The notes beneath the pieces were generated by a model. The model was not told the origin of the DNA. It did not search any database and saw nothing but the letters and a program-made list of their open reading frames with translations. From contig NZ_WHNW01000004.1 in NCBI RefSeq assembly GCF_009362845.1, forward strand, positions 25,113 to 89,112: 64,000 bases of DNA, given 5' to 3'. The stretch's first letter is position 1. Each line of letters opens with the position of its first letter. The stretch is from Ostreibacterium oceani. Its GTDB lineage: Bacteria; Pseudomonadota; Gammaproteobacteria; Cardiobacteriales; Ostreibacteriaceae. A program made the position numbers and the translations under genes. Of this stretch, positions 1 through 64,000 are shown piece by piece.

Positions 1-510
1 ACGACTGCCGTTACTACAAGGACAGAAAACAACTGAGGCTAGGGATTATTTGTTTGTTGCGATTGATGACTACTCGCGGGAACTGTACGCGGATATTTTA
101 CCCGATAAAACGCAACACAGCGCCAAAGCTTTTTACTCAACAACGTGCTTGCACAATGCCCTTACACCATTGATTATGCGTACTCAGATAATGGTAAAGC
201 ATACAAAGGAACGCCGCAACATGCATTTGTCAAAGCGTGTCGTGACAATGGCATCGGGCAAAAGTTTACACGTATTGCTAGACCACAGACCAATGGTAAA
301 GCAGAACGTGTTATCCGCACTATGATGGAAATGTGGCACGAAAAACAATCATTTAAAGATAGTGCACATAGACGATTGGAATTAAATCGATTCATCAATT
401 TTTACAATACTGTCAAACCGCACAAAAGTTTGAACAACGCAACACCTTATGAGATACTTAGTCACTACTTTGAGTTAACCTAACTGTAAACAACGCGAGG
501 ATTTCTTACA
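1..510 (+). mobile_element. IS481-type insertion sequence, right part
   Basis: The left edge of the window lies inside an insertion sequence. It holds the 3' part of a DDE transposase (to 483) and then a short tail ending in ACA at 510. Past 510 the sequence is a symporter gene that breaks off exactly here. IS481/IS3-type elements commonly end in TGT...ACA, which fits. The other end and the target duplication lie outside the window, so family and boundary are inferred from transposase motifs and the host-gene break. Confidence 0.7.
2..483 (+). pseudogene. IS481-like transposase, 5' truncated by window edge and frameshifted
   Basis: This is the catalytic (rve-type, DDE) part of a transposase. 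Visible motifs are the first Asp in AIDDYSR, the second in YSDNG and the Glu in NGKAERVIRT, followed by the usual tail FYNTVKPHKSLNNATPYE. The reading frame changes at about 130-134: frame 2 runs from the edge through HSAKAF, then frame 1 continues as LLNNVLAQCPYTI. Adding one T to the five-T run there would restore a single frame, so a one-base deletion, programmed slippage or an assembly error are all possible. The reading frame closes with TAA at 481-483. Confidence 0.75.
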
Positions 511-887
511 CCTAAACCAACCGTACCTGATAAGGCGGTGGCAAGGGCTTGGAAATGGCTGACTTCCCCCGCATCATTGGGATCTGAATATTTACCTTTA
601 AGTAAATCAATGGAGTGTTTAACGCCACTTAATTGAATAAAGCCAAAGTAAACGGTGAAAACAACCGCACCGATAACTAACCAGCCAACAATCCATAAGA
701 ACTCAATTTCCGTGCCAGGGATGGTGATTGAGGAGAATATAAAGCCAACAAATGGGCCAGTCACTACACCAAAGTAGTGTTCAGCTTTTTCTAGCATGCT
801 GGTGGCTTCCTCAGCCTCTTGCGCATACGCAACACTAAACAAGCTAAATGAAGCCAGAATAGCGAATAAATTTCTTAATGTTTTCAT
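510..887 (-). pseudogene. Alanine/glycine:cation symporter (AGCS), 5' fragment cut by IS
   Basis: The first 126 codons match the start of a sodium:alanine/glycine symporter: a hydrophobic signal-like N terminus, a membrane segment near residues 62-85, and the family stretch FQALATALSGTVGLG. AGCS proteins continue here with NIAGVA and about 350 further residues. Instead the frame enters IS sequence, adds nine foreign residues and stops at 480. A strong ribosome site (GGGAGG) precedes the ATG, and the gene lies 15 bp after the uspA-like gene, so the two formed an operon. The rest of the symporter may lie beyond the element, outside the window. No transport function is expected from this fragment. 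Confidence 0.8.
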
Positions 888-902
888 AATGATTCCTCCC
901 GA

Positions 903-1337
903 TTACGGAACAACGGTGACAGGTACGTCAGCGATTTGCACGAGATTGGCTGGTACCGAGCCAAAGATACGGTTAGATAGCTTGCTACCGCCATGACGAC
1001 CGACAAAAATATGTGTCGCGTTACTTTCTTTGCCGTAATTGACGAGTGTTTCGGCAATGTTACCGTATTTTACCACCGCATCGATTTGAATCCCGTAGTC
1101 ACCTAGGGCAGAAACTAACGGGTTCAAAATTGCCGTTTTGGCTTTGGTTAGGTCTTCTTCGCGTCTTTTATGGCGCTGTTCGAGTTCTTCTGGGGTGAGA
1201 AAGCTATACGCTGACCACTCAAGCACATGGATGATTTTCAGCGTAGCGCCCGCTGCTTTGGCATCTTCTGCAGCAAATTTAGCGGCTCTTACGCCACCTT
1301 CGCTACCATCTATGCCGACAACATAACATTTTGACAT
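903..1337 (-). CDS. Universal stress protein UspA family
   Basis: A single Usp domain of 144 residues. It shows the N-terminal strand ending GIDGSEGG and the nucleotide-binding signature GRHGGSKLSNRIFGSVPANL, the G-x2-G-x9-G-S pattern of ATP-binding members. I start at the ATG at 1337, behind AGAGGAAA, rather than at a TTG two codons upstream. It sits directly before the interrupted AGCS symporter and probably shared its promoter. Usp proteins often accompany transporters (a second case is at 33227-33664). The exact role is unknown; cytoplasmic. Confidence 0.85.
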   Translation of the reverse strand: MSKCYVVGIDGSEGGVRAAKFAAEDAKAAGATLKIIHVLEWSAYSFLTPEELEQRHKRREEDLTKAKTAILNPLVSALGDYGIQIDAVVKYGNIAETLVNYGKESNATHIFVGRHGGSKLSNRIFGSVPANLVQIADVPVTVVP

Positions 1338-1871
1338 AATCAATTTCCTCTCTAGTTGATTGTATTACTGTGCTTTCAACCTAATAAACGACACCAGTGG
1401 CATTAACAATCGCATCACTAATTGCATTGCTAATCGCATCACTAATCGCGCTACCAATCTGCAAGCACAGATGCGACTAGGTTAACGATTTTTTAACTAA
1501 AAATAAAGTAATAATTGTTATTACTCATTAAAAAGGCAGTTGCATGTTGATTTAAATAAATAAAAATTTATGTCGTTGGTGGGCTGAGTTCATCTATCTG
1601 AAATAGTATGTAACGAATGGTACTGTGGGTTTAATGTGAATCATGTGCGCGCGTTGGTATTCGCGCTGTTATTCGCGCTGTTATTTGTGCTGGCATTCAT
1701 CAATTAGGCTTGATTAAAGCTATTTATTTTTCCTATATTTGTTATAGAATAGTCCAGACGGGTACAATGAGGATACGCAGGCATCTTGCAGTTATTCTGC
1801 TTTACAGGCGTTTTTCTTGTCGTATCATGCTGGTAGGTTAAAATAATCAACACTTGACAGAGAGGATAAAT
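1338..1871. other. Intergenic region with two sets of 12-bp tandem repeats
   Basis: A 534-bp divergent spacer between the uspA-like gene (minus) and the TRAP binding protein (plus). I see no gene. It contains four degenerate 12-bp units at 1408-1455 (consensus AATCGCATCACT) and three at 1659-1694 (consensus ATTCGCGCTGTT). An AT-rich stretch at about 1500-1575 and TATAGAAT near 1743 could hold promoters for the two directions, but no convincing -35/-10 pair stands out. Confidence 0.6.
1408..1455. repeat. 12-bp tandem repeat, 4 degenerate units
   Basis: The units are AATCGCATCACT, AATTGCATTGCT, AATCGCATCACT and AATCGCGCTACC, head to tail. They lie in non-coding DNA upstream of the uspA-like gene. 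Unit length matches many other short tandem duplications in this window. Confidence 0.8.
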
Positions 1872-2957
1872 ATGCAAAGAAGAAAATTCCTAAAGACAGC
1901 AGGGGTGACAGCAGGGGCGGTTGCAACGGCCGCATCGATTGCTCAGGCCGATGAGAAAAAAGTCCACGAATGGAAAATGGTCACTACGTGGCCAAAAAAC
2001 TTCCCAGGGCTTGGTACAGGCGCAGAATTTTTAGCGAAAAAAATTAACGAACTCACCGACGGACAAGTCAATGTCAAAGTTTATGGGGCGGGTGAAATCG
2101 TGCCACCGTTGGAGTCGTTTGATGCTGTATCAAATGGCACAGCGCAAATGGGGCATGGCGCAGCGTACTACTGGAAAGGCAAATCAGAAGCCGCACAGTT
2201 TTTTGCGGCCGTTCCTTTTGGGCTAAATGCCATGGAAATGGACAGCTGGATTTATCACGGTGGTGGTTTGGAAATTTGGCAAGAGACCTATGCGCCGTTT
2301 AATCTGGTGCCAGCTGCTGCGGGCAACACGGGTGTGCAAATGGGTGGTTGGTTTAATAAAGAAATTAACGCTATTGAAGATTTAAAGGGCTTGAAAATGC
2401 GTATCCCAGGGTTGGGTGGCGAAGTCCTCAAACGGCTAGGTGGTACGCCAATTTCTTTGCCGGGTGGTGAAATCTTTACTTCGTTGCAATCGGGTGCGAT
2501 TGATGCAACGGAATGGGTAGGGCCTTATAATGATTTGGCTTTTGGATTGCATAAAGCCGCCAAAAATTATTATTACCCTGGCTGGCATGAGCCTGGCACG
2601 ACGTTAGAGACCTTTATCAATAAGGATGCACTGGATAGCTTGCCAGAAAATTTACAGAAAAAAGTCCTAGACGCAGCGCGTATTGCAAACCAAGATATGT
2701 TTGCTGAATTTAACGCGAGAAACGGACATGCACTCAAGGAATTGGTTGAAAAACACGATGTGCAACTAAAACCATTCCCTGATGATGTGCTCAAAGAAAT
2801 CCGTAAAATTTCGGATGAGGTTGTCGCTGAGATTGCGAAAAAAGATGCCATCTCGCAAAAGGCGTATGATTCTTATATTGCCTTTAGAGAAAACGCAATT
2901 GCGTATGCTGAGGTTAGTGAATTGGCGTATTTGAGAGCGCGTTCAATGACGAATTAA
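1872..2957 (+). CDS. TRAP transporter periplasmic substrate-binding protein (DctP family, Tat-exported)
   Basis: A 361-residue solute-binding protein of a TRAP transporter. The start is the ATG at 1872, behind AGAGGA; an upstream in-frame TTG is less likely. The N terminus has a twin-arginine signal (MQRRKFLKTAG, then a hydrophobic stretch ending AQA), so it should be exported folded by Tat. The mature part begins WKMVTTWPKNFPGLGTGAEF and contains GGWFNKEI, LKGLKMRIPGLGGEVL and ATEWVGPYND, resembling binding proteins of the 2-oxoacid/lactate TRAP class. No DctQ or DctM gene adjoins it, so the membrane partners must be elsewhere. Substrate is inferred only. Confidence 0.88.
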   Translation: MQRRKFLKTAGVTAGAVATAASIAQADEKKVHEWKMVTTWPKNFPGLGTGAEFLAKKINELTDGQVNVKVYGAGEIVPPLESFDAVSNGTAQMGHGAAYYWKGKSEAAQFFAAVPFGLNAMEMDSWIYHGGGLEIWQETYAPFNLVPAAAGNTGVQMGGWFNKEINAIEDLKGLKMRIPGLGGEVLKRLGGTPISLPGGEIFTSLQSGAIDATEWVGPYNDLAFGLHKAAKNYYYPGWHEPGTTLETFINKDALDSLPENLQKKVLDAARIANQDMFAEFNARNGHALKELVEKHDVQLKPFPDDVLKEIRKISDEVVAEIAKKDAISQKAYDSYIAFRENAIAYAEVSELAYLRARSMTN

Positions 2958-3044
2958 GTATGGTGTCTTCGTTGTCGCTTGCAGTACGGCATTGCGACAA
3001 AGCGGCTATCGAATAAGCCGTGTGAGACGCAGTCCGTGTCAGCT

Positions 3045-3086
3045 AAAACCGTGTCAGAAGCAAGCATCGCATCTGACACGGTTTTT
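3045..3086. terminator. Bidirectional rho-independent terminator
   Basis: A hairpin with arms AAAACCGTGTCAGA (3045-3058) and TCTGACACGGTTTT (3072-3085) and a 13-nt loop. T-rich on both strands, it sits between the convergent TRAP gene (ends 2957) and waaA (ends 3096), so it can serve both. Confidence 0.85.
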
Positions 3087-3095
3087 TATGGGCTT

Positions 3096-4601
3096 TTATG
3101 GGCTTTCTGGGTAAATGAGCGTAAAGTAACGCGCGGTTGCGCCTTGGTGCTGTGTTAAAAAGTGGTGCGCGCGATGCCCAATGCTAGGCTGGTTAAGCGT
3201 TTCGTTGATGGCATGCGTTAGTAATGGCGTTAGTAATGGCGTGAGTAATGGCGTGAGTAATGGCGCTGATAATGGCGTTGACGTGGCGCCAGTTGATTGA
3301 CGCTGCAGTGTCTGCGGTGTTTCTACTCCTGTTGCCGTTGTTTTTTTCGCTACTTTTGCGGCCACGTTTTCGGCTGCTTTTTTTGTGGCATCTATTTGCG
3401 GCTCTATTGACGGCGTGATAACGACGATGGCTTGTTCCGCGTGCATCGCGGTGACAATCGCATCAAAGTTAAAGAAATGGGGCCCGATAATACTAGGCGT
3501 TTTAAATAAGGCCGCTTCCAATGGATTGTGTCCACCATGTGGGATGAAACTACCCCCAATAATCGTCAGCTTTGCCAGCGCATAAAATGGCATCAACTCT
3601 CCCAACGTGTCGATGATTAACACGTGGGTTTGTGGCGAAAGCGGTGATTGTTTTGCGTCGCTATAGCGTTCGACCTGCAGCGAGGTGTTAATGCACAGTT
3701 GCTGTACCGCGCGGCTGCGCTCAGGATGGCGTGGGGCGATGACCAATAACGCGTTAGCATCATCGGAAAAATGGCTGTTTAGATAAGCGTCAATAATAGA
3801 CTCGTCTTCACCCTTGTGCGTGCTGGCAGCAAGGATAAACGGGCGACCTTGGGTGCGAGTTTTGCAATTTGTTTTTTGGGCTGCAAAATCAGGGGGAGCA
3901 TGGATGTCAAATTTCATTGAGCCATAATTGCAGGCGGCCGCGCCTAGTGTTTTAAACCGCGCTTCACTCATAGTGTTTTGACAGGCCACTAAGTCAAAAC
4001 AGTTAAGCACATCGGCAGTGAAACGGCGACAACGCGCGTAACGGCGATAGGATTTTTGAGAAAGCCGTGCATTAATTAAATAGGTAGGAATGCCGTGTTT
4101 TTTTAGCTGACGCAAGCAGTGCGGCCAGATTTCTGTTTCGACAAAGAGGGCGGTTTTGGGCTGTGTTTTTCGAATAAAACGCCCAATAATGGTCGGCGTA
4201 TCAAACGGGAAGTAACCATGAAAAATGCGCTGATTGAGCTGAGACGCTAATTTATCGCGTACCATCGCCGCACCAGTGGGTGTGGTTGTTGTGATGAGAA
4301 TGGGTTCATCGCTATCAGCCAGTAGTTTTTCGATCAGGGGTAATACGGCTAAAAATTCTCCAACAGAGACGGCATGAATCCAGATGGGTCTGCCAGGCAG
4401 TGTTGGCAGGCCGTAAGCAAAACGCTGGCCGATTTTTTTTCGATAATCTGGGTTGTGACGGCTTTTCCAGAGTAAGCGGATTACCGCAAACGGTGGCAAA
4501 ATAAGACTCAAAAACGTATAGAGCCACCACCAGAAAAAACGAGCAGGGTGGGTTGTTTTGTGGTGGGTTGGTCGGTGTTTATCTGTGAAATGGCTTGGCA
4601 T
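3096..4601 (-). CDS. waaA: 3-deoxy-D-manno-octulosonic acid transferase with repeat insert
   Basis: KDO transferase, which adds KDO to lipid A precursors at the inner membrane. It has an N-terminal membrane anchor (RFFWWWLYTFLSLILPP), the catalytic Glu in HAVSVGEF (about residue 82), TETEIWP-like VETEIWPHC, and the donor-site motif GGSFIPHGGHNPLEAA. I start at the ATG at 4601, 5 nt after the upstream reductase stop, giving 501 residues. Usual members are near 425; the excess is a low-complexity insert at about residues 395-460, just before the last helices. It ends in four PLLT repeats encoded by 12-bp units (3215-3274). The core motifs are intact, so activity is likely kept. Confidence 0.92.
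   Translation of the reverse strand: MPSHFTDKHRPTHHKTTHPARFFWWWLYTFLSLILPPFAVIRLLWKSRHNPDYRKKIGQRFAYGLPTLPGRPIWIHAVSVGEFLAVLPLIEKLLADSDEPILITTTTPTGAAMVRDKLASQLNQRIFHGYFPFDTPTIIGRFIRKTQPKTALFVETEIWPHCLRQLKKHGIPTYLINARLSQKSYRRYARCRRFTADVLNCFDLVACQNTMSEARFKTLGAAACNYGSMKFDIHAPPDFAAQKTNCKTRTQGRPFILAASTHKGEDESIIDAYLNSHFSDDANALLVIAPRHPERSRAVQQLCINTSLQVERYSDAKQSPLSPQTHVLIIDTLGELMPFYALAKLTIIGGSFIPHGGHNPLEAALFKTPSIIGPHFFNFDAIVTAMHAEQAIVVITPSIEPQIDATKKAAENVAAKVAKKTTATGVETPQTLQRQSTGATSTPLSAPLLTPLLTPLLTPLLTHAINETLNQPSIGHRAHHFLTQHQGATARYFTLIYPESP
3215..3274. repeat. 12-bp tandem repeat inside waaA, 5 units
   Basis: Five units close to GCGTTAGTAATG on the plus strand, the last two variants GCGTGAGTAATG and GCGCTGATAATG. 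On the coding (minus) strand they encode the repeated PLLT motif. Because 12 is divisible by 3, changes in copy number keep the waaA frame. Confidence 0.9.
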
Positions 4602-4605
4602 GGTG

Positions 4606-5517
4606 TTATTTTTTACGTAAAGCCCCTGTATTTGAATATCGAGTGGCACATTGCGCGATTGCCTGTAGGCTATTTTCAGCGGCACGGCAGTTGGCGCTCA
4701 GGTGTTCTGGATTGATTGTTCCGCAGATAACGGTATTGACAGGTGAGGCGAGTAAAAAATCCATAGTGGCTTGCAGTGTGTCTGTTGGATTGTCAGGCTG
4801 GCTGGCTGCTTGGCTGGCTGTTTGGCTAGCTGCTTGTGCGACTGGTTGTATCAGATGGCCACTGGCAAAGGCTTTTTTGATAAAAATTTGTTTGTGGTGC
4901 GCCATGGCATAATCAATAACGGGCTGTTCAGCGCGGTAATGCAGATGGTGTGTAATCATGGCAATGTCCATATCATAGTGCTTGAGTGCTGCAATGCCAC
5001 CTTCGGCCGTTTTACTAGAGATGCCAATGGCTCGGATAATGCCTTTGCGTTTGAATCGCTGTAGCGTGTTGACGGCATCGGTATGTGCAAGGATATCAAA
5101 ATCATTGCCATCTGAATGAATCAGCACAATGTCCAGCCAAGTTGTGTTCAGCCGTTTTAGCGATTGTAAAATACTTTGCTCGATTGCTGCTTGGGTAAAG
5201 TCAAAAACGGATTGTCCTGCGTGATAGCGTTCCCCAACTTTGGTCGAAATCACCCAGTGCTCGCGTTGGGACAACAGTTGTCCGATTCTTTTTTCGCTTT
5301 CACCATAGGCAGGTGCTGTGTCTATCAAATTGATATTGAGTGATTTAGCGCGCGCTAGCAACGCGCAAATAGCAGCGTCGCTCGGCAGCTCAAAGGCATG
5401 CGCATACTTCACATCAGTATTGCGGCCGAATTTGACAGTGCCTAAACCAATGGGAGAAAAGGATAATTCATCAGATAACCCACTAGGTTTAATCGTCCTG
5501 TAATTGTTTTCAAACAT
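4606..5517 (-). CDS. Aldo/keto reductase family oxidoreductase
   Basis: A 303-residue TIM-barrel oxidoreductase that would reduce a carbonyl with NADPH in the cytoplasm. The AKR tetrad is visible: Asp in NLIDTAPAYG, Tyr in the same motif, Lys in ISTKVGE and His in LIHSDGND. The C-terminal cofactor strand VICGTINPEHLSAN is present. Residues 227-239 carry an AASQ-type repeat from three 12-bp units (4801-4836), an insertion not expected in the family. It is probably co-transcribed with waaA, 4 nt downstream. The substrate cannot be told. Confidence 0.85.
   Translation of the reverse strand: MFENNYRTIKPSGLSDELSFSPIGLGTVKFGRNTDVKYAHAFELPSDAAICALLARAKSLNINLIDTAPAYGESEKRIGQLLSQREHWVISTKVGERYHAGQSVFDFTQAAIEQSILQSLKRLNTTWLDIVLIHSDGNDFDILAHTDAVNTLQRFKRKGIIRAIGISSKTAEGGIAALKHYDMDIAMITHHLHYRAEQPVIDYAMAHHKQIFIKKAFASGHLIQPVAQAASQTASQAASQPDNPTDTLQATMDFLLASPVNTVICGTINPEHLSANCRAAENSLQAIAQCATRYSNTGALRKK
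4801..4836. repeat. 12-bp tandem repeat inside the aldo/keto reductase gene, 3 units
   Basis: Units GCTGGCTGCTTG, GCTGGCTGTTTG and GCTAGCTGCTTG lie head to tail and encode the repeating Ala-Ser-Gln stretch in a loop of the enzyme. Confidence 0.85.
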
Positions 5518-5615
5518 AATCGCCTATTATAGGGCACAAAAAGCAGATACTCTAGAGAAAAGCGCTGATAAAAAAATCAGCCGCAATGATAAATAGGTCA
5601 CAGGGTTTAAGACGG

Positions 5616-6428
5616 ATGAGTACGTACATTATCGGGGATGTCCACGGTTGTTATCAATCGCTATTGGCATTATTGGGTAAAATACAATTTAACCCCAAAA
5701 AAGATAAACTGATTTTCGTGGGCGATTTAATCAATCGCGGGCCTGATTCTTTGTCCGTATTGCGCTTTGTCAAGTCATTAGGCGACTCGGCGGTGGTTGT
5801 TTTGGGCAACCATGATATTTCTTTTATTGCGTACATGGCAGGCGTGTATCATGGGCGCGGTACGGATTTTCCGAAAATGGCATTGGCAAAAGACAGTACG
5901 GCATTGTCTGAGTGGCTAAGAAACCAGCCACTATTGCATCAGGTGTTGGATTTGAACTATCTAGTCGTTCATGCGGCTATTCCGCCTGAGTGGTCGATTG
6001 AAAAAGCAACCCAGCGAGCGCGTAAGGCAGAAAAAAAACTGCGTGGTGAAAACTACAAAAAATATCTGCGTGCCGCGTATCAACCAGGCCCAACGCATTG
6101 GAAAAAATGCCAAACGAAACGCGATAAGTTTCGTTATACAGTTAACGGATTAACGCGGTTGCGCTATTGCGATGCTAAGGGTGGCTTTGATCTATCTGAA
6201 AAGGCACCGCCTAGGCAGCAAAAAAAAGGACTGTTGCCTTGGTTTGAAAGTCGGCAGTCGCGACAAGATGACCAAGCCACGCAGATTGTCTTTGGTCACT
6301 GGGCAGCGTTGGGGTACCATCAGTATGGTAATAGCATTTGTATAGACAGTGGCTGTGTCTGGGGTAATCGGCTCACCGCGCTTAAAATCACGCCAGACGG
6401 ATATTTGGCCATTCATAAAAAGAGATAG
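5616..6428 (+). CDS. apaH: Bis(5'-nucleosyl)-tetraphosphatase, symmetrical
   Basis: ApaH splits diadenosine tetraphosphate into two ADP. The metallophosphatase motifs are clear: GDVHGC near the N terminus, GDLINRGPDS, GNHD and the C-terminal GHWAALG. I choose the ATG at 5616 (MSTYIIGDVHGC), which gives the family's usual N terminus and about 270 residues; the ATG at 5586 would add ten residues. It is divergent from the aldo/keto reductase with a 98-bp gap. It stands alone here, without the ksgA or apaG neighbours of enterobacteria. Cytoplasmic; metal-dependent. Confidence 0.93.
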   Translation: MSTYIIGDVHGCYQSLLALLGKIQFNPKKDKLIFVGDLINRGPDSLSVLRFVKSLGDSAVVVLGNHDISFIAYMAGVYHGRGTDFPKMALAKDSTALSEWLRNQPLLHQVLDLNYLVVHAAIPPEWSIEKATQRARKAEKKLRGENYKKYLRAAYQPGPTHWKKCQTKRDKFRYTVNGLTRLRYCDAKGGFDLSEKAPPRQQKKGLLPWFESRQSRQDDQATQIVFGHWAALGYHQYGNSICIDSGCVWGNRLTALKITPDGYLAIHKKR

Positions 6429-6593
6429 CCTCTTGGCGACAGTCTCTCGGTGATACCTAGTTGCAGGCGATGGTTGCGCATTGCAATAGCATAGCAATAG
6501 CCACGGTAATAGGACGAGGACAGGATTGAAACAGGATTGAAGCAGGGCTGGGGCAGGGCTGCAAGCATCGGGTTAAAAAATCCGATAAAATAT

Positions 6594-6622
6594 TTGACAG
6601 TGTTAAGCCATTCGGTGATAAT
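6594..6622 (+). promoter_or_regulatory. Sigma-70 promoter of tRNA-Tyr
   Basis: A perfect -35 TTGACA (6594-6599), 17-bp spacer and -10 GATAAT (6617-6622) lie 12 bp before the mature tRNA. The strong consensus fits a stable-RNA promoter. Confidence 0.85.
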
Positions 6623-6634
6623 AGCCGTCCTGAT

Positions 6635-6719
<85 letters not shown>

Positions 6720-6782
6720 CTTCAAATTTGATTGTTCAATAGAATAATCTGTCAATAGATGCTGATTTTTTTGGTACAGTTG

Positions 6783-7226
6783 CTATAGGTTTTTTCCATC
6801 CTCTATCAGTTTTTGAACTTCAGCGACTGCTTTGTCACCAAGCGCTAACGGGCAACCCCAGTAATCAAATATTCCATCCCTGTTCGTGTTTTGTCCACAG
6901 GTTACAAATAAACCTGTTCCTAATCTTGCCTTCAAATGATTAGCTAACCAACCTATAAATCCGCTGTTATCTTTACATTCATCAAAATGAAAAGAGAAAA
7001 TCTGGAACAATTCTTTGGATTGGTCGTCAGAGGGAATAAGTTGACTCCAAACCTCTTCATCTCGGATTAAACACAGCGCATTTTGATTCACTTTGTCATT
7101 AAATTTTGCCAATGGAAATTCTTCAAAGGCGTATGCGCCTGCGTAAACTTTAAAATCTGTTTCGGAAATCACTTTTCTGAGACGGTTTTCTGTCTGCTCG
7201 GTTGTTTCGTGGCTTATTTGCACCAT
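6783..7226 (-). CDS. Conserved hypothetical protein (DUF6196-like)
   Basis: A 147-residue soluble protein without signal peptide or membrane segment. It has conserved-looking stretches EEFPLAKF, IFSFHFDE, GFIGWLANHLK and FDYWGCPLALG, which I associate with the DUF6196 family; that assignment is from memory and moderate. No catalytic signature is recognised. Its upstream region (7264-7366) closely resembles the DNA in front of the ectoine aldehyde dehydrogenase gene at 26.9 kb, suggesting a common regulator. It stands alone, with tRNA-Tyr on the other side. Confidence 0.65.
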   Translation of the reverse strand: MVQISHETTEQTENRLRKVISETDFKVYAGAYAFEEFPLAKFNDKVNQNALCLIRDEEVWSQLIPSDDQSKELFQIFSFHFDECKDNSGFIGWLANHLKARLGTGLFVTCGQNTNRDGIFDYWGCPLALGDKAVAEVQKLIEDGKNL

Positions 7227-7263
7227 AATGTATCCTCATTCTCCGTATAGTTAATTACTTATT

Positions 7264-7366
7264 AACTTATTATAGGTGAATTTGAGTGACAATTTTTTTG
7301 AAAAACAATCTGATTCGAATTAAAACAAAGGTTTTTTAGTGGGAAACTGACTGTTTTATCTGCGTG
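7264..7366 (-). promoter_or_regulatory. Upstream module A, shared with the doeC upstream region
   Basis: This roughly 100-bp segment aligns with 26915-27018 at about three quarters identity by eye. The most conserved blocks, read on the plus strand, are GGTTTTTTAGTGG and GTTTTATCTG. On the minus strand both copies carry a TATAAT -10 (here 7269-7274) close to the start of a minus-strand gene. It looks like a promoter plus regulator-binding region, though a degenerate dispersed repeat is possible. Confidence 0.6.
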
Positions 7367-7435
7367 AGATAATCAAATAGTCTTTTGGGGTGGGAGCAAG
7401 CTAATTTAAGGCGCTTGATTTTTAGTAGTAAGTAG

Positions 7436-7482
7436 CCTAATAAAATAGGGGTGTCAAATGACAATACCCCTATTTTATTAGG
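7436..7482 (-). terminator. Long perfect hairpin after lpdA
   Basis: Perfect 17-bp arms CCTAATAAAATAGGGGT (7436-7452) and its complement (7466-7482) surround a 13-nt loop. It lies 26 bp beyond the lpdA stop and most likely ends the sucA-sucB-lpdA transcript or stabilises its 3' end. There is no separate T run outside the stem, so mechanism is uncertain. Confidence 0.7.
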
Positions 7483-7508
7483 TCAAATCCCAGTTGCTTG
7501 TGAATTAG

Positions 7509-8930
7509 CTATTTATTGACTTTGTGCAAGGCGCGACCATCAACAGCTAAGGCGGCTTCATGGATGGCCTCGACCAATCCTGGGTGGCCATGACAAATGC
7601 GCGCAATGTCCTCGGCAGCGGCTTTGTATTCCATTGCGACCACGAGCTCTTGAATCAGCTCTGATGCCATCGGGCCAATAATATGCGCCCCTAAAATTTC
7701 ATCGGTGACGTCATGGGCCAAGATTTTGACGCGGCCTTTATCGGCATCCATGGCTTTGGCACGACCATTCGCGGCAAAGGGGAAGTCGCCTTTTTTGTAC
7801 GGGATGCCTTCAGCCTTGAGTTGTTCTTCGGTTTTGCCGACACTCGCAATCTCTGGGTTTGTGTAGATGATGCTGGGTACGAGTTCGAGGTTCATATGCG
7901 GTGATTGGCCATCAATGACTTCAGCGGCCATGACGCCTTCTTCTGATGCTTTGTGGGCAAGCATCGGGCCACGGACGCAGTCACCTACCGCAAAGACGTT
8001 GGCAAGCCCTGTGCGACACTGGTCATCGACCTCGATAAAACCACGGTCATCGCATTTGATGCCTAGGCCTTCAGCGAATAAGTCTTGGGTGTTTGGGCGC
8101 CGACCAACGCAAACAAGTAACTTGTCAACTGTTTGAGTTTGATCTCCTTTTTTGTCTTCGTAGGTAATGACGACTTCATTGTTTTTGACGTCAGCTTGTT
8201 TGACTGCGGCGCCAAGGCGGATGTCGAGTTTTTGCATTTTGAATTGACGCCCTGCATCTTTGGCGATTTCTTGGTCAACCTGTGGTAACAGGGTTGCGGA
8301 GGCTTCAAAAATAGTGACCTCTGCGCCCAAACGGTGCCATACACTGCTCATTTCAAGGCCAATAACGCCAGCGCCAATAACGCCTAATCGCTTAGGTACT
8401 TCGGTAAAAGATAGTGCGCCAGTCGAATCAACAATGTGGGTGTGATCCATTTTTGCCACTGGGATGTCAATGGGTACCGAGCCTGGCGCAAGGATAACGT
8501 ATTGGGTTTTGTAAGTTTCGACTTTTCCTGCTGCATCCGTGACTGCTACCGAATCTTTGGCGGTGAGTTTCCCTTGACCCTGAATCCAATCGATTTGATT
8601 GGCTTTGAAAAGCTGCTCAATACCGCCAGTTAATTGCCCCACGATGCCGTCTTTTCGTGTTTGCATGGTTGCAATATCAATGCTAGCCCCTTTGATGCTG
8701 ATACCATGTGCAGCAAGGCTGTCTAGGCGATGAAAATGCTCGGTGGTTTCTAATAACACTTTTGAGGGGATACAGCCCACGTTGAGACAAGTACCGCCCA
8801 ATGCAGGTGTTTCGCCTTTGTGCTGGTACATTTCGACACAGGCAACGCGTTTACCGAGTTGAGCGGCGCGAATCGCCGCAACATAGCCACCTGGGCCACC
8901 ACCAATCACAATGACATCATAATTTGACAT
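7509..8930 (-). CDS. lpdA: Dihydrolipoyl dehydrogenase (E3)
   Basis: A 473-residue flavoprotein that reoxidises dihydrolipoamide of the 2-oxoglutarate dehydrogenase complex with NAD. Visible are the FAD fold IGGGPGGYVAA, the redox disulfide GGTCLNVGCIPSK, the NAD fold IGAGVIGLEMSSV, FAD motif VFAVGDCVRGP and the C-terminal His-Glu pair in HGHPGLVEAIHEA. It is the last gene of sucA-sucB-lpdA and is followed by a strong hairpin. As no other E3 is in the window, it may also serve pyruvate dehydrogenase or the glycine cleavage system. Confidence 0.96.
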   Translation of the reverse strand: MSNYDVIVIGGGPGGYVAAIRAAQLGKRVACVEMYQHKGETPALGGTCLNVGCIPSKVLLETTEHFHRLDSLAAHGISIKGASIDIATMQTRKDGIVGQLTGGIEQLFKANQIDWIQGQGKLTAKDSVAVTDAAGKVETYKTQYVILAPGSVPIDIPVAKMDHTHIVDSTGALSFTEVPKRLGVIGAGVIGLEMSSVWHRLGAEVTIFEASATLLPQVDQEIAKDAGRQFKMQKLDIRLGAAVKQADVKNNEVVITYEDKKGDQTQTVDKLLVCVGRRPNTQDLFAEGLGIKCDDRGFIEVDDQCRTGLANVFAVGDCVRGPMLAHKASEEGVMAAEVIDGQSPHMNLELVPSIIYTNPEIASVGKTEEQLKAEGIPYKKGDFPFAANGRAKAMDADKGRVKILAHDVTDEILGAHIIGPMASELIQELVVAMEYKAAAEDIARICHGHPGLVEAIHEAALAVDGRALHKVNK

Positions 8931-8976
8931 AAAAACCTCATAAACCTATTTATACTGAATGGATTGCATTGCTGAT

Positions 8977-10182
8977 TTATACGTCAAGTAATAATCTAGC
9001 AGGATCTTCGAGCATGTTTTTCAAATGGACTAAAAAACTGACTGACTCACGTCCATCGATAATACGGTGGTCATAAGTCAACGCAACGTACATCATAGGA
9101 CGAATCACAATCTCACCATTCTCAACAACCGCGCGCTCAACGATATTGTGCATCCCTAAAATTGCCGACTGCGGCGGGTTGACAATCGGTGTGGACATCA
9201 TAGAGCCAAACACCCCACCGTTAGTAATAGAGAAAGTACCGCCTGTCATTTCTTCAATGGTTAGGCTGCCGTTTTTGGCTTTGCCGCCGTACTCACGAAT
9301 TTGTGCTTCGATATCGGCAAAACTCATGCGATCCGTATCACGTAGAATAGGAACGACCAAGCCGCGTGGGCTGGATACGGCAATACCAATATCAAAATAA
9401 TTGTGATAGACAATGTCGTCGCCATCAATGGCGGCATTGACTGCGGGAAATTCTTTGAGTGCCTCGGTTGCCGCTTTGACAAAGAAAGACATAAAGCCTA
9501 ATCGGGTATCGTGACGTTTTTCAAAAGCATCTTTGTATTGGCTACGAATGTCCATGACAGGCTTCATGTTGATCTCGTTAAACGTAGTCAGTAGCGCAGA
9601 GGTTTGCTGTGACTCGAGTAACCGCTCGGCAATTCGCTTGCGTAGTCGTGTCATGGGGACGCGTTCTTCGGCGCGCATCGGTGCTGCGCCATGGGCCAAA
9701 GTGGAGAGTACGTCTTGTTTGGTGATGCGGCCGCTGTGACCTGTGCCTGCAACGGCCGTTACGCCAGTTTCTGCCATCATTTTCTTTGCTGCGGGGCTGG
9801 CAATGCTCTGACCGCTTGTGTTAGGGGCTGATTTTGTTTCAACAGCGGCGGGTTCGGCTTTATCGGCCTTGCCAGCGTCACCTTTGTCGGCGTCGCCCTT
9901 GTCAGTTTGCGCGTCGGTGGCTTTAGCCTCGGCGGCAGGCGCTTCGCCCGCTTCGATATAAGCGACTAAAGCATCACCTTCGACGGTTTCACCGCTTTCA
10001 ATGACGATTTCTTTGAGCGTGCCACTAATCGGTGCGGGCAGCTCTAGTACGACTTTGTCAGTTTCTAAATCAACGAGATTTTCTCCTTGATTCACAAAAT
10101 CGCCAACGCTTTTATGCCAGTCTAACAAAGTCGCATCAGCGACAGATTCGGGGAGTTGTGGGACACGGACTTCATTGCTCAT
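8977..10182 (-). CDS. sucB: Dihydrolipoyllysine succinyltransferase (E2 of 2-oxoglutarate dehydrogenase)
   Basis: A 401-residue E2 core. Residues 1-75 form one lipoyl domain with the lipoylated Lys in [11 protein letters not shown] charged Ala/Lys/Asp linker follows with [14 protein letters not shown]-type repetition, then an E1/E3-binding domain ([13 protein letters not shown] to GRITKQDVL), then the catalytic domain with [12 protein letters not shown]. Only one lipoyl domain is present, as is normal for SucB. It transfers the succinyl group to CoA in the citric acid cycle. It lies between sucA and lpdA in one operon. Confidence 0.95.
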
Positions 10183-10240
10183 TTTTCACCTTTTTTCTTG
10201 ATACGTGTTAGTTAACCGATGATATTGCGTAGGCGCTTTA

Positions 10241-13078
10241 TCACGAGTGCTTGTCAGAAATGTTTAATGCCTGTTCTACCAAGGCGGCCTGCTCTTTATT
10301 GTGGACATACGCATATCCTGCTGCGGTTGAGGCTGACTCAGGGCGACCGATATAGCTGATAGGCGCTTGGCTAGGGTTGTGTTGGGTTAATTGATGAACA
10401 ATATTGCGCCAAGACCCTTGGTTTTCAGGCTCTTCTTGTGCCCAGACGATTTCAACGGCATTAGGATAACTGCGAATTTGTGCCGCATAGTCTTTGGCTG
10501 GGAATGGGTATAATTCCTCGATGCGAATGATGGCAATGTTTGTGATGCCTTGTTCGCGGCGTTTTTCCAGTAAGTCGTAGTAAACTTTACCCGAACAGAA
10601 AATAATCCGTTTGACTGTTGCGGTATCCAACGCATCAATTTCACCAATGATTTCATGGAATTTGCCATTGGCTAAATCGTCCATTGTATTGACAGCAAGT
10701 TTATGGCGCAGCAGTGATTTGGGCGTCATAATGATAAGCGGCTTTCTAAACGATTGTTTCATTTGTCGCCGCAACATGTGAAAGGTTTGCGCGGGTGTGG
10801 TTGGCATGCAGACACGCATGTTGTTTTGCGCACAAAGCTGTAAATAACGCTCTAGTCGTGCCGAGGAATGCTCAGGGCCTTGTCCTTCGTAGCCGTGTGG
10901 TAGCATGACAGCAAGCCCACAATAGCGCTCCCACTTGGCTTCGCCAGAGGCAATAAATTGGTCAAATAGGACTTGTGCACCGTTAGCGAAATCACCAAAT
11001 TGCGCTTCCCAGATGACCAGCGCATTGGGCTCGCTTTGTGAAAAACCGTATTCATAACCGAGTACGGCTTCTTCTGACAAAATGGAGTCGATAATTCGGC
11101 AGCTAGGCTGGTTAGGGCTGATATTGGCTAGCGGTGTATAGCTTTCGCCTGTGGTGGCGTCGTGGATGACGGCGTGGCGGTGCGCAAACGTGCCGCGACC
11201 CGTATCTTCCCCTGAGAGGCGAACGAGGTAGCCGTCTTCAAGCAGCGTGGCATAGGCTAAATTTTCAGCAAAACCCCAGTCACAGGGCTGCTTGTCTTCG
11301 CTCATATCAATGCGCGTATCGTAGAGTTTTTTAACGATACGATGCGGCGTGAAACTGTCAGGATAGCCGAAGGTTTTTTTGGCGAGTGCGACCAAAGCGG
11401 CCTTATCGTATGTCGTATCGACAGGAGTTGCCCAGTCTTGTGCTGCAAATTGCTCCCACGCTTTAATGGCTTCGCTGTTGTGTTTGGTCGTGGGGATCGG
11501 TCGGGATACGCTTTCACCTGCATCGAGTTTTGCCTTGTAGGCGTTTTGTATATCGGTTAGCTCGCTAGCGCTAATGATGCCCTCTGCTTGGAGTTTTTCA
11601 GCGTATAAACTAAGGGTTGATTGGTGCGAACGGATAATTTTATACATCATCGGTTGCGTGATGGCTGGCTCGTCTGCTTCGTTATGCCCCAGTCGGCGGT
11701 AACAGACCAAATCGAGAACGATGTCTTTGTTATATTTAAAAATATAATCCGCCGCTATTTCAGCGCAAAGCACGACAGCCTCTGGGTCGTCGCCATTGAC
11801 GTGGATGACAGGCGCCTGCACCATTTTGGCAGGGTCCGAGCAATACAGCGAGGAACGGGCATCCAGCGGATTAGACGTTGTGAATCCGACTTGGTTGTTG
11901 ATAATAATATGCACCGTACCACCGACACGGTAGCCACGCACTTGAGAAAGCTGGAGTGTTTCTTGGATGACGCCTTGGTTTGCAAAGGCGGCATCGCCAT
12001 GGATTTGAATGGGTACAACTTCGTTAGCAACACCCATAGCAGAGCCAGCGCCAGGTGTTTTTTTGCGACGCTCCATCCGTGCTCGCACAGAGCCTTGGAC
12101 GACAGGATTGACAATCTCTAAATGTGATGGGTTAAACGCTAACGCTAGGTGCAAATTGCCGCCAGGTGTTTCGACATCTGACGAAAAACCCATATGGTAC
12201 TTGACATCACCGGCTGTGTTTTCCTTAATGGCACGACCCTCGAACTCATCAAATAGATTGGCGGGCAATTTGCCTAAAATGTTAATGAGTAAATTCAATC
12301 GGCCACGGTGTGCCATGCCGATGACGACTTCTTTGCTACCGTTTGTGCCGAGCTTTTGTAGTAAGTGGTCCATCATGGGAATTAGTGATTCGCCGCCTTC
12401 CAAAGAAAACCGTTTTTGACCGACATAACGGGTATGTAGGTATTTTTCTAGCCCTTCGCCTTTGACGAGATTCTGTAAAATTTCGCGTTTTTGTGCAGGG
12501 GTCGCTTTTGGTTTGTGTGCAAAGCGCTCTAGTCGCTCTTGTAGCCAGCGTTTTTCTTTGATATCGTGAATATGCGCAAATTCGGCGCCGATGGTCGTGG
12601 TGTAAACATCTTTGAGGTACGCAATAATATCGCGTAGCTTCATCTGTGTTTGCTCAACGAATAGGGTTGACACATCAAAATATTCGTCTAAATCGCTGTC
12701 GTTTAGGTTGTGATAACGATAGTCTAAATCAATAACCGTATTGCGGTCACGGAAATTCAGTGGATCAATGTTGGCGTCTTTGTGACCCGAATTGCGATAA
12801 GCACCAATCAGTGAGTTGACTGCAGACTGCTTGGCTGATGCATCACCGCTATCGCTACTACCCTTGGGGAGTTTAGATAAAATTTGGAATTTATCTTGAA
12901 CGATTAGCCTTGGCGTATCGGGCGTTTGGTCGTTATCTTTGAGTTGCTGGAAGTATTGTCGCCAGTTGTCAGGGACTTCATCTGGGGTCGTGAGGAATGT
13001 TTCGTAAAGGCTCTCGACAAAGGTGGCGTTAGCGCCCGATAAATGGGCCGTTTTTTTTAGTTGTTCGTAATTACTCAT
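10241..13078 (-). CDS. sucA: 2-oxoglutarate dehydrogenase E1 component
   Basis: A 945-residue thiamine diphosphate enzyme that decarboxylates 2-oxoglutarate and passes the succinyl group to SucB. Recognisable are the N-terminal SNYEQLKKTAHLSGANATFVE, GMAHRGRLNLL, the ThDP/Mg segment GDAAFANQGVIQETL followed by IIINNQVGFTT, and the C-terminal transketolase-like part with LLPHGYEGQGPEHSSARLER. The length is typical. First gene of sucA-sucB-lpdA; succinate dehydrogenase genes do not precede it, nor sucCD follow it, unlike in enterobacteria. Confidence 0.96.
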   Translation of the reverse strand: MSNYEQLKKTAHLSGANATFVESLYETFLTTPDEVPDNWRQYFQQLKDNDQTPDTPRLIVQDKFQILSKLPKGSSDSGDASAKQSAVNSLIGAYRNSGHKDANIDPLNFRDRNTVIDLDYRYHNLNDSDLDEYFDVSTLFVEQTQMKLRDIIAYLKDVYTTTIGAEFAHIHDIKEKRWLQERLERFAHKPKATPAQKREILQNLVKGEGLEKYLHTRYVGQKRFSLEGGESLIPMMDHLLQKLGTNGSKEVVIGMAHRGRLNLLINILGKLPANLFDEFEGRAIKENTAGDVKYHMGFSSDVETPGGNLHLALAFNPSHLEIVNPVVQGSVRARMERRKKTPGAGSAMGVANEVVPIQIHGDAAFANQGVIQETLQLSQVRGYRVGGTVHIIINNQVGFTTSNPLDARSSLYCSDPAKMVQAPVIHVNGDDPEAVVLCAEIAADYIFKYNKDIVLDLVCYRRLGHNEADEPAITQPMMYKIIRSHQSTLSLYAEKLQAEGIISASELTDIQNAYKAKLDAGESVSRPIPTTKHNSEAIKAWEQFAAQDWATPVDTTYDKAALVALAKKTFGYPDSFTPHRIVKKLYDTRIDMSEDKQPCDWGFAENLAYATLLEDGYLVRLSGEDTGRGTFAHRHAVIHDATTGESYTPLANISPNQPSCRIIDSILSEEAVLGYEYGFSQSEPNALVIWEAQFGDFANGAQVLFDQFIASGEAKWERYCGLAVMLPHGYEGQGPEHSSARLERYLQLCAQNNMRVCMPTTPAQTFHMLRRQMKQSFRKPLIIMTPKSLLRHKLAVNTMDDLANGKFHEIIGEIDALDTATVKRIIFCSGKVYYDLLEKRREQGITNIAIIRIEELYPFPAKDYAAQIRSYPNAVEIVWAQEEPENQGSWRNIVHQLTQHNPSQAPISYIGRPESASTAAGYAYVHNKEQAALVEQALNISDKHS

Positions 13079-13369
13079 AAATTAATCTCTATGGATAACA
13101 AGTAGTGGCTTTGTTGTCGCCTTTATTGTTGTTGTCTTTGTTGTTGTCTCGCCATTTATTATGATGAGGCCTCACAGCAAGGATTTTAGCGTTATCTAAA
13201 GCGCTATGTAAGCGTCACGTAAACCAGGATAAATAGCATGTTCTAAATTAGACATACTTTTGGGGATATGATACGCTTTTATACGCTAGAAATAAAGTCT
13301 ATTCCTACCAATATCGATTCAAACCCGAACAATCAATTTAAATCATTCATTCACCACTATCACTAACCC

Positions 13370-13969
13370 ATGTCAAACCGCCGTTTTTCTCGTCGAAATT
13401 CACCTGCTCGCAACACGGTCAAAGTCATGGCTGGCGAACTCCGTGGACGCGCCATACCTTTTGCGTCAGCTGACGGGCTCAGGCCGACAGGTTCTCGGGT
13501 GCGTGAGACACTGTTTAATTGGCTGGCACCCGTGATTGAGGGTAGTCGCTGTTTGGATTTGTTTGCTGGTAGCGGTGTATTGGGTATTGAGGCGATTTCC
13601 AGAGGTGCTGCATGGGTGACTTTGGTAGAATCACACCGCCCGACTGCCCAACAGCTTGCAACAGTGCTCAGCGATTTATCTATACAAAATGCACAAATTA
13701 TCCAGGCAGATTTTCAGCGTTTTTTAGCGTCTCATCCCGTCGATTACGATGTGGTTTTTTTGGATCCGCCCTATGCTAAGCGCTATTTGTCGCGTGTGTT
13801 ATTGGGCTTGCAAGATTTGCAGAAAAACAAACCTCGTTATATTTTTATTGAGGATAATCAGCCGATTGAGTCGTTAATGGCGGCGTTGCCTGATTATCAG
13901 CTAATGCGTGCTAAGCAAGCAGGGGCAATTTATTATGGGTTATTGGTGTTAAATCGTGATACCTTATGA
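13370..13969 (+). CDS. rsmD: 16S rRNA (guanine(966)-N2)-methyltransferase
   Basis: A 199-residue SAM-dependent methyltransferase for 16S rRNA G966. It has the SAM-binding motif DLFAGSGVLGIEAISRGA and the catalytic DPPY motif in VVFLDPPYAKRYL. The N-terminal RIIAGELRGR-type signature is here VKVMAGELRGRAIPF. It is followed 64 bp later by coaD, a common gamma- and other-proteobacterial pairing. It is divergent from sucA; the 291-bp gap contains two 12-bp repeat units at 13125-13148. Confidence 0.94.
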   Translation: MSNRRFSRRNSPARNTVKVMAGELRGRAIPFASADGLRPTGSRVRETLFNWLAPVIEGSRCLDLFAGSGVLGIEAISRGAAWVTLVESHRPTAQQLATVLSDLSIQNAQIIQADFQRFLASHPVDYDVVFLDPPYAKRYLSRVLLGLQDLQKNKPRYIFIEDNQPIESLMAALPDYQLMRAKQAGAIYYGLLVLNRDTL

Positions 13970-14033
13970 AGCAGCGCGCAATAAACCGCAATAAACAAAC
14001 CATAATAAACAAAGTTAACCAATCGTAGAATCT

Positions 14034-14519
14034 ATGGCACAAAAAAACGTGGCGATTTACCCAGGCACTTTTAACCCAGTGACCAGCGGACATATTGATA
14101 TTGTCCATCGGGCGGCAAAAATGTTCGATAAAATCTATATTTGTGTGGCTGAGAGTCAACACAAAAACCCTTTATTTAGTTTAGATGAGCGGGTTGCGCT
14201 TATCGAATCCATTGCATTTGCCGATCATGTCGAGGTGATTGGGTTTCGCAAGCTGCTGATTGATTTATGCCATGAGCTCAATGCCAATGTCATTATTCGT
14301 GGACTGCGGATGGTGTCTGATTTTGAATACGAATTTCAGTTGGCCTCGATGAACCGCCATTTGGATCCACAAATTGAAACGATATTTCTAACACCTGCTG
14401 AAGATAAATCCTTTATCTCGTCGACAATTGTCCGCGAAGTTGCCAAGCTCGGTGGCGACGTCACTCAGCTAGTGCCACAGCATGTTGCAGCGGCACTAAG
14501 AGAAAAATACGCGCCTTAA
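14034..14519 (+). CDS. coaD: Phosphopantetheine adenylyltransferase
   Basis: CoaD makes dephospho-CoA from 4'-phosphopantetheine and ATP. At 161 residues it has the expected size. The nucleotidyltransferase T/HxGH motif appears as YPGTFNPVTSGHIDI and the second motif as FISSTIVREVAKLGGDV. RGLRMVSDFEYE is a further family hallmark. Cytoplasmic hexamer in known cases. Its stop is followed by degenerate repeats of a TTAAATG-type sequence up to 14580. Confidence 0.96.
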   Translation: MAQKNVAIYPGTFNPVTSGHIDIVHRAAKMFDKIYICVAESQHKNPLFSLDERVALIESIAFADHVEVIGFRKLLIDLCHELNANVIIRGLRMVSDFEYEFQLASMNRHLDPQIETIFLTPAEDKSFISSTIVREVAKLGGDVTQLVPQHVAAALREKYAP

Positions 14520-14582
14520 AATACGTGTCTTAAGTGATGCGCCGCCTTAAATGATATGCGCTTTAAATGGTGTGTGCTTTAA

Positions 14583-15404
14583 TCAGCCACCTGTTATCTG
14601 CATTACTTTTTGTAAATAAGCAATAATCTCAGTCTGTTTTACGCCTTGGCAAGGAACGATATCTAATATTCGTTCGCCGATGACGTATAGCGGGACGAGC
14701 CTTTCTATCGCTGCCATGCCACCGTGGCTCGCGCCTTTGTCATTATTCATGCCGTGGTCTGAGGTGATTAAAATTTGATAGCCCGCAGCAATCCAAGCTG
14801 GGACAATGTGGCCAATAACTTGGTCAACTTGGCGTGCTTGACAAAGATATTCATCGCTATAAACGCCATATTGATGACCAGTATCATCGACGTTCATTGG
14901 GTGAATTAATAAAAAATCAGGGTCGTAGGTTTTTCTGAGGTATTCAGCGTCTTGAAAAACCGCCATATCAGGATAATGGTCTTGATGATAAAAAATACCG
15001 TGTTGAATAGGTTTGTTTTTATCATTTTGAATACGGTGTGTCCAAACATCATACGGTGATTGATTATATAGCTCGCTAAACCAGTGATAAGCGGCAGCCG
15101 CCGTTGTGAGCCCTGCATCACTGACGTCATGAAACAGACTGCGCTCATTCGATAGACGGTTCACGGTATTTACCGTAATACCGCTTTCATAGGGTGTTTT
15201 GCCTGTTAAAATGGTTTCGTACAGTGGGCGAGAAGCTGATGGCAAAGCGCACTCAATAACTTGGTGCTTGGCAATGCCTGCTTCAATCCAGCTGTGAATA
15301 CTACCCATCGCTTTTTCGGCGATTTCATTGGCGAGCCCATCAATAATAATTAAAATTGTCTTAGTGTTAGGATCAGCGTGGCTGTTTGTGGCGGTTTTCA
15401 TCAT
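14583..15404 (-). CDS. Alkaline phosphatase superfamily hydrolase (phosphodiesterase/phosphonate hydrolase type)
   Basis: A 273-residue cytoplasmic metallo-hydrolase; no signal peptide is seen. The superfamily metal ligands are visible: Asp in LIIIDGLANE, Asp and His in NVDDTGHQYG, Asp-His in ITSDHGMNND and a last His in GASHGG. The nucleophile position appears to be a Ser in LPSASRPLY followed by LTGKTPYESG, where NPP-type enzymes have Thr. It resembles short nucleotide pyrophosphatase/phosphodiesterase and phosphonoacetate-hydrolase-like proteins. As the last gene of the operon with a Yej-type importer, a HAD phosphonatase-like enzyme and a flavin oxidase, it probably cleaves a phosphoester or C-P bond of an imported compound. 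Exact substrate unknown. Confidence 0.75.
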   Translation of the reverse strand: MMKTATNSHADPNTKTILIIIDGLANEIAEKAMGSIHSWIEAGIAKHQVIECALPSASRPLYETILTGKTPYESGITVNTVNRLSNERSLFHDVSDAGLTTAAAAYHWFSELYNQSPYDVWTHRIQNDKNKPIQHGIFYHQDHYPDMAVFQDAEYLRKTYDPDFLLIHPMNVDDTGHQYGVYSDEYLCQARQVDQVIGHIVPAWIAAGYQILITSDHGMNNDKGASHGGMAAIERLVPLYVIGERILDIVPCQGVKQTEIIAYLQKVMQITGG

Positions 15405-15425
15405 GAGGTGTTAGGTTATTGGTTG

Positions 15426-17150
15426 TTATTTAAGTGAAGCATCGCATCGTCTATCGCTGGTATGAAGATGATTTAATGCAGGAGTTAATACGGACGCGTT
15501 TGATGAGGTGTTGCAAGGTTCAAGTGGATCAATCATCGGGATGGAGTGAATTAACTGTTGAGTATAAGCGGCTTGGGGTTGCAAGAAAATGTCACGCACC
15601 GAGCCTTGTTCAACAAGTTCCCCGTGTCTAATCACCACCACGTGATCACATAAGTTGGCAATCACACTCAAATCGTGTGAAATAAATAAGATAGTCAGTC
15701 CCATTTCATCGCGCAGGGATTTCAGCAGTTTTAAAATTTCCGCTTGTGTTGACACATCCAGTGCGGCAACGGATTCATCGGCGACAATAAACTGTGGTTC
15801 ACAAATTAAGGCACGTGCAATACTGATGCGTTGACGTTGCCCACCAGAAAACGCATGGGGGAATCGTCGCAGATGTGAAATTTCGATATGACAACGCGCG
15901 GCGATGGCTTTGACGCGGGCGTCAATTTCCGCTTTGTCTTTGCATAATTTTAATGCTTCTAAGGGCTCTGCGATGATATCGCGAACGGTCATGCGCGGAT
16001 TCAGCGAGGCATGTGGATCCTGGAAAATCATCTGACCAATCCGCGCAAAGGTTTTGCGTTTGATTTGTTTGGGATGATTAAATTGCAGCGGTTGATCTCC
16101 TAAAAAAGCAATCGTGCCGCTGCTGATGGGGGTTGCCCCCAGCAACGCTTTGCCCAAGGTGGTTTTACCTGAGCCTGATTCACCAACCAATCCAATAATG
16201 CGACCTTTCGGCAAAGTTAAATTAATGTCTTTAACTGCATGAAATTGCCGCTTATCGTGTCGCCCACCACTATTCATGGGGAAATAAATGTTGAGATTTT
16301 CGATGCGAACAAATGGATCGCCTGCGTCTTTGGGTGGCGGTGGCAGTTCGTTGATGTGCGGTAGCGCGTCGAGTAATTGCTGGGTGTAGGCGTGTTGCGG
16401 TTGACGCAAAACAGTTTCAGCGCGCCCTGCTTCAACCACACGCCCTTTTTTCAGCACGGTAACGTTGTCCGCCACTTTACTAATTACGCCCAAATCATGT
16501 GTGATAAAAATCATCGCCATGCCGAGTTGCTCGCGCAATTCCAGCATTAAATCGAGGACTTGCGCTTGAATCGTAACATCTAGCGCCGTTGTGGGTTCAT
16601 CCGCAATCAGTAATTTCGGTTGCGTGGAGAGCGCCATCGCAATCATCGCGCGCTGGCGCATACCGCCCGATAATTCAAAAACGTATTGATCAAAACGCTG
16701 CTCAGGCATGGGAATACCGACGCGCTCAAATAGTCCGATGCCGATTTTTCGCGCTTCGTCACGGCTTTTACCGAGATGAATTTGAATCGTTTCAATGATT
16801 TGCTCGCCAATGCGAATGGCCGGGGCGAAGCTTGCCATCGGTTCTTGGAAAATCATCGACACGACACCGCCATGCACCATGTTAAGCTGTTTCCCTTTTA
16901 GCTTAAGCACATTATAGTCTTGGTTGTTGTGATGTAGCATCACACGACTGTTGCTATGCACGAGGGCGTTGCTGGGCATCAAGCGCATAATGGTCTTGGA
17001 GGTCACAGATTTACCTGAGCCTGATTCGCCGACCAAACCGACAATTTCGCCAGGATGTACCGATAAATGAATATCATCGACGGCGCGAATCAGTCCTTCT
17101 TCGCTACGAAAGTCAACGGTAAGTTGAGAGACATCAAGTAATGATTGCAT
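15426..17150 (-). CDS. ABC transporter ATPase, two fused nucleotide-binding domains (YejF/OppDF type)
   Basis: A 574-residue fusion of two Opp-type ATPase domains. Domain 1 shows [27 protein letters not shown] and [14 protein letters not shown]; domain 2 shows [27 protein letters not shown] and [12 protein letters not shown], where Asp-Glu is kept although the usual Pro is Ser. Such fusions power YejABEF-type importers of peptides and related molecules. The start overlaps nothing and lies 8 bp after the YejE-like stop, behind GAGGT. It drives the two permeases upstream in the operon. Confidence 0.92.
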
Positions 17151-17158
17151 AGGTTACC

Positions 17159-18451
17159 TCATCCTTTGCGTTCTGAGTAAGGGTCTGCCGCATCACGCAG
17201 GGCATCGCCGACAAACACAAATGCCAATATCAAGACAATAAACACCGATACAGGCAAAAACTGCCACACCATGTTTTGTTGAATATCGGGGTCTTGCGCT
17301 TTTTGCAGCAACACGCCTAAACTGTTTACCGGCTCGGTCAAGCCCAAACCTAAGAAACTTAAACTGGTTTCTGCCAAAATAACGTATGGGAAATTAATCA
17401 ATGTATCGACGATGATATAGCTGGTAAAACTAGGAATCAGGTGTTTGCCAATAATTCGCCGCGTCGAAGACCCGCATAATTGCGCGGCCAAAATATAATC
17501 TTGCGTACGCTCGGTTAAAATATGGGTGCGCAATCGCCGAGCAAGTGCGGCAAAATCAAGCATGCCAATAATCATCGCGATAGCAAAATAGCGCTGTACG
17601 GGTGTTAAATCAAATTGCGACAGGGCGACTGCACAAGCTAGATAAATCGGAATCGATGGAATCACGCGAATTGCTTCGGTAATACTCATCAACACCTGAT
17701 CCACACGTCCGCCAAAGTAGCCACTAATACCCCCGACAAGTAGTGAGGTGATGAGTTTAAATATCAGTGCCACAATCGCAATACTAACGGTAATCCAAAT
17801 CGCATGTAGCGTGCGCGAAAACACATCTTTACCATCTTCGTCGGTACCAAATAAATGGATTTGTCCGTCTTTGACGCCAAATAAATGCCGATCCCATTTG
17901 ATCTCAAAAAACCCGAGATTGACCAACGAATACTCCCAGCCTTTGACGAAAAAATACACATAGCGCCGTTGGTCTTTATCAATGATGTATTCGTTCTGGC
18001 TGGATGAACTTAACGCCCCGCTGTTAGTCAGTGCATCAAGGGCACTTAAATCTCCGCTGGCGATGGTGCTAAAATCAACTTCGGCTTGTTTTTTGGTGTA
18101 GGTATACACAAACGGTCGCCACGAAAATTCATTCTCATCGGCAAAATGAATACCTTGAGGCGCACCACGTTTATAGTCGCTATTTGCTCCACGAATCGTC
18201 GGGTCGACTGGCGAGAAAAAAGGGGCGAAAAACCCGACAAACACCAAGATAAACAGAAACCACGCCGCCGCTACACCTAACCAGTTTTTTGCAAAGCGAC
18301 GTTTAATTAAGGCGAATTGCCCCGCAGTATAATAATCATCGTGTTTTAATGTGGGTGGTTGCTCAGGCAGCCCCTCGTTATGTGGCGATGGCAAATCATT
18401 GGGAGGTAGATTTGCTGGAATTGGTTGGGCTGGAGGAATTCGGTGACTCAT
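17159..18451 (-). CDS. ABC transporter permease, YejE/OppC type
   Basis: A 430-residue inner-membrane permease. A long cytoplasmic Pro-rich N terminus (about 50 residues) precedes the first membrane helix (WLGVAAAWFLFILVFVGFF). A periplasmic domain of about 150 residues follows, with FGTDEDGKDVFSRTLHA, typical of YejE/OppC. The C-terminal part has five helices and the ATPase-contact EAA loop (LAAQLCGSSTRRIIGKHLIP). It pairs with the YejB-like permease to form the channel. Confidence 0.92.
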   Translation of the reverse strand: MSHRIPPAQPIPANLPPNDLPSPHNEGLPEQPPTLKHDDYYTAGQFALIKRRFAKNWLGVAAAWFLFILVFVGFFAPFFSPVDPTIRGANSDYKRGAPQGIHFADENEFSWRPFVYTYTKKQAEVDFSTIASGDLSALDALTNSGALSSSSQNEYIIDKDQRRYVYFFVKGWEYSLVNLGFFEIKWDRHLFGVKDGQIHLFGTDEDGKDVFSRTLHAIWITVSIAIVALIFKLITSLLVGGISGYFGGRVDQVLMSITEAIRVIPSIPIYLACAVALSQFDLTPVQRYFAIAMIIGMLDFAALARRLRTHILTERTQDYILAAQLCGSSTRRIIGKHLIPSFTSYIIVDTLINFPYVILAETSLSFLGLGLTEPVNSLGVLLQKAQDPDIQQNMVWQFLPVSVFIVLILAFVFVGDALRDAADPYSERKG

Positions 18452-18485
18452 TATGTTTGCCTCTGTTTACTTAGCCTTTGTTTTC

Positions 18486-19661
18486 TTAGCTCATCACACT
18501 TCGACGGACGCGCGGATCAACCGCCGCTAAAATCACATCGGTGGAAAAGTTAAAGACAATCACGACCAGCGCAACTAAAAATAAAATGGCAGCGGCCAGT
18601 TGTTGATCGTTGGTCATAGCGAGTGCTTCAATGAGCAATGCCGCTGAATCGGTTAGCCCAATCACCACAGCAACAATAGGTAAATCATTATAAATACGTT
18701 GATAGTCAAATCCGACACTGTTAAACAAAGGGCTAATCGAATGCCGTACAGGGTATTTTGCCCATAGCGCTAGGCCAGATACGCCGCGTGCGCGTGCCGC
18801 TTCAACGTAGAGTTTATTTGATTCATCGACGACCAAGGCGCGTACGGTTTGTAGTTGCAGCGCCGTTGCCGACCAGCCAATGACAAAAATGGGAAGCCAA
18901 ATATGACTTAGAAAATCCCATAATTTACCGAACTGAAAACCGTTTTCAAACCAACCGACTTGCGCCCACTCATCCGAAAACAACCCGGTCGGCATGGCTT
19001 TTCCAGCAAACACAAACAACAGAATAATCGTTAACGCAAGTAAGAAGTTAGGGATTGCTAATCCAAGATAACTGATAACCCGAAGTACATTATCTAAAAA
19101 CTTTTGACAGAGCGTAATTATACTGGCAACAACGCGTTGATTTGTTTGTAGTTGTGGATTTCGGTTAAGCCACGATTTACCAATCATGCGCGCAGAAAAT
19201 ACACCAAAGGGCACAGCGATTAAATACGAGAGCAGCAGTCCCGCAATACAAAACCCAAAACTCAGCCAAAAACGATCCCCTAATGCTGACGATACCGATT
19301 GTCGTTTGGAGCAACTAAAGCCTAAATCGCCTTTAAGCGTGAGGTTGCTGACCCAAGTAATCCAACGCTGTAAAGCAGGTTGATCTAGCCCCATGCGAGC
19401 ACGTTCAGCATTGATTTCTGCCTCGGTAATGATTTGCCCTTGGCTGCTTTTATACGCAATCATTTTTTCGGCGCAGTCACCCGGAATGGTTTCCATCAAC
19501 GCAAAAACCATGCCGCTGACTAACAACAAAGTCAGCAGCGCCATTACATAACGACTAAAAACGTAGTTCCAGTACTGGCTGGTGAATGCTTTAAAATAAA
19601 TCGTCGCACCAATACCAAGCAGCACCCACAGCAACCAAGTGTTCAGAAAAAACGCGCTCAT
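18486..19661 (-). CDS. ABC transporter permease, YejB/OppB type
   Basis: A 391-residue inner-membrane permease with about seven predicted helices. It carries the OppB-like early motif ETIPGDCAEKM and the cytoplasmic loop VEAARARGVSGLALWAKYPVRHSI. A good ribosome site (AAGGT) precedes the ATG. One unusual feature is a first helix pair before the canonical start of family members, making it longer than OppB (about 306) and nearer YejB (about 364). Second permease of the operon, between the binding protein and the YejE-like gene. Confidence 0.9.
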   Translation of the reverse strand: MSAFFLNTWLLWVLLGIGATIYFKAFTSQYWNYVFSRYVMALLTLLLVSGMVFALMETIPGDCAEKMIAYKSSQGQIITEAEINAERARMGLDQPALQRWITWVSNLTLKGDLGFSCSKRQSVSSALGDRFWLSFGFCIAGLLLSYLIAVPFGVFSARMIGKSWLNRNPQLQTNQRVVASIITLCQKFLDNVLRVISYLGLAIPNFLLALTIILLFVFAGKAMPTGLFSDEWAQVGWFENGFQFGKLWDFLSHIWLPIFVIGWSATALQLQTVRALVVDESNKLYVEAARARGVSGLALWAKYPVRHSISPLFNSVGFDYQRIYNDLPIVAVVIGLTDSAALLIEALAMTNDQQLAAAILFLVALVVIVFNFSTDVILAAVDPRVRRSVMS

Positions 19662-19772
19662 TTTATGACCTTATTCATTCGACATTCTGTTGGATTAAGT
19701 GGCAAGTGTTAAATCAAGTGGCAAGCCATGTTTTTACACACATGACTTGCTCAATCTTTCTCATAACCATTG

Positions 19773-21830
19773 TTAAGGCTTGAGGTACCACTGCGTTGCC
19801 ATATAAGGATACACACGGTAGTATTCGTAAGAAGAGGTTTTGGGCACTTCAAAGTTACCTAAGTTACGACTGTAATAAATCGGTGAGGCGCCTTTTACCG
19901 TGCCGATAATCAACAATTGTTCCAGCCAGTTATCCACAAGCTCCTTGCCCAGTTGATTCGACGCATCAGAACCCATGCTGAGCGTAGTGAATTTGTCAGC
20001 CATATTCGCAATCTCGACAAATGCTTCAGGTTGCTGAACGCCTTCTTTCCCATTGGTGTCATTATATTTAGTCCAGTCCAACCCGTTTCGAATACTGAAA
20101 AAGTTTCCAAACGGTGCTTTAAACGTGCTGGGATCACTAGCTAAAACGGCCAAGGGTTGTCCGACTTGCCACTGCATAATGCTTAAGTCATTGGCGGATT
20201 GCGCATTGCGGTATTCGTCCGAAGTGACTTCTTTTAATGCCGTTTTAATGCCAATATCAGTCATATTCTGTGTGAAAATCTCGGCAATTTCAGTGGCGAT
20301 ACCCTGTGTTGTAAAGCGAAACGATAATTCAAACGATTCCCCTGAAGGGAGCTCGCGCACACCGTCACCATCGCTATCCATGATACCCATTTCATCTAAT
20401 AACGCTTTCGCTTTTTCAGGGTTATAGTCCGTTAGATAATTGCGTTGCTCATCATTCACAAAAGGCGTAGTGTCAGGGTCAAACACCGTGTATTGCATGG
20501 GTTTGCCTAAATTCAAAAAGCCAATTTCGTTCATTTTCGGGCGGTTGAGGGCGTGCGAAGCGGCTTTGCGGAATCGTATATCGCTGAACACTTCGGCAAG
20601 CTCAGGATTTTTATCGTTCACATTAAACGAAAATGAGGTTAATGCAATATTGGGACGTAGTGCAATATCGTAATTACCTTTGTCACGATTTTCTAACAAT
20701 ACGGGCGCGGCTGGTACATTCACCGATTGCGCTTTGTAGTCAATTTCGCCAGCAATCATTTTCGCAGTTTGAATGTTTTCATCGCTAATAAAAACCTCTT
20801 TAATCTCATCAATATACGGCAATTGATTACCCGCCGTATCGACTTGGAAAAAATAAGGGTTGGCGACTAAGCGGCGACCTTCTGCAGTATCTTCAACGAC
20901 AATAAACGATTCTAAGGTCGGTGCCGTAGCTGGATAACCTGCAGCAACTAATTTGTCCGATAGTGCTTTGTTTTTATTAATCGGCGTAGGGACATCTTTC
21001 CAATCTGATTGCCCGTAATAAAAAGTAAGCGCTTCATACGCGTCTTTAAAACCTAGCTCTTTGGCTTTAGTATCGGCATCATCACTGACTTTAGGGTCAA
21101 ATTGGCTGAGTAAATGCTTGGGCTGAAAAGGTTGCGCAAAATCGGTGGCAAACATACCAAGCAATCCAGGCTGAGGCGCAGCGAGACTGATTTTAACCGT
21201 GGTATCGTCGATGACTTCGACCGTCCACGGCTTACCACCGGCTAAAAAGCGGTCGTCCATTTTGCTGATGACTTTTTCATCACGCAGTAAATTATTATAC
21301 CAATAAGCTACGTCATGTGCGGTAAAGGGGTGACCATCAGACCATTTATGTCCTTCGCGCAGTATTAGCGTAAGCTCGGTGAACTCGTTGTTAAACTGCC
21401 ACGATTTGGCGACATTCGGCACAATAGTTTGCAAATCATCACTAAAACGCACTAAATTCACGTGGCGTACTGATAATAAATCCGAAGTGCCTGATTCTGT
21501 CGCTTTGGAAATACCGTCAAATACGCCACCGTAAGTACCAATCGCTTGGTAAGGCGCAATCACGAGTGGCTCATCAGGCAAGCGTTCGTTGACTGTTGGT
21601 AACTCCGGGTTGCCTTTGATTTTGCTATTCAGTGTTGCAATATTGGGGTTTTCTTTGAAAGAAAGTGTACAGCTGTGCTTTTGCTCAAATGCGGCCGCAT
21701 CGACAAAAATATGCGGATATTGGCCATCGGCTTGATTAGCGACAAGCGGTGGACAGTCACCAGCAAAGCTAGATGTGGTAAAGTTAGATACGGCAACAAC
21801 GATACTGGTTGATAAAAATAGTTTTTTCAT
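19773..21830 (-). CDS. Periplasmic binding protein, family 5 (peptide/nickel/opine type)
   Basis: A 685-residue extracellular solute-binding protein. It has a Sec signal peptide (MKKLFLSTSIVVAVSNF to SSFA, cleaved before GDC) and the family 5 signature around HKWSDGHPFTAHDVAYWYNN. At this length it matches the large YejA-like or agropine/opine-type binding proteins rather than OppA (about 540). The ribosome site GAGGAAG is strong. It captures the substrate for the YejB/YejE/YejF-like transporter. The ligand is unknown; the neighbouring phosphonatase-like HAD and flavin oxidase suggest an aminophosphonate or phospho-conjugate rather than a plain peptide. Confidence 0.88.
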   Translation of the reverse strand: MKKLFLSTSIVVAVSNFTTSSFAGDCPPLVANQADGQYPHIFVDAAAFEQKHSCTLSFKENPNIATLNSKIKGNPELPTVNERLPDEPLVIAPYQAIGTYGGVFDGISKATESGTSDLLSVRHVNLVRFSDDLQTIVPNVAKSWQFNNEFTELTLILREGHKWSDGHPFTAHDVAYWYNNLLRDEKVISKMDDRFLAGGKPWTVEVIDDTTVKISLAAPQPGLLGMFATDFAQPFQPKHLLSQFDPKVSDDADTKAKELGFKDAYEALTFYYGQSDWKDVPTPINKNKALSDKLVAAGYPATAPTLESFIVVEDTAEGRRLVANPYFFQVDTAGNQLPYIDEIKEVFISDENIQTAKMIAGEIDYKAQSVNVPAAPVLLENRDKGNYDIALRPNIALTSFSFNVNDKNPELAEVFSDIRFRKAASHALNRPKMNEIGFLNLGKPMQYTVFDPDTTPFVNDEQRNYLTDYNPEKAKALLDEMGIMDSDGDGVRELPSGESFELSFRFTTQGIATEIAEIFTQNMTDIGIKTALKEVTSDEYRNAQSANDLSIMQWQVGQPLAVLASDPSTFKAPFGNFFSIRNGLDWTKYNDTNGKEGVQQPEAFVEIANMADKFTTLSMGSDASNQLGKELVDNWLEQLLIIGTVKGASPIYYSRNLGNFEVPKTSSYEYYRVYPYMATQWYLKP

Positions 21831-21878
21831 AACTTCCTCAGATGGTTTGATAATGGATTAATAAAAAGTGACAATGGG

Positions 21879-22580
21879 TTACAAAGATAAAATATCGCTC
21901 AAGTTATCAACGATGACATCGGGTTCAGCCTGTGCGATTTGTTCGCGCGTTTGTGCGCCCGTCAGCACGCCGACCGTGACACCACAATTGGCGTTTTTGC
22001 CTTCTTCGATATCAATCGCCGAATCGCCAGCTTTTAAAACACATTCAGGGTGATCGATGCCAAATTGGCGCATAGCTAGGTGAATCATGTCAGGTGCTGG
22101 TCGACCACTGCTGACATCATCAGCGGTAATGAGTGCATCAACGGTTTCACCAGTCGTCCAATCTAAGCGTTTGAATATCGATTCGGCGGTGACGCGGCTA
22201 TAACCTGTGTTAAGGACAACAAACACACCGCGTTCACGTAACTCGGTGAATAAGTCTTCAACGCCGTCAACTGGGCGCATCGAGTGGTCGCGATAGGCTT
22301 GTGTTAGCATGGGCTGGAATGCTTGGAATGCTTTATTGGCAAGCGTATGGATATCGACAATGCCGATATCCAGCGTTATCGCACGCAGTGTATCGACAAT
22401 GGCTTGATGTTTTTCTTTACCCGCGCCATGCTCAAGCACAGTCTCTAGTGATATCCTTAAACCGTGTGATGCTATGACGGGCTGTATTGCTTGTTGCAAG
22501 GTTTTATAGACGAGATTTTTCTCATCAACGGTTGTCCCTGCCATATCAAAAACACACAACTGAATTGAGTCTAATAACAT
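21879..22580 (-). CDS. Phosphonatase-like HAD hydrolase
   Basis: A 233-residue HAD enzyme with cap. The nucleophile loop is FDMAGTTVDE: Asp12 is followed at +2 by Ala14, as in phosphonoacetaldehyde hydrolase (PhnX), instead of the phosphatase Asp. The cap has GAGKEKH, so Lys55 or Lys57 could be the Schiff-base Lys that PhnX uses near residue 53. Later motifs are VLNTGYSR, SSGRPAPDMI and AGDSAIDIEEGKNA. This agrees with the PhnX-like family that co-occurs with flavin oxidases. It would cleave the C-P bond of an aldehyde made by the upstream oxidase; the substrate is inferred. It lies 16 bp after that gene. Confidence 0.85.
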   Translation of the reverse strand: MLLDSIQLCVFDMAGTTVDEKNLVYKTLQQAIQPVIASHGLRISLETVLEHGAGKEKHQAIVDTLRAITLDIGIVDIHTLANKAFQAFQPMLTQAYRDHSMRPVDGVEDLFTELRERGVFVVLNTGYSRVTAESIFKRLDWTTGETVDALITADDVSSGRPAPDMIHLAMRQFGIDHPECVLKAGDSAIDIEEGKNANCGVTVGVLTGAQTREQIAQAEPDVIVDNLSDILSL

Positions 22581-22596
22581 ATCAAATGGCTCCTCA

Positions 22597-23727
22597 TTAA
22601 ATCGTTTTTCTGTTTGAGTTTAGTGCTAGGGTTAGTAACTCCTCACCCAAGGCAAAGCCCGTGGATGCGCCTGTACCACTTGTCACTACCCCAACAGCTA
22701 CGCCGTTTGTAGGTGAATATTTCAGCACGACATCGTCAGCTGATGGGTAAACGCCCAACCAACGTTCGCGCACGGAGAAAGTCTGGTTTGGTATTAAACG
22801 TTGTAATTCGGCGATAATCAGCGCATCAATGTGTTCGTCACGAAACGGTATTTCGGCATCGGTGTAGCGGTGACTGTCGCCGATTATCCAGGAGCCATCT
22901 TGTGATTGTACGACAATCAAGTGAATGCCAAACTGACGGTAGTTTTCCATCGTTTGGTCCAACAACAGACCAAGGAATTTGCCTTCGGGTAATTGTGCAA
23001 AGCCGTCATAGCGCGCAAAACTTAAATCTGACATCAGCGCACCAGGTAGCGGTATCGATTTCTGTGGCTTAACGCGCAGCATTTGTAAGGTACATAATTT
23101 GATCGCGGCTTGTTTATAAAGCTCAGGGTATAAATGTGTCGCGTCATGGTGTGCGCATACGATGCAATGTTCACCGCGGATTTCACCTTGTGACGTGGTT
23201 ATCGTGGGTAGCTCGATACGGTGAGCCTGTGTTTGCCAATAAAAATCGACATGATGGACCTTGGTTAACCAGTTGGCAAGTTGCGGGATGGCGGTTTTGG
23301 ACTCAACACGCAACTCATGCGGGCTGAATAACACGCCCTCATGAGGTCCAAGAAAAGGGAGTTTTTCGGCAATCTCTGTTTTTGACAGCCAGCGACAGTC
23401 TTTGCCCATTTCGGTGTGCAAAAATGCTTCGGCAACGGCGGTGGCTTCGGGGCGCTGCGCTGGCATGTACAAACCACGTTGTGCTATAGGAATGCCTGCT
23501 TGCGGTGCAATCTCTGCCCATCGATCACGCGAGTATTTCGCACGGCGCCAATGTTCGCCTGCGCGTTGGCCAGAAACGGTAATAAAACCAAAGTTGCGAA
23601 TGGATGCGCCAACACAGCGTGCATGGCGTTCTAAGACAGCGACCGATAAGCCTTGCTTTACTGCAGCATAAGCAGTCGCCAGGCCAATGATGCCACTTCC
23701 AATCACAACAATATCATAATTACGCAT
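22597..23727 (-). CDS. FAD-dependent amine oxidoreductase (phosphonate-cluster type, DAO family)
   Basis: A 376-residue DadA/glycine-oxidase-like flavoenzyme. It has the N-terminal FAD fold IGSGIIGLATAYAA, the stretch GASIRNFGFITVSGQ characteristic of the family I know from phosphonate gene clusters (TIGR03364), and the C-terminal GVVTSGTGASTGFALGEEL. It likely oxidises an amino- or N-alkyl-aminophosphonate to the aldehyde, releasing ammonia or an amine, which the next gene's HAD enzyme would then cleave. First gene of the seven-gene operon. Substrate is inference from context. Confidence 0.82.
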   Translation of the reverse strand: MRNYDIVVIGSGIIGLATAYAAVKQGLSVAVLERHARCVGASIRNFGFITVSGQRAGEHWRRAKYSRDRWAEIAPQAGIPIAQRGLYMPAQRPEATAVAEAFLHTEMGKDCRWLSKTEIAEKLPFLGPHEGVLFSPHELRVESKTAIPQLANWLTKVHHVDFYWQTQAHRIELPTITTSQGEIRGEHCIVCAHHDATHLYPELYKQAAIKLCTLQMLRVKPQKSIPLPGALMSDLSFARYDGFAQLPEGKFLGLLLDQTMENYRQFGIHLIVVQSQDGSWIIGDSHRYTDAEIPFRDEHIDALIIAELQRLIPNQTFSVRERWLGVYPSADDVVLKYSPTNGVAVGVVTSGTGASTGFALGEELLTLALNSNRKTI

Positions 23728-23845
23728 GCCTTAATGGTAGCGTCTATTTGTTACCGTTTTTTGATATTTATGCTAAGGATAGATGACAGTTTTGTGATGT
23801 TTTTATGAACAAGAGAACAACATGTTTTGATGAATAATAAGCAGA

Positions 23846-23894
23846 AGGTGCTTTTAACCACAACGGCATTAACCCGCGTCGATTAAAAGCACCT
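23846..23894 (-). terminator. Hairpin after the doeD-like gene
   Basis: Arms AGGTGCTTTTAA (23846-23857) and its complement (23883-23894), 12 bp, flank a 25-nt loop. It lies 31 bp beyond the aminotransferase stop and before the divergent-operon boundary with the flavin oxidase gene, so it probably ends the doeC-doeD transcript. Confidence 0.65.
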
Positions 23895-23924
23895 AAACAT
23901 AGGTTAAAAATATTGGCTAACGAA

Positions 23925-25307
23925 TTAATCCCCAAACACTTCGCTGACAGCCGCAGTAATTGCGCTGACGACGGTGTCAATTTCTGCTTCACTGATAATG
24001 AGCGGTGGGGCAATGCCGATAATATCGCCTTGTGGCATAGCGCGACCGATAACATGGCGTGCTAGCATGGCGGCAGCGACTTTTGGTCCGTGTTGACCGA
24101 TGGGGTTAAACAAAGTTCTACTGTTTTTGTCAGCAACAAATTCGATGGCACAAAGCAGCCCTTGACCGCGAATATCACCGACATTTTTATGGCTGCCAAT
24201 GGCGGTTTTTAGTTTGTTGAGCAGTGATTGCCCACGGACGTTGGCGTTATCGACTAGATTTAATTCATCGACAAGTTCAAGACTTGCAACGCCTGCGGCA
24301 GCACCGATTGGGTGAGCGGAATATGTCCAGCCGTGCCCAAAGGCTCCTAGTTTGGTTGTGCCGTCCTCTAGGACTTGCCAGATTTTATCAGATACAATAG
24401 AGGCTGAGAGCGGTGCATAAGCTGAGGTTAAGCCTTTGGCTGAAGTGATGATGTCAGGTTTCATCCCGTAAAGGTCCGAGCCAAACATAGCGCCCAATCG
24501 CCCAAACCCTGAGATGACTTCGTCAGCAATCAGCAAAATATCATACTTGTCCAATACGGCTTGGATGGCTTGCCAATAGCCCTTGGGTGGCGGGACGAGA
24601 CCGCCAGTGCCTAGCGCTGGCTCGCCAATAAACGCAGCGATTGTATCAGCACCTTCTTTTAAAATCAGCTGCTCTAAATTATCAGCACACTCGGCAGAAA
24701 AAGCGGCTTCGCTTTGGTTGCAGTCTTTGCGGTGGAAATAATAAGGCGCATCGGTGTGAATGACTTGCGATAATGGCAAATCAAACTGATTATGGAATAG
24801 TTCTAGTCCAGTTAACGAACCCGTCATTAAGCCTGAGCCATGATAGCCGCGCCAGCGAGAAATGATTTTTTTCTTTTCAGGGCGGCCAAGGACGTTGTTG
24901 TAATACCAAATGATTTTGATATTCGTCTCATTGGCATCAGAGCCTGACATGCCATAATACACTTTGGACATGTTGTCGGGTGCGCGGTCGATAATCATTT
25001 TTGATAAGGTGATAGAGGCTTCTGTACCATGACCGACATAGGCGTGATAATAGGCGAGTTCTTGTGCCTGTTTGCAGATGGCGTCGATGATTTTTTGTTG
25101 GCCGTAGCCCGTGTTAACGCAGTAAAGCCCTGCAAAAGCATCGAGGAGTTTGTTGCCGTTACTATCGGTGATGTAAACACCTGAACCACTGTTGACGATA
25201 CGCTCAGGCGCTTTGCCGTGAGCAAAATCTGCCAAGTGTGTCGAAGGATGGAAAAAAGCGCATCTATCCCATTGTTCTAGTTGTTGTGCTTTTTCTTGAT
25301 TGGTCAT
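23925..25307 (-). CDS. doeD: Class III aminotransferase, probable diaminobutyrate transaminase of ectoine degradation
   Basis: A 460-residue PLP-dependent omega-transaminase. Features: GAFAGLYCVNTGYG-like DAFAGLYCVNTGYG, GSDANETNIKIIW, RWRGYHGS, the PLP aspartate in LLIADEVISGFGR and the Schiff-base Lys in ITSAKGLTSAYAPLSA. In ectoine degraders, DoeD turns L-2,4-diaminobutyrate into aspartate semialdehyde. Directly upstream is the aldehyde dehydrogenase that would finish the step, and the rest of the ectoine genes begin 3.7 kb away. A SpuC-like putrescine transaminase is the main alternative on sequence alone. Confidence 0.8.
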   Translation of the reverse strand: MTNQEKAQQLEQWDRCAFFHPSTHLADFAHGKAPERIVNSGSGVYITDSNGNKLLDAFAGLYCVNTGYGQQKIIDAICKQAQELAYYHAYVGHGTEASITLSKMIIDRAPDNMSKVYYGMSGSDANETNIKIIWYYNNVLGRPEKKKIISRWRGYHGSGLMTGSLTGLELFHNQFDLPLSQVIHTDAPYYFHRKDCNQSEAAFSAECADNLEQLILKEGADTIAAFIGEPALGTGGLVPPPKGYWQAIQAVLDKYDILLIADEVISGFGRLGAMFGSDLYGMKPDIITSAKGLTSAYAPLSASIVSDKIWQVLEDGTTKLGAFGHGWTYSAHPIGAAAGVASLELVDELNLVDNANVRGQSLLNKLKTAIGSHKNVGDIRGQGLLCAIEFVADKNSRTLFNPIGQHGPKVAAAMLARHVIGRAMPQGDIIGIAPPLIISEAEIDTVVSAITAAVSEVFGD

Positions 25308-25387
25308 TGGTTTCTCCTAAAAAGGTGGTTTTATCTATAGCGAGACACTAAAGGGTGTCGCGCTGTGTATCATTTAAGCGTAATAAT

Positions 25388-26884
25388 TTAAGCGTAATAA
25401 CGGCAAACATACTTAATTTCGGTAAATTCTTCCATACCCAGTCTTGCGCCTTCGCGACCTAACCCAGACTGTTTTGTGCCGCCGAAAGGAATCGGTGCGC
25501 CCGTAATTTTGGTGCGATTAACGGCTACCATACCATAATTCAGCGCGCGTGTAACACGATAAATTCGATGGGCATTTTGTGTATGAACATACGCCACTAA
25601 GCCATATTCGCTGTCATTGGCACGTTGGATTACGGCATCCTCATCGTCAAACGGGATAATGGCGGCCACAGGGCCAAAGGTTTCTTCGTGCATGATATCG
25701 GCGTTGTCAGGGACATCCGCCAAAACCGTTGGCGTCATATAGTTTATGCCCGCGGGGTGTGGCTGCCCACCGGTTAGCAATTGTGCACCCTTGGTGATGG
25801 CATCTTGGACTTGTGCGCATTGTTTTTGTACCGCTTTTTCGTTAATTAATGGGTTAATGTCGGCGTTGTTGATGCCTTCGCCTACTGACAGTTTTTCGGT
25901 TGCTGCGGCAAATTTCTCGCAAAATTCAGTATAGATATGGCGGTGGATAAAGAGGCGATTAGCGGCGAGACAGTCTTGACCAGAGGTAGCAAATTTGGCG
26001 GCAATGGCATGCGCGACGACGGCGTCGACAGCGGCGTCTTCAAAGGCTATAAACGGGGCGTGTCCGCCAAGCTCTAACACGAGCTTTTTGACCGTTTCGG
26101 CGCTTTGGCGGTAGAGCAATTTACCGACCTCTGTCGAGCCAGTAAACGAAATAGCACGTACACGTACGTCATGCATCCACGGTGCAACGATGGTTGCTGC
26201 ATCACCCGTTAGCACATTAAAGATACCCGCAGGAATGCCTGCACGGGTTGCGAGCTCGGCTAAAGCCAGCGCGGAGTAAGGGGTTTCATAGGACGGGTGG
26301 ATGACCACAGGGCAGCCTGCGGCAAGCGCGGCGGCCGCTTTGCGGGTAATCATGGCACAAGGGAAATTCCACGGCGTAATGAGCCCAACGATACCAATAG
26401 GCTCACGCCATAGCTCCATCTCTGCGTGCTGCAAGTGTGAGGTGACACCCTCGATATTCGGGCGTTTTGCTTCCTCTGCATAAAATTCAATAAACGCCGC
26501 CGCATAGTCAATTTCACCGCGCGCGTCATCAATGCCTTTGCCTTGCTCTAGCGTCATAATTAGCGCCAAATCATCCCGATTAGCGATGATTAATTCAAAC
26601 CATCGACGTAGGTATTGACTACGTTCATGTGGTAACAATCCTGCCCATTGTGCAAAAGCCGACTGCGCGGCATTGATGGCCGTTTGGCTTTGTTCGGCAC
26701 TCAACATGGGTATATTGCCCAACCAGTTTTGATTCGCAGGATTATAGACATCCATTGTTTGATGGTCGGTTGCATTCACCCATTTACCGTCAATAAAGGA
26801 AAACTCCTTAAATAAAGTGGGGTCGTTCAGTTGTGATAAGTGGTTATCACGGGTGTGTTTTGTGGCGGTCATCATCATTGTCAT
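25388..26884 (-). CDS. doeC: NAD(P)-dependent aldehyde dehydrogenase, probable aspartate-semialdehyde dehydrogenase of ectoine degradation
   Basis: An aldehyde dehydrogenase of about 498 residues, GabD-like. It has EPIGIVGLITPWNFP, the cofactor loop FTGSTEVGK, general base Glu in LELGGHAPF and catalytic Cys in TSGQDCLAANR; the C-terminal EEFTEIKYVC is typical. Several Met codons crowd the start (26884, 26878 and later), so the N terminus is uncertain. It probably oxidises aspartate semialdehyde to aspartate after the adjacent DoeD-like transaminase; succinate semialdehyde is the alternative. The upstream region carries module B (26915-27018). A 14-bp duplication spans its stop codon. Confidence 0.8.
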   Translation of the reverse strand: MTMMMTATKHTRDNHLSQLNDPTLFKEFSFIDGKWVNATDHQTMDVYNPANQNWLGNIPMLSAEQSQTAINAAQSAFAQWAGLLPHERSQYLRRWFELIIANRDDLALIMTLEQGKGIDDARGEIDYAAAFIEFYAEEAKRPNIEGVTSHLQHAEMELWREPIGIVGLITPWNFPCAMITRKAAAALAAGCPVVIHPSYETPYSALALAELATRAGIPAGIFNVLTGDAATIVAPWMHDVRVRAISFTGSTEVGKLLYRQSAETVKKLVLELGGHAPFIAFEDAAVDAVVAHAIAAKFATSGQDCLAANRLFIHRHIYTEFCEKFAAATEKLSVGEGINNADINPLINEKAVQKQCAQVQDAITKGAQLLTGGQPHPAGINYMTPTVLADVPDNADIMHEETFGPVAAIIPFDDEDAVIQRANDSEYGLVAYVHTQNAHRIYRVTRALNYGMVAVNRTKITGAPIPFGGTKQSGLGREGARLGMEEFTEIKYVCRYYA

Positions 26885-26914
26885 CAACTCGTCAAAGGTG
26901 AATAAATTATTTTC

Positions 26915-27018
26915 AACCCATTATAAGTGAGTTTGGATGATGGTTTTTTTGGAAAAATAGCTTTTTTCGACTAAAAACGATGGTTTTTTAGTGGAAAACG
27001 GCGTGTTTTATCTGTGTG
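26915..27018 (-). promoter_or_regulatory. Upstream module B, shared with the 7.3-kb region
   Basis: The counterpart of 7264-7366. On the minus strand TATAAT (26921-26926 as ATTATA on plus) lies about 37 bp before the doeC start, with the conserved blocks (GGTTTTTTAGTGG and GTTTTATCTG on plus) 55-95 bp further upstream. The spacing relative to the downstream gene is alike in both copies, which favours a promoter with an activator site. Confidence 0.6.
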
Positions 27019-27087
27019 TGGTGAAATGGATTGAACCGTCTTGCATTTTTAGTGCCACCGGGGAGCGCAGCGTGTGTCTTGCGATAA

Positions 27088-27423
27088 CTAACGACACCAC
27101 TTTGAATAACTGTCACGCTCAATGTCGACTACTTCGACAGTTAAAGAACAAGTTTGGATATCAAGTGTTTTAAGTGCTGATAACACACAAAGAGAAAGCA
27201 TTTTCTTTTGTTCAGGGGTTCTGCCAGATAATATTTTTAAAGCCACATGAATAAAATCAGAATGCTTAGCCCCAGTTAAATAGTGGTGATAAATCATTGT
27301 CCTTATTTTGATATCGCTGCCGTCAGGCTCAAATAGCCCAGATTCCATGGCGCCTGAAAATACCAGCGGCAGTATCCGCTCAGCATCTAATGCTGCCGAA
27401 TGCTCGATTATACAATGGGGCAT
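27088..27423 (-). CDS. 5-carboxymethyl-2-hydroxymuconate isomerase family protein
   Basis: A 111-residue tautomerase-superfamily protein. The start MPHCIIEHS gives the N-terminal Pro that acts as catalytic base once Met is removed, and the length and MLSLCVLSAL helix match the CHMI (HpaF/HpcD) family. Known members isomerise CHM in homoprotocatechuate degradation, but no other gene of that pathway is nearby, so it may act on another unsaturated oxoacid. It lies in the insert between the two halves of the ectoine locus. Confidence 0.8.
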   Translation of the reverse strand: MPHCIIEHSAALDAERILPLVFSGAMESGLFEPDGSDIKIRTMIYHHYLTGAKHSDFIHVALKILSGRTPEQKKMLSLCVLSALKTLDIQTCSLTVEVVDIERDSYSKWCR

Positions 27424-27487
27424 GAGCTATATCCAAAAAACAGAATGCGAATGGTATACATAAAATTAAAGGAACTGTGTTGGCATG

Positions 27488-27515
27488 AAAAAGCCAAGTC
27501 CATCAATGGCTTTTT
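27488..27515. terminator. Rho-independent terminator
   Basis: Arms AAAAAGCCA (27488-27496) and TGGCTTTTT (27507-27515) with a 10-nt loop. It overlaps the stop codon of the gene ending at 27514 and has T runs in both directions. Confidence 0.8.
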
Positions 27516-27894
27516 ATGTTTTTTTGCTATATTCACCAATGACCTCTATTTTGCCAACAATATTACGGTTTAAGTCATCTAGATCTTCAGCAGGTATCCA
27601 CCATTCCGTGTGTCCAATTGCGCCTACTTTTTTAACGGGATAATTATCCATAAACGCTTTTTTTACTTCGAACTTTGTTACATAACCTTTGCCGAAATCA
27701 GTAATATTCCACTGAGTGAGCTCAATGGCATATTTTTCATTAGTGACGGGGTAAAAAATTGGTTGCTCGGGTAGCCTAGGTGGCCATTTCAAATAGTTAG
27801 ATTCAATCACTAAATCTAGTTCTTTCTGCCCTGTAGGGCGATAGCAAGTGATAGTCTCTATGTTTCTTAATTTAGTCATAGCCTCGTTTATCAT
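27514..27894 (-). CDS. Conserved hypothetical protein (small 'ADP-ribosylation/crystallin J1' type)
   Basis: A 126-residue soluble protein. Its stretches YRPTGQKELDLV, WPPRLPEQPIFYPV, GYVTKFEV and WWIPAEDLDDLNRNIVG match small bacterial proteins that databases commonly label ADP-ribosylation/crystallin J1; I recall this label but know no tested function. Starts at 27894 or at the ATG at 27879 are both possible. It lies 15 bp downstream of the galactosyltransferase-like gene and ends in a terminator, so these two may be one transcript. AT-rich. Confidence 0.65.
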   Translation of the reverse strand: MINEAMTKLRNIETITCYRPTGQKELDLVIESNYLKWPPRLPEQPIFYPVTNEKYAIELTQWNITDFGKGYVTKFEVKKAFMDNYPVKKVGAIGHTEWWIPAEDLDDLNRNIVGKIEVIGEYSKKT

Positions 27895-27909
27895 ATGTTC
27901 AATGCTATC

Positions 27910-28812
27910 TTATGCTCCACTAAAATCAACTAGTATGGTTTTAACATCGTTATTGATAGTTATGTTCTCTATTTTATAATCAGTTAAAGTTGAGACGCCA
28001 TCATTATCTTGTGCATAGAATTCTGTTTTTATTCTTGTGTATCTTTTTTTATTGTTTTTTAAAAGTCTTTTATTCTCTTTTAGGGTTTTGGGGTCATTTG
28101 ATACCTTGCCATCATTGTTTTTTAAAATTGATGGGTTGTGCTCTAACGCTTTAAATTTGCCGTTGTTATCGCACAGTGCAATATGGCCTTTAAAAAGATG
28201 ACGTATAAAAAAATCATCATCTTCTCGTCCCCATTGCCAATAATTATTTGAGTACCCGTTGATATCGAAAAAGATATCTTTTGGCACTAAGACAGCACCC
28301 CCTAGTACCGTTTGCTTATATTCCTTGTAATTACTGTCTTTTTCATGTTTTATTTCAAAGAAAAGCTTTAATGTATGGCTGCAGTATCTATAGTCAATAT
28401 TTTCAGGTAATAAGTCTACATCATGAAATACAAAGTATTCACTGTCCTTTCGGGCATTTTTTGCGCCAATATTCATAAGTTTTGCTTTGTTAAAAGGTTT
28501 TGAGTTTGTTTGTTCGACAATAATTATTTCGTAATCTATTTTTTGCTTATCAAGATAATTTTTTATATATGGTAAAAATAGTTTTAAGTGTTCCCGTCTG
28601 TGCCTATATGGAACAATTAACGTCATTTTCCTATGGTATTTTTTTATTTCAAAAGTTGTGTTTTTTTTCCTTAGCTCCATAAGCGTTCTTTTTATTGGGG
28701 ATGTTAATGAAATTCCTATAATCTCAATGGGTTTTATTGAGCCAGCTTGATTGTATTCAAATGTTACATCTTTCGTTATTTTATGCTGTGGCAAGAATTT
28801 ATTTATTGTCAT
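27910..28812 (-). CDS. Beta-1,4-galactosyltransferase-like glycosyltransferase (GT7)
   Basis: A 300-residue GT-A enzyme without signal peptide or membrane anchor. From about residue 64 it follows the animal beta-4-galactosyltransferase catalytic domain motif by motif: LIVPYRHRREHLKLFLPYI, FNKAKLMNIG, the metal site FHDVDLLPEN (Asp131/Asp133), GGAVLVPKDIF, INGYSNNYWQWGREDDDFF and a His225 (ALEHNPS) at the third metal-ligand position; even the C-terminal DGVSTLTDYK resembles the DGLNSL region. It would transfer Gal or a related sugar from a UDP-sugar to GlcNAc/Glc-type acceptors, perhaps on surface glycans. Base composition is far more AT-rich than its neighbours, suggesting transfer. No other glycan genes adjoin it. 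Confidence 0.85.
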   Translation of the reverse strand: MTINKFLPQHKITKDVTFEYNQAGSIKPIEIIGISLTSPIKRTLMELRKKNTTFEIKKYHRKMTLIVPYRHRREHLKLFLPYIKNYLDKQKIDYEIIIVEQTNSKPFNKAKLMNIGAKNARKDSEYFVFHDVDLLPENIDYRYCSHTLKLFFEIKHEKDSNYKEYKQTVLGGAVLVPKDIFFDINGYSNNYWQWGREDDDFFIRHLFKGHIALCDNNGKFKALEHNPSILKNNDGKVSNDPKTLKENKRLLKNNKKRYTRIKTEFYAQDNDGVSTLTDYKIENITINNDVKTILVDFSGA

Positions 28813-29074
28813 TATCTGTTTATGTTATTGTTATTTTGATGTAATTGAACTGGCTTTTAGCTCCATTTTGACGTGTAAAAGTAGGAGCTTGATATTGAGG
28901 TTGGCTTTTTATAGACGAACCCATTTTGCTGTTAATAGCAATTGTATCTATATCTAGGCTAAAATCAATCACAAAAGTAAGAATAAAATCACAGCAAATG
29001 TAATCGTTTTATTAGGTTTGCTGCATGGTGTGTTTTGGTTGGGTGGGCTTGCCAAGCAGAAAACAGTTAGCGGG

Positions 29075-29560
29075 CTATTCATCAGGTACGGGTAAAAAAT
29101 CAAGTGGTAAGGCTGTTTTGGATTTGATTCGTTTGGTCACAATGTAGGTGTAGTAACGTTTTAACCCAATATTAGCGTTTAGCATGGTGTCAACCAGTTG
29201 CTGGTAGCTATCAATGGTCGGGACATCGATTTTTAGTAAATAATCAAACCCACCACCAATCGCCCAACATTCGCTTATTGCTTGGTGTTGGGCGATGTAG
29301 TCTTCGAAACGACTAAAATCTTGGGATTGATGGCTGCTAATTTCGGCTTGCAAAAAAACCGTGGTGTGAACACCCAATTTGTCTAAGCAAATCTTGGCGC
29401 CATAACCCGTGATGATGCCTGCATTTTCTAGGCGCTTGAGACGATCCCAGCAAGGTGCGGGTGACAGGTGAATGCGCTCTGCCAGTGCGGTCTTGGTAAT
29501 GCGTCCTTCGTCTTGCAAAATGCGTAAAATGGCGAGGTCACGTTGGTCGAGTTTTATCAT
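29075..29560 (-). CDS. Lrp/AsnC-family regulator of the ectoine cluster (DoeX-like)
   Basis: A 161-residue Lrp/AsnC protein: N-terminal helix-turn-helix (DLAILRILQDEGRITKTALAERIHLSPAPCWDRL) and a C-terminal ligand-sensing domain. It is the last gene of the uehABC-usp-eut operon. The same position is held by asnC in the Ruegeria ectoine cluster and by doeX in Halomonas, where the product senses pathway intermediates. A local regulator of the degradation genes is therefore likely. Confidence 0.85.
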   Translation of the reverse strand: MIKLDQRDLAILRILQDEGRITKTALAERIHLSPAPCWDRLKRLENAGIITGYGAKICLDKLGVHTTVFLQAEISSHQSQDFSRFEDYIAQHQAISECWAIGGGFDYLLKIDVPTIDSYQQLVDTMLNANIGLKRYYTYIVTKRIKSKTALPLDFLPVPDE

Positions 29561-29633
29561 GTGTTTTTATTTGAATCAGTTACAATGGCGCAATTACAAT
29601 GGCGCGGTTACAATAGCGGCCTAATTAATGGCG

Positions 29634-30629
29634 TTAATTGGCTGGCATTTCTGTGCCTAGCCCTTGGCGTTGCATTTGCGTCCAGACCGCATTGGCAATC
29701 GCTGTGTCTTGAATCCCTGTGCCAGTTAAGTCACACAAGGTGATTTGCTCATCATGTTGTCTGCCGATTTGTTGGCCCGCACAAACGTCACCTAATGTGA
29801 TGAGCGGTGATGTTTGAGCTAAAAGCCCTTGTGACTGAACGCGACGCATTTCTCCACGTTCAATGGATTGGGCGATACTGTCAACAATAATGTTGTCTAG
29901 CGTTAGTATCGCCTGCGGATCGATTTCGTTTTTTACGGGTGAGTCTGCGCCCATGGCGGTAATGTGTAGGCCTGAGTGTAGCCAGCTGGCATCGATTAAC
30001 GGCGTCTGAGACGGCGTTGTTGTCACTACGGCTTGGGATTTTTCTACCAATGCCTGACGGCTGGTCTCAACGTGCACGGGTTTTTGCAGTAATTCGCTTA
30101 GCTCGTGGGCTAATTGGTTGGCTTTGTCTGTGTTTCGCCCCCAAATGAGTATGCGCTCGACGTTGCGTTCTTGGGTAAAAGCCAACGTTTGTAGTTTGGC
30201 TTGCATGCCCGTGCCAATAATACCTAGCGTTGGGCAGTGTTTGGGGGCAAGGTGTCGTGCCGCAACGCCGCCAGCGGCTGCTGTGCGTAAATCCGTCAAG
30301 TAACCGTTATCAAGTAAAACGGCTTTGGTTAGCCCAGTTTGTGCACAAAAAACAATCATTAAACCGCTTAGGCTTGGTAAGCCTTTGCTTGGGTTGTCAA
30401 AAAAGCCTGGGCTCGCCTTAATGGTAAATGTCGGTAGGCTGGGCACATAGGCTGTTTTGACATCGACCTCGCCGTTGACCATGGGTAGCTCCATACTGAG
30501 CACAGGTGGCATAATGACCTCTGTGGTTGCAAGCAGGGTAAATGCGTGCTCGATAGTGTCAGTGATAGATTGACTGAGCGGGAAGTGCGCTCTCAGAGTT
30601 TGTTCGTTAATCAGTTGAATGTTGGTCAT
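29634..30629 (-). CDS. eutC: Ornithine cyclodeaminase-family protein EutC
   Basis: A 331-residue member of the ornithine cyclodeaminase/mu-crystallin family. NAD-binding motif LGIIGTGMQAKLQTLA, family signature LTDLRTAAAGGVAARHLAP and VTTTPSQTPLI are visible. In ectoine users EutABC are proposed to convert 5-hydroxyectoine into ectoine; EutC may reduce the intermediate. It lies 15 bp after eutB. Three 14-bp repeat units (29581-29622) separate it from the asnC gene. Confidence 0.85.
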   Translation of the reverse strand: MTNIQLINEQTLRAHFPLSQSITDTIEHAFTLLATTEVIMPPVLSMELPMVNGEVDVKTAYVPSLPTFTIKASPGFFDNPSKGLPSLSGLMIVFCAQTGLTKAVLLDNGYLTDLRTAAAGGVAARHLAPKHCPTLGIIGTGMQAKLQTLAFTQERNVERILIWGRNTDKANQLAHELSELLQKPVHVETSRQALVEKSQAVVTTTPSQTPLIDASWLHSGLHITAMGADSPVKNEIDPQAILTLDNIIVDSIAQSIERGEMRRVQSQGLLAQTSPLITLGDVCAGQQIGRQHDEQITLCDLTGTGIQDTAIANAVWTQMQRQGLGTEMPAN

Positions 30630-30644
30630 ATTTACACGATATAG

Positions 30645-31673
30645 TTAGTCAGTTACTGGTGTTGCTGTTTTGGGGTTAACGATGTCATAAAACTGTGCCA
30701 TATCGATGTTTTTCCCAGAGATAATCAGGGCAATATGTTTGCCTAATAAAGGCGCTAGTCGCTGTTTTATGTCTTGGTCAATTAAGGCAGCAACACCCAC
30801 CGCACCACCGCCTTCGGCAACGATGCCTTCATGAAGGAATAGGTGTTGCATGCCGCGAGCAATTTGTGCTTCGGATAATAAAATTAAGTCATCAAGATAT
30901 TGTTTAGTCAGGTCAAACGTGTATTGATTGTTAAGGCCAATGCCACCGCCTAATGAGTCTGCTAAGGTGGGCTCTTCGGTAATTTCTACGGGGCGGTTTG
31001 CTGCTAAACAGGCGGCCATGCAAGCGCCGCGCTTGGGGCTAACGCCAATGACGCGAATGTTGGGGTTAATGGTTTTAAGCACCATTGCAATGCCACCGAG
31101 CAATCCACCGCCAGAAAGCCCAACAATGACGCTATCAATTTGAGCGAAATCAGCCAGTAATTCTAGCCCAATAGTGCCTTGTCCTGCAATAATATCAGCG
31201 TGATCAAACGGTGGGATTTCAATCAGGCCTTTTTCTGCGACGAGCTGGTCAACGACGGTTTGTGCATCGTCTTGGCTGTTGCCAAATATTTCAACTTGCG
31301 CGCCTAGCGCGCGAATCGCCTCGACTTTGTTGCGAGGGACTAAGGTTGACATGCAAATAGTCGCTTGGGAACCCATTTTTTTGGCGGCGTAGGTGAGGGC
31401 GCGCCCGTGGTTCCCCGTTGAGGCGCAAACCACGCCGCGGGCGAGTTCCGCTGGGCTTAATTGTGCAATAGCGTTAGCCGCGCCGCGTAATTTGAATGCA
31501 CCGATAGGCTGTAAGGTCTCTAGTTTGAGTTGGACATCGTATCCGTTTGTCGATAAGCTCTCTGCACGAATTAGCGGTGTTTTTAGTGCCGTGTCACGGA
31601 TGGCGTGCTGTGCTTGGTAAACGGATTGCAGGTTAAGGGGTTTGGCGCTTTTCATGGGGTGTCGATGATTCAT
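30645..31673 (-). CDS. eutB: Threonine dehydratase-like protein EutB
   Basis: A 342-residue fold-II PLP enzyme. The PLP Lys is in IGAFKLRGAANA, the phosphate-binding loop in STGNHGRALTYAA and the glycine-rich loop in GLSGGGLLGG. Family members dehydrate threonine/serine; here the locus points to dehydration of 5-hydroxyectoine in the EutABC route. The start codon overlaps the upstream gntR stop by ATGA, showing translational coupling. Confidence 0.88.
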   Translation of the reverse strand: MNHRHPMKSAKPLNLQSVYQAQHAIRDTALKTPLIRAESLSTNGYDVQLKLETLQPIGAFKLRGAANAIAQLSPAELARGVVCASTGNHGRALTYAAKKMGSQATICMSTLVPRNKVEAIRALGAQVEIFGNSQDDAQTVVDQLVAEKGLIEIPPFDHADIIAGQGTIGLELLADFAQIDSVIVGLSGGGLLGGIAMVLKTINPNIRVIGVSPKRGACMAACLAANRPVEITEEPTLADSLGGGIGLNNQYTFDLTKQYLDDLILLSEAQIARGMQHLFLHEGIVAEGGGAVGVAALIDQDIKQRLAPLLGKHIALIISGKNIDMAQFYDIVNPKTATPVTD

Positions 31674-32458
31674 TGTTTGATGGCTGTTTTTGGGGCTGAT
31701 GCTTTTGTTTTTGTCGTTGTTTTCACGGTTGCTGCCGTAGCAGTTGCAGCCTTAGCAGTTGCTGCGGTGGATGGGTTTTGCGCCAAGCAATACTGTTGCA
31801 ATCGGTACAGGGCGCATTCGATGTGAAAGCGTAAGATGGTGGCGATACTGTTGTGGTGACCTGCCTGCAATACACGCGTTAAATCCGTAATTTCTTCGCT
31901 GAGAATATCGGTTTCTTTTTTTAGTAATCGATTGTCTTTGAGCAAAAAAGGCCACATTCTAGCGGATTTGTAGAATAATAAAGACAGCATTTCACAGAGG
32001 GCGCGGCTATCAATGGCCTGTAGCGTGATTTCAAATAACTCTAGGTTGATTTCGGCAAATGCATGTTGCGGCGATTGATTTTGGTTGATTTGCTGGCTTT
32101 TAATGAGTAATTGTTGCATCTGCTGCAAAACCGAGTCGGGCATCGGAGATTTTAATTTTTGTGGAATGAGCATGACCAGCTCCATACGCATGGCATAGAT
32201 ATCGCATAGGTAGTCTAATTCAACGGTGGAGACATAATTGCCCGCGCCGTGGCGAATTTCAACCATGCCTTCGTTTTCAAGCGTGGTTAGTACGCGGCGA
32301 ATAGGCGTGCGGCTGATGTTAAACTCTTCTGCCAGTGCGTGTTCTGATAGGCGCTTTCCAGGCTCGTACTCGAGTAAGCAAATCCGTTTTCTGAGTGTGC
32401 TATACACTTCATAAAACCGCTGTTGCGCGTCGTTACGTGATTCGTGTAAATTAAACAT
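31670..32458 (-). CDS. GntR-family transcription regulator, FCD type, with Ala/Thr-rich tail
   Basis: A regulator with an N-terminal winged helix (RLSEHALAEEFNISRTPIRRVLTTLENEGMVEI) and an alpha-helical FCD sensor domain. I prefer the ATG at 32458, overlapping the eutA stop by 8 bp, over a TTG 11 codons upstream. The last 30 residues are a repetitive Ala/Thr/Lys tail (AATATAATVKTTTKTK) unusual for the family. Known ectoine clusters use EnuR, a MocR-type GntR protein with an aminotransferase domain; this one lacks that domain and sits inside the operon. It probably controls the locus through GTATAC sites near 37.0 kb. Confidence 0.85.
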   Translation of the reverse strand: MFNLHESRNDAQQRFYEVYSTLRKRICLLEYEPGKRLSEHALAEEFNISRTPIRRVLTTLENEGMVEIRHGAGNYVSTVELDYLCDIYAMRMELVMLIPQKLKSPMPDSVLQQMQQLLIKSQQINQNQSPQHAFAEINLELFEITLQAIDSRALCEMLSLLFYKSARMWPFLLKDNRLLKKETDILSEEITDLTRVLQAGHHNSIATILRFHIECALYRLQQYCLAQNPSTAATAKAATATAATVKTTTKTKASAPKTAIKQ

Positions 32459-33188
32459 GGCGATGGGTTGCTTTGTTAAGTTGTTCGACAACCTGTGTAA
32501 ACGTGCATAGATTGCTACTAAAAATTGGTTTTTTTATGTGGTTTTGTAATGCATCAAGTGCGCCAACGACCTGCAATGCGGTGCAGGAAATAAAGAGCGC
32601 TTGCCCCGCTGTAGTCACTGCACCTTTAGCCGCTTGGACAATGCTAGCAGGCGATACACAGGCGATATCGCGATCATCGTCAATATCAAGATAAGTGAGC
32701 GAGGTAATGGTGAGTCCTTGTTGACTAAAATATTCGGCGAGTTGATAACTAACGGATTGGCTATATGGACAGAGCAAGTCAATGTGTGTATAACCAGCTG
32801 ATTGGATTGACTGTAACGATGCAGCGGCGGTTGTGATAATGGGTGTGTTGGGCAAGTCGATGGCTTGTTTAATGCGCGCCTCACCCAACAAAGCCGAGGC
32901 GGCAGTACAATTAAAAACCAGCGCATCCAGTGTTGTGTCTGGTAAGATTTGGGCGGCCGCACTAGGTAATTCAAATAGCATATCAGACAAACTTTTGCTG
33001 GTAATCGGATTTTGAAAATGTATACGATTGACAAAAACATCGAATTCGATTTGCCGCTTGTGACGCAGATAGTGAAAGTCGTGTTCGCAGGTTAAATCGG
33101 TGGACAAGACAATCATTCCGACTTTAGGCCGTGATTTGATGATAGGCTCGATGAGCGTATTGCTTCGCTGGGCTTCGGGTATGTGCAT
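32451..33188 (-). CDS. eutA: Asp/Glu racemase-superfamily protein EutA
   Basis: A 245-residue protein of the maleate isomerase/arylmalonate decarboxylase group. Both catalytic-type Cys are visible, in LVFNCTAASAL and FISCTALQVVGAL. EutA is the first of the EutABC proteins linked to 5-hydroxyectoine use. It overlaps the gntR gene by 8 bp and follows the usp gene by 38 bp, the order known from marine ectoine clusters (uehABC-usp-eutA). Confidence 0.85.
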   Translation of the reverse strand: MHIPEAQRSNTLIEPIIKSRPKVGMIVLSTDLTCEHDFHYLRHKRQIEFDVFVNRIHFQNPITSKSLSDMLFELPSAAAQILPDTTLDALVFNCTAASALLGEARIKQAIDLPNTPIITTAAASLQSIQSAGYTHIDLLCPYSQSVSYQLAEYFSQQGLTITSLTYLDIDDDRDIACVSPASIVQAAKGAVTTAGQALFISCTALQVVGALDALQNHIKKPIFSSNLCTFTQVVEQLNKATHRHV

Positions 33189-33226
33189 CGAGTTTTTTAT
33201 AATTAAGTTAAGTAGGTGGCAGCCAA

Positions 33227-33664
33227 TCAGATAACCAGAACAGGGATATTTGCCATGCTGGTGACCTTGTGCGAAACGCTGCCCAGCATAAACCCATCAC
33301 GATCGCCATGACCGCGGCTGCCGAGGACAATCAAATCAATTTGTCGTTCTTCAGCAAAGGCGATAATGGTGCGTGCAACAGGCCCAATTTTGATAAACCC
33401 CCTAACGTTGATTTCAGGATTTGCCGCTGTGACAGTCGATTTGGCTGATTTAACCAGCTGCTCGCTGTATGCTAAGACACTATCACCGACCGTCGAATTA
33501 TCATTAGGCATCATATGCATGGAGGCTTCTAGATTGCTCATGTGCTTTTGTACTAATAGAATATAAATATCAGCATGTAGTGATTGGTTAAGCTCAATCG
33601 CTTTTTCTAATGCGGCTTTGGCTGCGTCTGAGCCATCAATGGCGACAAGTATTTTTTTAAACAT
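33227..33664 (-). CDS. Universal stress protein of the ectoine TRAP transporter (TeaD-like)
   Basis: A 145-residue Usp domain protein with LVAIDGSDAAKAALEKA at the N terminus and the ATP signature GSRGHGDRDGFMLGSVSHKV. TeaD of Halomonas, encoded next to the ectoine TRAP genes, binds ATP and tunes transporter activity. Same position here (50 bp after the large TRAP subunit), so the same role is likely. Confidence 0.88.
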   Translation of the reverse strand: MFKKILVAIDGSDAAKAALEKAIELNQSLHADIYILLVQKHMSNLEASMHMMPNDNSTVGDSVLAYSEQLVKSAKSTVTAANPEINVRGFIKIGPVARTIIAFAEERQIDLIVLGSRGHGDRDGFMLGSVSHKVTSMANIPVLVI

Positions 33665-33713
33665 AGGTTTTTATCGTGGTGGTCTCGTGTTGATTTCGTG
33701 GGGCTCTATAAGG

Positions 33714-35000
33714 TCATTTATCAAAAGCAATATCACGCAAAAAGAGCGCAATTTGCGGAAAAATAATCAGCAGGGCAGACGTTGCCAGTAGAATGAATAT
33801 AAAGGGCGGTGTGCCTCTAATGACTTCGATATAAGGACGTTTAAAGACGGCAATGGCGGTAAATATATCACAACCAAATGGCGGTGTCGCTGAACCAATC
33901 GCAACCTGTAGCGTAATAATGACACCAACCAAAACAGGGTCTAAGCCAGCTGCGTTGACAACGGGGGCAAAAATGGGCACAAGAATCAAGATGACCACAA
34001 TCGGATCGACAAACATACAGCCGATAAAAAATGCGATGGATATAGTGACCAGAATGGCGATTGGCCCCATGTCTGCAATGCCGATGCCTGCCATAATGGC
34101 TTGTGGGATTTGTGCTAACGAAATGACATAGGAAAACGCCGCACCAGCACCGACCAGAATAAAGACAACTGCAGTGATTAACCCAGTAGATTGTGCTGTT
34201 TTGTAAATATCAGATAGCGATAGGGTTTTAAAAACAATGAATTCAAGAATAAAGGCATAAGCCACACAAATCGCGGCGGCTTCGGTGGGGCTAAAGATAC
34301 CAGTATAAATTCCGCCGACAATAATGACGGGGAAGCCCAGTGGCCATAGGGCTTGCTTGACGGCAATAAAACGCTCAGGCCAAGTCGCTTTTGGTTCGGT
34401 GGGGACTTTGTGGATATGCGCATAAATCACACTGTAAATGGCAAAAAAACAAAGAATTAGAATGCCTGGCCCAATCCCTGCGATAAAGAGCTCAGCGATG
34501 GAGGTTTTGGAGACAACGCCATAGATAATCATGCCGATACTTGGTGGGATTAAAAAGGCGATATCACTCGCATTGACAATGAGGGCGAGTACAAAAGAGT
34601 CTTTGTAGCCTGCTTTTAGCATGCGGGGACGCAGCGGTGTGCCTACGGCGACGACCGTGGCTTGTGTTGAGCCTGAGACAGCGCCAAACAGCGTACAGGC
34701 AGTGGCCGTACTAATCGCCAGCCCGCCTTTGACGTGACCGATGAATTTCATCACCATATCAATCAGTCGGTTAGCGGATTCGCCACGCGTCATAATATCG
34801 GCGGCCAAAATAAACATCGGCACAGCAATGAGAGAAGCAGGGCGAATGCCAGCCATCATCTGCTGTACCATAAAATCCATTTTACTGAATCCACTAAAAA
34901 TCTCATAGAATCCAATGGCCGCGCCCAAGAGCAGTGGTATCATCATCGGAAAGCCGAGGAGAAGTAAAATAATCATGGCAGCGAGCATTATCCAACCCAT
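33714..35000 (-). CDS. uehC: TRAP transporter large membrane subunit (ectoine, DctM family)
   Basis: A 428-residue integral membrane protein with about 12 helices (first MGWIMLAAMIILLLLGFPMM). FAIYSVIYAHIHK and GSATPPFGCDIFTA are DctM-like; the latter contains the conserved TPPxG segment. The true start is the ATG at 35000 behind AGGGAGA; an upstream TTG would overlap dctQ. It carries out sodium-driven transport of ectoines together with the small subunit and the binding protein. Gene symbol by synteny with the Ueh system; it could equally be named teaC. Confidence 0.88.
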   Translation of the reverse strand: MGWIMLAAMIILLLLGFPMMIPLLLGAAIGFYEIFSGFSKMDFMVQQMMAGIRPASLIAVPMFILAADIMTRGESANRLIDMVMKFIGHVKGGLAISTATACTLFGAVSGSTQATVVAVGTPLRPRMLKAGYKDSFVLALIVNASDIAFLIPPSIGMIIYGVVSKTSIAELFIAGIGPGILILCFFAIYSVIYAHIHKVPTEPKATWPERFIAVKQALWPLGFPVIIVGGIYTGIFSPTEAAAICVAYAFILEFIVFKTLSLSDIYKTAQSTGLITAVVFILVGAGAAFSYVISLAQIPQAIMAGIGIADMGPIAILVTISIAFFIGCMFVDPIVVILILVPIFAPVVNAAGLDPVLVGVIITLQVAIGSATPPFGCDIFTAIAVFKRPYIEVIRGTPPFIFILLATSALLIIFPQIALFLRDIAFDK

Positions 35001-35013
35001 TGGTTTTCTCCCT

Positions 35014-35586
35014 TTAAATTTCGATTTCAGATTCTTGGTAGCCGTCAACTACCTGTGTTGATAGGTAGATGTCGTCCGCCAAATAGTTTTTGATTGCCGT
35101 TAATAAATATTGCACCCCAGTCATAAAAAATCCAATGGGCACCCATACATAAATAAACCAAACAGGGATTTGTAGCGCAGGGAGTATTCGTCCTTTTTTC
35201 ATCATTCCTGCAATATAGCTAAATGCATAATAGCTGAGTGCGAGCATGCAAACAGCAGTCACCAGCGCGATGATAATCATCAATATTTTTCTGGGTTTGT
35301 GCCCCAACATGTCGAAAAAAGCGGTCATGCGGATATGTCTGCCATGTCTGGCAGCGTAGCTTAGCCCTGAGAAAGTAATAAAGATAATCAAAATTCGATT
35401 AAGTTCTTCGATAAAAAAGATTGATCCAAACGTCATGCGTCCGATGACATTGGCAATAGTGGCAATTGCCATAATCAATACGCCCGATGCTAGCATAAAC
35501 GATTCAATACGACTGACAAAGCGGTCTAGCGTGCCGAGTACGCCAGGTAATGATGATTGATGCGGGCTAGATTCAAGGTTTGACAT
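35014..35586 (-). CDS. uehB: TRAP transporter small membrane subunit (ectoine, DctQ family)
   Basis: A 190-residue membrane protein with four predicted helices (for example [18 protein letters not shown] and [15 protein letters not shown]) and the DctQ hallmark [28 protein letters not shown]. It links the large subunit to the binding protein. It is 13 bp before uehC and 231 bp after the binding-protein gene; that spacer has three 12-bp repeat units (35603-35638). Confidence 0.87.
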
Positions 35587-35602
35587 AGTGGTGTTTGGGG
35601 TG

Positions 35603-35638
35603 ATTTTGTCGTTAGTTTTGTCGTTAATTTTGTGGGCG
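35603..35638. repeat. 12-bp tandem repeat between TRAP genes, 3 units
   Basis: Units ATTTTGTCGTTA, GTTTTGTCGTTA and ATTTTGTGGGCG, just upstream of the dctQ-type gene start (minus strand). Confidence 0.75.
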
Positions 35639-35817
35639 GTTTTCTGGCAAGCGTTGTTTTCGTGTTATTTGTTATGACGCAATGATTGCGTAATGATTGA
35701 CTGAAACCCCTATCCGCAGTCAACGGATGCAACGCATAGATATAAATGAATATAGACGCTATTGCTAACCAGTTGACTGCTGATAATGTTGGGTTTAGTT
35801 AAGCTGACTTACTCGAC

Positions 35818-36819
35818 TTATTTAGTCGCTTCTAAGTCTGCTTTTAGCTGTGTCAGTATAGCGTTGCCAGAGTCACCTGTCATTTCGACGAATTTGGCTT
35901 CGACTTCTGCAGCCGCATCTTTGAAGCATTGACGTTGTTCATCGCTTAGCACGGTGATGTTCATGTCGGGCTTGGCGGCTTTGATTTTCTCGAGTTCGGT
36001 GGTTTCTAGTGCTTTCTGGTACTCAACAATATAGTCAAATGCAGCAGCAGCGGCGTCTTGGACTAGCTGTTGATCGGCTTCAGATAGCTCACTGTAAAAA
36101 TCTTGGTTCGCCATAATCGCCGTGGTGAAGTTGCTATGACCTGTATAGGTAATGTGGTCTGTGACTTCATAAATTTTGGTTGAGTAAAGGTAGAAAGTCG
36201 GGTTTTCTTGACCTTGGATGATGTTGGTTTGTAGTCCGCCGTAGACTTCGCCCCAGGGTAGCGGTGTTGGTGTCGCACCAAATGATTTGTATGTCTCGAC
36301 GAGCAATGGGTTAGTCATTACGCGAAATTTCACACCGTCTAAATCACTACACGTATTGATGGCTTCTTTGGTCGTCATGGCGACTTCACCCTCGGGATAC
36401 ATTTTGAGTAACTCTAGCCCTTGATCGGCATAGAGTGTTTTGAAGTCTTCGTTGACGGCTTTGCTCTCTTTGAAAAAGCGTGCCAAATGGTCTTGATCAG
36501 CGGGTAAAATATAAGGAATAAAGAAAACCTGTGCTTCAGGGATTAACGCACCAGTAAATCCCGGTGATTGATTAACAAACTGTAAAATGCCCGCTTGTGC
36601 TTGTTCCATGATGTCAGCAGACTCGCCCAGTGTACCATAAGGAAATAGCTGGATGGTGTAATCTGAATTGGCCTCGATATGTTCTTTGAATTTGGTGGCA
36701 TATACGCCTTGTACTTCAGTGAGAGATTCTTCGAATGCATATTTCCATTGCTCGGCAGACGCAACGTGAGCGATAAATGCGCTGGCAATGAGTGGTGTGT
36801 ACAGGGCTTTTTTTATCAT
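35818..36819 (-). CDS. uehA: TRAP transporter ectoine-binding protein (DctP family)
   Basis: A 333-residue periplasmic binding protein. The ATG at 36819, behind AAGAGGAAA, opens a clean signal peptide (MIKKALYTPLIASAFIAHVASA, shortened here: cleavage after VASA) and mature start EQWKYAFE, as in TeaA/UehA. PTPLPWGEVYGGLQTNIIQGQENP is the DctP ligand-binding signature. It is the first gene of the nine-gene operon and is divergent from doeA. High-affinity uptake of ectoine and 5-hydroxyectoine is expected. Confidence 0.88.
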   Translation of the reverse strand: MIKKALYTPLIASAFIAHVASAEQWKYAFEESLTEVQGVYATKFKEHIEANSDYTIQLFPYGTLGESADIMEQAQAGILQFVNQSPGFTGALIPEAQVFFIPYILPADQDHLARFFKESKAVNEDFKTLYADQGLELLKMYPEGEVAMTTKEAINTCSDLDGVKFRVMTNPLLVETYKSFGATPTPLPWGEVYGGLQTNIIQGQENPTFYLYSTKIYEVTDHITYTGHSNFTTAIMANQDFYSELSEADQQLVQDAAAAAFDYIVEYQKALETTELEKIKAAKPDMNITVLSDEQRQCFKDAAAEVEAKFVEMTGDSGNAILTQLKADLEATK

Positions 36820-37009
36820 AAGATTTCCTCTTGATGGTTGGTTATTTTTCATTTAAGATATTGTATTAATTAATTTTATTTTTACTAATAAGCGCTAGGG
36901 TAATCAGTAAATTCTGAGTAGATTCTGCAATAAAAGCATTGGCTATAACTCCTATCACAAATTTTATCAGCCTACATTAACGAAAAAAAAAGCAGAAAGC
37001 AAATACTTT

Positions 37010-37019
37010 TTGTATACAT
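37010..37019. promoter_or_regulatory. Possible GntR operator site 1
   Basis: TTGTATACAT, a near-perfect palindrome around GTATAC (37012-37017), in the 363-bp divergent spacer between uehA and doeA. TTGTATACAA-like palindromes are typical of FadR/FCD GntR regulators, and one is encoded in the operon. Ligand and binding are inferred. Confidence 0.5.
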
Positions 37020-37071
37020 TTTTTGATTTTTTAACTATTATTTACCTAAATCCCAGCAACAATATTGTGAT

Positions 37072-37081
37072 TTGTATACCT
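37072..37081. promoter_or_regulatory. Possible GntR operator site 2
   Basis: TTGTATACCT, a second GTATAC-centred sequence (37074-37079), 62 bp from site 1, about six helical turns apart, so both could be bound on one face of the DNA. Confidence 0.45.
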
Positions 37082-37130
37082 CTTTGAGGGTGGCGGTGAA
37101 TTTGCTGGGCTTTGCGTGTGGTTTTTTAGT

Positions 37131-37160
37131 CCATTTTTACAGGTGCCATTTTTACAGGTG
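37131..37160. repeat. 15-bp tandem duplication upstream of doeA
   Basis: Two exact copies of CCATTTTTACAGGTG, followed by a partial third (CCATTT). It lies in the doeA leader, 23 bp before the start codon. Confidence 0.85.
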
Positions 37161-37182
37161 CCATTTCTTAAAGGTAATAGGC

Positions 37183-38364
37183 ATGAAAGAATCAAGACGA
37201 CGGTTTAGCCGTCAAGAATATGTCGACAGACAAACCAAAGTCCGTCAATCGATGCGCGAAAAAGGGGTTGACGTATTAATCGTTACCGACCCATCCAATA
37301 TGTGTTGGCTAACAGGGTATGATGCGTGGTCATTTTATGTACACCAGTGCTTGGTGATTGATGTCAATACGGCTTTGCTTTGGTACGGACGGATTATTGA
37401 CGCATCAGCGGCCCAGATGACCACTGATTTGCCCGCTACGGACATTATTCCTTATCCCGATGATTATGTGATGTCAACCGAGCGCCACCCGATGGATTAT
37501 CTTTGTGGCGTGTTGCGTGATCGTCAGCTAATAAATGGCGTGATTGGTGTGGAAATGGATAACTACTATTTTTCAGCCAAGGCCTATGAGGCGCTGCAAC
37601 AAGGACTGCCAAAGACGAAATTTGTTGACGCAACCGCATTGGTTAACTGGCAGCGCAGTGTTAAATCGACGGCTGAACTGACCTATATGCGTCAAGCAGG
37701 CGCGATTATCAAAAAGGTGTACGACCATATTCTCGAAAAAGCAGAGCCTGGTATGGCGAAAAATGCCCTAGTGGCTGAAATTTTGCACGCCAGTGTCTCA
37801 GGGACGGATGGGGTTGCTGGTGATTATGCGGCTATTGTACCGCTGATTGGCGCTGGCGAAGAGGCATCTGCCTGCCATCTGACATGGGATGATTCGTTGA
37901 TTGAAGGGGATACTGGTGTGTTTTTTGAGATAGCAGGCGTAGTGTCGCGATATCATTGTCCGTGCTCGCGCACCGTATACTTTGGGAAGCCACAAAAAAA
38001 ATACCGAGAAATTGAAGCCGTAATTAATGAAGCGATTGCAAATACATTGCCCGTGTTTGCACCAGGACGGACCTGCGGCGAAGTGGCGGCGACTTTTTTT
38101 GATACGCTAGAAAAACACGGATTTAATAAAGACAATCGCTGCGGTTATCCAATTGGGCTATCTTATCCGCCTGATTGGGGTGAGCGCACCATGAGCCTGC
38201 GACGCACTGACACGACAGTGCTGCAGGCTGGGATGACGTTTCATTTTATGCCAGGCATGTGGTTTGATGACTGGGGGTTTGAGACGACTGAAAGCTTGGT
38301 GGTGACCGAGCAAGGCGGCGAGTGTTTGTCTAGTGTGTATCGAGGAATGCTCGTTAAGCCGTAA
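37183..38364 (+). CDS. doeA: Ectoine hydrolase
   Basis: A 393-residue member of the M24 peptidase/creatinase fold that opens the ectoine ring to N-acetyl-L-2,4-diaminobutyrate (EutD/DoeA). I start at the ATG at 37183 (MKESRRRFSRQEYVDRQ) behind AAAGG; longer frames upstream run over the repeat and operator region. Typical stretches are SNMCWLTGYDAWSFYVHQ, HLTWDDSLIEGDTGVFFEIAG and MTFHFMPGMWFDDWGFETTES. First gene of a doeA-doeB unit divergent from the transporter operon. Cytoplasmic. Confidence 0.92.
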   Translation: MKESRRRFSRQEYVDRQTKVRQSMREKGVDVLIVTDPSNMCWLTGYDAWSFYVHQCLVIDVNTALLWYGRIIDASAAQMTTDLPATDIIPYPDDYVMSTERHPMDYLCGVLRDRQLINGVIGVEMDNYYFSAKAYEALQQGLPKTKFVDATALVNWQRSVKSTAELTYMRQAGAIIKKVYDHILEKAEPGMAKNALVAEILHASVSGTDGVAGDYAAIVPLIGAGEEASACHLTWDDSLIEGDTGVFFEIAGVVSRYHCPCSRTVYFGKPQKKYREIEAVINEAIANTLPVFAPGRTCGEVAATFFDTLEKHGFNKDNRCGYPIGLSYPPDWGERTMSLRRTDTTVLQAGMTFHFMPGMWFDDWGFETTESLVVTEQGGECLSSVYRGMLVKP

Positions 38365-38386
38365 GGTAGCGTGCTAAGTGCGAAAG

Positions 38387-38430
38387 GGTTAGGCGCTTAA
38401 AGGTTAGGCGCTTAAGGGTTAGGCGCTTAA
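38387..38430. repeat. 15-bp tandem repeat between doeA and doeB, 3 units
   Basis: Three copies of GGTTAGGCGCTTAA separated by single variable bases, directly after the doeA stop. Confidence 0.85.
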
Positions 38431-38463
38431 GTGGTTAGAATAATTAGAGAGAGACAGCTTAGT

Positions 38464-39474
38464 ATGATTGAAACATCCATTACCCCCACGATTGATTTTG
38501 AACAATCGGGTATTCAACATGGTTTTTTAAGGTTGCCCTATTCGCGAGATGACTCTGCTTGGGGCGCGGTGATGATACCGATTGCCCAAATAAAAAATGG
38601 CGAAGGCCCCACGGCGCTTGTGACTGGCGGCAATCATGGCGATGAATACGAAGGTCAGATTGCGTTGCTAGATTTTGTCAATACGTGTCAGCTAGATGAT
38701 ATTCAGGGAACGGTTATCGTTGTGCCTGCCATGAATTATCCTGCGGCGCAAGTGGGTAGCCGTGTCTCGCCGATTGATAAAGGCAATTTGAATCGTTCCT
38801 TTCCAGGAAACCCCATTGGCAGCGTAACCGAAAAGATTGCAGATTATTTTACACGCTATTTAGTGCCACGCGCTGATTATGTCTTGGATATGCATTCAGG
38901 CGGCAAGACGCTGGATTTTATCCCGTTTGCGGCGTGTCATTATCTGGCCGACAAAGCGCAAGAAGCACGCTGTGAAGCCGCAATGCAAGCCTTTGGCGCA
39001 CCCTACGAAGTCAAGATGCTAGAGATTGATGCGACCTCCCTCTATGACACGGCGGTCGAAGAACAAGGCAAGACTTTTGTAACAACCGAGCTGGGTGGCG
39101 CGGGCACAACGACACCAGAGACAGTCGCGATTGCTAAACGTGGCGTGGCTAACTTTTTGCGTCATGCAGGGATTTTACAGACGCTTGCTGAAGAAGAGCA
39201 ACAAGCACCAGCCATTCGGATTGATATGCCTGATAATCGTTCGTATGTGTTTGCAGAGCACGAAGGCATTTTGGAGCCTTGCGTTGGGCTAGGGGATTAT
39301 GTAGAGCAAGGGCAGTTAGTCGCCAAGGTTCACATCGGGCATCGTACAGCGGTGCTACCATTTGAGTATTATGCGCCGCGTGACGGGATTGTGATAACAC
39401 GTAATTTTTCGTCTAAACTCAAAATGGGGGACTGCTTGCTGGTGATTGGTGAGATTGTTGGTACTTCATCATAA
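38464..39474 (+). CDS. doeB: N-alpha-acetyl-L-2,4-diaminobutyric acid deacetylase
   Basis: A 336-residue zinc hydrolase of the succinylglutamate desuccinylase/aspartoacylase family. Zinc ligands are in GGNHGDEYEGQ (His, Glu) and DMHSGGKTLDF (His); NLNRSFPGNP and TTELGGAG are further family marks. It deacetylates the DoeA product to L-2,4-diaminobutyrate, the substrate of the DoeD-like transaminase at 24 kb. The start is the ATG at 38464 behind GAGAGAGA. Operon with doeA. Confidence 0.92.
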   Translation: MIETSITPTIDFEQSGIQHGFLRLPYSRDDSAWGAVMIPIAQIKNGEGPTALVTGGNHGDEYEGQIALLDFVNTCQLDDIQGTVIVVPAMNYPAAQVGSRVSPIDKGNLNRSFPGNPIGSVTEKIADYFTRYLVPRADYVLDMHSGGKTLDFIPFAACHYLADKAQEARCEAAMQAFGAPYEVKMLEIDATSLYDTAVEEQGKTFVTTELGGAGTTTPETVAIAKRGVANFLRHAGILQTLAEEEQQAPAIRIDMPDNRSYVFAEHEGILEPCVGLGDYVEQGQLVAKVHIGHRTAVLPFEYYAPRDGIVITRNFSSKLKMGDCLLVIGEIVGTSS

Positions 39475-39767
39475 ACGGCGTGACTAAATTGTGCCGCCAG
39501 CTAGCGCGTCGCTCAGAAAGCTGACCTAAAGCGAATTATTTACAGCCGTTGACTGAGACGTTAAATCGCATTCATGTTGACGGTTTTGCTGTCGTTTACA
39601 GGATAAAAAGTTTATAATGCCCCTTGTTTAATCGCCAGTCAATGAGTGCGGGATGATTGCCGTAACGTGTGATTCCGTCAAGTGCATTCCTCAAGTGCAT
39701 CCCGTAAAGCCTGAGAGTAGGTTGAGTTGAATAGGCTGAACGTGTATAAACAAGATATGGGCATCGT

Positions 39768-40520
39768 ATGACTATAATGAAAACGCTGAAACGCTGGTGG
39801 CATCAGCTGTCCTCGCCGCATTATTTTAATAAAATAGCGGCGATTTGTGCGCCTGTTTTTTGGATGGCGGCACTGCTGTTGTTGGTGTTGGGGTTTGTTT
39901 GGGGGCTTTTTTTTGCACCGCCTGATTACCAGCAAAAAGATGCATTTCGTATTATCTATGTCCATGTGCCCAGTGCGTTTTTGTCGATGGCGGTTTACGT
40001 CTCGATGGCAGTGGCTGGGTTGATTTATTATGTGTGGCATATCAAACTAGCGGCGTACTATAATCGTGGCATGGTGTTGCTGGGTGCATTGTTTACCGTG
40101 CTGGCATTATTTACTGGCGCCGTCTGGGGCAAGCCAATGTGGGGGACGTACTGGTCATGGCGCGATCCACGCCTGTTGGCAGAACTGCTTTTGTTATTTT
40201 TGTATTTGGGTTATTGGTCGCTGACGATTACGATTGAGCGCAAAGCCTTTGCTGACAAAATGGGGGCGATTTTGTTGGTCGTTGGTGTGATAAATATCCC
40301 TATTATCCACTACAGTGTCGTTTGGTGGAACTCGCTACATCAGGGCGCCACGATTATGAAGCTAGGTAAGCCGTCAATTGATGCGAGCATGTTGTGGCCG
40401 TTACTTATTTGTTTGCTGGGTTTTTTATGCTTTACCATTGCCTATGGCTTTGCGGCGACGCGTTATCAAATGATTGCCGCGAACAATGAAAAGCGTTGGC
40501 TGGAGCGTCTCTACTCATGA
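39768..40520 (+). CDS. ccmC: Heme exporter protein C
   Basis: A 250-residue membrane protein with six helices that presents heme to CcmE in cytochrome c maturation. The tryptophan-rich WWD segment is VWGKPMWGTYWSWRDPRL, flanked by the heme-binding His in YVHVPSAF and in HYSVVWWNSLH. First gene of ccmCDEFGHI-ccmAB; a TATAAT at 39613-39618 may belong to the operon promoter, but a matching -35 is not clear. Confidence 0.95.
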   Translation: MTIMKTLKRWWHQLSSPHYFNKIAAICAPVFWMAALLLLVLGFVWGLFFAPPDYQQKDAFRIIYVHVPSAFLSMAVYVSMAVAGLIYYVWHIKLAAYYNRGMVLLGALFTVLALFTGAVWGKPMWGTYWSWRDPRLLAELLLLFLYLGYWSLTITIERKAFADKMGAILLVVGVINIPIIHYSVVWWNSLHQGATIMKLGKPSIDASMLWPLLICLLGFLCFTIAYGFAATRYQMIAANNEKRWLERLYS

Positions 40521-40762
40521 GTAATAACAATATGTTACAAGATTTTTTGCAAGTTTTGCATATGAGTGGCTATGCGGTGTTTGTATGGTCTGCTTTTGCC
40601 ATGACGATGGCGGTGTTGATCGGCGTGTATTGTTATGTGAGTAGCCGCTTAAAAGCGGCACTAAAACAGCAAGAAGAAATGAATCAAGCAATAAAATCAC
40701 AGAAATCAGCGCAGCAATTGTCGCCATCGCCCTCCGAAAAAATCAATGGCGGTGTAGGATGA
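40517..40762 (+). CDS. ccmD: Heme exporter protein D
   Basis: An 81-residue protein with one membrane helix (GYAVFVWSAFAMTMAVLIGVY) and a charged cytoplasmic tail, which stabilises the CcmABCD-CcmE release complex. The ATG at 40517 overlaps the ccmC stop (ATGA); earlier in-frame codons are inside ccmC. Confidence 0.9.
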   Translation: MSNNNMLQDFLQVLHMSGYAVFVWSAFAMTMAVLIGVYCYVSSRLKAALKQQEEMNQAIKSQKSAQQLSPSPSEKINGGVG

Positions 40763-41277
40763 AACCGGCACGTAAACGACGTTTAATCACCCTAATAGCG
40801 GTGCTAGTCGGTGTTAGTAGTGCATTGTCACTATTGTTGGTTGCTAAGGGGTCTAATTTGAACCATTATATGGAAATATCCGAAGTGCATGCAGGCAACG
40901 CACCAATCGGTAAGACGATTAGCATTGGTGGATTGGTTGAAGCAGGTTCAATTGAACGCACAGCGGGTTCGCTTCAAGTAGTGTTTAGTGTGACCGATAC
41001 CAAAAAAAATATTACCGTTCACTACGAAGGTATCTTGCCTGATTTGTTTCGCGAGGGGCAAGGTGTGCTAGCACGTGGAAAACTAATCGATAAACAGACC
41101 TTTGTGGCGCACAATATCTTGGCAAAGCACGACGAAAACTACCTCCCCAAAGAAGTCAAAGCCGAACTTGAAAAGCAAGGGTATTTTCAGCAGGCAACAC
41201 CAACATTATCTGGCGATGATTCGTCATTGCGTGGCGCAGATAATACGGGTTATGGCGGTACGGGTTATGGCGATTAA
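40759..41277 (+). CDS. ccmE: Cytochrome c maturation heme chaperone CcmE
   Basis: A 172-residue periplasmic heme chaperone anchored by an N-terminal helix (LITLIAVLVGVSSALSLLLV). The covalent heme-binding His with its downstream Tyr is in FVAHNILAKHDENYLP (HxxxY). It carries heme from CcmC to CcmF. A Gly/Tyr-rich tail (NTGYGGTGYGD) ends the protein. ATGA overlap with ccmD. Confidence 0.95.
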   Translation: MKPARKRRLITLIAVLVGVSSALSLLLVAKGSNLNHYMEISEVHAGNAPIGKTISIGGLVEAGSIERTAGSLQVVFSVTDTKKNITVHYEGILPDLFREGQGVLARGKLIDKQTFVAHNILAKHDENYLPKEVKAELEKQGYFQQATPTLSGDDSSLRGADNTGYGGTGYGD

Positions 41278-41292
41278 TCATAGGGTAAATCA

Positions 41293-43257
41293 ATGATTTT
41301 TTCTATTATAGAATTAGGACATTATGCGTTAATATTAGCGCTCGTCATGATGTTTTTACAAACCTTGCTGGGTTTTTTTGGTGCTTATGCCAAAGAGCTC
41401 AACAGCATCGCTTACAGTGTTCGCGCGGTAAAAGTAGGGTTTTATTTAACGACAGTATCGCTGGTGGCACTGGCCGTTGGTTTTTTGCAGAATGATTTCA
41501 GTGTCAAATATATTGCCTCTAACTCGAATGCCTATCTACCGTGGTATTATAAAGTGTCGGCGGTGTGGTCTAATCATGAAGGCTCATTATTGCTATGGGC
41601 GTGGATTTTGGCGCTGTGGAATTATCTTGTCGCTGTCAAGGCGACGCATTTGCCCCCCAGTTTTCGCGGCAAAGTTTTTGGCGTATTAGGTGTGATTAGC
41701 GCTGGATTTTTTTCTTTTCTTATTCTGACATCAAATCCGTTTGAACGATTACTGCCAGGCACGGCTGTTGGCGGATTCCCCTTGATTGGAGAAGACTTAA
41801 ACCCGCTGTTGCATGACATTGGCCTGATTTTGCATCCGCCGCTGTTATATGTCGGTTATGTCGGGTTTTCGGTGTCGTTTGCGTTTATTGTTGCCGCTTT
41901 GTTAGAAGGTCGCTTGGATACGGCTTGGGCACGGTGGTGTCGGCCTTGGACGATGATGGCATGGTCATTTTTGACACTAGGTATTGCGTTGGGTAGTTGG
42001 TGGGCTTACTATGAATTGGGCTGGGGCGGTTGGTGGTTTTGGGATCCAGTAGAAAACGCCTCATTGATGCCGTGGCTTGCAGGGACGGCATTGATTCATT
42101 GCTTGGCAGCGACTGAAAAGCGCGATGTGTTTAAGATTTGGACGGCTTTTTTGGCGATTTCGACATTTTCTTTATCGCTGATTGGTACATTTTTAGTGCG
42201 CTCAGGCGTGCTCACTTCGGTACATGCCTTCGCCAACGACCCAACACGCGGTATTTATATCCTAGCATTGCTGGTGTTGATTTCAGGTAGTGCGTTTTTA
42301 CTGTTGATTTTGCGCGCGCATCGGTTGCATGGTACGGGTCGATTTGAGTGGGTTTCACGAGAAATGGGGCTGTTGTTAAATAATCTGTTGCTGTGTGCGG
42401 CGTGTCTGATCGTCTTTATTGGTACGTTGGCGCCGCTGTTTTATGATGTGCTGGATTGGGGGCAAATTTCCGTCGGGCCTGCGTATTTCAACCAGATGAT
42501 GCTTTATGTATTCGTTATTACTCTTGTTTTTTTAATGTTTGCGCCGTATTTGCACTGGAAACGTAATCGGCTTGCGCGATTTGTCCCGATGCTATTGATT
42601 GCCGCGGTATTTTCTTTGGGCTTGTCAGCCTTGATTAATGCGCCGTTTGCCTCGTTTAGTTGGTTGGCGTTTGCATTGACCGCGCTAACCCTAACGGCGG
42701 TTTTGTCGACTGGCTGGGATGCCTATCAGCAATCCTATCGAACCAAGACGGGCTGGCGATTACCGAGTAAAGGCTATTTAGCCATGCTAACCGGGCATTT
42801 GGGGTTTTTGGTCATGTCATTAGGTATTATTTTGGTGTCAAGCTATGCCGTGGAAATTGACCGTTATGTACGCTCAGGAGAGACGGTCGAGGTTGGCGAT
42901 TATAATTTTGAAATGAAGGGCTTAAGCAATCACGAAAACAAAATTTATTCGGCTTCGCGGATTGATTTTTTGGTGCGTGATGCAGAAAATAACGTGGTAG
43001 GTATTATGTCGCCTGAAAAACGCCAATACGAAGTTTCGCAAATGCCAACCGCTGAATCAGCACTGCGAGCGAGTTTGACCGAGGATATTTATGTTGCCTT
43101 GGGCGAACCCCAAGATGCAGGGGCTTGGTCGGTGCGATTTCAAATTAAACCCTATATTCGTTGGGTATGGTTGGGGGCATTGATTATGTCACTGGCAACT
43201 GTATTTGTGCTCCGTGATCGACGCTATCGACTAAAACAATCTCAGGCAGTGTCATGA
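41293..43257 (+). CDS. ccmF: Cytochrome c heme lyase subunit CcmF
   Basis: A 654-residue polytopic membrane protein. The WWD heme-handling motif is GSWWAYYELGWGGWWFWDPVENASL (shown in part: WGGWWFWDPVEN), with conserved periplasmic His in SNHEGSLLLW and LLHDIGLILHPPLLY. It attaches heme to apocytochrome c with CcmH and CcmI. A 15-bp duplication (GTCATGAGGCAAGAT twice) follows its stop codon. Confidence 0.95.
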   Translation: MIFSIIELGHYALILALVMMFLQTLLGFFGAYAKELNSIAYSVRAVKVGFYLTTVSLVALAVGFLQNDFSVKYIASNSNAYLPWYYKVSAVWSNHEGSLLLWAWILALWNYLVAVKATHLPPSFRGKVFGVLGVISAGFFSFLILTSNPFERLLPGTAVGGFPLIGEDLNPLLHDIGLILHPPLLYVGYVGFSVSFAFIVAALLEGRLDTAWARWCRPWTMMAWSFLTLGIALGSWWAYYELGWGGWWFWDPVENASLMPWLAGTALIHCLAATEKRDVFKIWTAFLAISTFSLSLIGTFLVRSGVLTSVHAFANDPTRGIYILALLVLISGSAFLLLILRAHRLHGTGRFEWVSREMGLLLNNLLLCAACLIVFIGTLAPLFYDVLDWGQISVGPAYFNQMMLYVFVITLVFLMFAPYLHWKRNRLARFVPMLLIAAVFSLGLSALINAPFASFSWLAFALTALTLTAVLSTGWDAYQQSYRTKTGWRLPSKGYLAMLTGHLGFLVMSLGIILVSSYAVEIDRYVRSGETVEVGDYNFEMKGLSNHENKIYSASRIDFLVRDAENNVVGIMSPEKRQYEVSQMPTAESALRASLTEDIYVALGEPQDAGAWSVRFQIKPYIRWVWLGALIMSLATVFVLRDRRYRLKQSQAVS

Positions 43258-43301
43258 GGCAAGATGTCATGAGGCAAGATATCAATGAGGCATGAAATTC
43301 G

Positions 43302-43868
43302 ATGAAAAATAACGCGATAGACACAGGCATCAGTCGGACGCAGTGGATTAGTCTGGGTGTGTTTTTGCTTGCTATTGCGGTAGTGACGGTCGTTTTTTTC
43401 CGAGGATTGGGGCGAGACCCGCAAGCACTAGACTTAATGACAGCAGGCAAGCCCATCCCCGACTTTTCCTTGCCCAATTTGCTGGCAGAGAGCCACCTGT
43501 CTCGAGCCGATTTAACGACGGATCAGGGGTTTTATTTGATGAATTTTTGGGGTTCTTGGTGTCCTGCGTGTTACGACGAGCACACGTTTTTAATGGCGCT
43601 AGGCAAAAAACATGCCCTGTACGGTGTGAATTGGAAAGATGACAAAGCCGATGCGTTAGCGTTTTTGCAAAATTTAGGCAATCCATTTAAGCAAATTATT
43701 GTTGATAAACATAGCGAGCTGGCTATTAATATGGGTGTTTACGGTGCGCCTGAGACATTTTTAATTACAGCAGATGGCGTGATTATTCACCGCTATGCGG
43801 GGCCGCTAGATGACGCATTGTGGCAATCAGAATTTGTGCCAATCATTAACCAACTTGAAACCAACTAA
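43302..43868 (+). CDS. ccmG: Thiol:disulfide interchange protein CcmG/DsbE
   Basis: A 188-residue periplasmic thioredoxin-like protein held by an N-terminal helix (WISLGVFLLAIAVVTVVFF). The active site is NFWGSWCPACYDEH, with the cis-Pro in YGAPETFLI. It reduces the apocytochrome CXXCH or CcmH disulfide before heme attachment. Confidence 0.95.
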   Translation: MKNNAIDTGISRTQWISLGVFLLAIAVVTVVFFRGLGRDPQALDLMTAGKPIPDFSLPNLLAESHLSRADLTTDQGFYLMNFWGSWCPACYDEHTFLMALGKKHALYGVNWKDDKADALAFLQNLGNPFKQIIVDKHSELAINMGVYGAPETFLITADGVIIHRYAGPLDDALWQSEFVPIINQLETN

Positions 43869-43873
43869 CGCCG

Positions 43874-44410
43874 ATGTCTTTATTAAATCACTACCGCTGG
43901 CTTTATCGTGTGATGACACTGATGGTTGCCGTGCTTGGCGCTTGGGCTACGGCAAGCTTTAATGTCTATAGTTTTGAAGAACGCGCACAAGAACAACAGT
44001 TTCAGAAAATCATCAAAGACCTACGTTGTCCTAAGTGCCAAAACAACAATCTGCACGATTCGAATGCACCGCTTGCGGTGGATATCAAGGATTATGTGTA
44101 TGATTCGTTGCAAACGGGGCAGGGCGAGGCGCAAATCGTTGAATTTTTGGTGGATAAATACGGTGAATTCATTATTTATTCACCGCAGCGCCCTGTGTTA
44201 TGGTTGTTGCCTTGGGTAGTTGCTGGCGGTTTATTTTTATGGGCGTTGATTAACATCTCATACAAAAGAAATCAGCAACGCAAACGGCAAGCGGATGCCG
44301 CATCAGCCAGTATGCGAGAAATTATTGCCGATTATGAGCACGAACACGAGCCCGAACACGAGCCCGAACACGAGCGCGAACGCGAGCAATCATCCAAGAG
44401 GCAACCATGA
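43874..44410 (+). CDS. ccmH: Cytochrome c maturation protein CcmH (CcmL type) with repetitive tail
   Basis: A 178-residue protein: N-terminal helix, periplasmic three-helix domain with the LRCPKCQNNNL redox motif, YGEFIIYSP, and a second helix (VLWLLPWVVAGGLFLWALI). It handles the apocytochrome thiols with CcmG. The C-terminal tail ends in EHEP repeats from 12-bp units (44342-44389), placed in the cytoplasm. It overlaps ccmI by ATGA. Confidence 0.93.
   Translation: MSLLNHYRWLYRVMTLMVAVLGAWATASFNVYSFEERAQEQQFQKIIKDLRCPKCQNNNLHDSNAPLAVDIKDYVYDSLQTGQGEAQIVEFLVDKYGEFIIYSPQRPVLWLLPWVVAGGLFLWALINISYKRNQQRKRQADAASASMREIIADYEHEHEPEHEPEHEREREQSSKRQP
44342..44389. repeat. 12-bp tandem repeat in the ccmH tail, 4 units
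   Basis: Units GAACACGAGCCC twice, then GAACACGAGCGC and GAACGCGAGCAA, encoding Glu-His-Glu-Pro-like repeats in frame. Confidence 0.9.
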
Positions 44411-45735
44411 TTATTGCTATTTTTCTTGCTTTGTTGGTGCTGCTGATGTTTATGTGGCCAGTGAAGACAGAGACAGGGTTTGACGAAAAAGGTGAAGCCA
44501 TTAAAATTTATCGAGACGAAGTGGCGTTTATCGATAAACAATACCAAACGGGCTTGATTGATGCGCAAGACAAAGCCAAATTACTAGAAGAACTTGACGT
44601 GAAAACTACGTCAGCGATTGCGCGTATAGAGAAAAAGCAATTCGCGCCACGACTGCGCTATACGCCCGTATTTGCCGTGGCATTGGTCATCACGCTGTCG
44701 CTGGCGATTTATTTTGTTTATTTACAAAATAGTCAAATCAAACGCTGGCATGATTTTAAACAGGTGCATCAAGCGCAAGTGACCGAAGGACTGTTTGATG
44801 GTGATGTGATTGCCGCTTTTTTAAACAAAAATCCGTCATTAGCCAGTCATTATTGCTTCACCATGCAGCAGACGCTATTGGCAAATTATCATGCCAACGC
44901 GGATGCGCTGGCAAATTTAGCCAATTGCCATTTGATTGTCGGCTATCCACAGCTCGCAAGGCAAGCTATTTCTCGCGGTTTGGGCGAACAGCCTGAGCAC
45001 GCAGCGCTGAATTTTTTATCAGCAGAAATGGCGTTTGTTGAAAATAATCAATTAAGTAGTGACGATTTAGACCGATTATTTATTACGATTCGGGCAGAAC
45101 CAAAACACAAAGGTGCGCTGCGTTTATTGGGGATTAATAGCCTGAATTTGGGGCAGTATGCGCAGGCACAGTTCTTTTTTGATAATTTGCGCGAGGTTGA
45201 AACAGACCCGCAAATTTTGGCGCTTTTAGACGATATTGACGAGACAATTGCGGCACGCCAAGCAGCAGAAGCGGCGGCTGGCGAGCCCCAACCAGTAACG
45301 CCGCAATCAGCGCCCCAAACGTCGCCGCAAGCAACTAAACAATTACAACCCAATGAGGCATCGCTTCATTTGGCGATAGCGGTTAGCCCCACGTTGATTG
45401 CGTCACAGCCTGAAACGCTGACCTGGCCAAAATCCGTTTTTGTTGTGGTCAAATCCGTTGATGGTGCCTTGATTAATGCCAGTAAATATATCATGCAAGA
45501 TGCCAATCAAGCGCTAGTAGTGACCATTTCAGATGATATGCCACAAGCCATGCAAAGACAATCGCTGGCCGACTTTGAGCAAGTCACGGTGACCGCACGA
45601 GTGAGCCTCGATGATCAACCAATTGCTGCCAGCGGTGATTTAACGAGCGGTGCGATACCGATTCCTGTATTAAAAAACACCGAGGGACCAGCGCGCGCGC
45701 CTTATCGATTGGTTATTGATCGAACGGTGCCGTAA
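44407..45735 (+). CDS. ccmI: Cytochrome c-type biogenesis protein CcmI (CycH)
   Basis: A 442-residue apocytochrome chaperone. Two N-terminal helices (IIAIFLALLVLLMFMW and VFAVALVITLSLAIYFVY) frame a cytoplasmic coiled segment; a periplasmic TPR-like region (about 145-290) and a C-terminal beta domain (LHLAIAVSPTL to YRLVIDRTVP) follow. A Pro/Gln/Ala linker separates the last two. It hands apocytochrome to CcmFH. Confidence 0.9.
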   Translation: MIIAIFLALLVLLMFMWPVKTETGFDEKGEAIKIYRDEVAFIDKQYQTGLIDAQDKAKLLEELDVKTTSAIARIEKKQFAPRLRYTPVFAVALVITLSLAIYFVYLQNSQIKRWHDFKQVHQAQVTEGLFDGDVIAAFLNKNPSLASHYCFTMQQTLLANYHANADALANLANCHLIVGYPQLARQAISRGLGEQPEHAALNFLSAEMAFVENNQLSSDDLDRLFITIRAEPKHKGALRLLGINSLNLGQYAQAQFFFDNLREVETDPQILALLDDIDETIAARQAAEAAAGEPQPVTPQSAPQTSPQATKQLQPNEASLHLAIAVSPTLIASQPETLTWPKSVFVVVKSVDGALINASKYIMQDANQALVVTISDDMPQAMQRQSLADFEQVTVTARVSLDDQPIAASGDLTSGAIPIPVLKNTEGPARAPYRLVIDRTVP

Positions 45736-45741
45736 TAGTCC

Positions 45742-46650
45742 ATGAATACGATAAGCTCAGAAAGGGCATCACCGCACAAGGCGTCATCGGACAAGACGTC
45801 ATCGCACAACCCCCCGCCGATTTGCGAAGTGAGCGAGCTGGCGTTGGTGCGTGGCAATCGGTTGTTGTTTCAAGGCATGAATTTTATCTTATCGCGCGGT
45901 GAAGCGTTGCATATCTGCGGACGAAATGGTAGCGGAAAAACAAGTTTATTTAAAATGATAATGGGGTTATTGCCGCCTAACAAAGGACTCATTCGAATTG
46001 CAGGTCAGTCGCCCCAACAGTTTTTGGCAAACAATCCAGCAAGTATTGCGTATTTAGGGCATCAAACGCCCATTAAGCGTGAGTTTACCGTGGCAGAAAA
46101 TATCCGCTTGAATACCCAACTATTTGCCAATTGGCGACCTAGCCAAACGCAAATTGATGTGGCCTTGGATGCAGTTGGGTTACAATCATTTGCTGATACG
46201 CTAGCGGGTAAGCTTTCTGCGGGTCAGCAGCGACGAATTTTGTTATCTAGATTGTGGTTATCACCACTGGAATCAGCGGCGCAATCCTCATCGCAATCCT
46301 CATCGCAATCACAATCACAATCACAATCACAATCACAATCACAATCACAATCACAATCACAATCACAATCACAATCACAATCACAATCACAATCACAATC
46401 ACAATCACAATCACAATCACAATCACAATCACAATCACAATCACAATCACAAGACATAAAACAACCGCCTCCCCAGCTCTGGCTGCTTGATGAGCCCTTG
46501 GCGGCACTAGATACCAACGGTGTCGATGCATTACTGGCGCAAATTGCACGATTGGCTGCTAGCGGGCATAGTTTTATTCTGACATCTCACCAGTCGATTC
46601 GTTTGGAGTGCGCGTTACAAACGCTCACGATAGGCAAAGCACATAAATGA
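45742..46650 (+). CDS. ccmA: Cytochrome c biogenesis ATPase CcmA with long Ser-Gln repeat insert
   Basis: ABC ATPase that, with CcmB, releases holo-CcmE from CcmC. Walker A is GRNGSGKTS (from residue 60), signature LSAGQQRRILLSRLW (near 157), Walker B LWLLDEPLAALD (Asp250). The 302-residue product is about 95 longer than usual. The N-terminal 25 residues are Ser/His-rich. The main excess is a run of 24 Ser-Gln pairs (residues 190-237) after two QSSS units, placed between signature helix and Walker B strand. The frame is open and motifs intact, so the protein is probably functional with a flexible loop. Length is likely to vary between strains. Confidence 0.92.
   Translation: MNTISSERASPHKASSDKTSSHNPPPICEVSELALVRGNRLLFQGMNFILSRGEALHICGRNGSGKTSLFKMIMGLLPPNKGLIRIAGQSPQQFLANNPASIAYLGHQTPIKREFTVAENIRLNTQLFANWRPSQTQIDVALDAVGLQSFADTLAGKLSAGQQRRILLSRLWLSPLESAAQSSSQSSSQSQSQSQSQSQSQSQSQSQSQSQSQSQSQSQSQSQSQSQSQSQSQSQSQDIKQPPPQLWLLDEPLAALDTNGVDALLAQIARLAASGHSFILTSHQSIRLECALQTLTIGKAHK
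46309..46452. repeat. Hexanucleotide tandem array inside ccmA, 24 perfect copies
   Basis: TCACAA is repeated 24 times without a single mismatch (144 bp). Just before it are two copies of the 12-bp CAATCCTCATCG-type unit (about 46281-46304). Perfect identity points to recent expansion by replication slippage. The unit is a multiple of three, so gain or loss of copies keeps the ccmA frame. Confidence 0.97.
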
Positions 46651-46705
46651 TAACGCCTCTGATGATGATAAAGAACACCGCACTGAGCGCTGGGGATAGT
46701 GCACA

Positions 46706-47374
46706 GTGATAAAGGCACTGCTTTATCGGGAGTGGTTACTTGCGGTGCGAAAGTTGCCCGTATTGTTGCAGCCTGTCAGTTTTTTGTTGATTCTCATTAC
46801 GATTTTCCCGATTGCGGTGGGTGCTGAGACCACGCTATTGCAACAAATTGCACCCGGTGTTATTTGGGTCGGCGTGCTGCTATCGGTATTGCTTTCTAGC
46901 GAACATTTTTACCAAGCCGATTACCAAGACGGTACCATCGCGCAGTGGTATTTGGCAGGTAATGACCGACTATTACTCAGTGTATTGGCTAAACTACTGG
47001 TGCAAAGCGCGTTGCAAATCATCCCCGTGTTATTGCTATTACCGATACTGAGTTTATTTTACACACTGCCTGTGATGACCAGCGTATTGATTGGTTTGAC
47101 CATTCTTTTGGGTGGGCCGTGTTTGGTTTTGTTGGCAATGCTTGGGGCAGCGATTACCGTCGCCGTGCCGCGCGCTGGGCTACTGTTGATTGTGATTATT
47201 TTGCCTTTGTACTTTCCTGTGATTATTTTCGCGATATCGGCGATGCGTCATTATAGCGATGGTTTTAGCCCCGTGTCTGATTTTGCCCTGTTGGGTGCTT
47301 TGTTATTATTTAAGTTAACCCTGATGCCATTTGCCATTGTCGCGGCACTAAAAACCGCACTATCTGAAAGTTAG
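46706..47374 (+). CDS. ccmB: Heme exporter protein B
   Basis: A 222-residue membrane protein with six helices, partner of CcmA. Conserved-looking features are the start ALLYREWLLAVRK, DYQDGTIAQWYLAG and LLGGPCLVLLAMLGAAITV. The start codon is GTG at 46706, 55 bp after ccmA. It closes the operon; ccmAB normally come first, so the order here is rearranged. Confidence 0.92.
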   Translation: MIKALLYREWLLAVRKLPVLLQPVSFLLILITIFPIAVGAETTLLQQIAPGVIWVGVLLSVLLSSEHFYQADYQDGTIAQWYLAGNDRLLLSVLAKLLVQSALQIIPVLLLLPILSLFYTLPVMTSVLIGLTILLGGPCLVLLAMLGAAITVAVPRAGLLLIVIILPLYFPVIIFAISAMRHYSDGFSPVSDFALLGALLLFKLTLMPFAIVAALKTALSES

Positions 47375-47535
47375 ACTGGAATAATCTTATCGTGGTGCGG
47401 AATTAACCTGCGACATGATTTAAAGGGATACGAAATAGGCATCGGACGCATGAATTACCTTGCTATTTAAATGAAACTTCATTACTATGCTTGTTGTTGG
47501 AAAATTAATTAAATTCAATTTTTAAGGGATAGATT

Positions 47536-48456
47536 ATGAAAAAACATATTGCAGTTATATTTTTATCATCGCTATTAACTCAGCTTAGTTTGGCTGCGGA
47601 CTTTTCTTTTCGTGGACAGTTGAGCAACGATGATGAATTTTTGTTATTTAATTTTGCTGTGGATGAAACGAGCGATGTAACGTTAATTACGCATTCTTAT
47701 GCAGGCGGTGTTAATAGTCGCGGGGAAATTATCCCACAAGGCGGTTTCGATCCAATTTTAAGTTTGTTTGATTCAGCAGGTGTTCTAATTGATAATAATG
47801 ATGATGGGTCGTGCAGCGAAGTCCCAGTGGATTCTGTGACAGGAGAATGTTACGACACTTTTTTAACAGCTCGTCTTGACCCAGGTGAGTATACTGTATC
47901 TATCACGCAGTATGATAATTTCCCAAGAGGTGAGAATTTATCTGATGGCTTCCTAGGTGCAAATACAACAGGTTTTGTTGATGTGACAGGAAACACCAGA
48001 ACCAGTTCGTGGGCCTTTGATGTTTTAAATGTAAGATCAGCCAACAACGATACCACTAATTTTGTATCAAATCCGACAGGAGTATGGTACGAACCTGAAA
48101 GGCCAGGTGATGGGTTTAATTTTGTCAAAACTAATGCAGGTTTATTTTTCTATTTCTACGGTTACAAAGCGAGTAATGCTTCTGAACCACTGTGGCTGCT
48201 ATCAGGTGCAGGACCTAAAAATATCAGAAAAGGAACTAGCTATACTATGGATGTGTTTTCATCCTATGCGAATAATGGCGGTAGATTCGGCGCGCCACCT
48301 GTTGCCAGCGATAATGGCATAAGTCCTTGGGGCACCGCGACAGTCACATTTAATGATTGTAACACAGCTCAAGTCACATTGACTGGCACAGATGGAACTG
48401 CTAGCTTTAATTTGGATCGTTTGGCATCTGTAGAAGGGCTGAGATGTTCTGACTAA
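47536..48456 (+). CDS. Secreted protein with DVUA0089-like domain
   Basis: A 306-residue exported protein: Sec signal peptide (MKKHIAVIFLSSLLTQLSLA) and then an N-terminal beta domain with FSFRGQLSNDDEFLLFNF and GGFDPILSLFDSAGVLIDNNDDG, the pattern of the DVUA0089 family (pre-peptidase C-like). The C-terminal third contains GVWYEPERPGDGFNFVK and EPLWLLSG, resembling small extracellular domains found in many proteobacterial surface proteins. Six Cys outside the signal suggest disulfides. No catalytic motif; function unknown. Single gene with its own ribosome site (AAGGGAT). Confidence 0.75.
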   Translation: MKKHIAVIFLSSLLTQLSLAADFSFRGQLSNDDEFLLFNFAVDETSDVTLITHSYAGGVNSRGEIIPQGGFDPILSLFDSAGVLIDNNDDGSCSEVPVDSVTGECYDTFLTARLDPGEYTVSITQYDNFPRGENLSDGFLGANTTGFVDVTGNTRTSSWAFDVLNVRSANNDTTNFVSNPTGVWYEPERPGDGFNFVKTNAGLFFYFYGYKASNASEPLWLLSGAGPKNIRKGTSYTMDVFSSYANNGGRFGAPPVASDNGISPWGTATVTFNDCNTAQVTLTGTDGTASFNLDRLASVEGLRCSD

Positions 48457-48824
48457 GACTAAATAGTTACCGCATAATAAATGCGCTAACTGAAATAGAG
48501 CGTTATTCTGGGTAGAGAGAATTTGTCTATCCAGCATAACATTCTCATTATGTATTAAATCTTAAGCATAAATCATGCGACCTAAAAAATGTGGTCTAAA
48601 AAATAAGTCACTTTTTATCTAAGGAGCAGGCATGCAATCGGCTTAACAGCCCTTCATTATTTCAGGTTTACAATCCTCGCTATTCTCAAATTAGTTGTTA
48701 TAATAGGCTTACCCTGTGCGAGACTAATCGGCATAGCGGCATTTATACGATTTTCAATCTTTTAAATTATTCAATAATCCTTATTCCATTGGTTTTGATT
48801 AGTGTTGCGTGATGCAACGGGCTG
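48457..48824. other. Intergenic region before the RhlE-like gene
   Basis: 368 bp without a gene. It holds the inverted repeat at 48502-48540 and, further on, AT-rich DNA likely to contain the rhlE-like promoter (for example GTTATAATAG near 48697). No RNA gene was recognised. Confidence 0.5.
48502..48540 (+). terminator. Possible hairpin terminator after the secreted protein gene
   Basis: Arms GTTATTCTGGGTAGA (48502-48516) and TCTATCCAGCATAAC (48526-48540) pair with one mismatch and one G-T over 15 bp, with a 9-nt loop. No T run follows on the plus strand, so a role in termination is only likely. Confidence 0.45.
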
Positions 48825-50204
48825 ATGGCGGAAAACCATATGAATTCTACAGTAAATAATACAATCAACAATACAAGTAATAACGCAAACAATAATGCAA
48901 ACAATAATGCCCCTTCAGCGCCCACAGTCCAATTTGCTGATTTAGGCCTGGCAGCGCCAATTTTACGCGCGATCAAGGACACAGGTTATGACACACCGAC
49001 ACCGATTCAGACCAAAGCCATTCCATTGGTATTAAACGGTGGCGATTTGCTTGCTGGGGCGCAGACAGGGACGGGCAAGACGGCGGGCTTTACCTTGCCC
49101 ATTTTGCAACGCCTAACTCAAACGCGCCCGACTAACATTCGCGCTGGGCGACCGCGTTGCCTGATGCTCACACCGACACGCGAGTTAGCCGCACAAATCA
49201 AAGAATCAGTCGATACCTATAGCAAATACCTTGAATTACGGTCAATGGTCGTGTTTGGTGGCGTTAATATTAACCCACAGATTAACCAGTTACAACGCCC
49301 AATTGATATCTTGGTCGCGACGCCAGGACGCTTGTTGGATTTACACCAACAGGGCGAAGTCGATTTATTAGGTATTGAAATTTTGGTTTTGGATGAGGCT
49401 GATCGCATGCTCGATATGGGCTTTATCCACGATATTAAAAAAATCCTCGCGTTGCTACCTAAATCGCGGCAAAATTTGCTCTTTTCGGCGACATTTTCAA
49501 ACGAGATTAAAAAACTCGCTGATCGGTTGTTGAATCAGCCTGATTTTATCGAAGTCGCTAGACGTAATACCGCGTCTGAAATGGTCGAGCAATCGGTGTA
49601 TCGCGTGCGGCAAGGACACAAGCGTGATGTCTTGAGCCACTTGATTAATCAGCATAATTGGTATCAAGTGCTTGTTTTTACTCGTACCAAACACGGTGCC
49701 AATCGATTGGCAGAAAAACTCGTCAAAGATGGTATTAGCGCGCTAGCCATTCACGGCAACAAAAGCCAAAGCGCACGCACCAAAGCCCTGTCAGAATTTA
49801 AAACAGGCAATACGCGTGTACTCGTTGCGACTGATATTGCCGCGCGGGGGTTGGATATTGACCAACTGCCACAAGTGGTCAATTTTGAGTTACCCAATAT
49901 CCCCGAAGATTACGTGCACCGCATCGGGCGAACAGGCCGTGCAGGCGCTTCGGGTGGGGCAATTTCATTGGTCGATCAGGATGAATTGAAATACTTAAAA
50001 GACATTGAAAAACTCATCAAACGCACGATTCCTACCTTGACGCTTGACGGCTTTATTCCGCCGACAACCATCGAGCCAGAGCCCGATAGACCTGCGCGGC
50101 GAGGCAATCACCGATCTACCGCAACGCATAACGCTAGAAACAAACCCGCCCAAGGGCAACGACGCCCCCAAAGCCAGAGAAAACCCAACGGACAGTCGCG
50201 CTAG
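48825..50204 (+). CDS. rhlE: DEAD-box RNA helicase, RhlE type
   Basis: A 459-residue ATP-dependent RNA helicase. Q motif with [14 protein letters not shown] and TPTPIQ, motif [11 protein letters not shown], Ia [40 protein letters not shown] and [12 protein letters not shown] are all present. The N terminus has an Asn-rich stretch ([15 protein letters not shown]) from 12-bp repeats at 48879-48914; the C terminus is basic. Start at 48825 or at the ATG at 48840. Likely roles are ribosome assembly and RNA turnover. Confidence 0.92.
48879..48914. repeat. 12-bp tandem repeat in rhlE N terminus, about 3 units
   Basis: AATAACGCAAAC, AATAATGCAAAC and the start of a third unit (AATAATGCC), encoding the Asn-rich leader of the helicase. 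Confidence 0.75.
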
Positions 50205-50384
50205 TGGCGTAATACATCACGGCAATACATCGCGCATAAATTGCAATAAACTGCATATAAATTGCGATTTAATCAGCATCTAATCACCGCCTAATCAATA
50301 GCAGAATGCAATAGCAGAATGGGTGGTGGTTATTTTTAAAATCTTACATCTGAAGCCTTAAGAAGGCGAATTTTAGTCGATATT

Positions 50385-50615
50385 TTGCCATTGTGGCCAT
50401 ATGAGGCGATACAGCCACTTAGAAATAATTTGACAATGTTAGCTACTCACCCTGATGCACTCAATAACGATATTGAGTGCATTAGATTGATATTAAAGCA
50501 CAAACTAGCTGAAAAAGATTGGGTGGTGCGGTGGATTAGTTTCCGAAAAAATCAAGCAGTCGAACGAGTTGAGCTGTTCAGACAACTTGAGAATTACGCA
50601 ATAAAGCAATCATAG
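50385..50615 (+). CDS. Small hypothetical protein or gene remnant
   Basis: 76 codons from a TTG, ending at 50615. The frame is open from 50340, and the residues before the TTG (LTSEALRRRILVDI) read like protein, yet no ATG or GTG starts them. That suggests a remnant of a larger gene, or an uncommon start. I see no known domain; it is rich in charged residues with WVVRWISFRKNQAVERVELFRQLENYA at its end. Preceding DNA (50205-50339) carries degenerate repeats. Confidence 0.35.
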   Translation: MPLWPYEAIQPLRNNLTMLATHPDALNNDIECIRLILKHKLAEKDWVVRWISFRKNQAVERVELFRQLENYAIKQS

Positions 50616-50699
50616 CAGGAATTTAGCAATGAATTTTTGGATTCTTTTGTATTATCTTGAAATCGCTTAAACTCATAATAAAACATCAACGATTAATGT

Positions 50700-51353
50700 A
50701 TGACGAAAACGGAAGCAATCTCTGATGTAAAAAAAATACTGTCTGATTTGGTTTATAATATGACCAGTCACGAGGGCAATCCAATCACATTGTCCGAAGT
50801 AAGAAAATTGCTTGGTGGGGGAGAGATTGACGGGCATGACGTCAGTGATGAACAGCAGGTTTTTCGCATTAAAAACGGCTGGGAAGAAATGATTCGATTG
50901 GTTGAAAATAATCAGTTTCAACCTAACAAAAAAACCATCTGTTACTTGCATAACATTTACGCGAAAGAGGAAGCCTTGACATGGGGCGAATTTCGCACGC
51001 GAATCGTCACGATACGCGGTACAGAACATATGCCGCCTGATGCGGATAGTCTCGATATATTGTTCGATGAAATGATTGATAATTATCACCATGCCATAGA
51101 TAAAGACGATGCCAGCTACGACGTGTTTTTAAGCTGTGCGATGAATCAATATTTTAACGATGGCAATAAACGCGCTGGTCAGTTTTTGATGAACGGTGCG
51201 CGTTTATCGCTTGGTCTGCCCGCGATTACGATTCCCGCTAAACGGAACTCGGAGTACAACCAAAAAATGGTTCAGTTTTATGACTCACAAGACCGCACAG
51301 AAATGAAGACTTTTTTACAGTCTTGTCGGATTAATGCCCCAGTAGTTGACTAA
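50700..51353 (+). CDS. Fic-family protein with altered active site
   Basis: A 217-residue Fic-fold protein. The N terminus shows the class II inhibitory-helix pattern (TSHEGN, residues 22-27) followed by PITLSEVRKLL; the core has LTWGEFRTRIV and the nucleotide loop YFNDGNKRAGQFLMNG. In Fic/Doc enzymes this loop begins with a catalytic His (HPFxxGNGR or HxFxDGNKR); here the aligned residue is Gln150. AMP transfer would be impaired, so it may be inactive, use another chemistry or act by binding. No antitoxin gene is evident beside it. Single gene between unrelated units. Confidence 0.75.
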   Translation: MTKTEAISDVKKILSDLVYNMTSHEGNPITLSEVRKLLGGGEIDGHDVSDEQQVFRIKNGWEEMIRLVENNQFQPNKKTICYLHNIYAKEEALTWGEFRTRIVTIRGTEHMPPDADSLDILFDEMIDNYHHAIDKDDASYDVFLSCAMNQYFNDGNKRAGQFLMNGARLSLGLPAITIPAKRNSEYNQKMVQFYDSQDRTEMKTFLQSCRINAPVVD

Positions 51354-51438
51354 TCAACACCAACGAAAAACACCAACGACAAACAGCACCAGCGATTAAT
51401 CAGCCCCCTCCAAAAAACGGCCGTTAAATATCCTTGAC

Positions 51439-53487
51439 TTAAATATCCTTGACTAGGCGCAGAGCATCATAAATGGCAGCGTGCGTATTACGCGCACTGA
51501 CCGCATCGCCAATTCTAAATAGCTGGAATTGTCCTGCTAAATGGCGAACCAAGGTCTGCGGCTTACCATTTAGCAGGGCATTGACATCGACTGCGCCTTG
51601 GTTTTTTGACAGTGGTTTGAGGTCAAAATACAAATCCGCGAGCGGCAAAGTGCCGTAATTGACGATGATTTGGTCGTAGGTTTTTTCATAGGTGTGGTCG
51701 CTGTAATCTGTGCCAATGGTTGCGCGAAGCTGCCCTTCTTGGTGACGTTCGACGGTAAGCAATCGGCGTGTGACGGTAAAGGTTACGGCTTTGTCTTGTA
51801 AGGCACGCATGTAGGGCGATAAATTCATGGCCATAATATCGGGTGCAAAAGTGCGGTCTGGCGTCATGATTTCTACGGTAGCGCCAGTCTCTGCAATCAT
51901 TTCTGCCGATTGTAGACCTGAGTGGTCACCGCTTTCGTCATAGACGAGGACATTATTGCCCGGTTTTACATCGCCTGACAGGATATCCCACGCCGTGTCA
52001 ACCAGTGATAAATCGCCATGTTGTTCAAATAATTCCGTATTAGGCATGCCGCCTGTGGCAATAATCACCACATCAGGGTTTAGCGCGGTAATATCAGTGG
52101 CTTCTGCCCACGTGTTAAACTGAAAATTCACGCCAAAGGATTCGCATTGTGCCATGCGCCAGTCAATAATCGAGCGCATTTCGCTGCGTCGTGGTGATTG
52201 CGCGGTGAGGCGAATTTGTCCGCCCGGTTCATTCGCTGCTTCAAAGACAGTGACACGATGACCGCGTTCGCCAGCAACTCGTGCCGCCTCTAGCCCTGCA
52301 GGGCCAGCACCGACAATGACAATGTGTTTGCTTTGTTGGGTTTTGGGGATGTCATGCGGCATCGTTAATTCGCGACCTGTGGCGGCATTGTGGATACATA
52401 GGGCTTCACCACCTTGGTAAATGCGGTCTAGGCAAAATGTCGCACCGACACACGGACGAATATCGTCTTCGCGTCCTGCGATGATTTTGCGCACAATATG
52501 TGGATCTGCCATGTGTGCGCGCGTCATGCCTACCATGTCGAGTAATCCCGCAGAAATGGCATGGCGAGCGGTAGCGATATCAGGGATTTTTGCTGCATGA
52601 AACGTTGGCATATTCGTGGTTTGTTTGACACGTCCAGCAAAATCCAAGTGCGGTGCGTTTTTCATGCCCTGCACAGGAATAACGTCTGTCATGGCAGGGT
52701 CGGTATGAATTCGTCCACGAATGACATTTAAAAAATCCACCATGCCACAATCACGAAAACGCTCAGCAATGGCGAGGCCTTCTGTCTCTGTGATGCCGCC
52801 AGGTTGGGTTTCATCGGCGGTGAACCTTACCCCGACAATGAATTCATTGCCGCAACGGCGACGAATTTCGGTCAGCACATCAAAGGTAAACCGCAAACGA
52901 TTGTCTAATGAATCGGCGCCATAGGAACCGTCTAGCCGATTGGTTAGCGGCGACCAAAACTGATCCATTAAATGGCCGTAGGCTTGAATTTCGATACCGT
53001 CCATACCGCCTGCTTGCATGCGTTCTGCGGCACTGGCGTAGTCATCGATAATACGCTCGATGTCCCAGTCTTCGATGAGTTTAGGAAAGGCACGGTGGGC
53101 AGGTTCGCGATGCGGGCCGGGCGATACGGATGGTAGCCAATCGCCTTTGTTCCAGCCCGTGCGGCGACCTAAATGCGTCAGCTGTATCATGACCGCGCAA
53201 TCGTATTCGTGGCACGCGTCGGTGAGTTGCTTTATCCAAGGCACGACTTCGTCTTTGTACGCCAAAATATTGTTAAAAACGGGTGGACTGTCTTTACTGA
53301 CAGCCGCTGAACCTGCGGTCATCGTCATGGCGATGCCTGCTTTGGCACGCTCGGCGTGATAGGCGGCATAACGCGCCTTGGGCATGCCATCTTCGGGATA
53401 AGCGGGTTCATGACTGGTCGTCATGATACGATTTTTTAGCGTGAGGTGCTTGAGTTGATAAGGTTGTAATAATGGATCGTTAGACAT
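51439..53487 (-). CDS. NADH:flavin oxidoreductase, old yellow enzyme family (N-methylproline/dimethylamine dehydrogenase-like)
   Basis: A 682-residue two-part flavoenzyme: FMN-binding barrel (about 1-370) and a C-terminal FAD/NAD domain starting HIVIVGAGPAGLEAARVAGERG. The iron-sulfur region is RPCVGATFCLDRIYQGG followed by ALCIHN: three Cys are in place, while the usual second Cys (CxxC) is Ala. The pattern resembles demethylases of N-methylproline and related amines more than dienoyl-CoA reductase. It is last of an operon with an enolase-superfamily enzyme and an MttB-type methyltransferase, fitting stepwise N-demethylation of a betaine. A 15-bp duplication (51426-51455) includes its stop codon. 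Confidence 0.8.
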   Translation of the reverse strand: MSNDPLLQPYQLKHLTLKNRIMTTSHEPAYPEDGMPKARYAAYHAERAKAGIAMTMTAGSAAVSKDSPPVFNNILAYKDEVVPWIKQLTDACHEYDCAVMIQLTHLGRRTGWNKGDWLPSVSPGPHREPAHRAFPKLIEDWDIERIIDDYASAAERMQAGGMDGIEIQAYGHLMDQFWSPLTNRLDGSYGADSLDNRLRFTFDVLTEIRRRCGNEFIVGVRFTADETQPGGITETEGLAIAERFRDCGMVDFLNVIRGRIHTDPAMTDVIPVQGMKNAPHLDFAGRVKQTTNMPTFHAAKIPDIATARHAISAGLLDMVGMTRAHMADPHIVRKIIAGREDDIRPCVGATFCLDRIYQGGEALCIHNAATGRELTMPHDIPKTQQSKHIVIVGAGPAGLEAARVAGERGHRVTVFEAANEPGGQIRLTAQSPRRSEMRSIIDWRMAQCESFGVNFQFNTWAEATDITALNPDVVIIATGGMPNTELFEQHGDLSLVDTAWDILSGDVKPGNNVLVYDESGDHSGLQSAEMIAETGATVEIMTPDRTFAPDIMAMNLSPYMRALQDKAVTFTVTRRLLTVERHQEGQLRATIGTDYSDHTYEKTYDQIIVNYGTLPLADLYFDLKPLSKNQGAVDVNALLNGKPQTLVRHLAGQFQLFRIGDAVSARNTHAAIYDALRLVKDI

Positions 53488-53520
53488 GAGTTTCTCCTAA
53501 TGCATTATGGCATTATGCGC

Positions 53521-54705
53521 CTAGTGAAGCGGCAGGCGTTGATAGCGTCCTGGATTATTAGGGTGATCAAAATGGCGCATTGGACCATGTGTTTTGAAAT
53601 GATTGTGCCAGTGACGCATTGCATCTGCGTCAAGTGTCATACCCAGACCGTGCCCCTCGGGAACGTCAATGACATCGTTTTTTTGTCGAAAAGGCCCATT
53701 TTCAATGACATCACCAATCTGCCAACGAAAGAGCGATTGCGATGCTTCGCTAATATGTGCAGTGGCGGCTGAGACGTGCAAATAGGCGGCAGTCATAATG
53801 CCTAAGTCGTTTGAGTAACACCAAAAACCCTTGCCCATGGCTTCGCAAGCGGCGATAAATTTTAGGGTTTTTGAAATACCACCCAAGGCGGCAAAATTAC
53901 ACACGAAATAATCGGGTGCGCCGAGCGCAACGGCACGGCGTAAATCAGGGACATGCGTTGAAAATGGGATGGTTGAATGCTGGCGTAGTTGCGCCATTTC
54001 TTCAAAAGTCGCAACGGGGTCTTCGTAGTTGCGAATATGATAAGGCTCGATTTCACGGAGGATATAACGGGCGGTTGGTAACGACCACTGCATGTTGCTG
54101 TCCAGTTTAATCTGTGCTTTATTGCCAAGGGCTTCGCGCAGTAGCTTTACTGTTTTTATTTCTAATTCGGGGTCGCCTAAGATGAGTTTTCCTTCAAAAA
54201 TAGAAGCACCGTGTTCTTCTCGCATTTTGAGGCAGTATTCGACAACGGCTTCGGGCGTCGTTTCCCCTTTTAGTCCGTTATGGTCAGGGCGAAAGGAAAA
54301 ATATTCTGAGAAGGCGATTTTTTTGCGTACAGCGCCGCCAAGCAGCTGATAAAGCGGTGTGTTATAGGCTTTGCCCTTGATATCCCAGAGCGCAATCTCG
54401 ACAGCGCCAAAGGCAACGCTGGCCGCATTTTCGCCAGTATTGGCGGTGATTTGATAGGGTGGCACACAGCGACTTTCACAATCGGCAATATCCAATGGAT
54501 TGGCACCGATGAGTGCAGGCACAATGTCAGTTTTGATGATTTCACCAAAATGCCACCACGGTGCCTCACCTAGTCCGACAAGGCCTTGATCGGTCTCGAC
54601 CTCAATGATGGATTTAGACGCGCCAGGATAAAGCCCGCCAGTCCACCAAAAGGGTTTATCAAATGGCACATTAACATGGGTGACTTTGATGCGGGTGATT
54701 TTCAT
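53521..54705 (-). CDS. Enolase-superfamily protein (mandelate racemase/muconate lactonizing group), divergent active site
   Basis: A 394-residue two-domain protein: capping domain (1-130, ASKSIIEVETDQGLVGLGEAP) and barrel. Metal ligands appear as Asp in KLDSNMQW, Glu in NYEDPV and, unusually, His in FSTHVPD where Asp/Glu/Asn is normal. One Lys remains on strand 2 (FEGKLILG, K-x-K incomplete); the opposite general acid positions are Asn (VCNFAALGG) and Tyr (WCYSND), where relatives have Lys or an Asp-His pair. It resembles glucarate-dehydratase-like members in outline. Context suggests epimerising or dehydrating a betaine-derived acid. Catalytic role uncertain. Confidence 0.75.
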   Translation of the reverse strand: MKITRIKVTHVNVPFDKPFWWTGGLYPGASKSIIEVETDQGLVGLGEAPWWHFGEIIKTDIVPALIGANPLDIADCESRCVPPYQITANTGENAASVAFGAVEIALWDIKGKAYNTPLYQLLGGAVRKKIAFSEYFSFRPDHNGLKGETTPEAVVEYCLKMREEHGASIFEGKLILGDPELEIKTVKLLREALGNKAQIKLDSNMQWSLPTARYILREIEPYHIRNYEDPVATFEEMAQLRQHSTIPFSTHVPDLRRAVALGAPDYFVCNFAALGGISKTLKFIAACEAMGKGFWCYSNDLGIMTAAYLHVSAATAHISEASQSLFRWQIGDVIENGPFRQKNDVIDVPEGHGLGMTLDADAMRHWHNHFKTHGPMRHFDHPNNPGRYQRLPLH

Positions 54706-54724
54706 GATTTATCTCCAAAATCAA

Positions 54725-56305
54725 TCAATGCCATAAGTCTGGCGTATGGTCTTTTTTGTCTTGGATAAATGCCTGTAGTTCGGCGTCGATTGTGGCATCT
54801 ATTGGCGGTGCTTCGTAGTCGGCCAACAGTTGTTTCCAACGTTGGTTGGCGCGGGTTGCCATATCGATACCGCCTTGCTCAGTCCAATGTTCCCAGGGCT
54901 GATTGTCATCGAGTGCGCTGTCGTAATAAGCCGTTTGATAATGGCGCATGGTGTGAGCGGTTGAGAACAAATGCTGCCCAGGGCCAAGCTCAGCCAGCGC
55001 CTCAAATGCTAATGTGTCGTCGTTGACTTCAAACCCTTGGCAATAGCTGTGCAGCATGCCACACAAGTCCGTATCCATGACAAATTTTTCATACGACATC
55101 GATAGGAGTCCATCTAAAAATCCTGCGCTGTGTAGGATAAAATTAGCACCGCCTTGGACGGCTGACATCATTGACATCATGCTTTGCTGCATTGCTTGTG
55201 CATCGGGGAGTTTTGAGGTCGAGAAATTCCCTGCGCATCGTAGTGGAATATTTAGCCGTCTGGCTAGTTGCCCCATGACCAAGGATGCTAGTGCAGGCTC
55301 TGGTGTGCCAAAGGTTGGCGAGCCAGACCGCATTGCCAATGAACTTAAAAAGCAACCTAAAACAACGGGTGCGCCAGGGCGTGTGAGCTGGGTAATTGCG
55401 CAGGCCGTCATGCTCTCAGCCAAGCACTGTGCGAGTGCGCCGGGCATTGTCAGCGGTGATACGGCGCCGCCTAATAAAAAAGGTACATGGATAGAGCCTT
55501 GGTTAGCCGCAGCATAGGTACGAATACCTTGTGTCGTCACACCATCGAGCACCAACGGCGAGGTGACGTTAAAATTCCCCATAACCACACAGTGCTTATC
55601 AACAAAATCTGTGCCAAATAAAATACGACACATGGTAATGCTGTCTTCAGCGCGTTCGGGTGCCGTGATAGAGCCTAAAAAACCGCGGTCAGAGTATTTG
55701 ATATGCGCATAAACCATATCAAGGTGGCGTTTGTTGACAGGGATATCAGTCGGCTCGCAAATCGTCCCGCCAGAATGGTGCAACCACGGCGATGATTGGC
55801 CAAGTTTGATTAAGTTTTGAAAGTCGGTAATTGTGCCATAGCGCCGACCGTTGTCTAAATCCATGACAAAAGGCGAGCCATAAGATGGTGCAAAGACCAT
55901 GGCATCGCCACCAATGACCACGTTATTTTTTGGGTTTCTTGCATGCTGAGTAAATTGGGCGGGTGCTGTCTTTAAACACTCACGAATCATTCCAGGTGGA
56001 AACTTAATGCGCCAACAGTCTGGTTTGGTTTCAGTGACTTGACCGCCTGCTTTGCGAAATAATTCAACGGTTTCTGGGTCATCACGAAATTCAATGCCAA
56101 TTTCCGCCAAAATACGGTCGGCGGTTTGTTCGATTTTTTCCAAACTGGTCTCATCGAGTAAGTCATAGGTGCGAATTTTTCGTTGGATGTACGGGACTTC
56201 TAAGTGTGGGTTTTGCCCTGGTGCGCCAGTGCGTTTGTCGTGAGAGCGACTGCCACGGCGAGTTTTTCTTGGTGTTGATTTGGCAGAATTGGTAGCGTTA
56301 TTCAT
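54725..56305 (-). CDS. Trimethylamine methyltransferase family (MttB-like, non-pyrrolysine)
   Basis: A 526-residue MttB superfamily barrel with FGTPEPALASLVMGQLARRL and ILHSAGFLDGLLSMSYEKFVMD. The frame is continuous, with no amber codon where true trimethylamine methyltransferases insert pyrrolysine; such members use glycine betaine, proline betaine or related quaternary amines. The methyl acceptor is a corrinoid protein in known cases, but none is encoded in the window. The N-terminal 35 residues are basic and probably disordered. First gene of the MttB-enolase-OYE operon and divergent from a TetR gene. Confidence 0.85.
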   Translation of the reverse strand: MNNATNSAKSTPRKTRRGSRSHDKRTGAPGQNPHLEVPYIQRKIRTYDLLDETSLEKIEQTADRILAEIGIEFRDDPETVELFRKAGGQVTETKPDCWRIKFPPGMIRECLKTAPAQFTQHARNPKNNVVIGGDAMVFAPSYGSPFVMDLDNGRRYGTITDFQNLIKLGQSSPWLHHSGGTICEPTDIPVNKRHLDMVYAHIKYSDRGFLGSITAPERAEDSITMCRILFGTDFVDKHCVVMGNFNVTSPLVLDGVTTQGIRTYAAANQGSIHVPFLLGGAVSPLTMPGALAQCLAESMTACAITQLTRPGAPVVLGCFLSSLAMRSGSPTFGTPEPALASLVMGQLARRLNIPLRCAGNFSTSKLPDAQAMQQSMMSMMSAVQGGANFILHSAGFLDGLLSMSYEKFVMDTDLCGMLHSYCQGFEVNDDTLAFEALAELGPGQHLFSTAHTMRHYQTAYYDSALDDNQPWEHWTEQGGIDMATRANQRWKQLLADYEAPPIDATIDAELQAFIQDKKDHTPDLWH

Positions 56306-56383
56306 TGTCTATGACCCTCATTGTCTATGATCCCAGCAACGGATTTAAAATTTTATTGTGCTTTTTTCTCAGTTTCTGCTAAA

Positions 56384-56399
56384 TTGACACAAGTGTCAA
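56384..56399. promoter_or_regulatory. Probable TetR operator
   Basis: TTGACACAAGTGTCAA: perfect 7-bp inverted arms around two bases, midway in the 124-bp divergent spacer between the MttB-like and TetR genes. It also contains TTGACA, so bound regulator could cover a -35 element. Confidence 0.65.
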
Positions 56400-56429
56400 G
56401 AAATTTTACGAATGGCTGCTATATAAAAA

Positions 56430-57071
56430 ATGAATAATGATTTAAGCACAAGCCCCGCCTCAAAAACATGGTCGTCTAAAAATCAAGGCTCTCCTGCTAT
56501 TTGGTTACAAGCGGCGTATGAATTAATTATTGAACAAGGGGTCGATGCGGTCAAAATTATGACCCTCGCGAAACGGCTACGCATGACGCGCACAAGTTTT
56601 TATTGGCATTTTGCCGACAGAGAGGCGCTGCTACAGGCGATAATTACACGCTGGGAAGCGCAAAACACAGGAAATTTAATTCGGCAAACACAAAAACCAG
56701 CAGGTAACATTTGCCAAGCGATACTTAACGTTTTTGATTGCTGGCTAGATGATGCGCTGTTTGATGCGCCGCTGGATTTGGCAATACGCAATTGGGCGCG
56801 TAACGATAGCGCACTACAAGCACGATTAGATACCGCCGATGCGCGACGATTAGCCGCATTAGCGGGGCTGTTTACACGGTTTGGTTATTCAGCGCTACAG
56901 GCCGAAGTCCGCAGTAAAACAGTACTTTATACACAAATTGGTTATATTTATATGCAGGTGCTCGATGCGCCAGATAAACGATTGGCGATGATAGCCGATT
57001 ATGTGCAGGTGTTTACGGGCGTTGCACCGAGTATATCCGAAATAGAGGCATTTGTTGCACGTCATTCTTAG
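56430..57071 (+). CDS. TetR-family transcription regulator
   Basis: A 213-residue regulator with an N-terminal helix-turn-helix (LIIEQGVDAVKIMTLAKRLRMTRTSFYWHFADREALLQAI) and an all-helical ligand domain. It is divergent from the MttB-enolase-OYE operon and most likely represses it and itself through the palindrome at 56384-56399. The inducer is unknown; a betaine or its demethylation product is the natural guess. Repeats with a CCTTAT core follow its stop. Confidence 0.88.
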   Translation: MNNDLSTSPASKTWSSKNQGSPAIWLQAAYELIIEQGVDAVKIMTLAKRLRMTRTSFYWHFADREALLQAIITRWEAQNTGNLIRQTQKPAGNICQAILNVFDCWLDDALFDAPLDLAIRNWARNDSALQARLDTADARRLAALAGLFTRFGYSALQAEVRSKTVLYTQIGYIYMQVLDAPDKRLAMIADYVQVFTGVAPSISEIEAFVARHS

Positions 57072-57208
57072 TGTCTCATTCAGTGCCTTATCATCAGCGC
57101 CTTATTCAGCACCTTATTTAAATACATTCGGCAGATGGGTAGTGAGGTTATCATGTTATCACGAAAAAACATAGTATTTTGATTTAATTTAGTGAGATAG
57201 GAGTCAAC

Positions 57209-57607
57209 ATGAAATTAGGTTACACAATTATCTACGTGCCGCAAGTCGATGCGTCGCTGGCATTTTTTGAGACGGCATTTGGGTTTTCTCGACGATTTTT
57301 ACATGAGTCGGGTGATTATGGTGAGCTTGAGACGGGTGAGACAACGCTTGCGTTTGCTTCGCACGAATTGGGGCAGATGAATTTTGCAGCAGGCTTTGTC
57401 GCAGCCAGTGAATCTAGTCAGCCGCTTGGGTTTGAAGTGGCGCTGGTCACAACAGCCGTTGAGGAGGCGCATACCAAGGCGCTAGCGCACGGTGCGGTTG
57501 AAATAAAGGCGCCAGAATCAAAACCATGGGGCCAGATGGTTTCTTATGTGCGCTGTCCGGATGGGACGCTGGTTGAGATTTGTTCGCCTGTTTCGAGTCA
57601 GGACTAG
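57209..57607 (+). CDS. VOC/glyoxalase superfamily protein
   Basis: A 132-residue vicinal-oxygen-chelate protein: GYTIIYVPQVDASLAFFETAFGF at the start and QMVSYVRCPDGTLVEICSPV at the end, with a Glu metal ligand near the C terminus (LVEICS). Whether the full metal set is kept is unclear, since the first His/Gln position is not obvious. Function unknown (lyase, dioxygenase or binding). It stands alone, behind GATAGGAG. Confidence 0.8.
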   Translation: MKLGYTIIYVPQVDASLAFFETAFGFSRRFLHESGDYGELETGETTLAFASHELGQMNFAAGFVAASESSQPLGFEVALVTTAVEEAHTKALAHGAVEIKAPESKPWGQMVSYVRCPDGTLVEICSPVSSQD

Positions 57608-57652
57608 GTTGGTGTGGTTTGCTTGGGTCGATTGATTACTTGAGTCGAGTAA

Positions 57653-57684
57653 CGCAAAAAGCCCCAAAGAGGGGGCTTTTTGCG
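57653..57684. terminator. Bidirectional rho-independent terminator
   Basis: Arms CGCAAAAAGCCCC (57653-57665) and GGGGCTTTTTGCG (57672-57684) with a 6-nt loop, between the convergent VOC and rpmA genes. Poly-T lies in the stem for both directions. Confidence 0.9.
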
Positions 57685-57787
57685 AAAGGTAAGGTAATTG
57701 AATCGTAGTGTGTGTTGGCGTAGTGTGTGTTAGCGCTGTGAATAGGATAGCGCCACACGTCACGCGGCCACACGTCACGCGAGTAGG

Positions 57788-58051
57788 CTATGCCTCTAAC
57801 GCCTCAATCATTACATATTTTCTATTGTTAGGTCCTTTGACGGCAAAGCTAACGCGACCATCAACTTTGGCGAAGATGGTGTGGTCTTTGCCAAGACCAG
57901 TGTTATCACCGGCATGAAAACGTGTGCCACGTTGGCGCACGATAATGCTGCCTGCTGAGACGATTTCGCCGCCAAAGGCTTTGACGCCAAGACGTTTTGA
58001 TTGGGAATCGCGACCGTTACGGGTACTACCGCCTGCTTTTTTATGTGCCAT
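57788..58051 (-). CDS. rpmA: 50S ribosomal protein L27
   Basis: An 87-residue bL27 with the classic [20 protein letters not shown] start, which reaches the peptidyl transferase centre, and [16 protein letters not shown]. It lies 19 bp after rplU, the universal pairing. No N-terminal extension of the Firmicute type is seen. The obgE gene, often third, is not here. Confidence 0.98.
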
Positions 58052-58070
58052 GAGTATCTCCTAGTATAGT

Positions 58071-58379
58071 TTACGCGATGCTTTCAATGCGAACCGCAGT
58101 GTAATTTTGTCTGTGACCTTGTCTTTTCATATGGTGCTTACGGCGTTTAAATTTGATAATTTCAATTTTTTTGCCACGTGCGTGCTCCAAGATTTGGCCT
58201 GTGACTTTGGCATCACTGAGCATTGGTGCCCCGATTCTAATGTCATCGCCATCAGCGACCATTAAAACGTCTGAAAATTCAACCGATTCGCCCGTTTCGC
58301 CTGGGATAGTTTCAATGCGAATGACTTGACCTGTTTCAACGCGGTACTGCTTACCGCCTGTTTTTATTACCGCATACAT
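58071..58379 (-). CDS. rplU: 50S ribosomal protein L21
   Basis: A 102-residue bL21: MYAVIKTGGKQYRVETGQ at the start and the RNA-binding KIEIIKFKRRKHHMKRQGHRQ near the end. First gene of rplU-rpmA, read from the promoter at 58515-58543, leaving a leader of about 130 nt. Confidence 0.98.
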   Translation of the reverse strand: MYAVIKTGGKQYRVETGQVIRIETIPGETGESVEFSDVLMVADGDDIRIGAPMLSDAKVTGQILEHARGKKIEIIKFKRRKHHMKRQGHRQNYTAVRIESIA

Positions 58380-58514
58380 ATGCTGTTTCTCCGTTTGATT
58401 TCAAGGCGTTGGGACGTGTGTCTCAGCGACACCCCACGCTTGGCTGCCTGAAATAAGTTAATCTTTTAATTTTATTAATAATAAAAAGCACTGCTAAAAA
58501 GACAGTGGAAAATG

Positions 58515-58543
58515 ATTATAAAGTATGAAACAATTGTATTCAA
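58515..58543 (-). promoter_or_regulatory. Sigma-70 promoter of rplU-rpmA
   Basis: On the minus strand: -35 TTGAAT (58543-58538), 17-bp spacer and -10 TATAAT (58520-58515). The transcribed leader then contains a short CACTG/CAGTG stem (58507-58489) followed by CTTTTT, which may be a weak attenuator. Confidence 0.75.
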
Positions 58544-58563
58544 TAAAAAATTGAGAAAAAAAC

Positions 58564-59106
58564 GTGATTGATGAAAAAGGTTATCGCCAAAATGTTGGAA
58601 TAATTATCATTAATGCCGAGAAAAAAGTATTTTGGGGTCGACGGATTGGGCAGAAATCTTGGCAGTTTCCTCAGGGAGGAATTGATGAGGCAGAAAGTGC
58701 GCAAGACGCAATGTACCGTGAGCTGCACGAGGAAGTCGGCTTGCGGCCGCAGCACGTTGAGCTGGTTGCAGAGACAGAAGGTTGGTTGCATTATGAGTTG
58801 CCGAAAAAGTTTCGGCGCAAAAATACGCAGCCGCTTTGTATTGGGCAAAAGCAAAAATGGTTTTTATTGCGGCTAGTCGCCAGTGAAGCAGAAATTGATT
58901 TTAACCAAGGGAAAAAAGCCGAGTTTGATGCCTTTCGCTGGGTAGATTATTGGTATCCTGTGCGGAAAGTGATTTACTTTAAGCGCTGTGTTTATCGTAG
59001 TGCTTTGGCAGAATTTGCCCGCACGGTCGGCATCGAGCAGCAACGCGCTGTGTTGACTAAGCCATCGAAGCCTGCCAAACACCTTAAGCGAACGAAAAGA
59101 AATTAG
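58564..59106 (+). CDS. rppH: RNA pyrophosphohydrolase
   Basis: A 180-residue Nudix enzyme that converts 5'-triphosphate mRNA ends and starts decay. Start is GTG at 58564 ([15 protein letters not shown]). The Nudix box reads [32 protein letters not shown] and [10 protein letters not shown] are RppH hallmarks. A basic tail ends it. Its promoter shares the 184-bp spacer with rplU. Confidence 0.95.
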
Positions 59107-59183
59107 ACGAAAAACAATGGGCTTATATCGCAAACTGTGATGCAAGTTGCATTGCAGGTTATGCAGGTTGCATTGCAAACTAC

Positions 59184-59219
59184 ATCGTAAATCATATCGT
59201 AAATCACATCGTAAATCAT
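59184..59219. repeat. 12-bp tandem repeat downstream of rppH, 3 units
   Basis: Units ATCGTAAATCAT, ATCGTAAATCAC and ATCGTAAATCAT, in the convergent rppH/sensor-kinase spacer; GCATTGCA-type repeats lie just before them. Confidence 0.85.
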
Positions 59220-59297
59220 GCGACTTGCTGGTTTCAAGCGATTGTCTTGTTGGCTCTAGCGCTAGGAAATCGGTGTGTTAAGCGGCGTCGAACGGCA

Positions 59298-60632
59298 TCA
59301 AGTGGCGTCAATCGGTAATGCCGATAATACCGGTAATACAATATGGACAACGGTGCCTTGGTCGACACGGCTTTGAATGATGAGTTCACCTTGGTGCGCA
59401 TCAATAATGGCTTTGATTAAATATAGCCCAATGCCAAATCCCCCAGTGCTACGCTGGCGTGAATGGTCAATGCGGTAAAATGGCTCAGTAAGGAGTTTGA
59501 TTTTTTCCGCAGGAATGCCGACACCAGAATCTTCAACTGAAATCGTTAGCGTCTGCTCGTCACAGGCAGTGGATATAATGACTTTGTCGTCAGGCTGACG
59601 ATTCGCTGTCAGCGCATTTTTGATTAAATTTTTAATCGCAAGCCCGATACGGTTTGCATCAATCGTTATTTCAGGCAACTGACTGTCTAGGTTAAATACG
59701 ACTGGGGCATTTTCGAAAAAACGGCCCTGTATTTGATAGATAACGTCATTGACATTGGCTTTGCTTAAGTCGAGTGGCGCGTGGTTGCCTTTTAGTCGTT
59801 CGGATTCGAGGAGTTCATGAATGAGGGATTCCATTTCGTTCATGTCTTCTTCGGCGCTGGCTTTTTGGTGGCTGTCATCCATCATGGATAGCGCAATTTT
59901 AGCACGCGTAATCGGGGTGCGTAGTTCGTGGCTAATGGCGAGTAGGAGCTGGCGTTTTGCTTCTAGCATTTGCTCAATGTTGTCTGCCATTTTGTTGATA
60001 GATTTTGATAAATCACCGAGTTCGTCGCGACGATTAATCGGCAATCGATGCGAAAAATCGCCGTCACCGATTTGTTTGACGCCTTGCTGGATGATTTTGA
60101 ACGGGCGAAAGGTAAAATACACAAACGCATAAATTAAACCGATAATGAATAAGGCGGCAATAACCGTGATGAGAATTTCTTTGACGCGGGTGGTTTTGTG
60201 TAGTTTTTCAGTAATAATAAACGAGGTGATATAGCCCTGATTAAATGTACGTAAGATAAAGTTGTCTTTGTAAAAACCTGCTTCTGAAGTAATGCCTTGG
60301 GGGCCAACGCGTTGGATTTTAACATCCAGATAATCTTTGTCGATGAAGTCACCATTAGATGCCCAGCTAAACGTCGGGGCTTCGATGACGATATTCACAG
60401 GGGCTTGTTCGGTAATACGCTTGGCAACGTTAATGTCGGGTGGGAAGCCGACTTCGTTTTGTAGTGAGATTAAATAATTACTAAAATAAGGTCGAATTGA
60501 GTCTGAGAGTTGGCGTTCAAAGGTAATGCCTAGTGAAAACCATAGCCCCCAAGCCAATAGCGCGGAGGCACTAATAAAAACTAAAATAATTTTGATCGAA
60601 ATTGAACGACCGAGTCGGCGAAAAAAACGCAT
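59298..60632 (-). CDS. Sensor histidine kinase (EnvZ/CpxA type)
   Basis: A 444-residue inner-membrane kinase. Helix 1 (about 15-33) and helix 2 (about 151-172) bound a periplasmic sensor domain of roughly 115 residues; HAMP follows (TFRPFKIIQQGVKQIGDGDF). The phosphorylated His is in AISHELRTPITRAK; ATP-binding boxes are NLIKNAL, DSGVGIPAE, EPFYRID and STGGFGIGLYLI. It phosphorylates the regulator encoded 32 bp upstream. The stimulus is unknown. Confidence 0.92.
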   Translation of the reverse strand: MRFFRRLGRSISIKIILVFISASALLAWGLWFSLGITFERQLSDSIRPYFSNYLISLQNEVGFPPDINVAKRITEQAPVNIVIEAPTFSWASNGDFIDKDYLDVKIQRVGPQGITSEAGFYKDNFILRTFNQGYITSFIITEKLHKTTRVKEILITVIAALFIIGLIYAFVYFTFRPFKIIQQGVKQIGDGDFSHRLPINRRDELGDLSKSINKMADNIEQMLEAKRQLLLAISHELRTPITRAKIALSMMDDSHQKASAEEDMNEMESLIHELLESERLKGNHAPLDLSKANVNDVIYQIQGRFFENAPVVFNLDSQLPEITIDANRIGLAIKNLIKNALTANRQPDDKVIISTACDEQTLTISVEDSGVGIPAEKIKLLTEPFYRIDHSRQRSTGGFGIGLYLIKAIIDAHQGELIIQSRVDQGTVVHIVLPVLSALPIDAT

Positions 60633-60664
60633 GCAGTAACGCGTCGGGTTAGTGTTGGTAGGCG

Positions 60665-61339
60665 TTAGGCAGCAACAAATTTATAGCCCACTCCCCAGAC
60701 GGTTTGGATATAATCTAGTGGTTTTAGTTTGTTGCGGAGGCGGCTGACCAAAATATCAATCGAGCGTGAAAATAGTTCGCTATCGATGCCGCTGAGTTCG
60801 TTCATGATGTCATCGCGGCTATAGACTTTGTTGGGGTGCTCGCTCATGAGTAGTAGCAGGGCGTACTCTTTGGTCGTTAGTTCGACTTTATTGCCATTAA
60901 CATGGACTTCGTAGCTGTTTTTATTAATGATGAGTTTTTCAAACTGGATAAGGTTTTCGGGAATATTGGTGGTATCTAAAGTCACGCGTGATAAAATGCT
61001 CTCCACGCGGGCAACCAGCTCGCGCGGGTCGAATGGTTTGGGTAAATAGTCGTCTGCGCCCGCCTCTAGCCCGATGACTCGGTCGTTAATGTCACCGCGG
61101 GCAGTGAGCATTAGAATGGGTACGTTGGAATGTTTGCGGATTTTTTGACAGACTTCAAAGCCGTCCATTTCAGGCAGCATGACATCAAGGATGACCAAGT
61201 CAGGCTGCGCTTTTTCAAAGCGCGCTAAGCCAGCAGATGGGGTTGTTTCGCTAATCAAATTAAGGTTGAATTTGGCAAAATACTCCGATAGCAGGGTTCC
61301 AATTTTTTCGTCGTCGTCAATTAGCAAAATGATTGTCAT
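60665..61339 (-). CDS. OmpR-family response regulator
   Basis: A 224-residue regulator: receiver domain with acidic DDDEK, phospho-Asp in LVILDVMLPEMDG and Lys in LPKPFDPRELV; then an OmpR-type winged helix ending RLRNKLKPLDYIQTVWGVGYKFV. It is first in the two-gene operon. The resemblance is to CpxR/RstA-like regulators; targets cannot be read from the window. Confidence 0.93.
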   Translation of the reverse strand: MTIILLIDDDEKIGTLLSEYFAKFNLNLISETTPSAGLARFEKAQPDLVILDVMLPEMDGFEVCQKIRKHSNVPILMLTARGDINDRVIGLEAGADDYLPKPFDPRELVARVESILSRVTLDTTNIPENLIQFEKLIINKNSYEVHVNGNKVELTTKEYALLLLMSEHPNKVYSRDDIMNELSGIDSELFSRSIDILVSRLRNKLKPLDYIQTVWGVGYKFVAA

Positions 61340-61589
61340 AGGCGTTGTGTGGTCGTTGTGTATTGTTTTAGTGGATATGATGAACAGTGTATTGCACTTT
61401 AGATTATCATATCACTATTATTGCGGATAAAAGTTACAATTTGCTAAACTCCCAATTGGCGTCGCTGGTGTGCTTGGTGTTGGGGGTGATTCTTAAATAA
61501 AATGGCGTAAATAGACAATGCCAAATGAGCCTTTTGCGATACAATAATACGATTGATAATGTTAACTAGTTAATTAGGTTGGATAGACA

Positions 61590-62840
61590 ATGAGCAAGTA
61601 TTCGATTTTAAGCCTCGCTCGCAACGCGATGTCCTATAATGAAAAATGGGGTGAGGCGTGGCGTTCTCCTGAGCCAAAGCAGCAGTATGACGCGATTATT
61701 ATCGGCGCAGGTGGACATGGATTGGCCACGGCCTATTATTTGGCAAAAGAGCACGGCATAACGAATGTTGCGGTCTTGGAAAAAGGGCATTTGGCTGGTG
61801 GGAATATTTGTCGTAACACGACAATCGTTCGCTCTAATTATCTGTGGGATGAAGCGGCACTTTTCTATGAAAAAGCCATGAAGCTATGGGAAGGATTGTC
61901 GCAAGAAATCAATTATAACGTGATGTTTTCACAGCGTGGTGTTTATAATTTGGGGCATACGTTACAGGATTTGCGTGATATTCGTCGTCGCGTGGAGGCG
62001 AATCGTTTAAACGGCATTGACTCTGAATTTTGCGATGTGCAACAGTTGCAACGCGAAATTCCGTTTTTAAACTGCACACAAAATGCCCGTTATCCGATTA
62101 TGGGTGCATCGCTGCAACGCCGTGCTGGCGTAGCGCGTCATGATGCCGTGGCTTGGGGTTTTGCGCGCGCAGCGGATAAGTATGGCATTGATATTATTCA
62201 AAACTGCGAAGTGACGGGGTTTGAGATTGAAAACGGCGTGTTTAAAGCTGTGCAGACAAACCGCGGCACGATCCGCGCGAACAAAGTCGCGATTACGGTT
62301 GCAGGAAACACGTCCGTGCTAGCCGAAAAAGCAGGGTTTAGACTACCTGTTGAGTCGCACCCGTTGCAAGCATGGGTTTCTGAACCGATGAAACCGATTT
62401 TAGATACGGTCGTTATGTCAAACGCGGTGCATGGTTATATTTCTCAGTCTGATAAAGGTGAGTTAGTTATCGGTGCGGGTATTGATGCCATGAATGGTTA
62501 TAGCCAACGAGGCGCATTGCACACGGTGGAGCATGCAACGGCTGCAATTATTGAATTGTTCCCTGTCTTTAGTCGGGTGCGAATGCTGCGCCAGTGGGGT
62601 GGAACGGTCGATACAACACCAGATGCTTGCCCAATTCATGGCAGAACGCCAGTTAAGAATATGTATATTAATTGCGGCTGGGGAACGGGTGGTTTTAAGG
62701 CGACGCCAGGTTCTGGCTGGACAATGGCTTATACGTTAGCTAAAAACGATCCGCATCCACTTAATGCCCCATTTTCGTTGGAGCGATTCGAGACGGGTGC
62801 ATTAGTTGACGAGCACGGTGCCGCTGGTGTCGCGCACTAA
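61590..62840 (+). CDS. soxB: Sarcosine oxidase beta subunit
   Basis: A 416-residue subunit of heterotetrameric sarcosine oxidase, which turns sarcosine into glycine, H2O2 and formaldehyde or methylene-tetrahydrofolate. FAD fold [31 protein letters not shown], and C-terminal [20 protein letters not shown] are typical. The subunit carries FAD and the covalent FMN. First of soxB-soxD-soxA. It follows a 250-bp spacer with no clear operator; an 11-bp duplication follows its stop. Confidence 0.95.
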
Positions 62841-62887
62841 CTAGGCGCTAGCTAGGCACTAACTAAATTTGGTCGGAGAGTACTTAT

Positions 62888-63238
62888 ATGTTAAAAATTA
62901 ATTGTCCTTACTGTGGTGTTCGGGACGAAATAGAGTTTAGCTATGCAGGCGAGGCGCATATTGTTCGCCCAGTGGATGGCGAGAATATGACGGATGCCGA
63001 ATGGGCAGATTATCTATTTAATCGTAAGAATCCTAGGGGTGTACACCTAGAGCAGTGGTGTCATACGGCAGGCTGTCGTCAGTTTTTCAATGCTGCGCGC
63101 GATACTGTGTCTAATCAGTTTATCCAAACGTATAAAATTGGTGAAGTATTTCATCTGGATGAGGCCGTTAAAAATAACGAAATAGGCAAAGAGACAGAGA
63201 CAGGCGCAGAACATCTTCAGGAGGGCAGTGGCTCATGA
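62888..63238 (+). CDS. soxD: Sarcosine oxidase delta subunit
   Basis: A 116-residue subunit with a zinc site from CPYCG near the N terminus and a His/Cys pair in WCHTAGCRQFFNAARDT. Typical lengths are about 90-100; the extra residues are a polar tail (IGKETETGAEHLQEGSGS). Its stop overlaps the soxA start (ATGA). Confidence 0.94.
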   Translation: MLKINCPYCGVRDEIEFSYAGEAHIVRPVDGENMTDAEWADYLFNRKNPRGVHLEQWCHTAGCRQFFNAARDTVSNQFIQTYKIGEVFHLDEAVKNNEIGKETETGAEHLQEGSGS

Positions 63239-64000
63239 GACCTTGTGTTAAACGCTTGCCAGTCGGTGGGCAAATAAACCGTGATAAACCATTACACTTT
63301 ACCTTTAACGGTAAAGCCTATATCGGTTATGAAGGGGATACTTTGGCGTCTGCATTGTTAGCCAATGGTGTTAAGATTTTGGGGCGCAGCTTTAAGTACC
63401 ATCGCCCGCGTAGTATTTTTGGGCTAGGCGCTGAAGAGCCTAATGTATTATTACAAATCGGCGAAGGCGCAAAGACGCTACCGAACCAGCGCGCCACACA
63501 GGTGATGCTTTATGATGGTCTGGTGGCAAAAACTGTCAATGGGTTTCCGTGTGTTAACTATGATTTTTATGCGGGGCTAGGGCTATTCTCAAAAATGCTA
63601 TCGGCTGGTTTTTATTACAAAACATTCATGTGGCCGAAAAGCGCTTGGGACTGGTACGAAGAAAAAATCCGTGCCGCCGCTGGTCTAGGGATTAGCCCTG
63701 TTGAGGCAGACCCTGATATTTATGAACATCGGAATCAACACGTTGATATTTTGATTGTTGGTGGCGGTGTTGCGGGTATTCGAGCGGCACTGGCGGCCGC
63801 AGCGTCTGGGCAGCGCATTATGCTGGTTGACGAACAATCAACGTTTGGTGGCTGGTTTCAGCACAGTCAACAGAAAATCGATGGCATACAGCCTAAACAA
63901 TGGATTGCCCAAGCGATACAGACCTTGCGTAATCAATCCAATGTGACCGTATTAAATCAAGCAACGGCCTTTGGTCGTTATGATCATAACTTTATTGCTG
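63235..64000 (+). CDS. soxA: Sarcosine oxidase alpha subunit, 5' part (runs off window)
   Basis: The first 255 codons of the large subunit (about 1000 in full). The N-terminal region GKAYIGYEGDTLASALLANG and SFKYHRPRSIFGLGAEEPN is a 2Fe-2S-ferredoxin-like fold that lacks the iron ligands, as in known SoxA. The NAD-binding fold ILIVGGGVAGIRAALAAAASG begins near residue 172. The ATG at 63235 overlaps the soxD stop. No stop occurs before the edge. soxG and folate genes are expected beyond. Confidence 0.93.
   Translation, partial: MRPCVKRLPVGGQINRDKPLHFTFNGKAYIGYEGDTLASALLANGVKILGRSFKYHRPRSIFGLGAEEPNVLLQIGEGAKTLPNQRATQVMLYDGLVAKTVNGFPCVNYDFYAGLGLFSKMLSAGFYYKTFMWPKSAWDWYEEKIRAAAGLGISPVEADPDIYEHRNQHVDILIVGGGVAGIRAALAAAASGQRIMLVDEQSTFGGWFQHSQQKIDGIQPKQWIAQAIQTLRNQSNVTVLNQATAFGRYDHNFIA

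Follow-up and report, generated by a model that had tools for sequence, protein, structure and literature searches.

The ccmA gene of Ostreibacterium oceani carries a perfect hexanucleotide array, (TCACAA)x24, that encodes (Ser-Gln)24 in frame between the ABC signature and the Walker B motif of the ATPase. We attribute this array, with a probability of about 80%, to near-neutral, in-frame expansion by slippage in a permissive loop of CcmA, in a repeat-prone genome. It appears to result from an array expansion that affects the whole lineage and is filtered by reading frame. Among the many hundreds of arrays in this genome it looks like the extreme case, not like a dedicated switch. We infer the slippage mechanism, the near-neutrality, and an ongoing change in length from the observations below. 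Recent expansion and variation of array length from cell to cell are plausible.

The array was identified at positions 46309..46452 (+ strand) of the window, i.e., the whole 64,000-nucleotide stretch of DNA under analysis, by examination of the sequence, TRF, and a period scan. All 24 copies are error-free and lie where the sequence-only reading had located them. The maximal perfect period-6 run covers 147 bp (46306-46452), and the longest other perfect run in the window is 50 bp (periods 1-39, multiples of 6 excluded). With its perfect 6-bp units, kept in frame and far above chance, the array is a hexanucleotide microsatellite. TCACAA in at least five copies was found at a single place in the genome, ccmA, and in 0 of 368 other gammaproteobacterial genomes. 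We also considered whether the genome holds further Ser-Gln repeats of this type and rejected the idea, as a search for TCNCAR x3 returned no place besides ccmA. The hexamer is adjoined upstream by a 12-bp array, CAATCCTCATCG x2.6, which encodes QSSSQSSSQ (46280..46310, + strand; TRF and sequence), and the flank thus forms a graded series, first the 12-bp and then the 6-bp array. Because the 12-bp array lies directly upstream, expansion of the hexamer seems to have started where an already repetitive tract ended, and CAATCCTCATCG is the probable seed. Frameshift-mediated on/off switching is impossible because a 6-bp unit within an ORF holds the frame at any copy number, and the argument that this repeat cannot switch ccmA off was therefore correct. 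The array does not belong with contingency loci, which switch by frameshift or by promoter spacing.

The gene itself (45742..46650, + strand; ORF, profiles, alignment, and model) codes for a heme ABC exporter ATPase of 302 residues. Its earlier identification as CcmA with intact catalytic motifs was borne out. The whole protein scored 162.8 bits against the TIGR01189 profile (cut-off, 131.6), its Pfam match is ABC_tran, and the best PDB matches found with Foldseek are E. coli CcmA, with TM-scores of 0.87-0.88 by target length. The stricter model NF010061 gave 178.9 versus a cut-off of 195, its match being split by the insert. Walker A, the signature, Walker B with its catalytic Glu, and the H-loop with its His are intact, with G60/N62/G63/G65/K66, L158-Q162, D250-E251-P252, and H283 invariant in an alignment with twelve homologs (alignment A1), and the array lies between LSAGQQ of the signature and LWLLDEP of Walker B. 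The CcmA protein probably works. The description of this ATPase as essential is too strong in general, as E. coli deleted for ccmAB still allows holo-CcmE formation (PMC9616876).

ccmA is part of a whole System I operon of nine genes, ccmC-D-E-F-G-H-I-A-B (39768..47374, + strand), delineated by ORFs and profiles. ccmC (39768-40520), ccmD (40496-40762), ccmE (40759-41277), and ccmF (41293-43257) were assigned by reading of sequence and position only, and ccmG (43302-43868), ccmH (43874-44410), ccmI (44407-45735), and ccmB (46706-47374) by ORF and family profile, all on the + strand. The ORFs of the eight genes other than ccmA are intact. TRF detected further arrays on the + strand of the operon. 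A second array of ccmA, with the 15-bp unit TCATCGCACAAGACG x2.7 (45769..45809), lies in a 26-residue N-terminal extension revealed by alignment A1; GAGCCCGAACAC x4.3 (44336..44387) is in frame in the C-terminal tail of the ccmH ORF, coding for EHEPEHEPEHE; TACGGGTTATGGCGG x1.9 (41244..41272) falls in the C-terminal tail of the ccmE ORF; and TGTCATGAGGCAAGA x2.8 (43250..43292) spans the ccmF stop codon and the gap between ccmF and ccmG.

The protein resembles E. coli CcmA, the ATPase of CcmABCD (PDB 7f02 and 8ce1), in family, motifs, fold, and operon partners, but differs from it by the N-terminal extension and by a much longer loop. In HMMER alignments with the two structures, residues 28-174 and 245-288 match and 70 residues replace 2. 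The whole inserted loop, delimited from these alignments and alignment A1, comprises residues 175-244 (PLESAAQSSSQSSSQ...SQDIKQPPPQ; 46264..46473, + strand). The spacer counted from the signature LSAGQ, or its variant, to DEP is 19 residues long in 62 of 68 CcmA homologs, 20 in four, 22 in one, and 32 in one; here it is 87, i.e., ~68 above the usual length. The two larger exceptions among the homologs carry inserts in this same loop. In CcmA of the order-mate L080, the loop holds PAPKPAP (LPAPKPAP), and in that of L095 (genome G170, same class) it holds an Asn-rich insert (NAKQNNDSNGANANA / AALNAKQNNDSNGANANA). The latter is hydrophilic and keeps the frame, like the insert of O. oceani, but has 13 residues instead of ~68 and no Ser-Gln repeat. 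That both inserts fall in the same loop indicates that the site accepts hydrophilic, low-complexity inserts independently and is permissive. In an AlphaFold model built on a 13-sequence alignment, the ABC core mostly has pLDDT values above 90, and residues 196-229 are below 50. The repeat segment is thus predicted to be disordered, and in our reading of the model the insert leaves the signature helix, loops out over the surface without a fixed structure, and rejoins the core at the Walker B strand.

The possibility that such an array is special to ccmA was rejected, as like arrays occur throughout the 864 kb of the genome that were sampled. This sample, ~40% of the genome (stretches L122-L141 and L206-L225 plus the window, G000), was compared with 795 kb from eleven order-mates, counting perfect arrays with units of 4-30 bp; none of the other relatives searched belongs to the family of this genome. 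We found 287 arrays in O. oceani, or 33.2 per 100 kb, a density ~14 times higher than in the order-mates, which together had 19 arrays, with an average of 2.4 and individual values of 0-5 per 100 kb. TRF similarly yielded 51 arrays per 100 kb here versus 0-12 in six order-mates. By extrapolation, the whole 2.18-Mb genome would hold ~700 such arrays. Their unit length peaks at 10-15 bp, and the ccmA array has the highest copy number of all arrays in the sample. GC content was discarded as the cause of the excess, several order-mates having nearly equal GC.

The distribution of arrays relative to genes points to selection for the reading frame. With genes taken as long ORFs, without a gene caller, the unit is divisible by 3 in 122 of 128 coding arrays versus 41 of 118 intergenic ones, and coding DNA contains 16.7 arrays per 100 kb versus 120 per 100 kb in non-coding DNA. 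As the intergenic value is the one-third expected without selection whereas nearly all coding units are multiples of 3, arrays arise irrespective of frame and selection purges those that break genes. Enrichment of trinucleotide units in coding sequence has been ascribed to frame selection (PMC12699852). Array position within proteins was analyzed for the nine further products of array-containing genes that have a Pfam match, and in 9/9 the array lies outside the domains, in linkers or at the ends. These include the tau region of DnaX, a TolA/TonB-like protein, a T2SS C-like protein, MinC (between its two domains), an LD-carboxypeptidase (in the inter-domain linker), and a RarA/MgsA-type AAA protein (at the N terminus). 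Unlike in these nine proteins, the ccmA array is within the catalytic fold. Given this location and the highest copy number of the sample, some selection could conceivably act on it.

Loss of mismatch repair was rejected as the cause of the array load, as the MutS and MutL profiles are matched over their entire length; the genome also contains recJ and xseA. MutS would, moreover, not generally be expected to process loops of 6 bp. No profile match to SbcD or exonuclease I was found in the genome, and both are absent in some order-mates too. Loss of SbcCD and exonuclease I was rejected as a sufficient cause, since 75 kb of the order-mate G002, in which neither is found, contain no arrays. As a side observation, xseA, which codes for the large subunit of ExoVII (G000:C2:74293-75387), has a frame of 551 residues versus ~430-500 in order-mates, and its profile match ends at position 350; it may carry a repeat insert as well.

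These observations are consistent with the following scenario. A hexamer microsatellite would have grown by replication slippage or misaligned recombination in a Ser/Gln-rich linker of ccmA, in a genome that makes or keeps short tandem arrays at ~14 times the density seen in its order-mates. The expansion would have lengthened a surface loop by ~68 disordered residues in a CcmA that is normal in other respects. The insert would be tolerated for two reasons: its unit length is divisible by 3, and the loop accepts insertions.

The number of copies has to be considered apart from their origin. Contig ends of the assembly share exactly 140 bp at ~10 separate junctions, and because of these exact overlaps k is likely to be ~141, the contig overlaps alone indicating a de Bruijn graph assembler. 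At such a k, the graph represents a period-6 tract as a simple path as long as the tract does not exceed 146 bp, and 147 bp is the shortest length that repeats a 141-mer. The 147-bp tract of ccmA, equal to k plus one unit, contains the only repeated 141-mer of the window. The count of 24 is thus insecure, at the apparent resolution limit of the assembly, although the presence of a long perfect tract is secure. With a likelihood that we put somewhat short of even, the repeat is real but the assembler went once around a 6-bp loop of the graph, so that 24 is a floor or an error. The exact overlaps and a tract at the minimum for one repeated 141-mer argue for this, the true count being possibly higher, and tandem repeats are a documented source of assembly errors (PMC6868369). 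Against it, the stretches L219 and L131 hold 13 and 29 repeated 141-mers, showing that some repeats beyond k were resolved, perhaps through read pairs. The idea that contigs end in tandem arrays was also considered and rejected, as the ends are mostly shared 140-bp dispersed repeats. A misjudged length is compatible with expansion by slippage, and its probability stands apart from that of the latter.

A more far-reaching account, which we regard as unlikely though worth stating, is that a distinct mutational process of this lineage keeps making short tandem arrays with ~10-15 bp units genome-wide. Those that survive because they are in frame, with ccmA as the extreme case, would steadily supply housekeeping proteins with disordered segments and would change the activity of some, CcmA included.

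The sequence-only reading had favored tuning of the loop length, and perhaps of ATPase coupling, through probable length variation between cells. In a tunable locus of this kind, copy number would vary between cells and the length of the loop would adjust the ATPase activity or NBD closure of CcmABCD, thus grading heme release to CcmE. The frame-keeping unit and the location of the array, which links the signature helix to Walker B close to the catalytic machinery, are in line with this proposal, and there are precedents in kind. The (GCTGGC)x3 repeat of mutL in Salmonella and E. coli is likewise an in-frame hexanucleotide repeat in an ATPase that is altered by slippage and switches function; in contrast to the long, predicted disordered ccmA array, however, it has three copies only and is part of the lid over the ATP pocket, where a change in copy number causes loss of function (PMC2955026). 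E. coli tolA similarly contains an in-frame repeat tract, which tolerates widely differing copy numbers (2-39 tested) and whose copy number alters stress tolerance; strain variation and graded phenotypes are known for TolA, whereas the CcmA array lies inside an ATPase fold (PMC3477136). Several observations speak against tuning. The loop is predicted to be disordered and is outside the motifs, like arrays occur in unrelated genes and in intergenic DNA, and the same loop tolerates other inserts in other CcmA proteins. In addition, the coding hexanucleotide repeats of Haemophilus influenzae, which are also frame-neutral arrays in ORFs, are constant in length between strains (PMC2651432). As comparable arrays are found genome-wide and the loop takes unrelated low-complexity inserts in other CcmA proteins, we did not retain the claim of tuned ATPase coupling and consider such a function quite improbable.

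We regard as highly improbable that ccmA is a decaying gene in which the insert is tolerated since the Ccm system is no longer needed: many enzymes would be impaired by so large an insert separating two catalytic motifs, but the ORF is open, the invariant residues of all four motifs are kept, and the other ccm ORFs show no damage. That the repeat is wholly an artefact of assembly or sequencing, a long array being absent from the natural ccmA, is scarcely credible, for although repeats are known to cause assembly errors (PMC6868369), a k of ~141 requires reads with at least ~141 bp of pure repeat, hundreds of arrays well under read length show a like tendency, and the ccmA array keeps the frame and is part of a low-complexity region that was already seeded.

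Near-neutral expansion in a permissive loop remains our preferred explanation. No report of repeats in CcmA was found in the literature searched, and the statement that such an expansion is undescribed holds for this exact site in that literature. It does not extend to the phenomenon, as in-frame intragenic repeats are known in bacteria, including the 6-bp repeat of the MutL ATP lid (PMC2955026). This may be a new site for a known phenomenon, and the array load of the genome may itself deserve study. The ccmA repeat represents a natural insertion experiment and marks a site in the core of an ABC ATPase that is apparently able to take ~68 disordered residues. With its unusual array density and clean frame filter, the genome would be suited to measuring the birth rate of repeats, and the sieving of repeats by selection would be measurable, in a lineage that still has mutS and mutL.

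Other arrays of the sample deserve mention. The gene for a TolA/TonB-like protein (L225:5836-6873) contains a perfect array that is 155 bp long and has an 18-bp unit (RKAEAE x8.6); it possibly corresponds to the repeat that varies in E. coli tolA. That for DnaX, the tau/gamma clamp loader (L206:3112-5373), has a 12-bp array, PAEM x8, in the C-terminal region. Finally, many 21-bp arrays (AQTARDN) are present in an ORF of 2739 residues (L126:7730-15949), perhaps coding for a large coiled-coil or surface protein.
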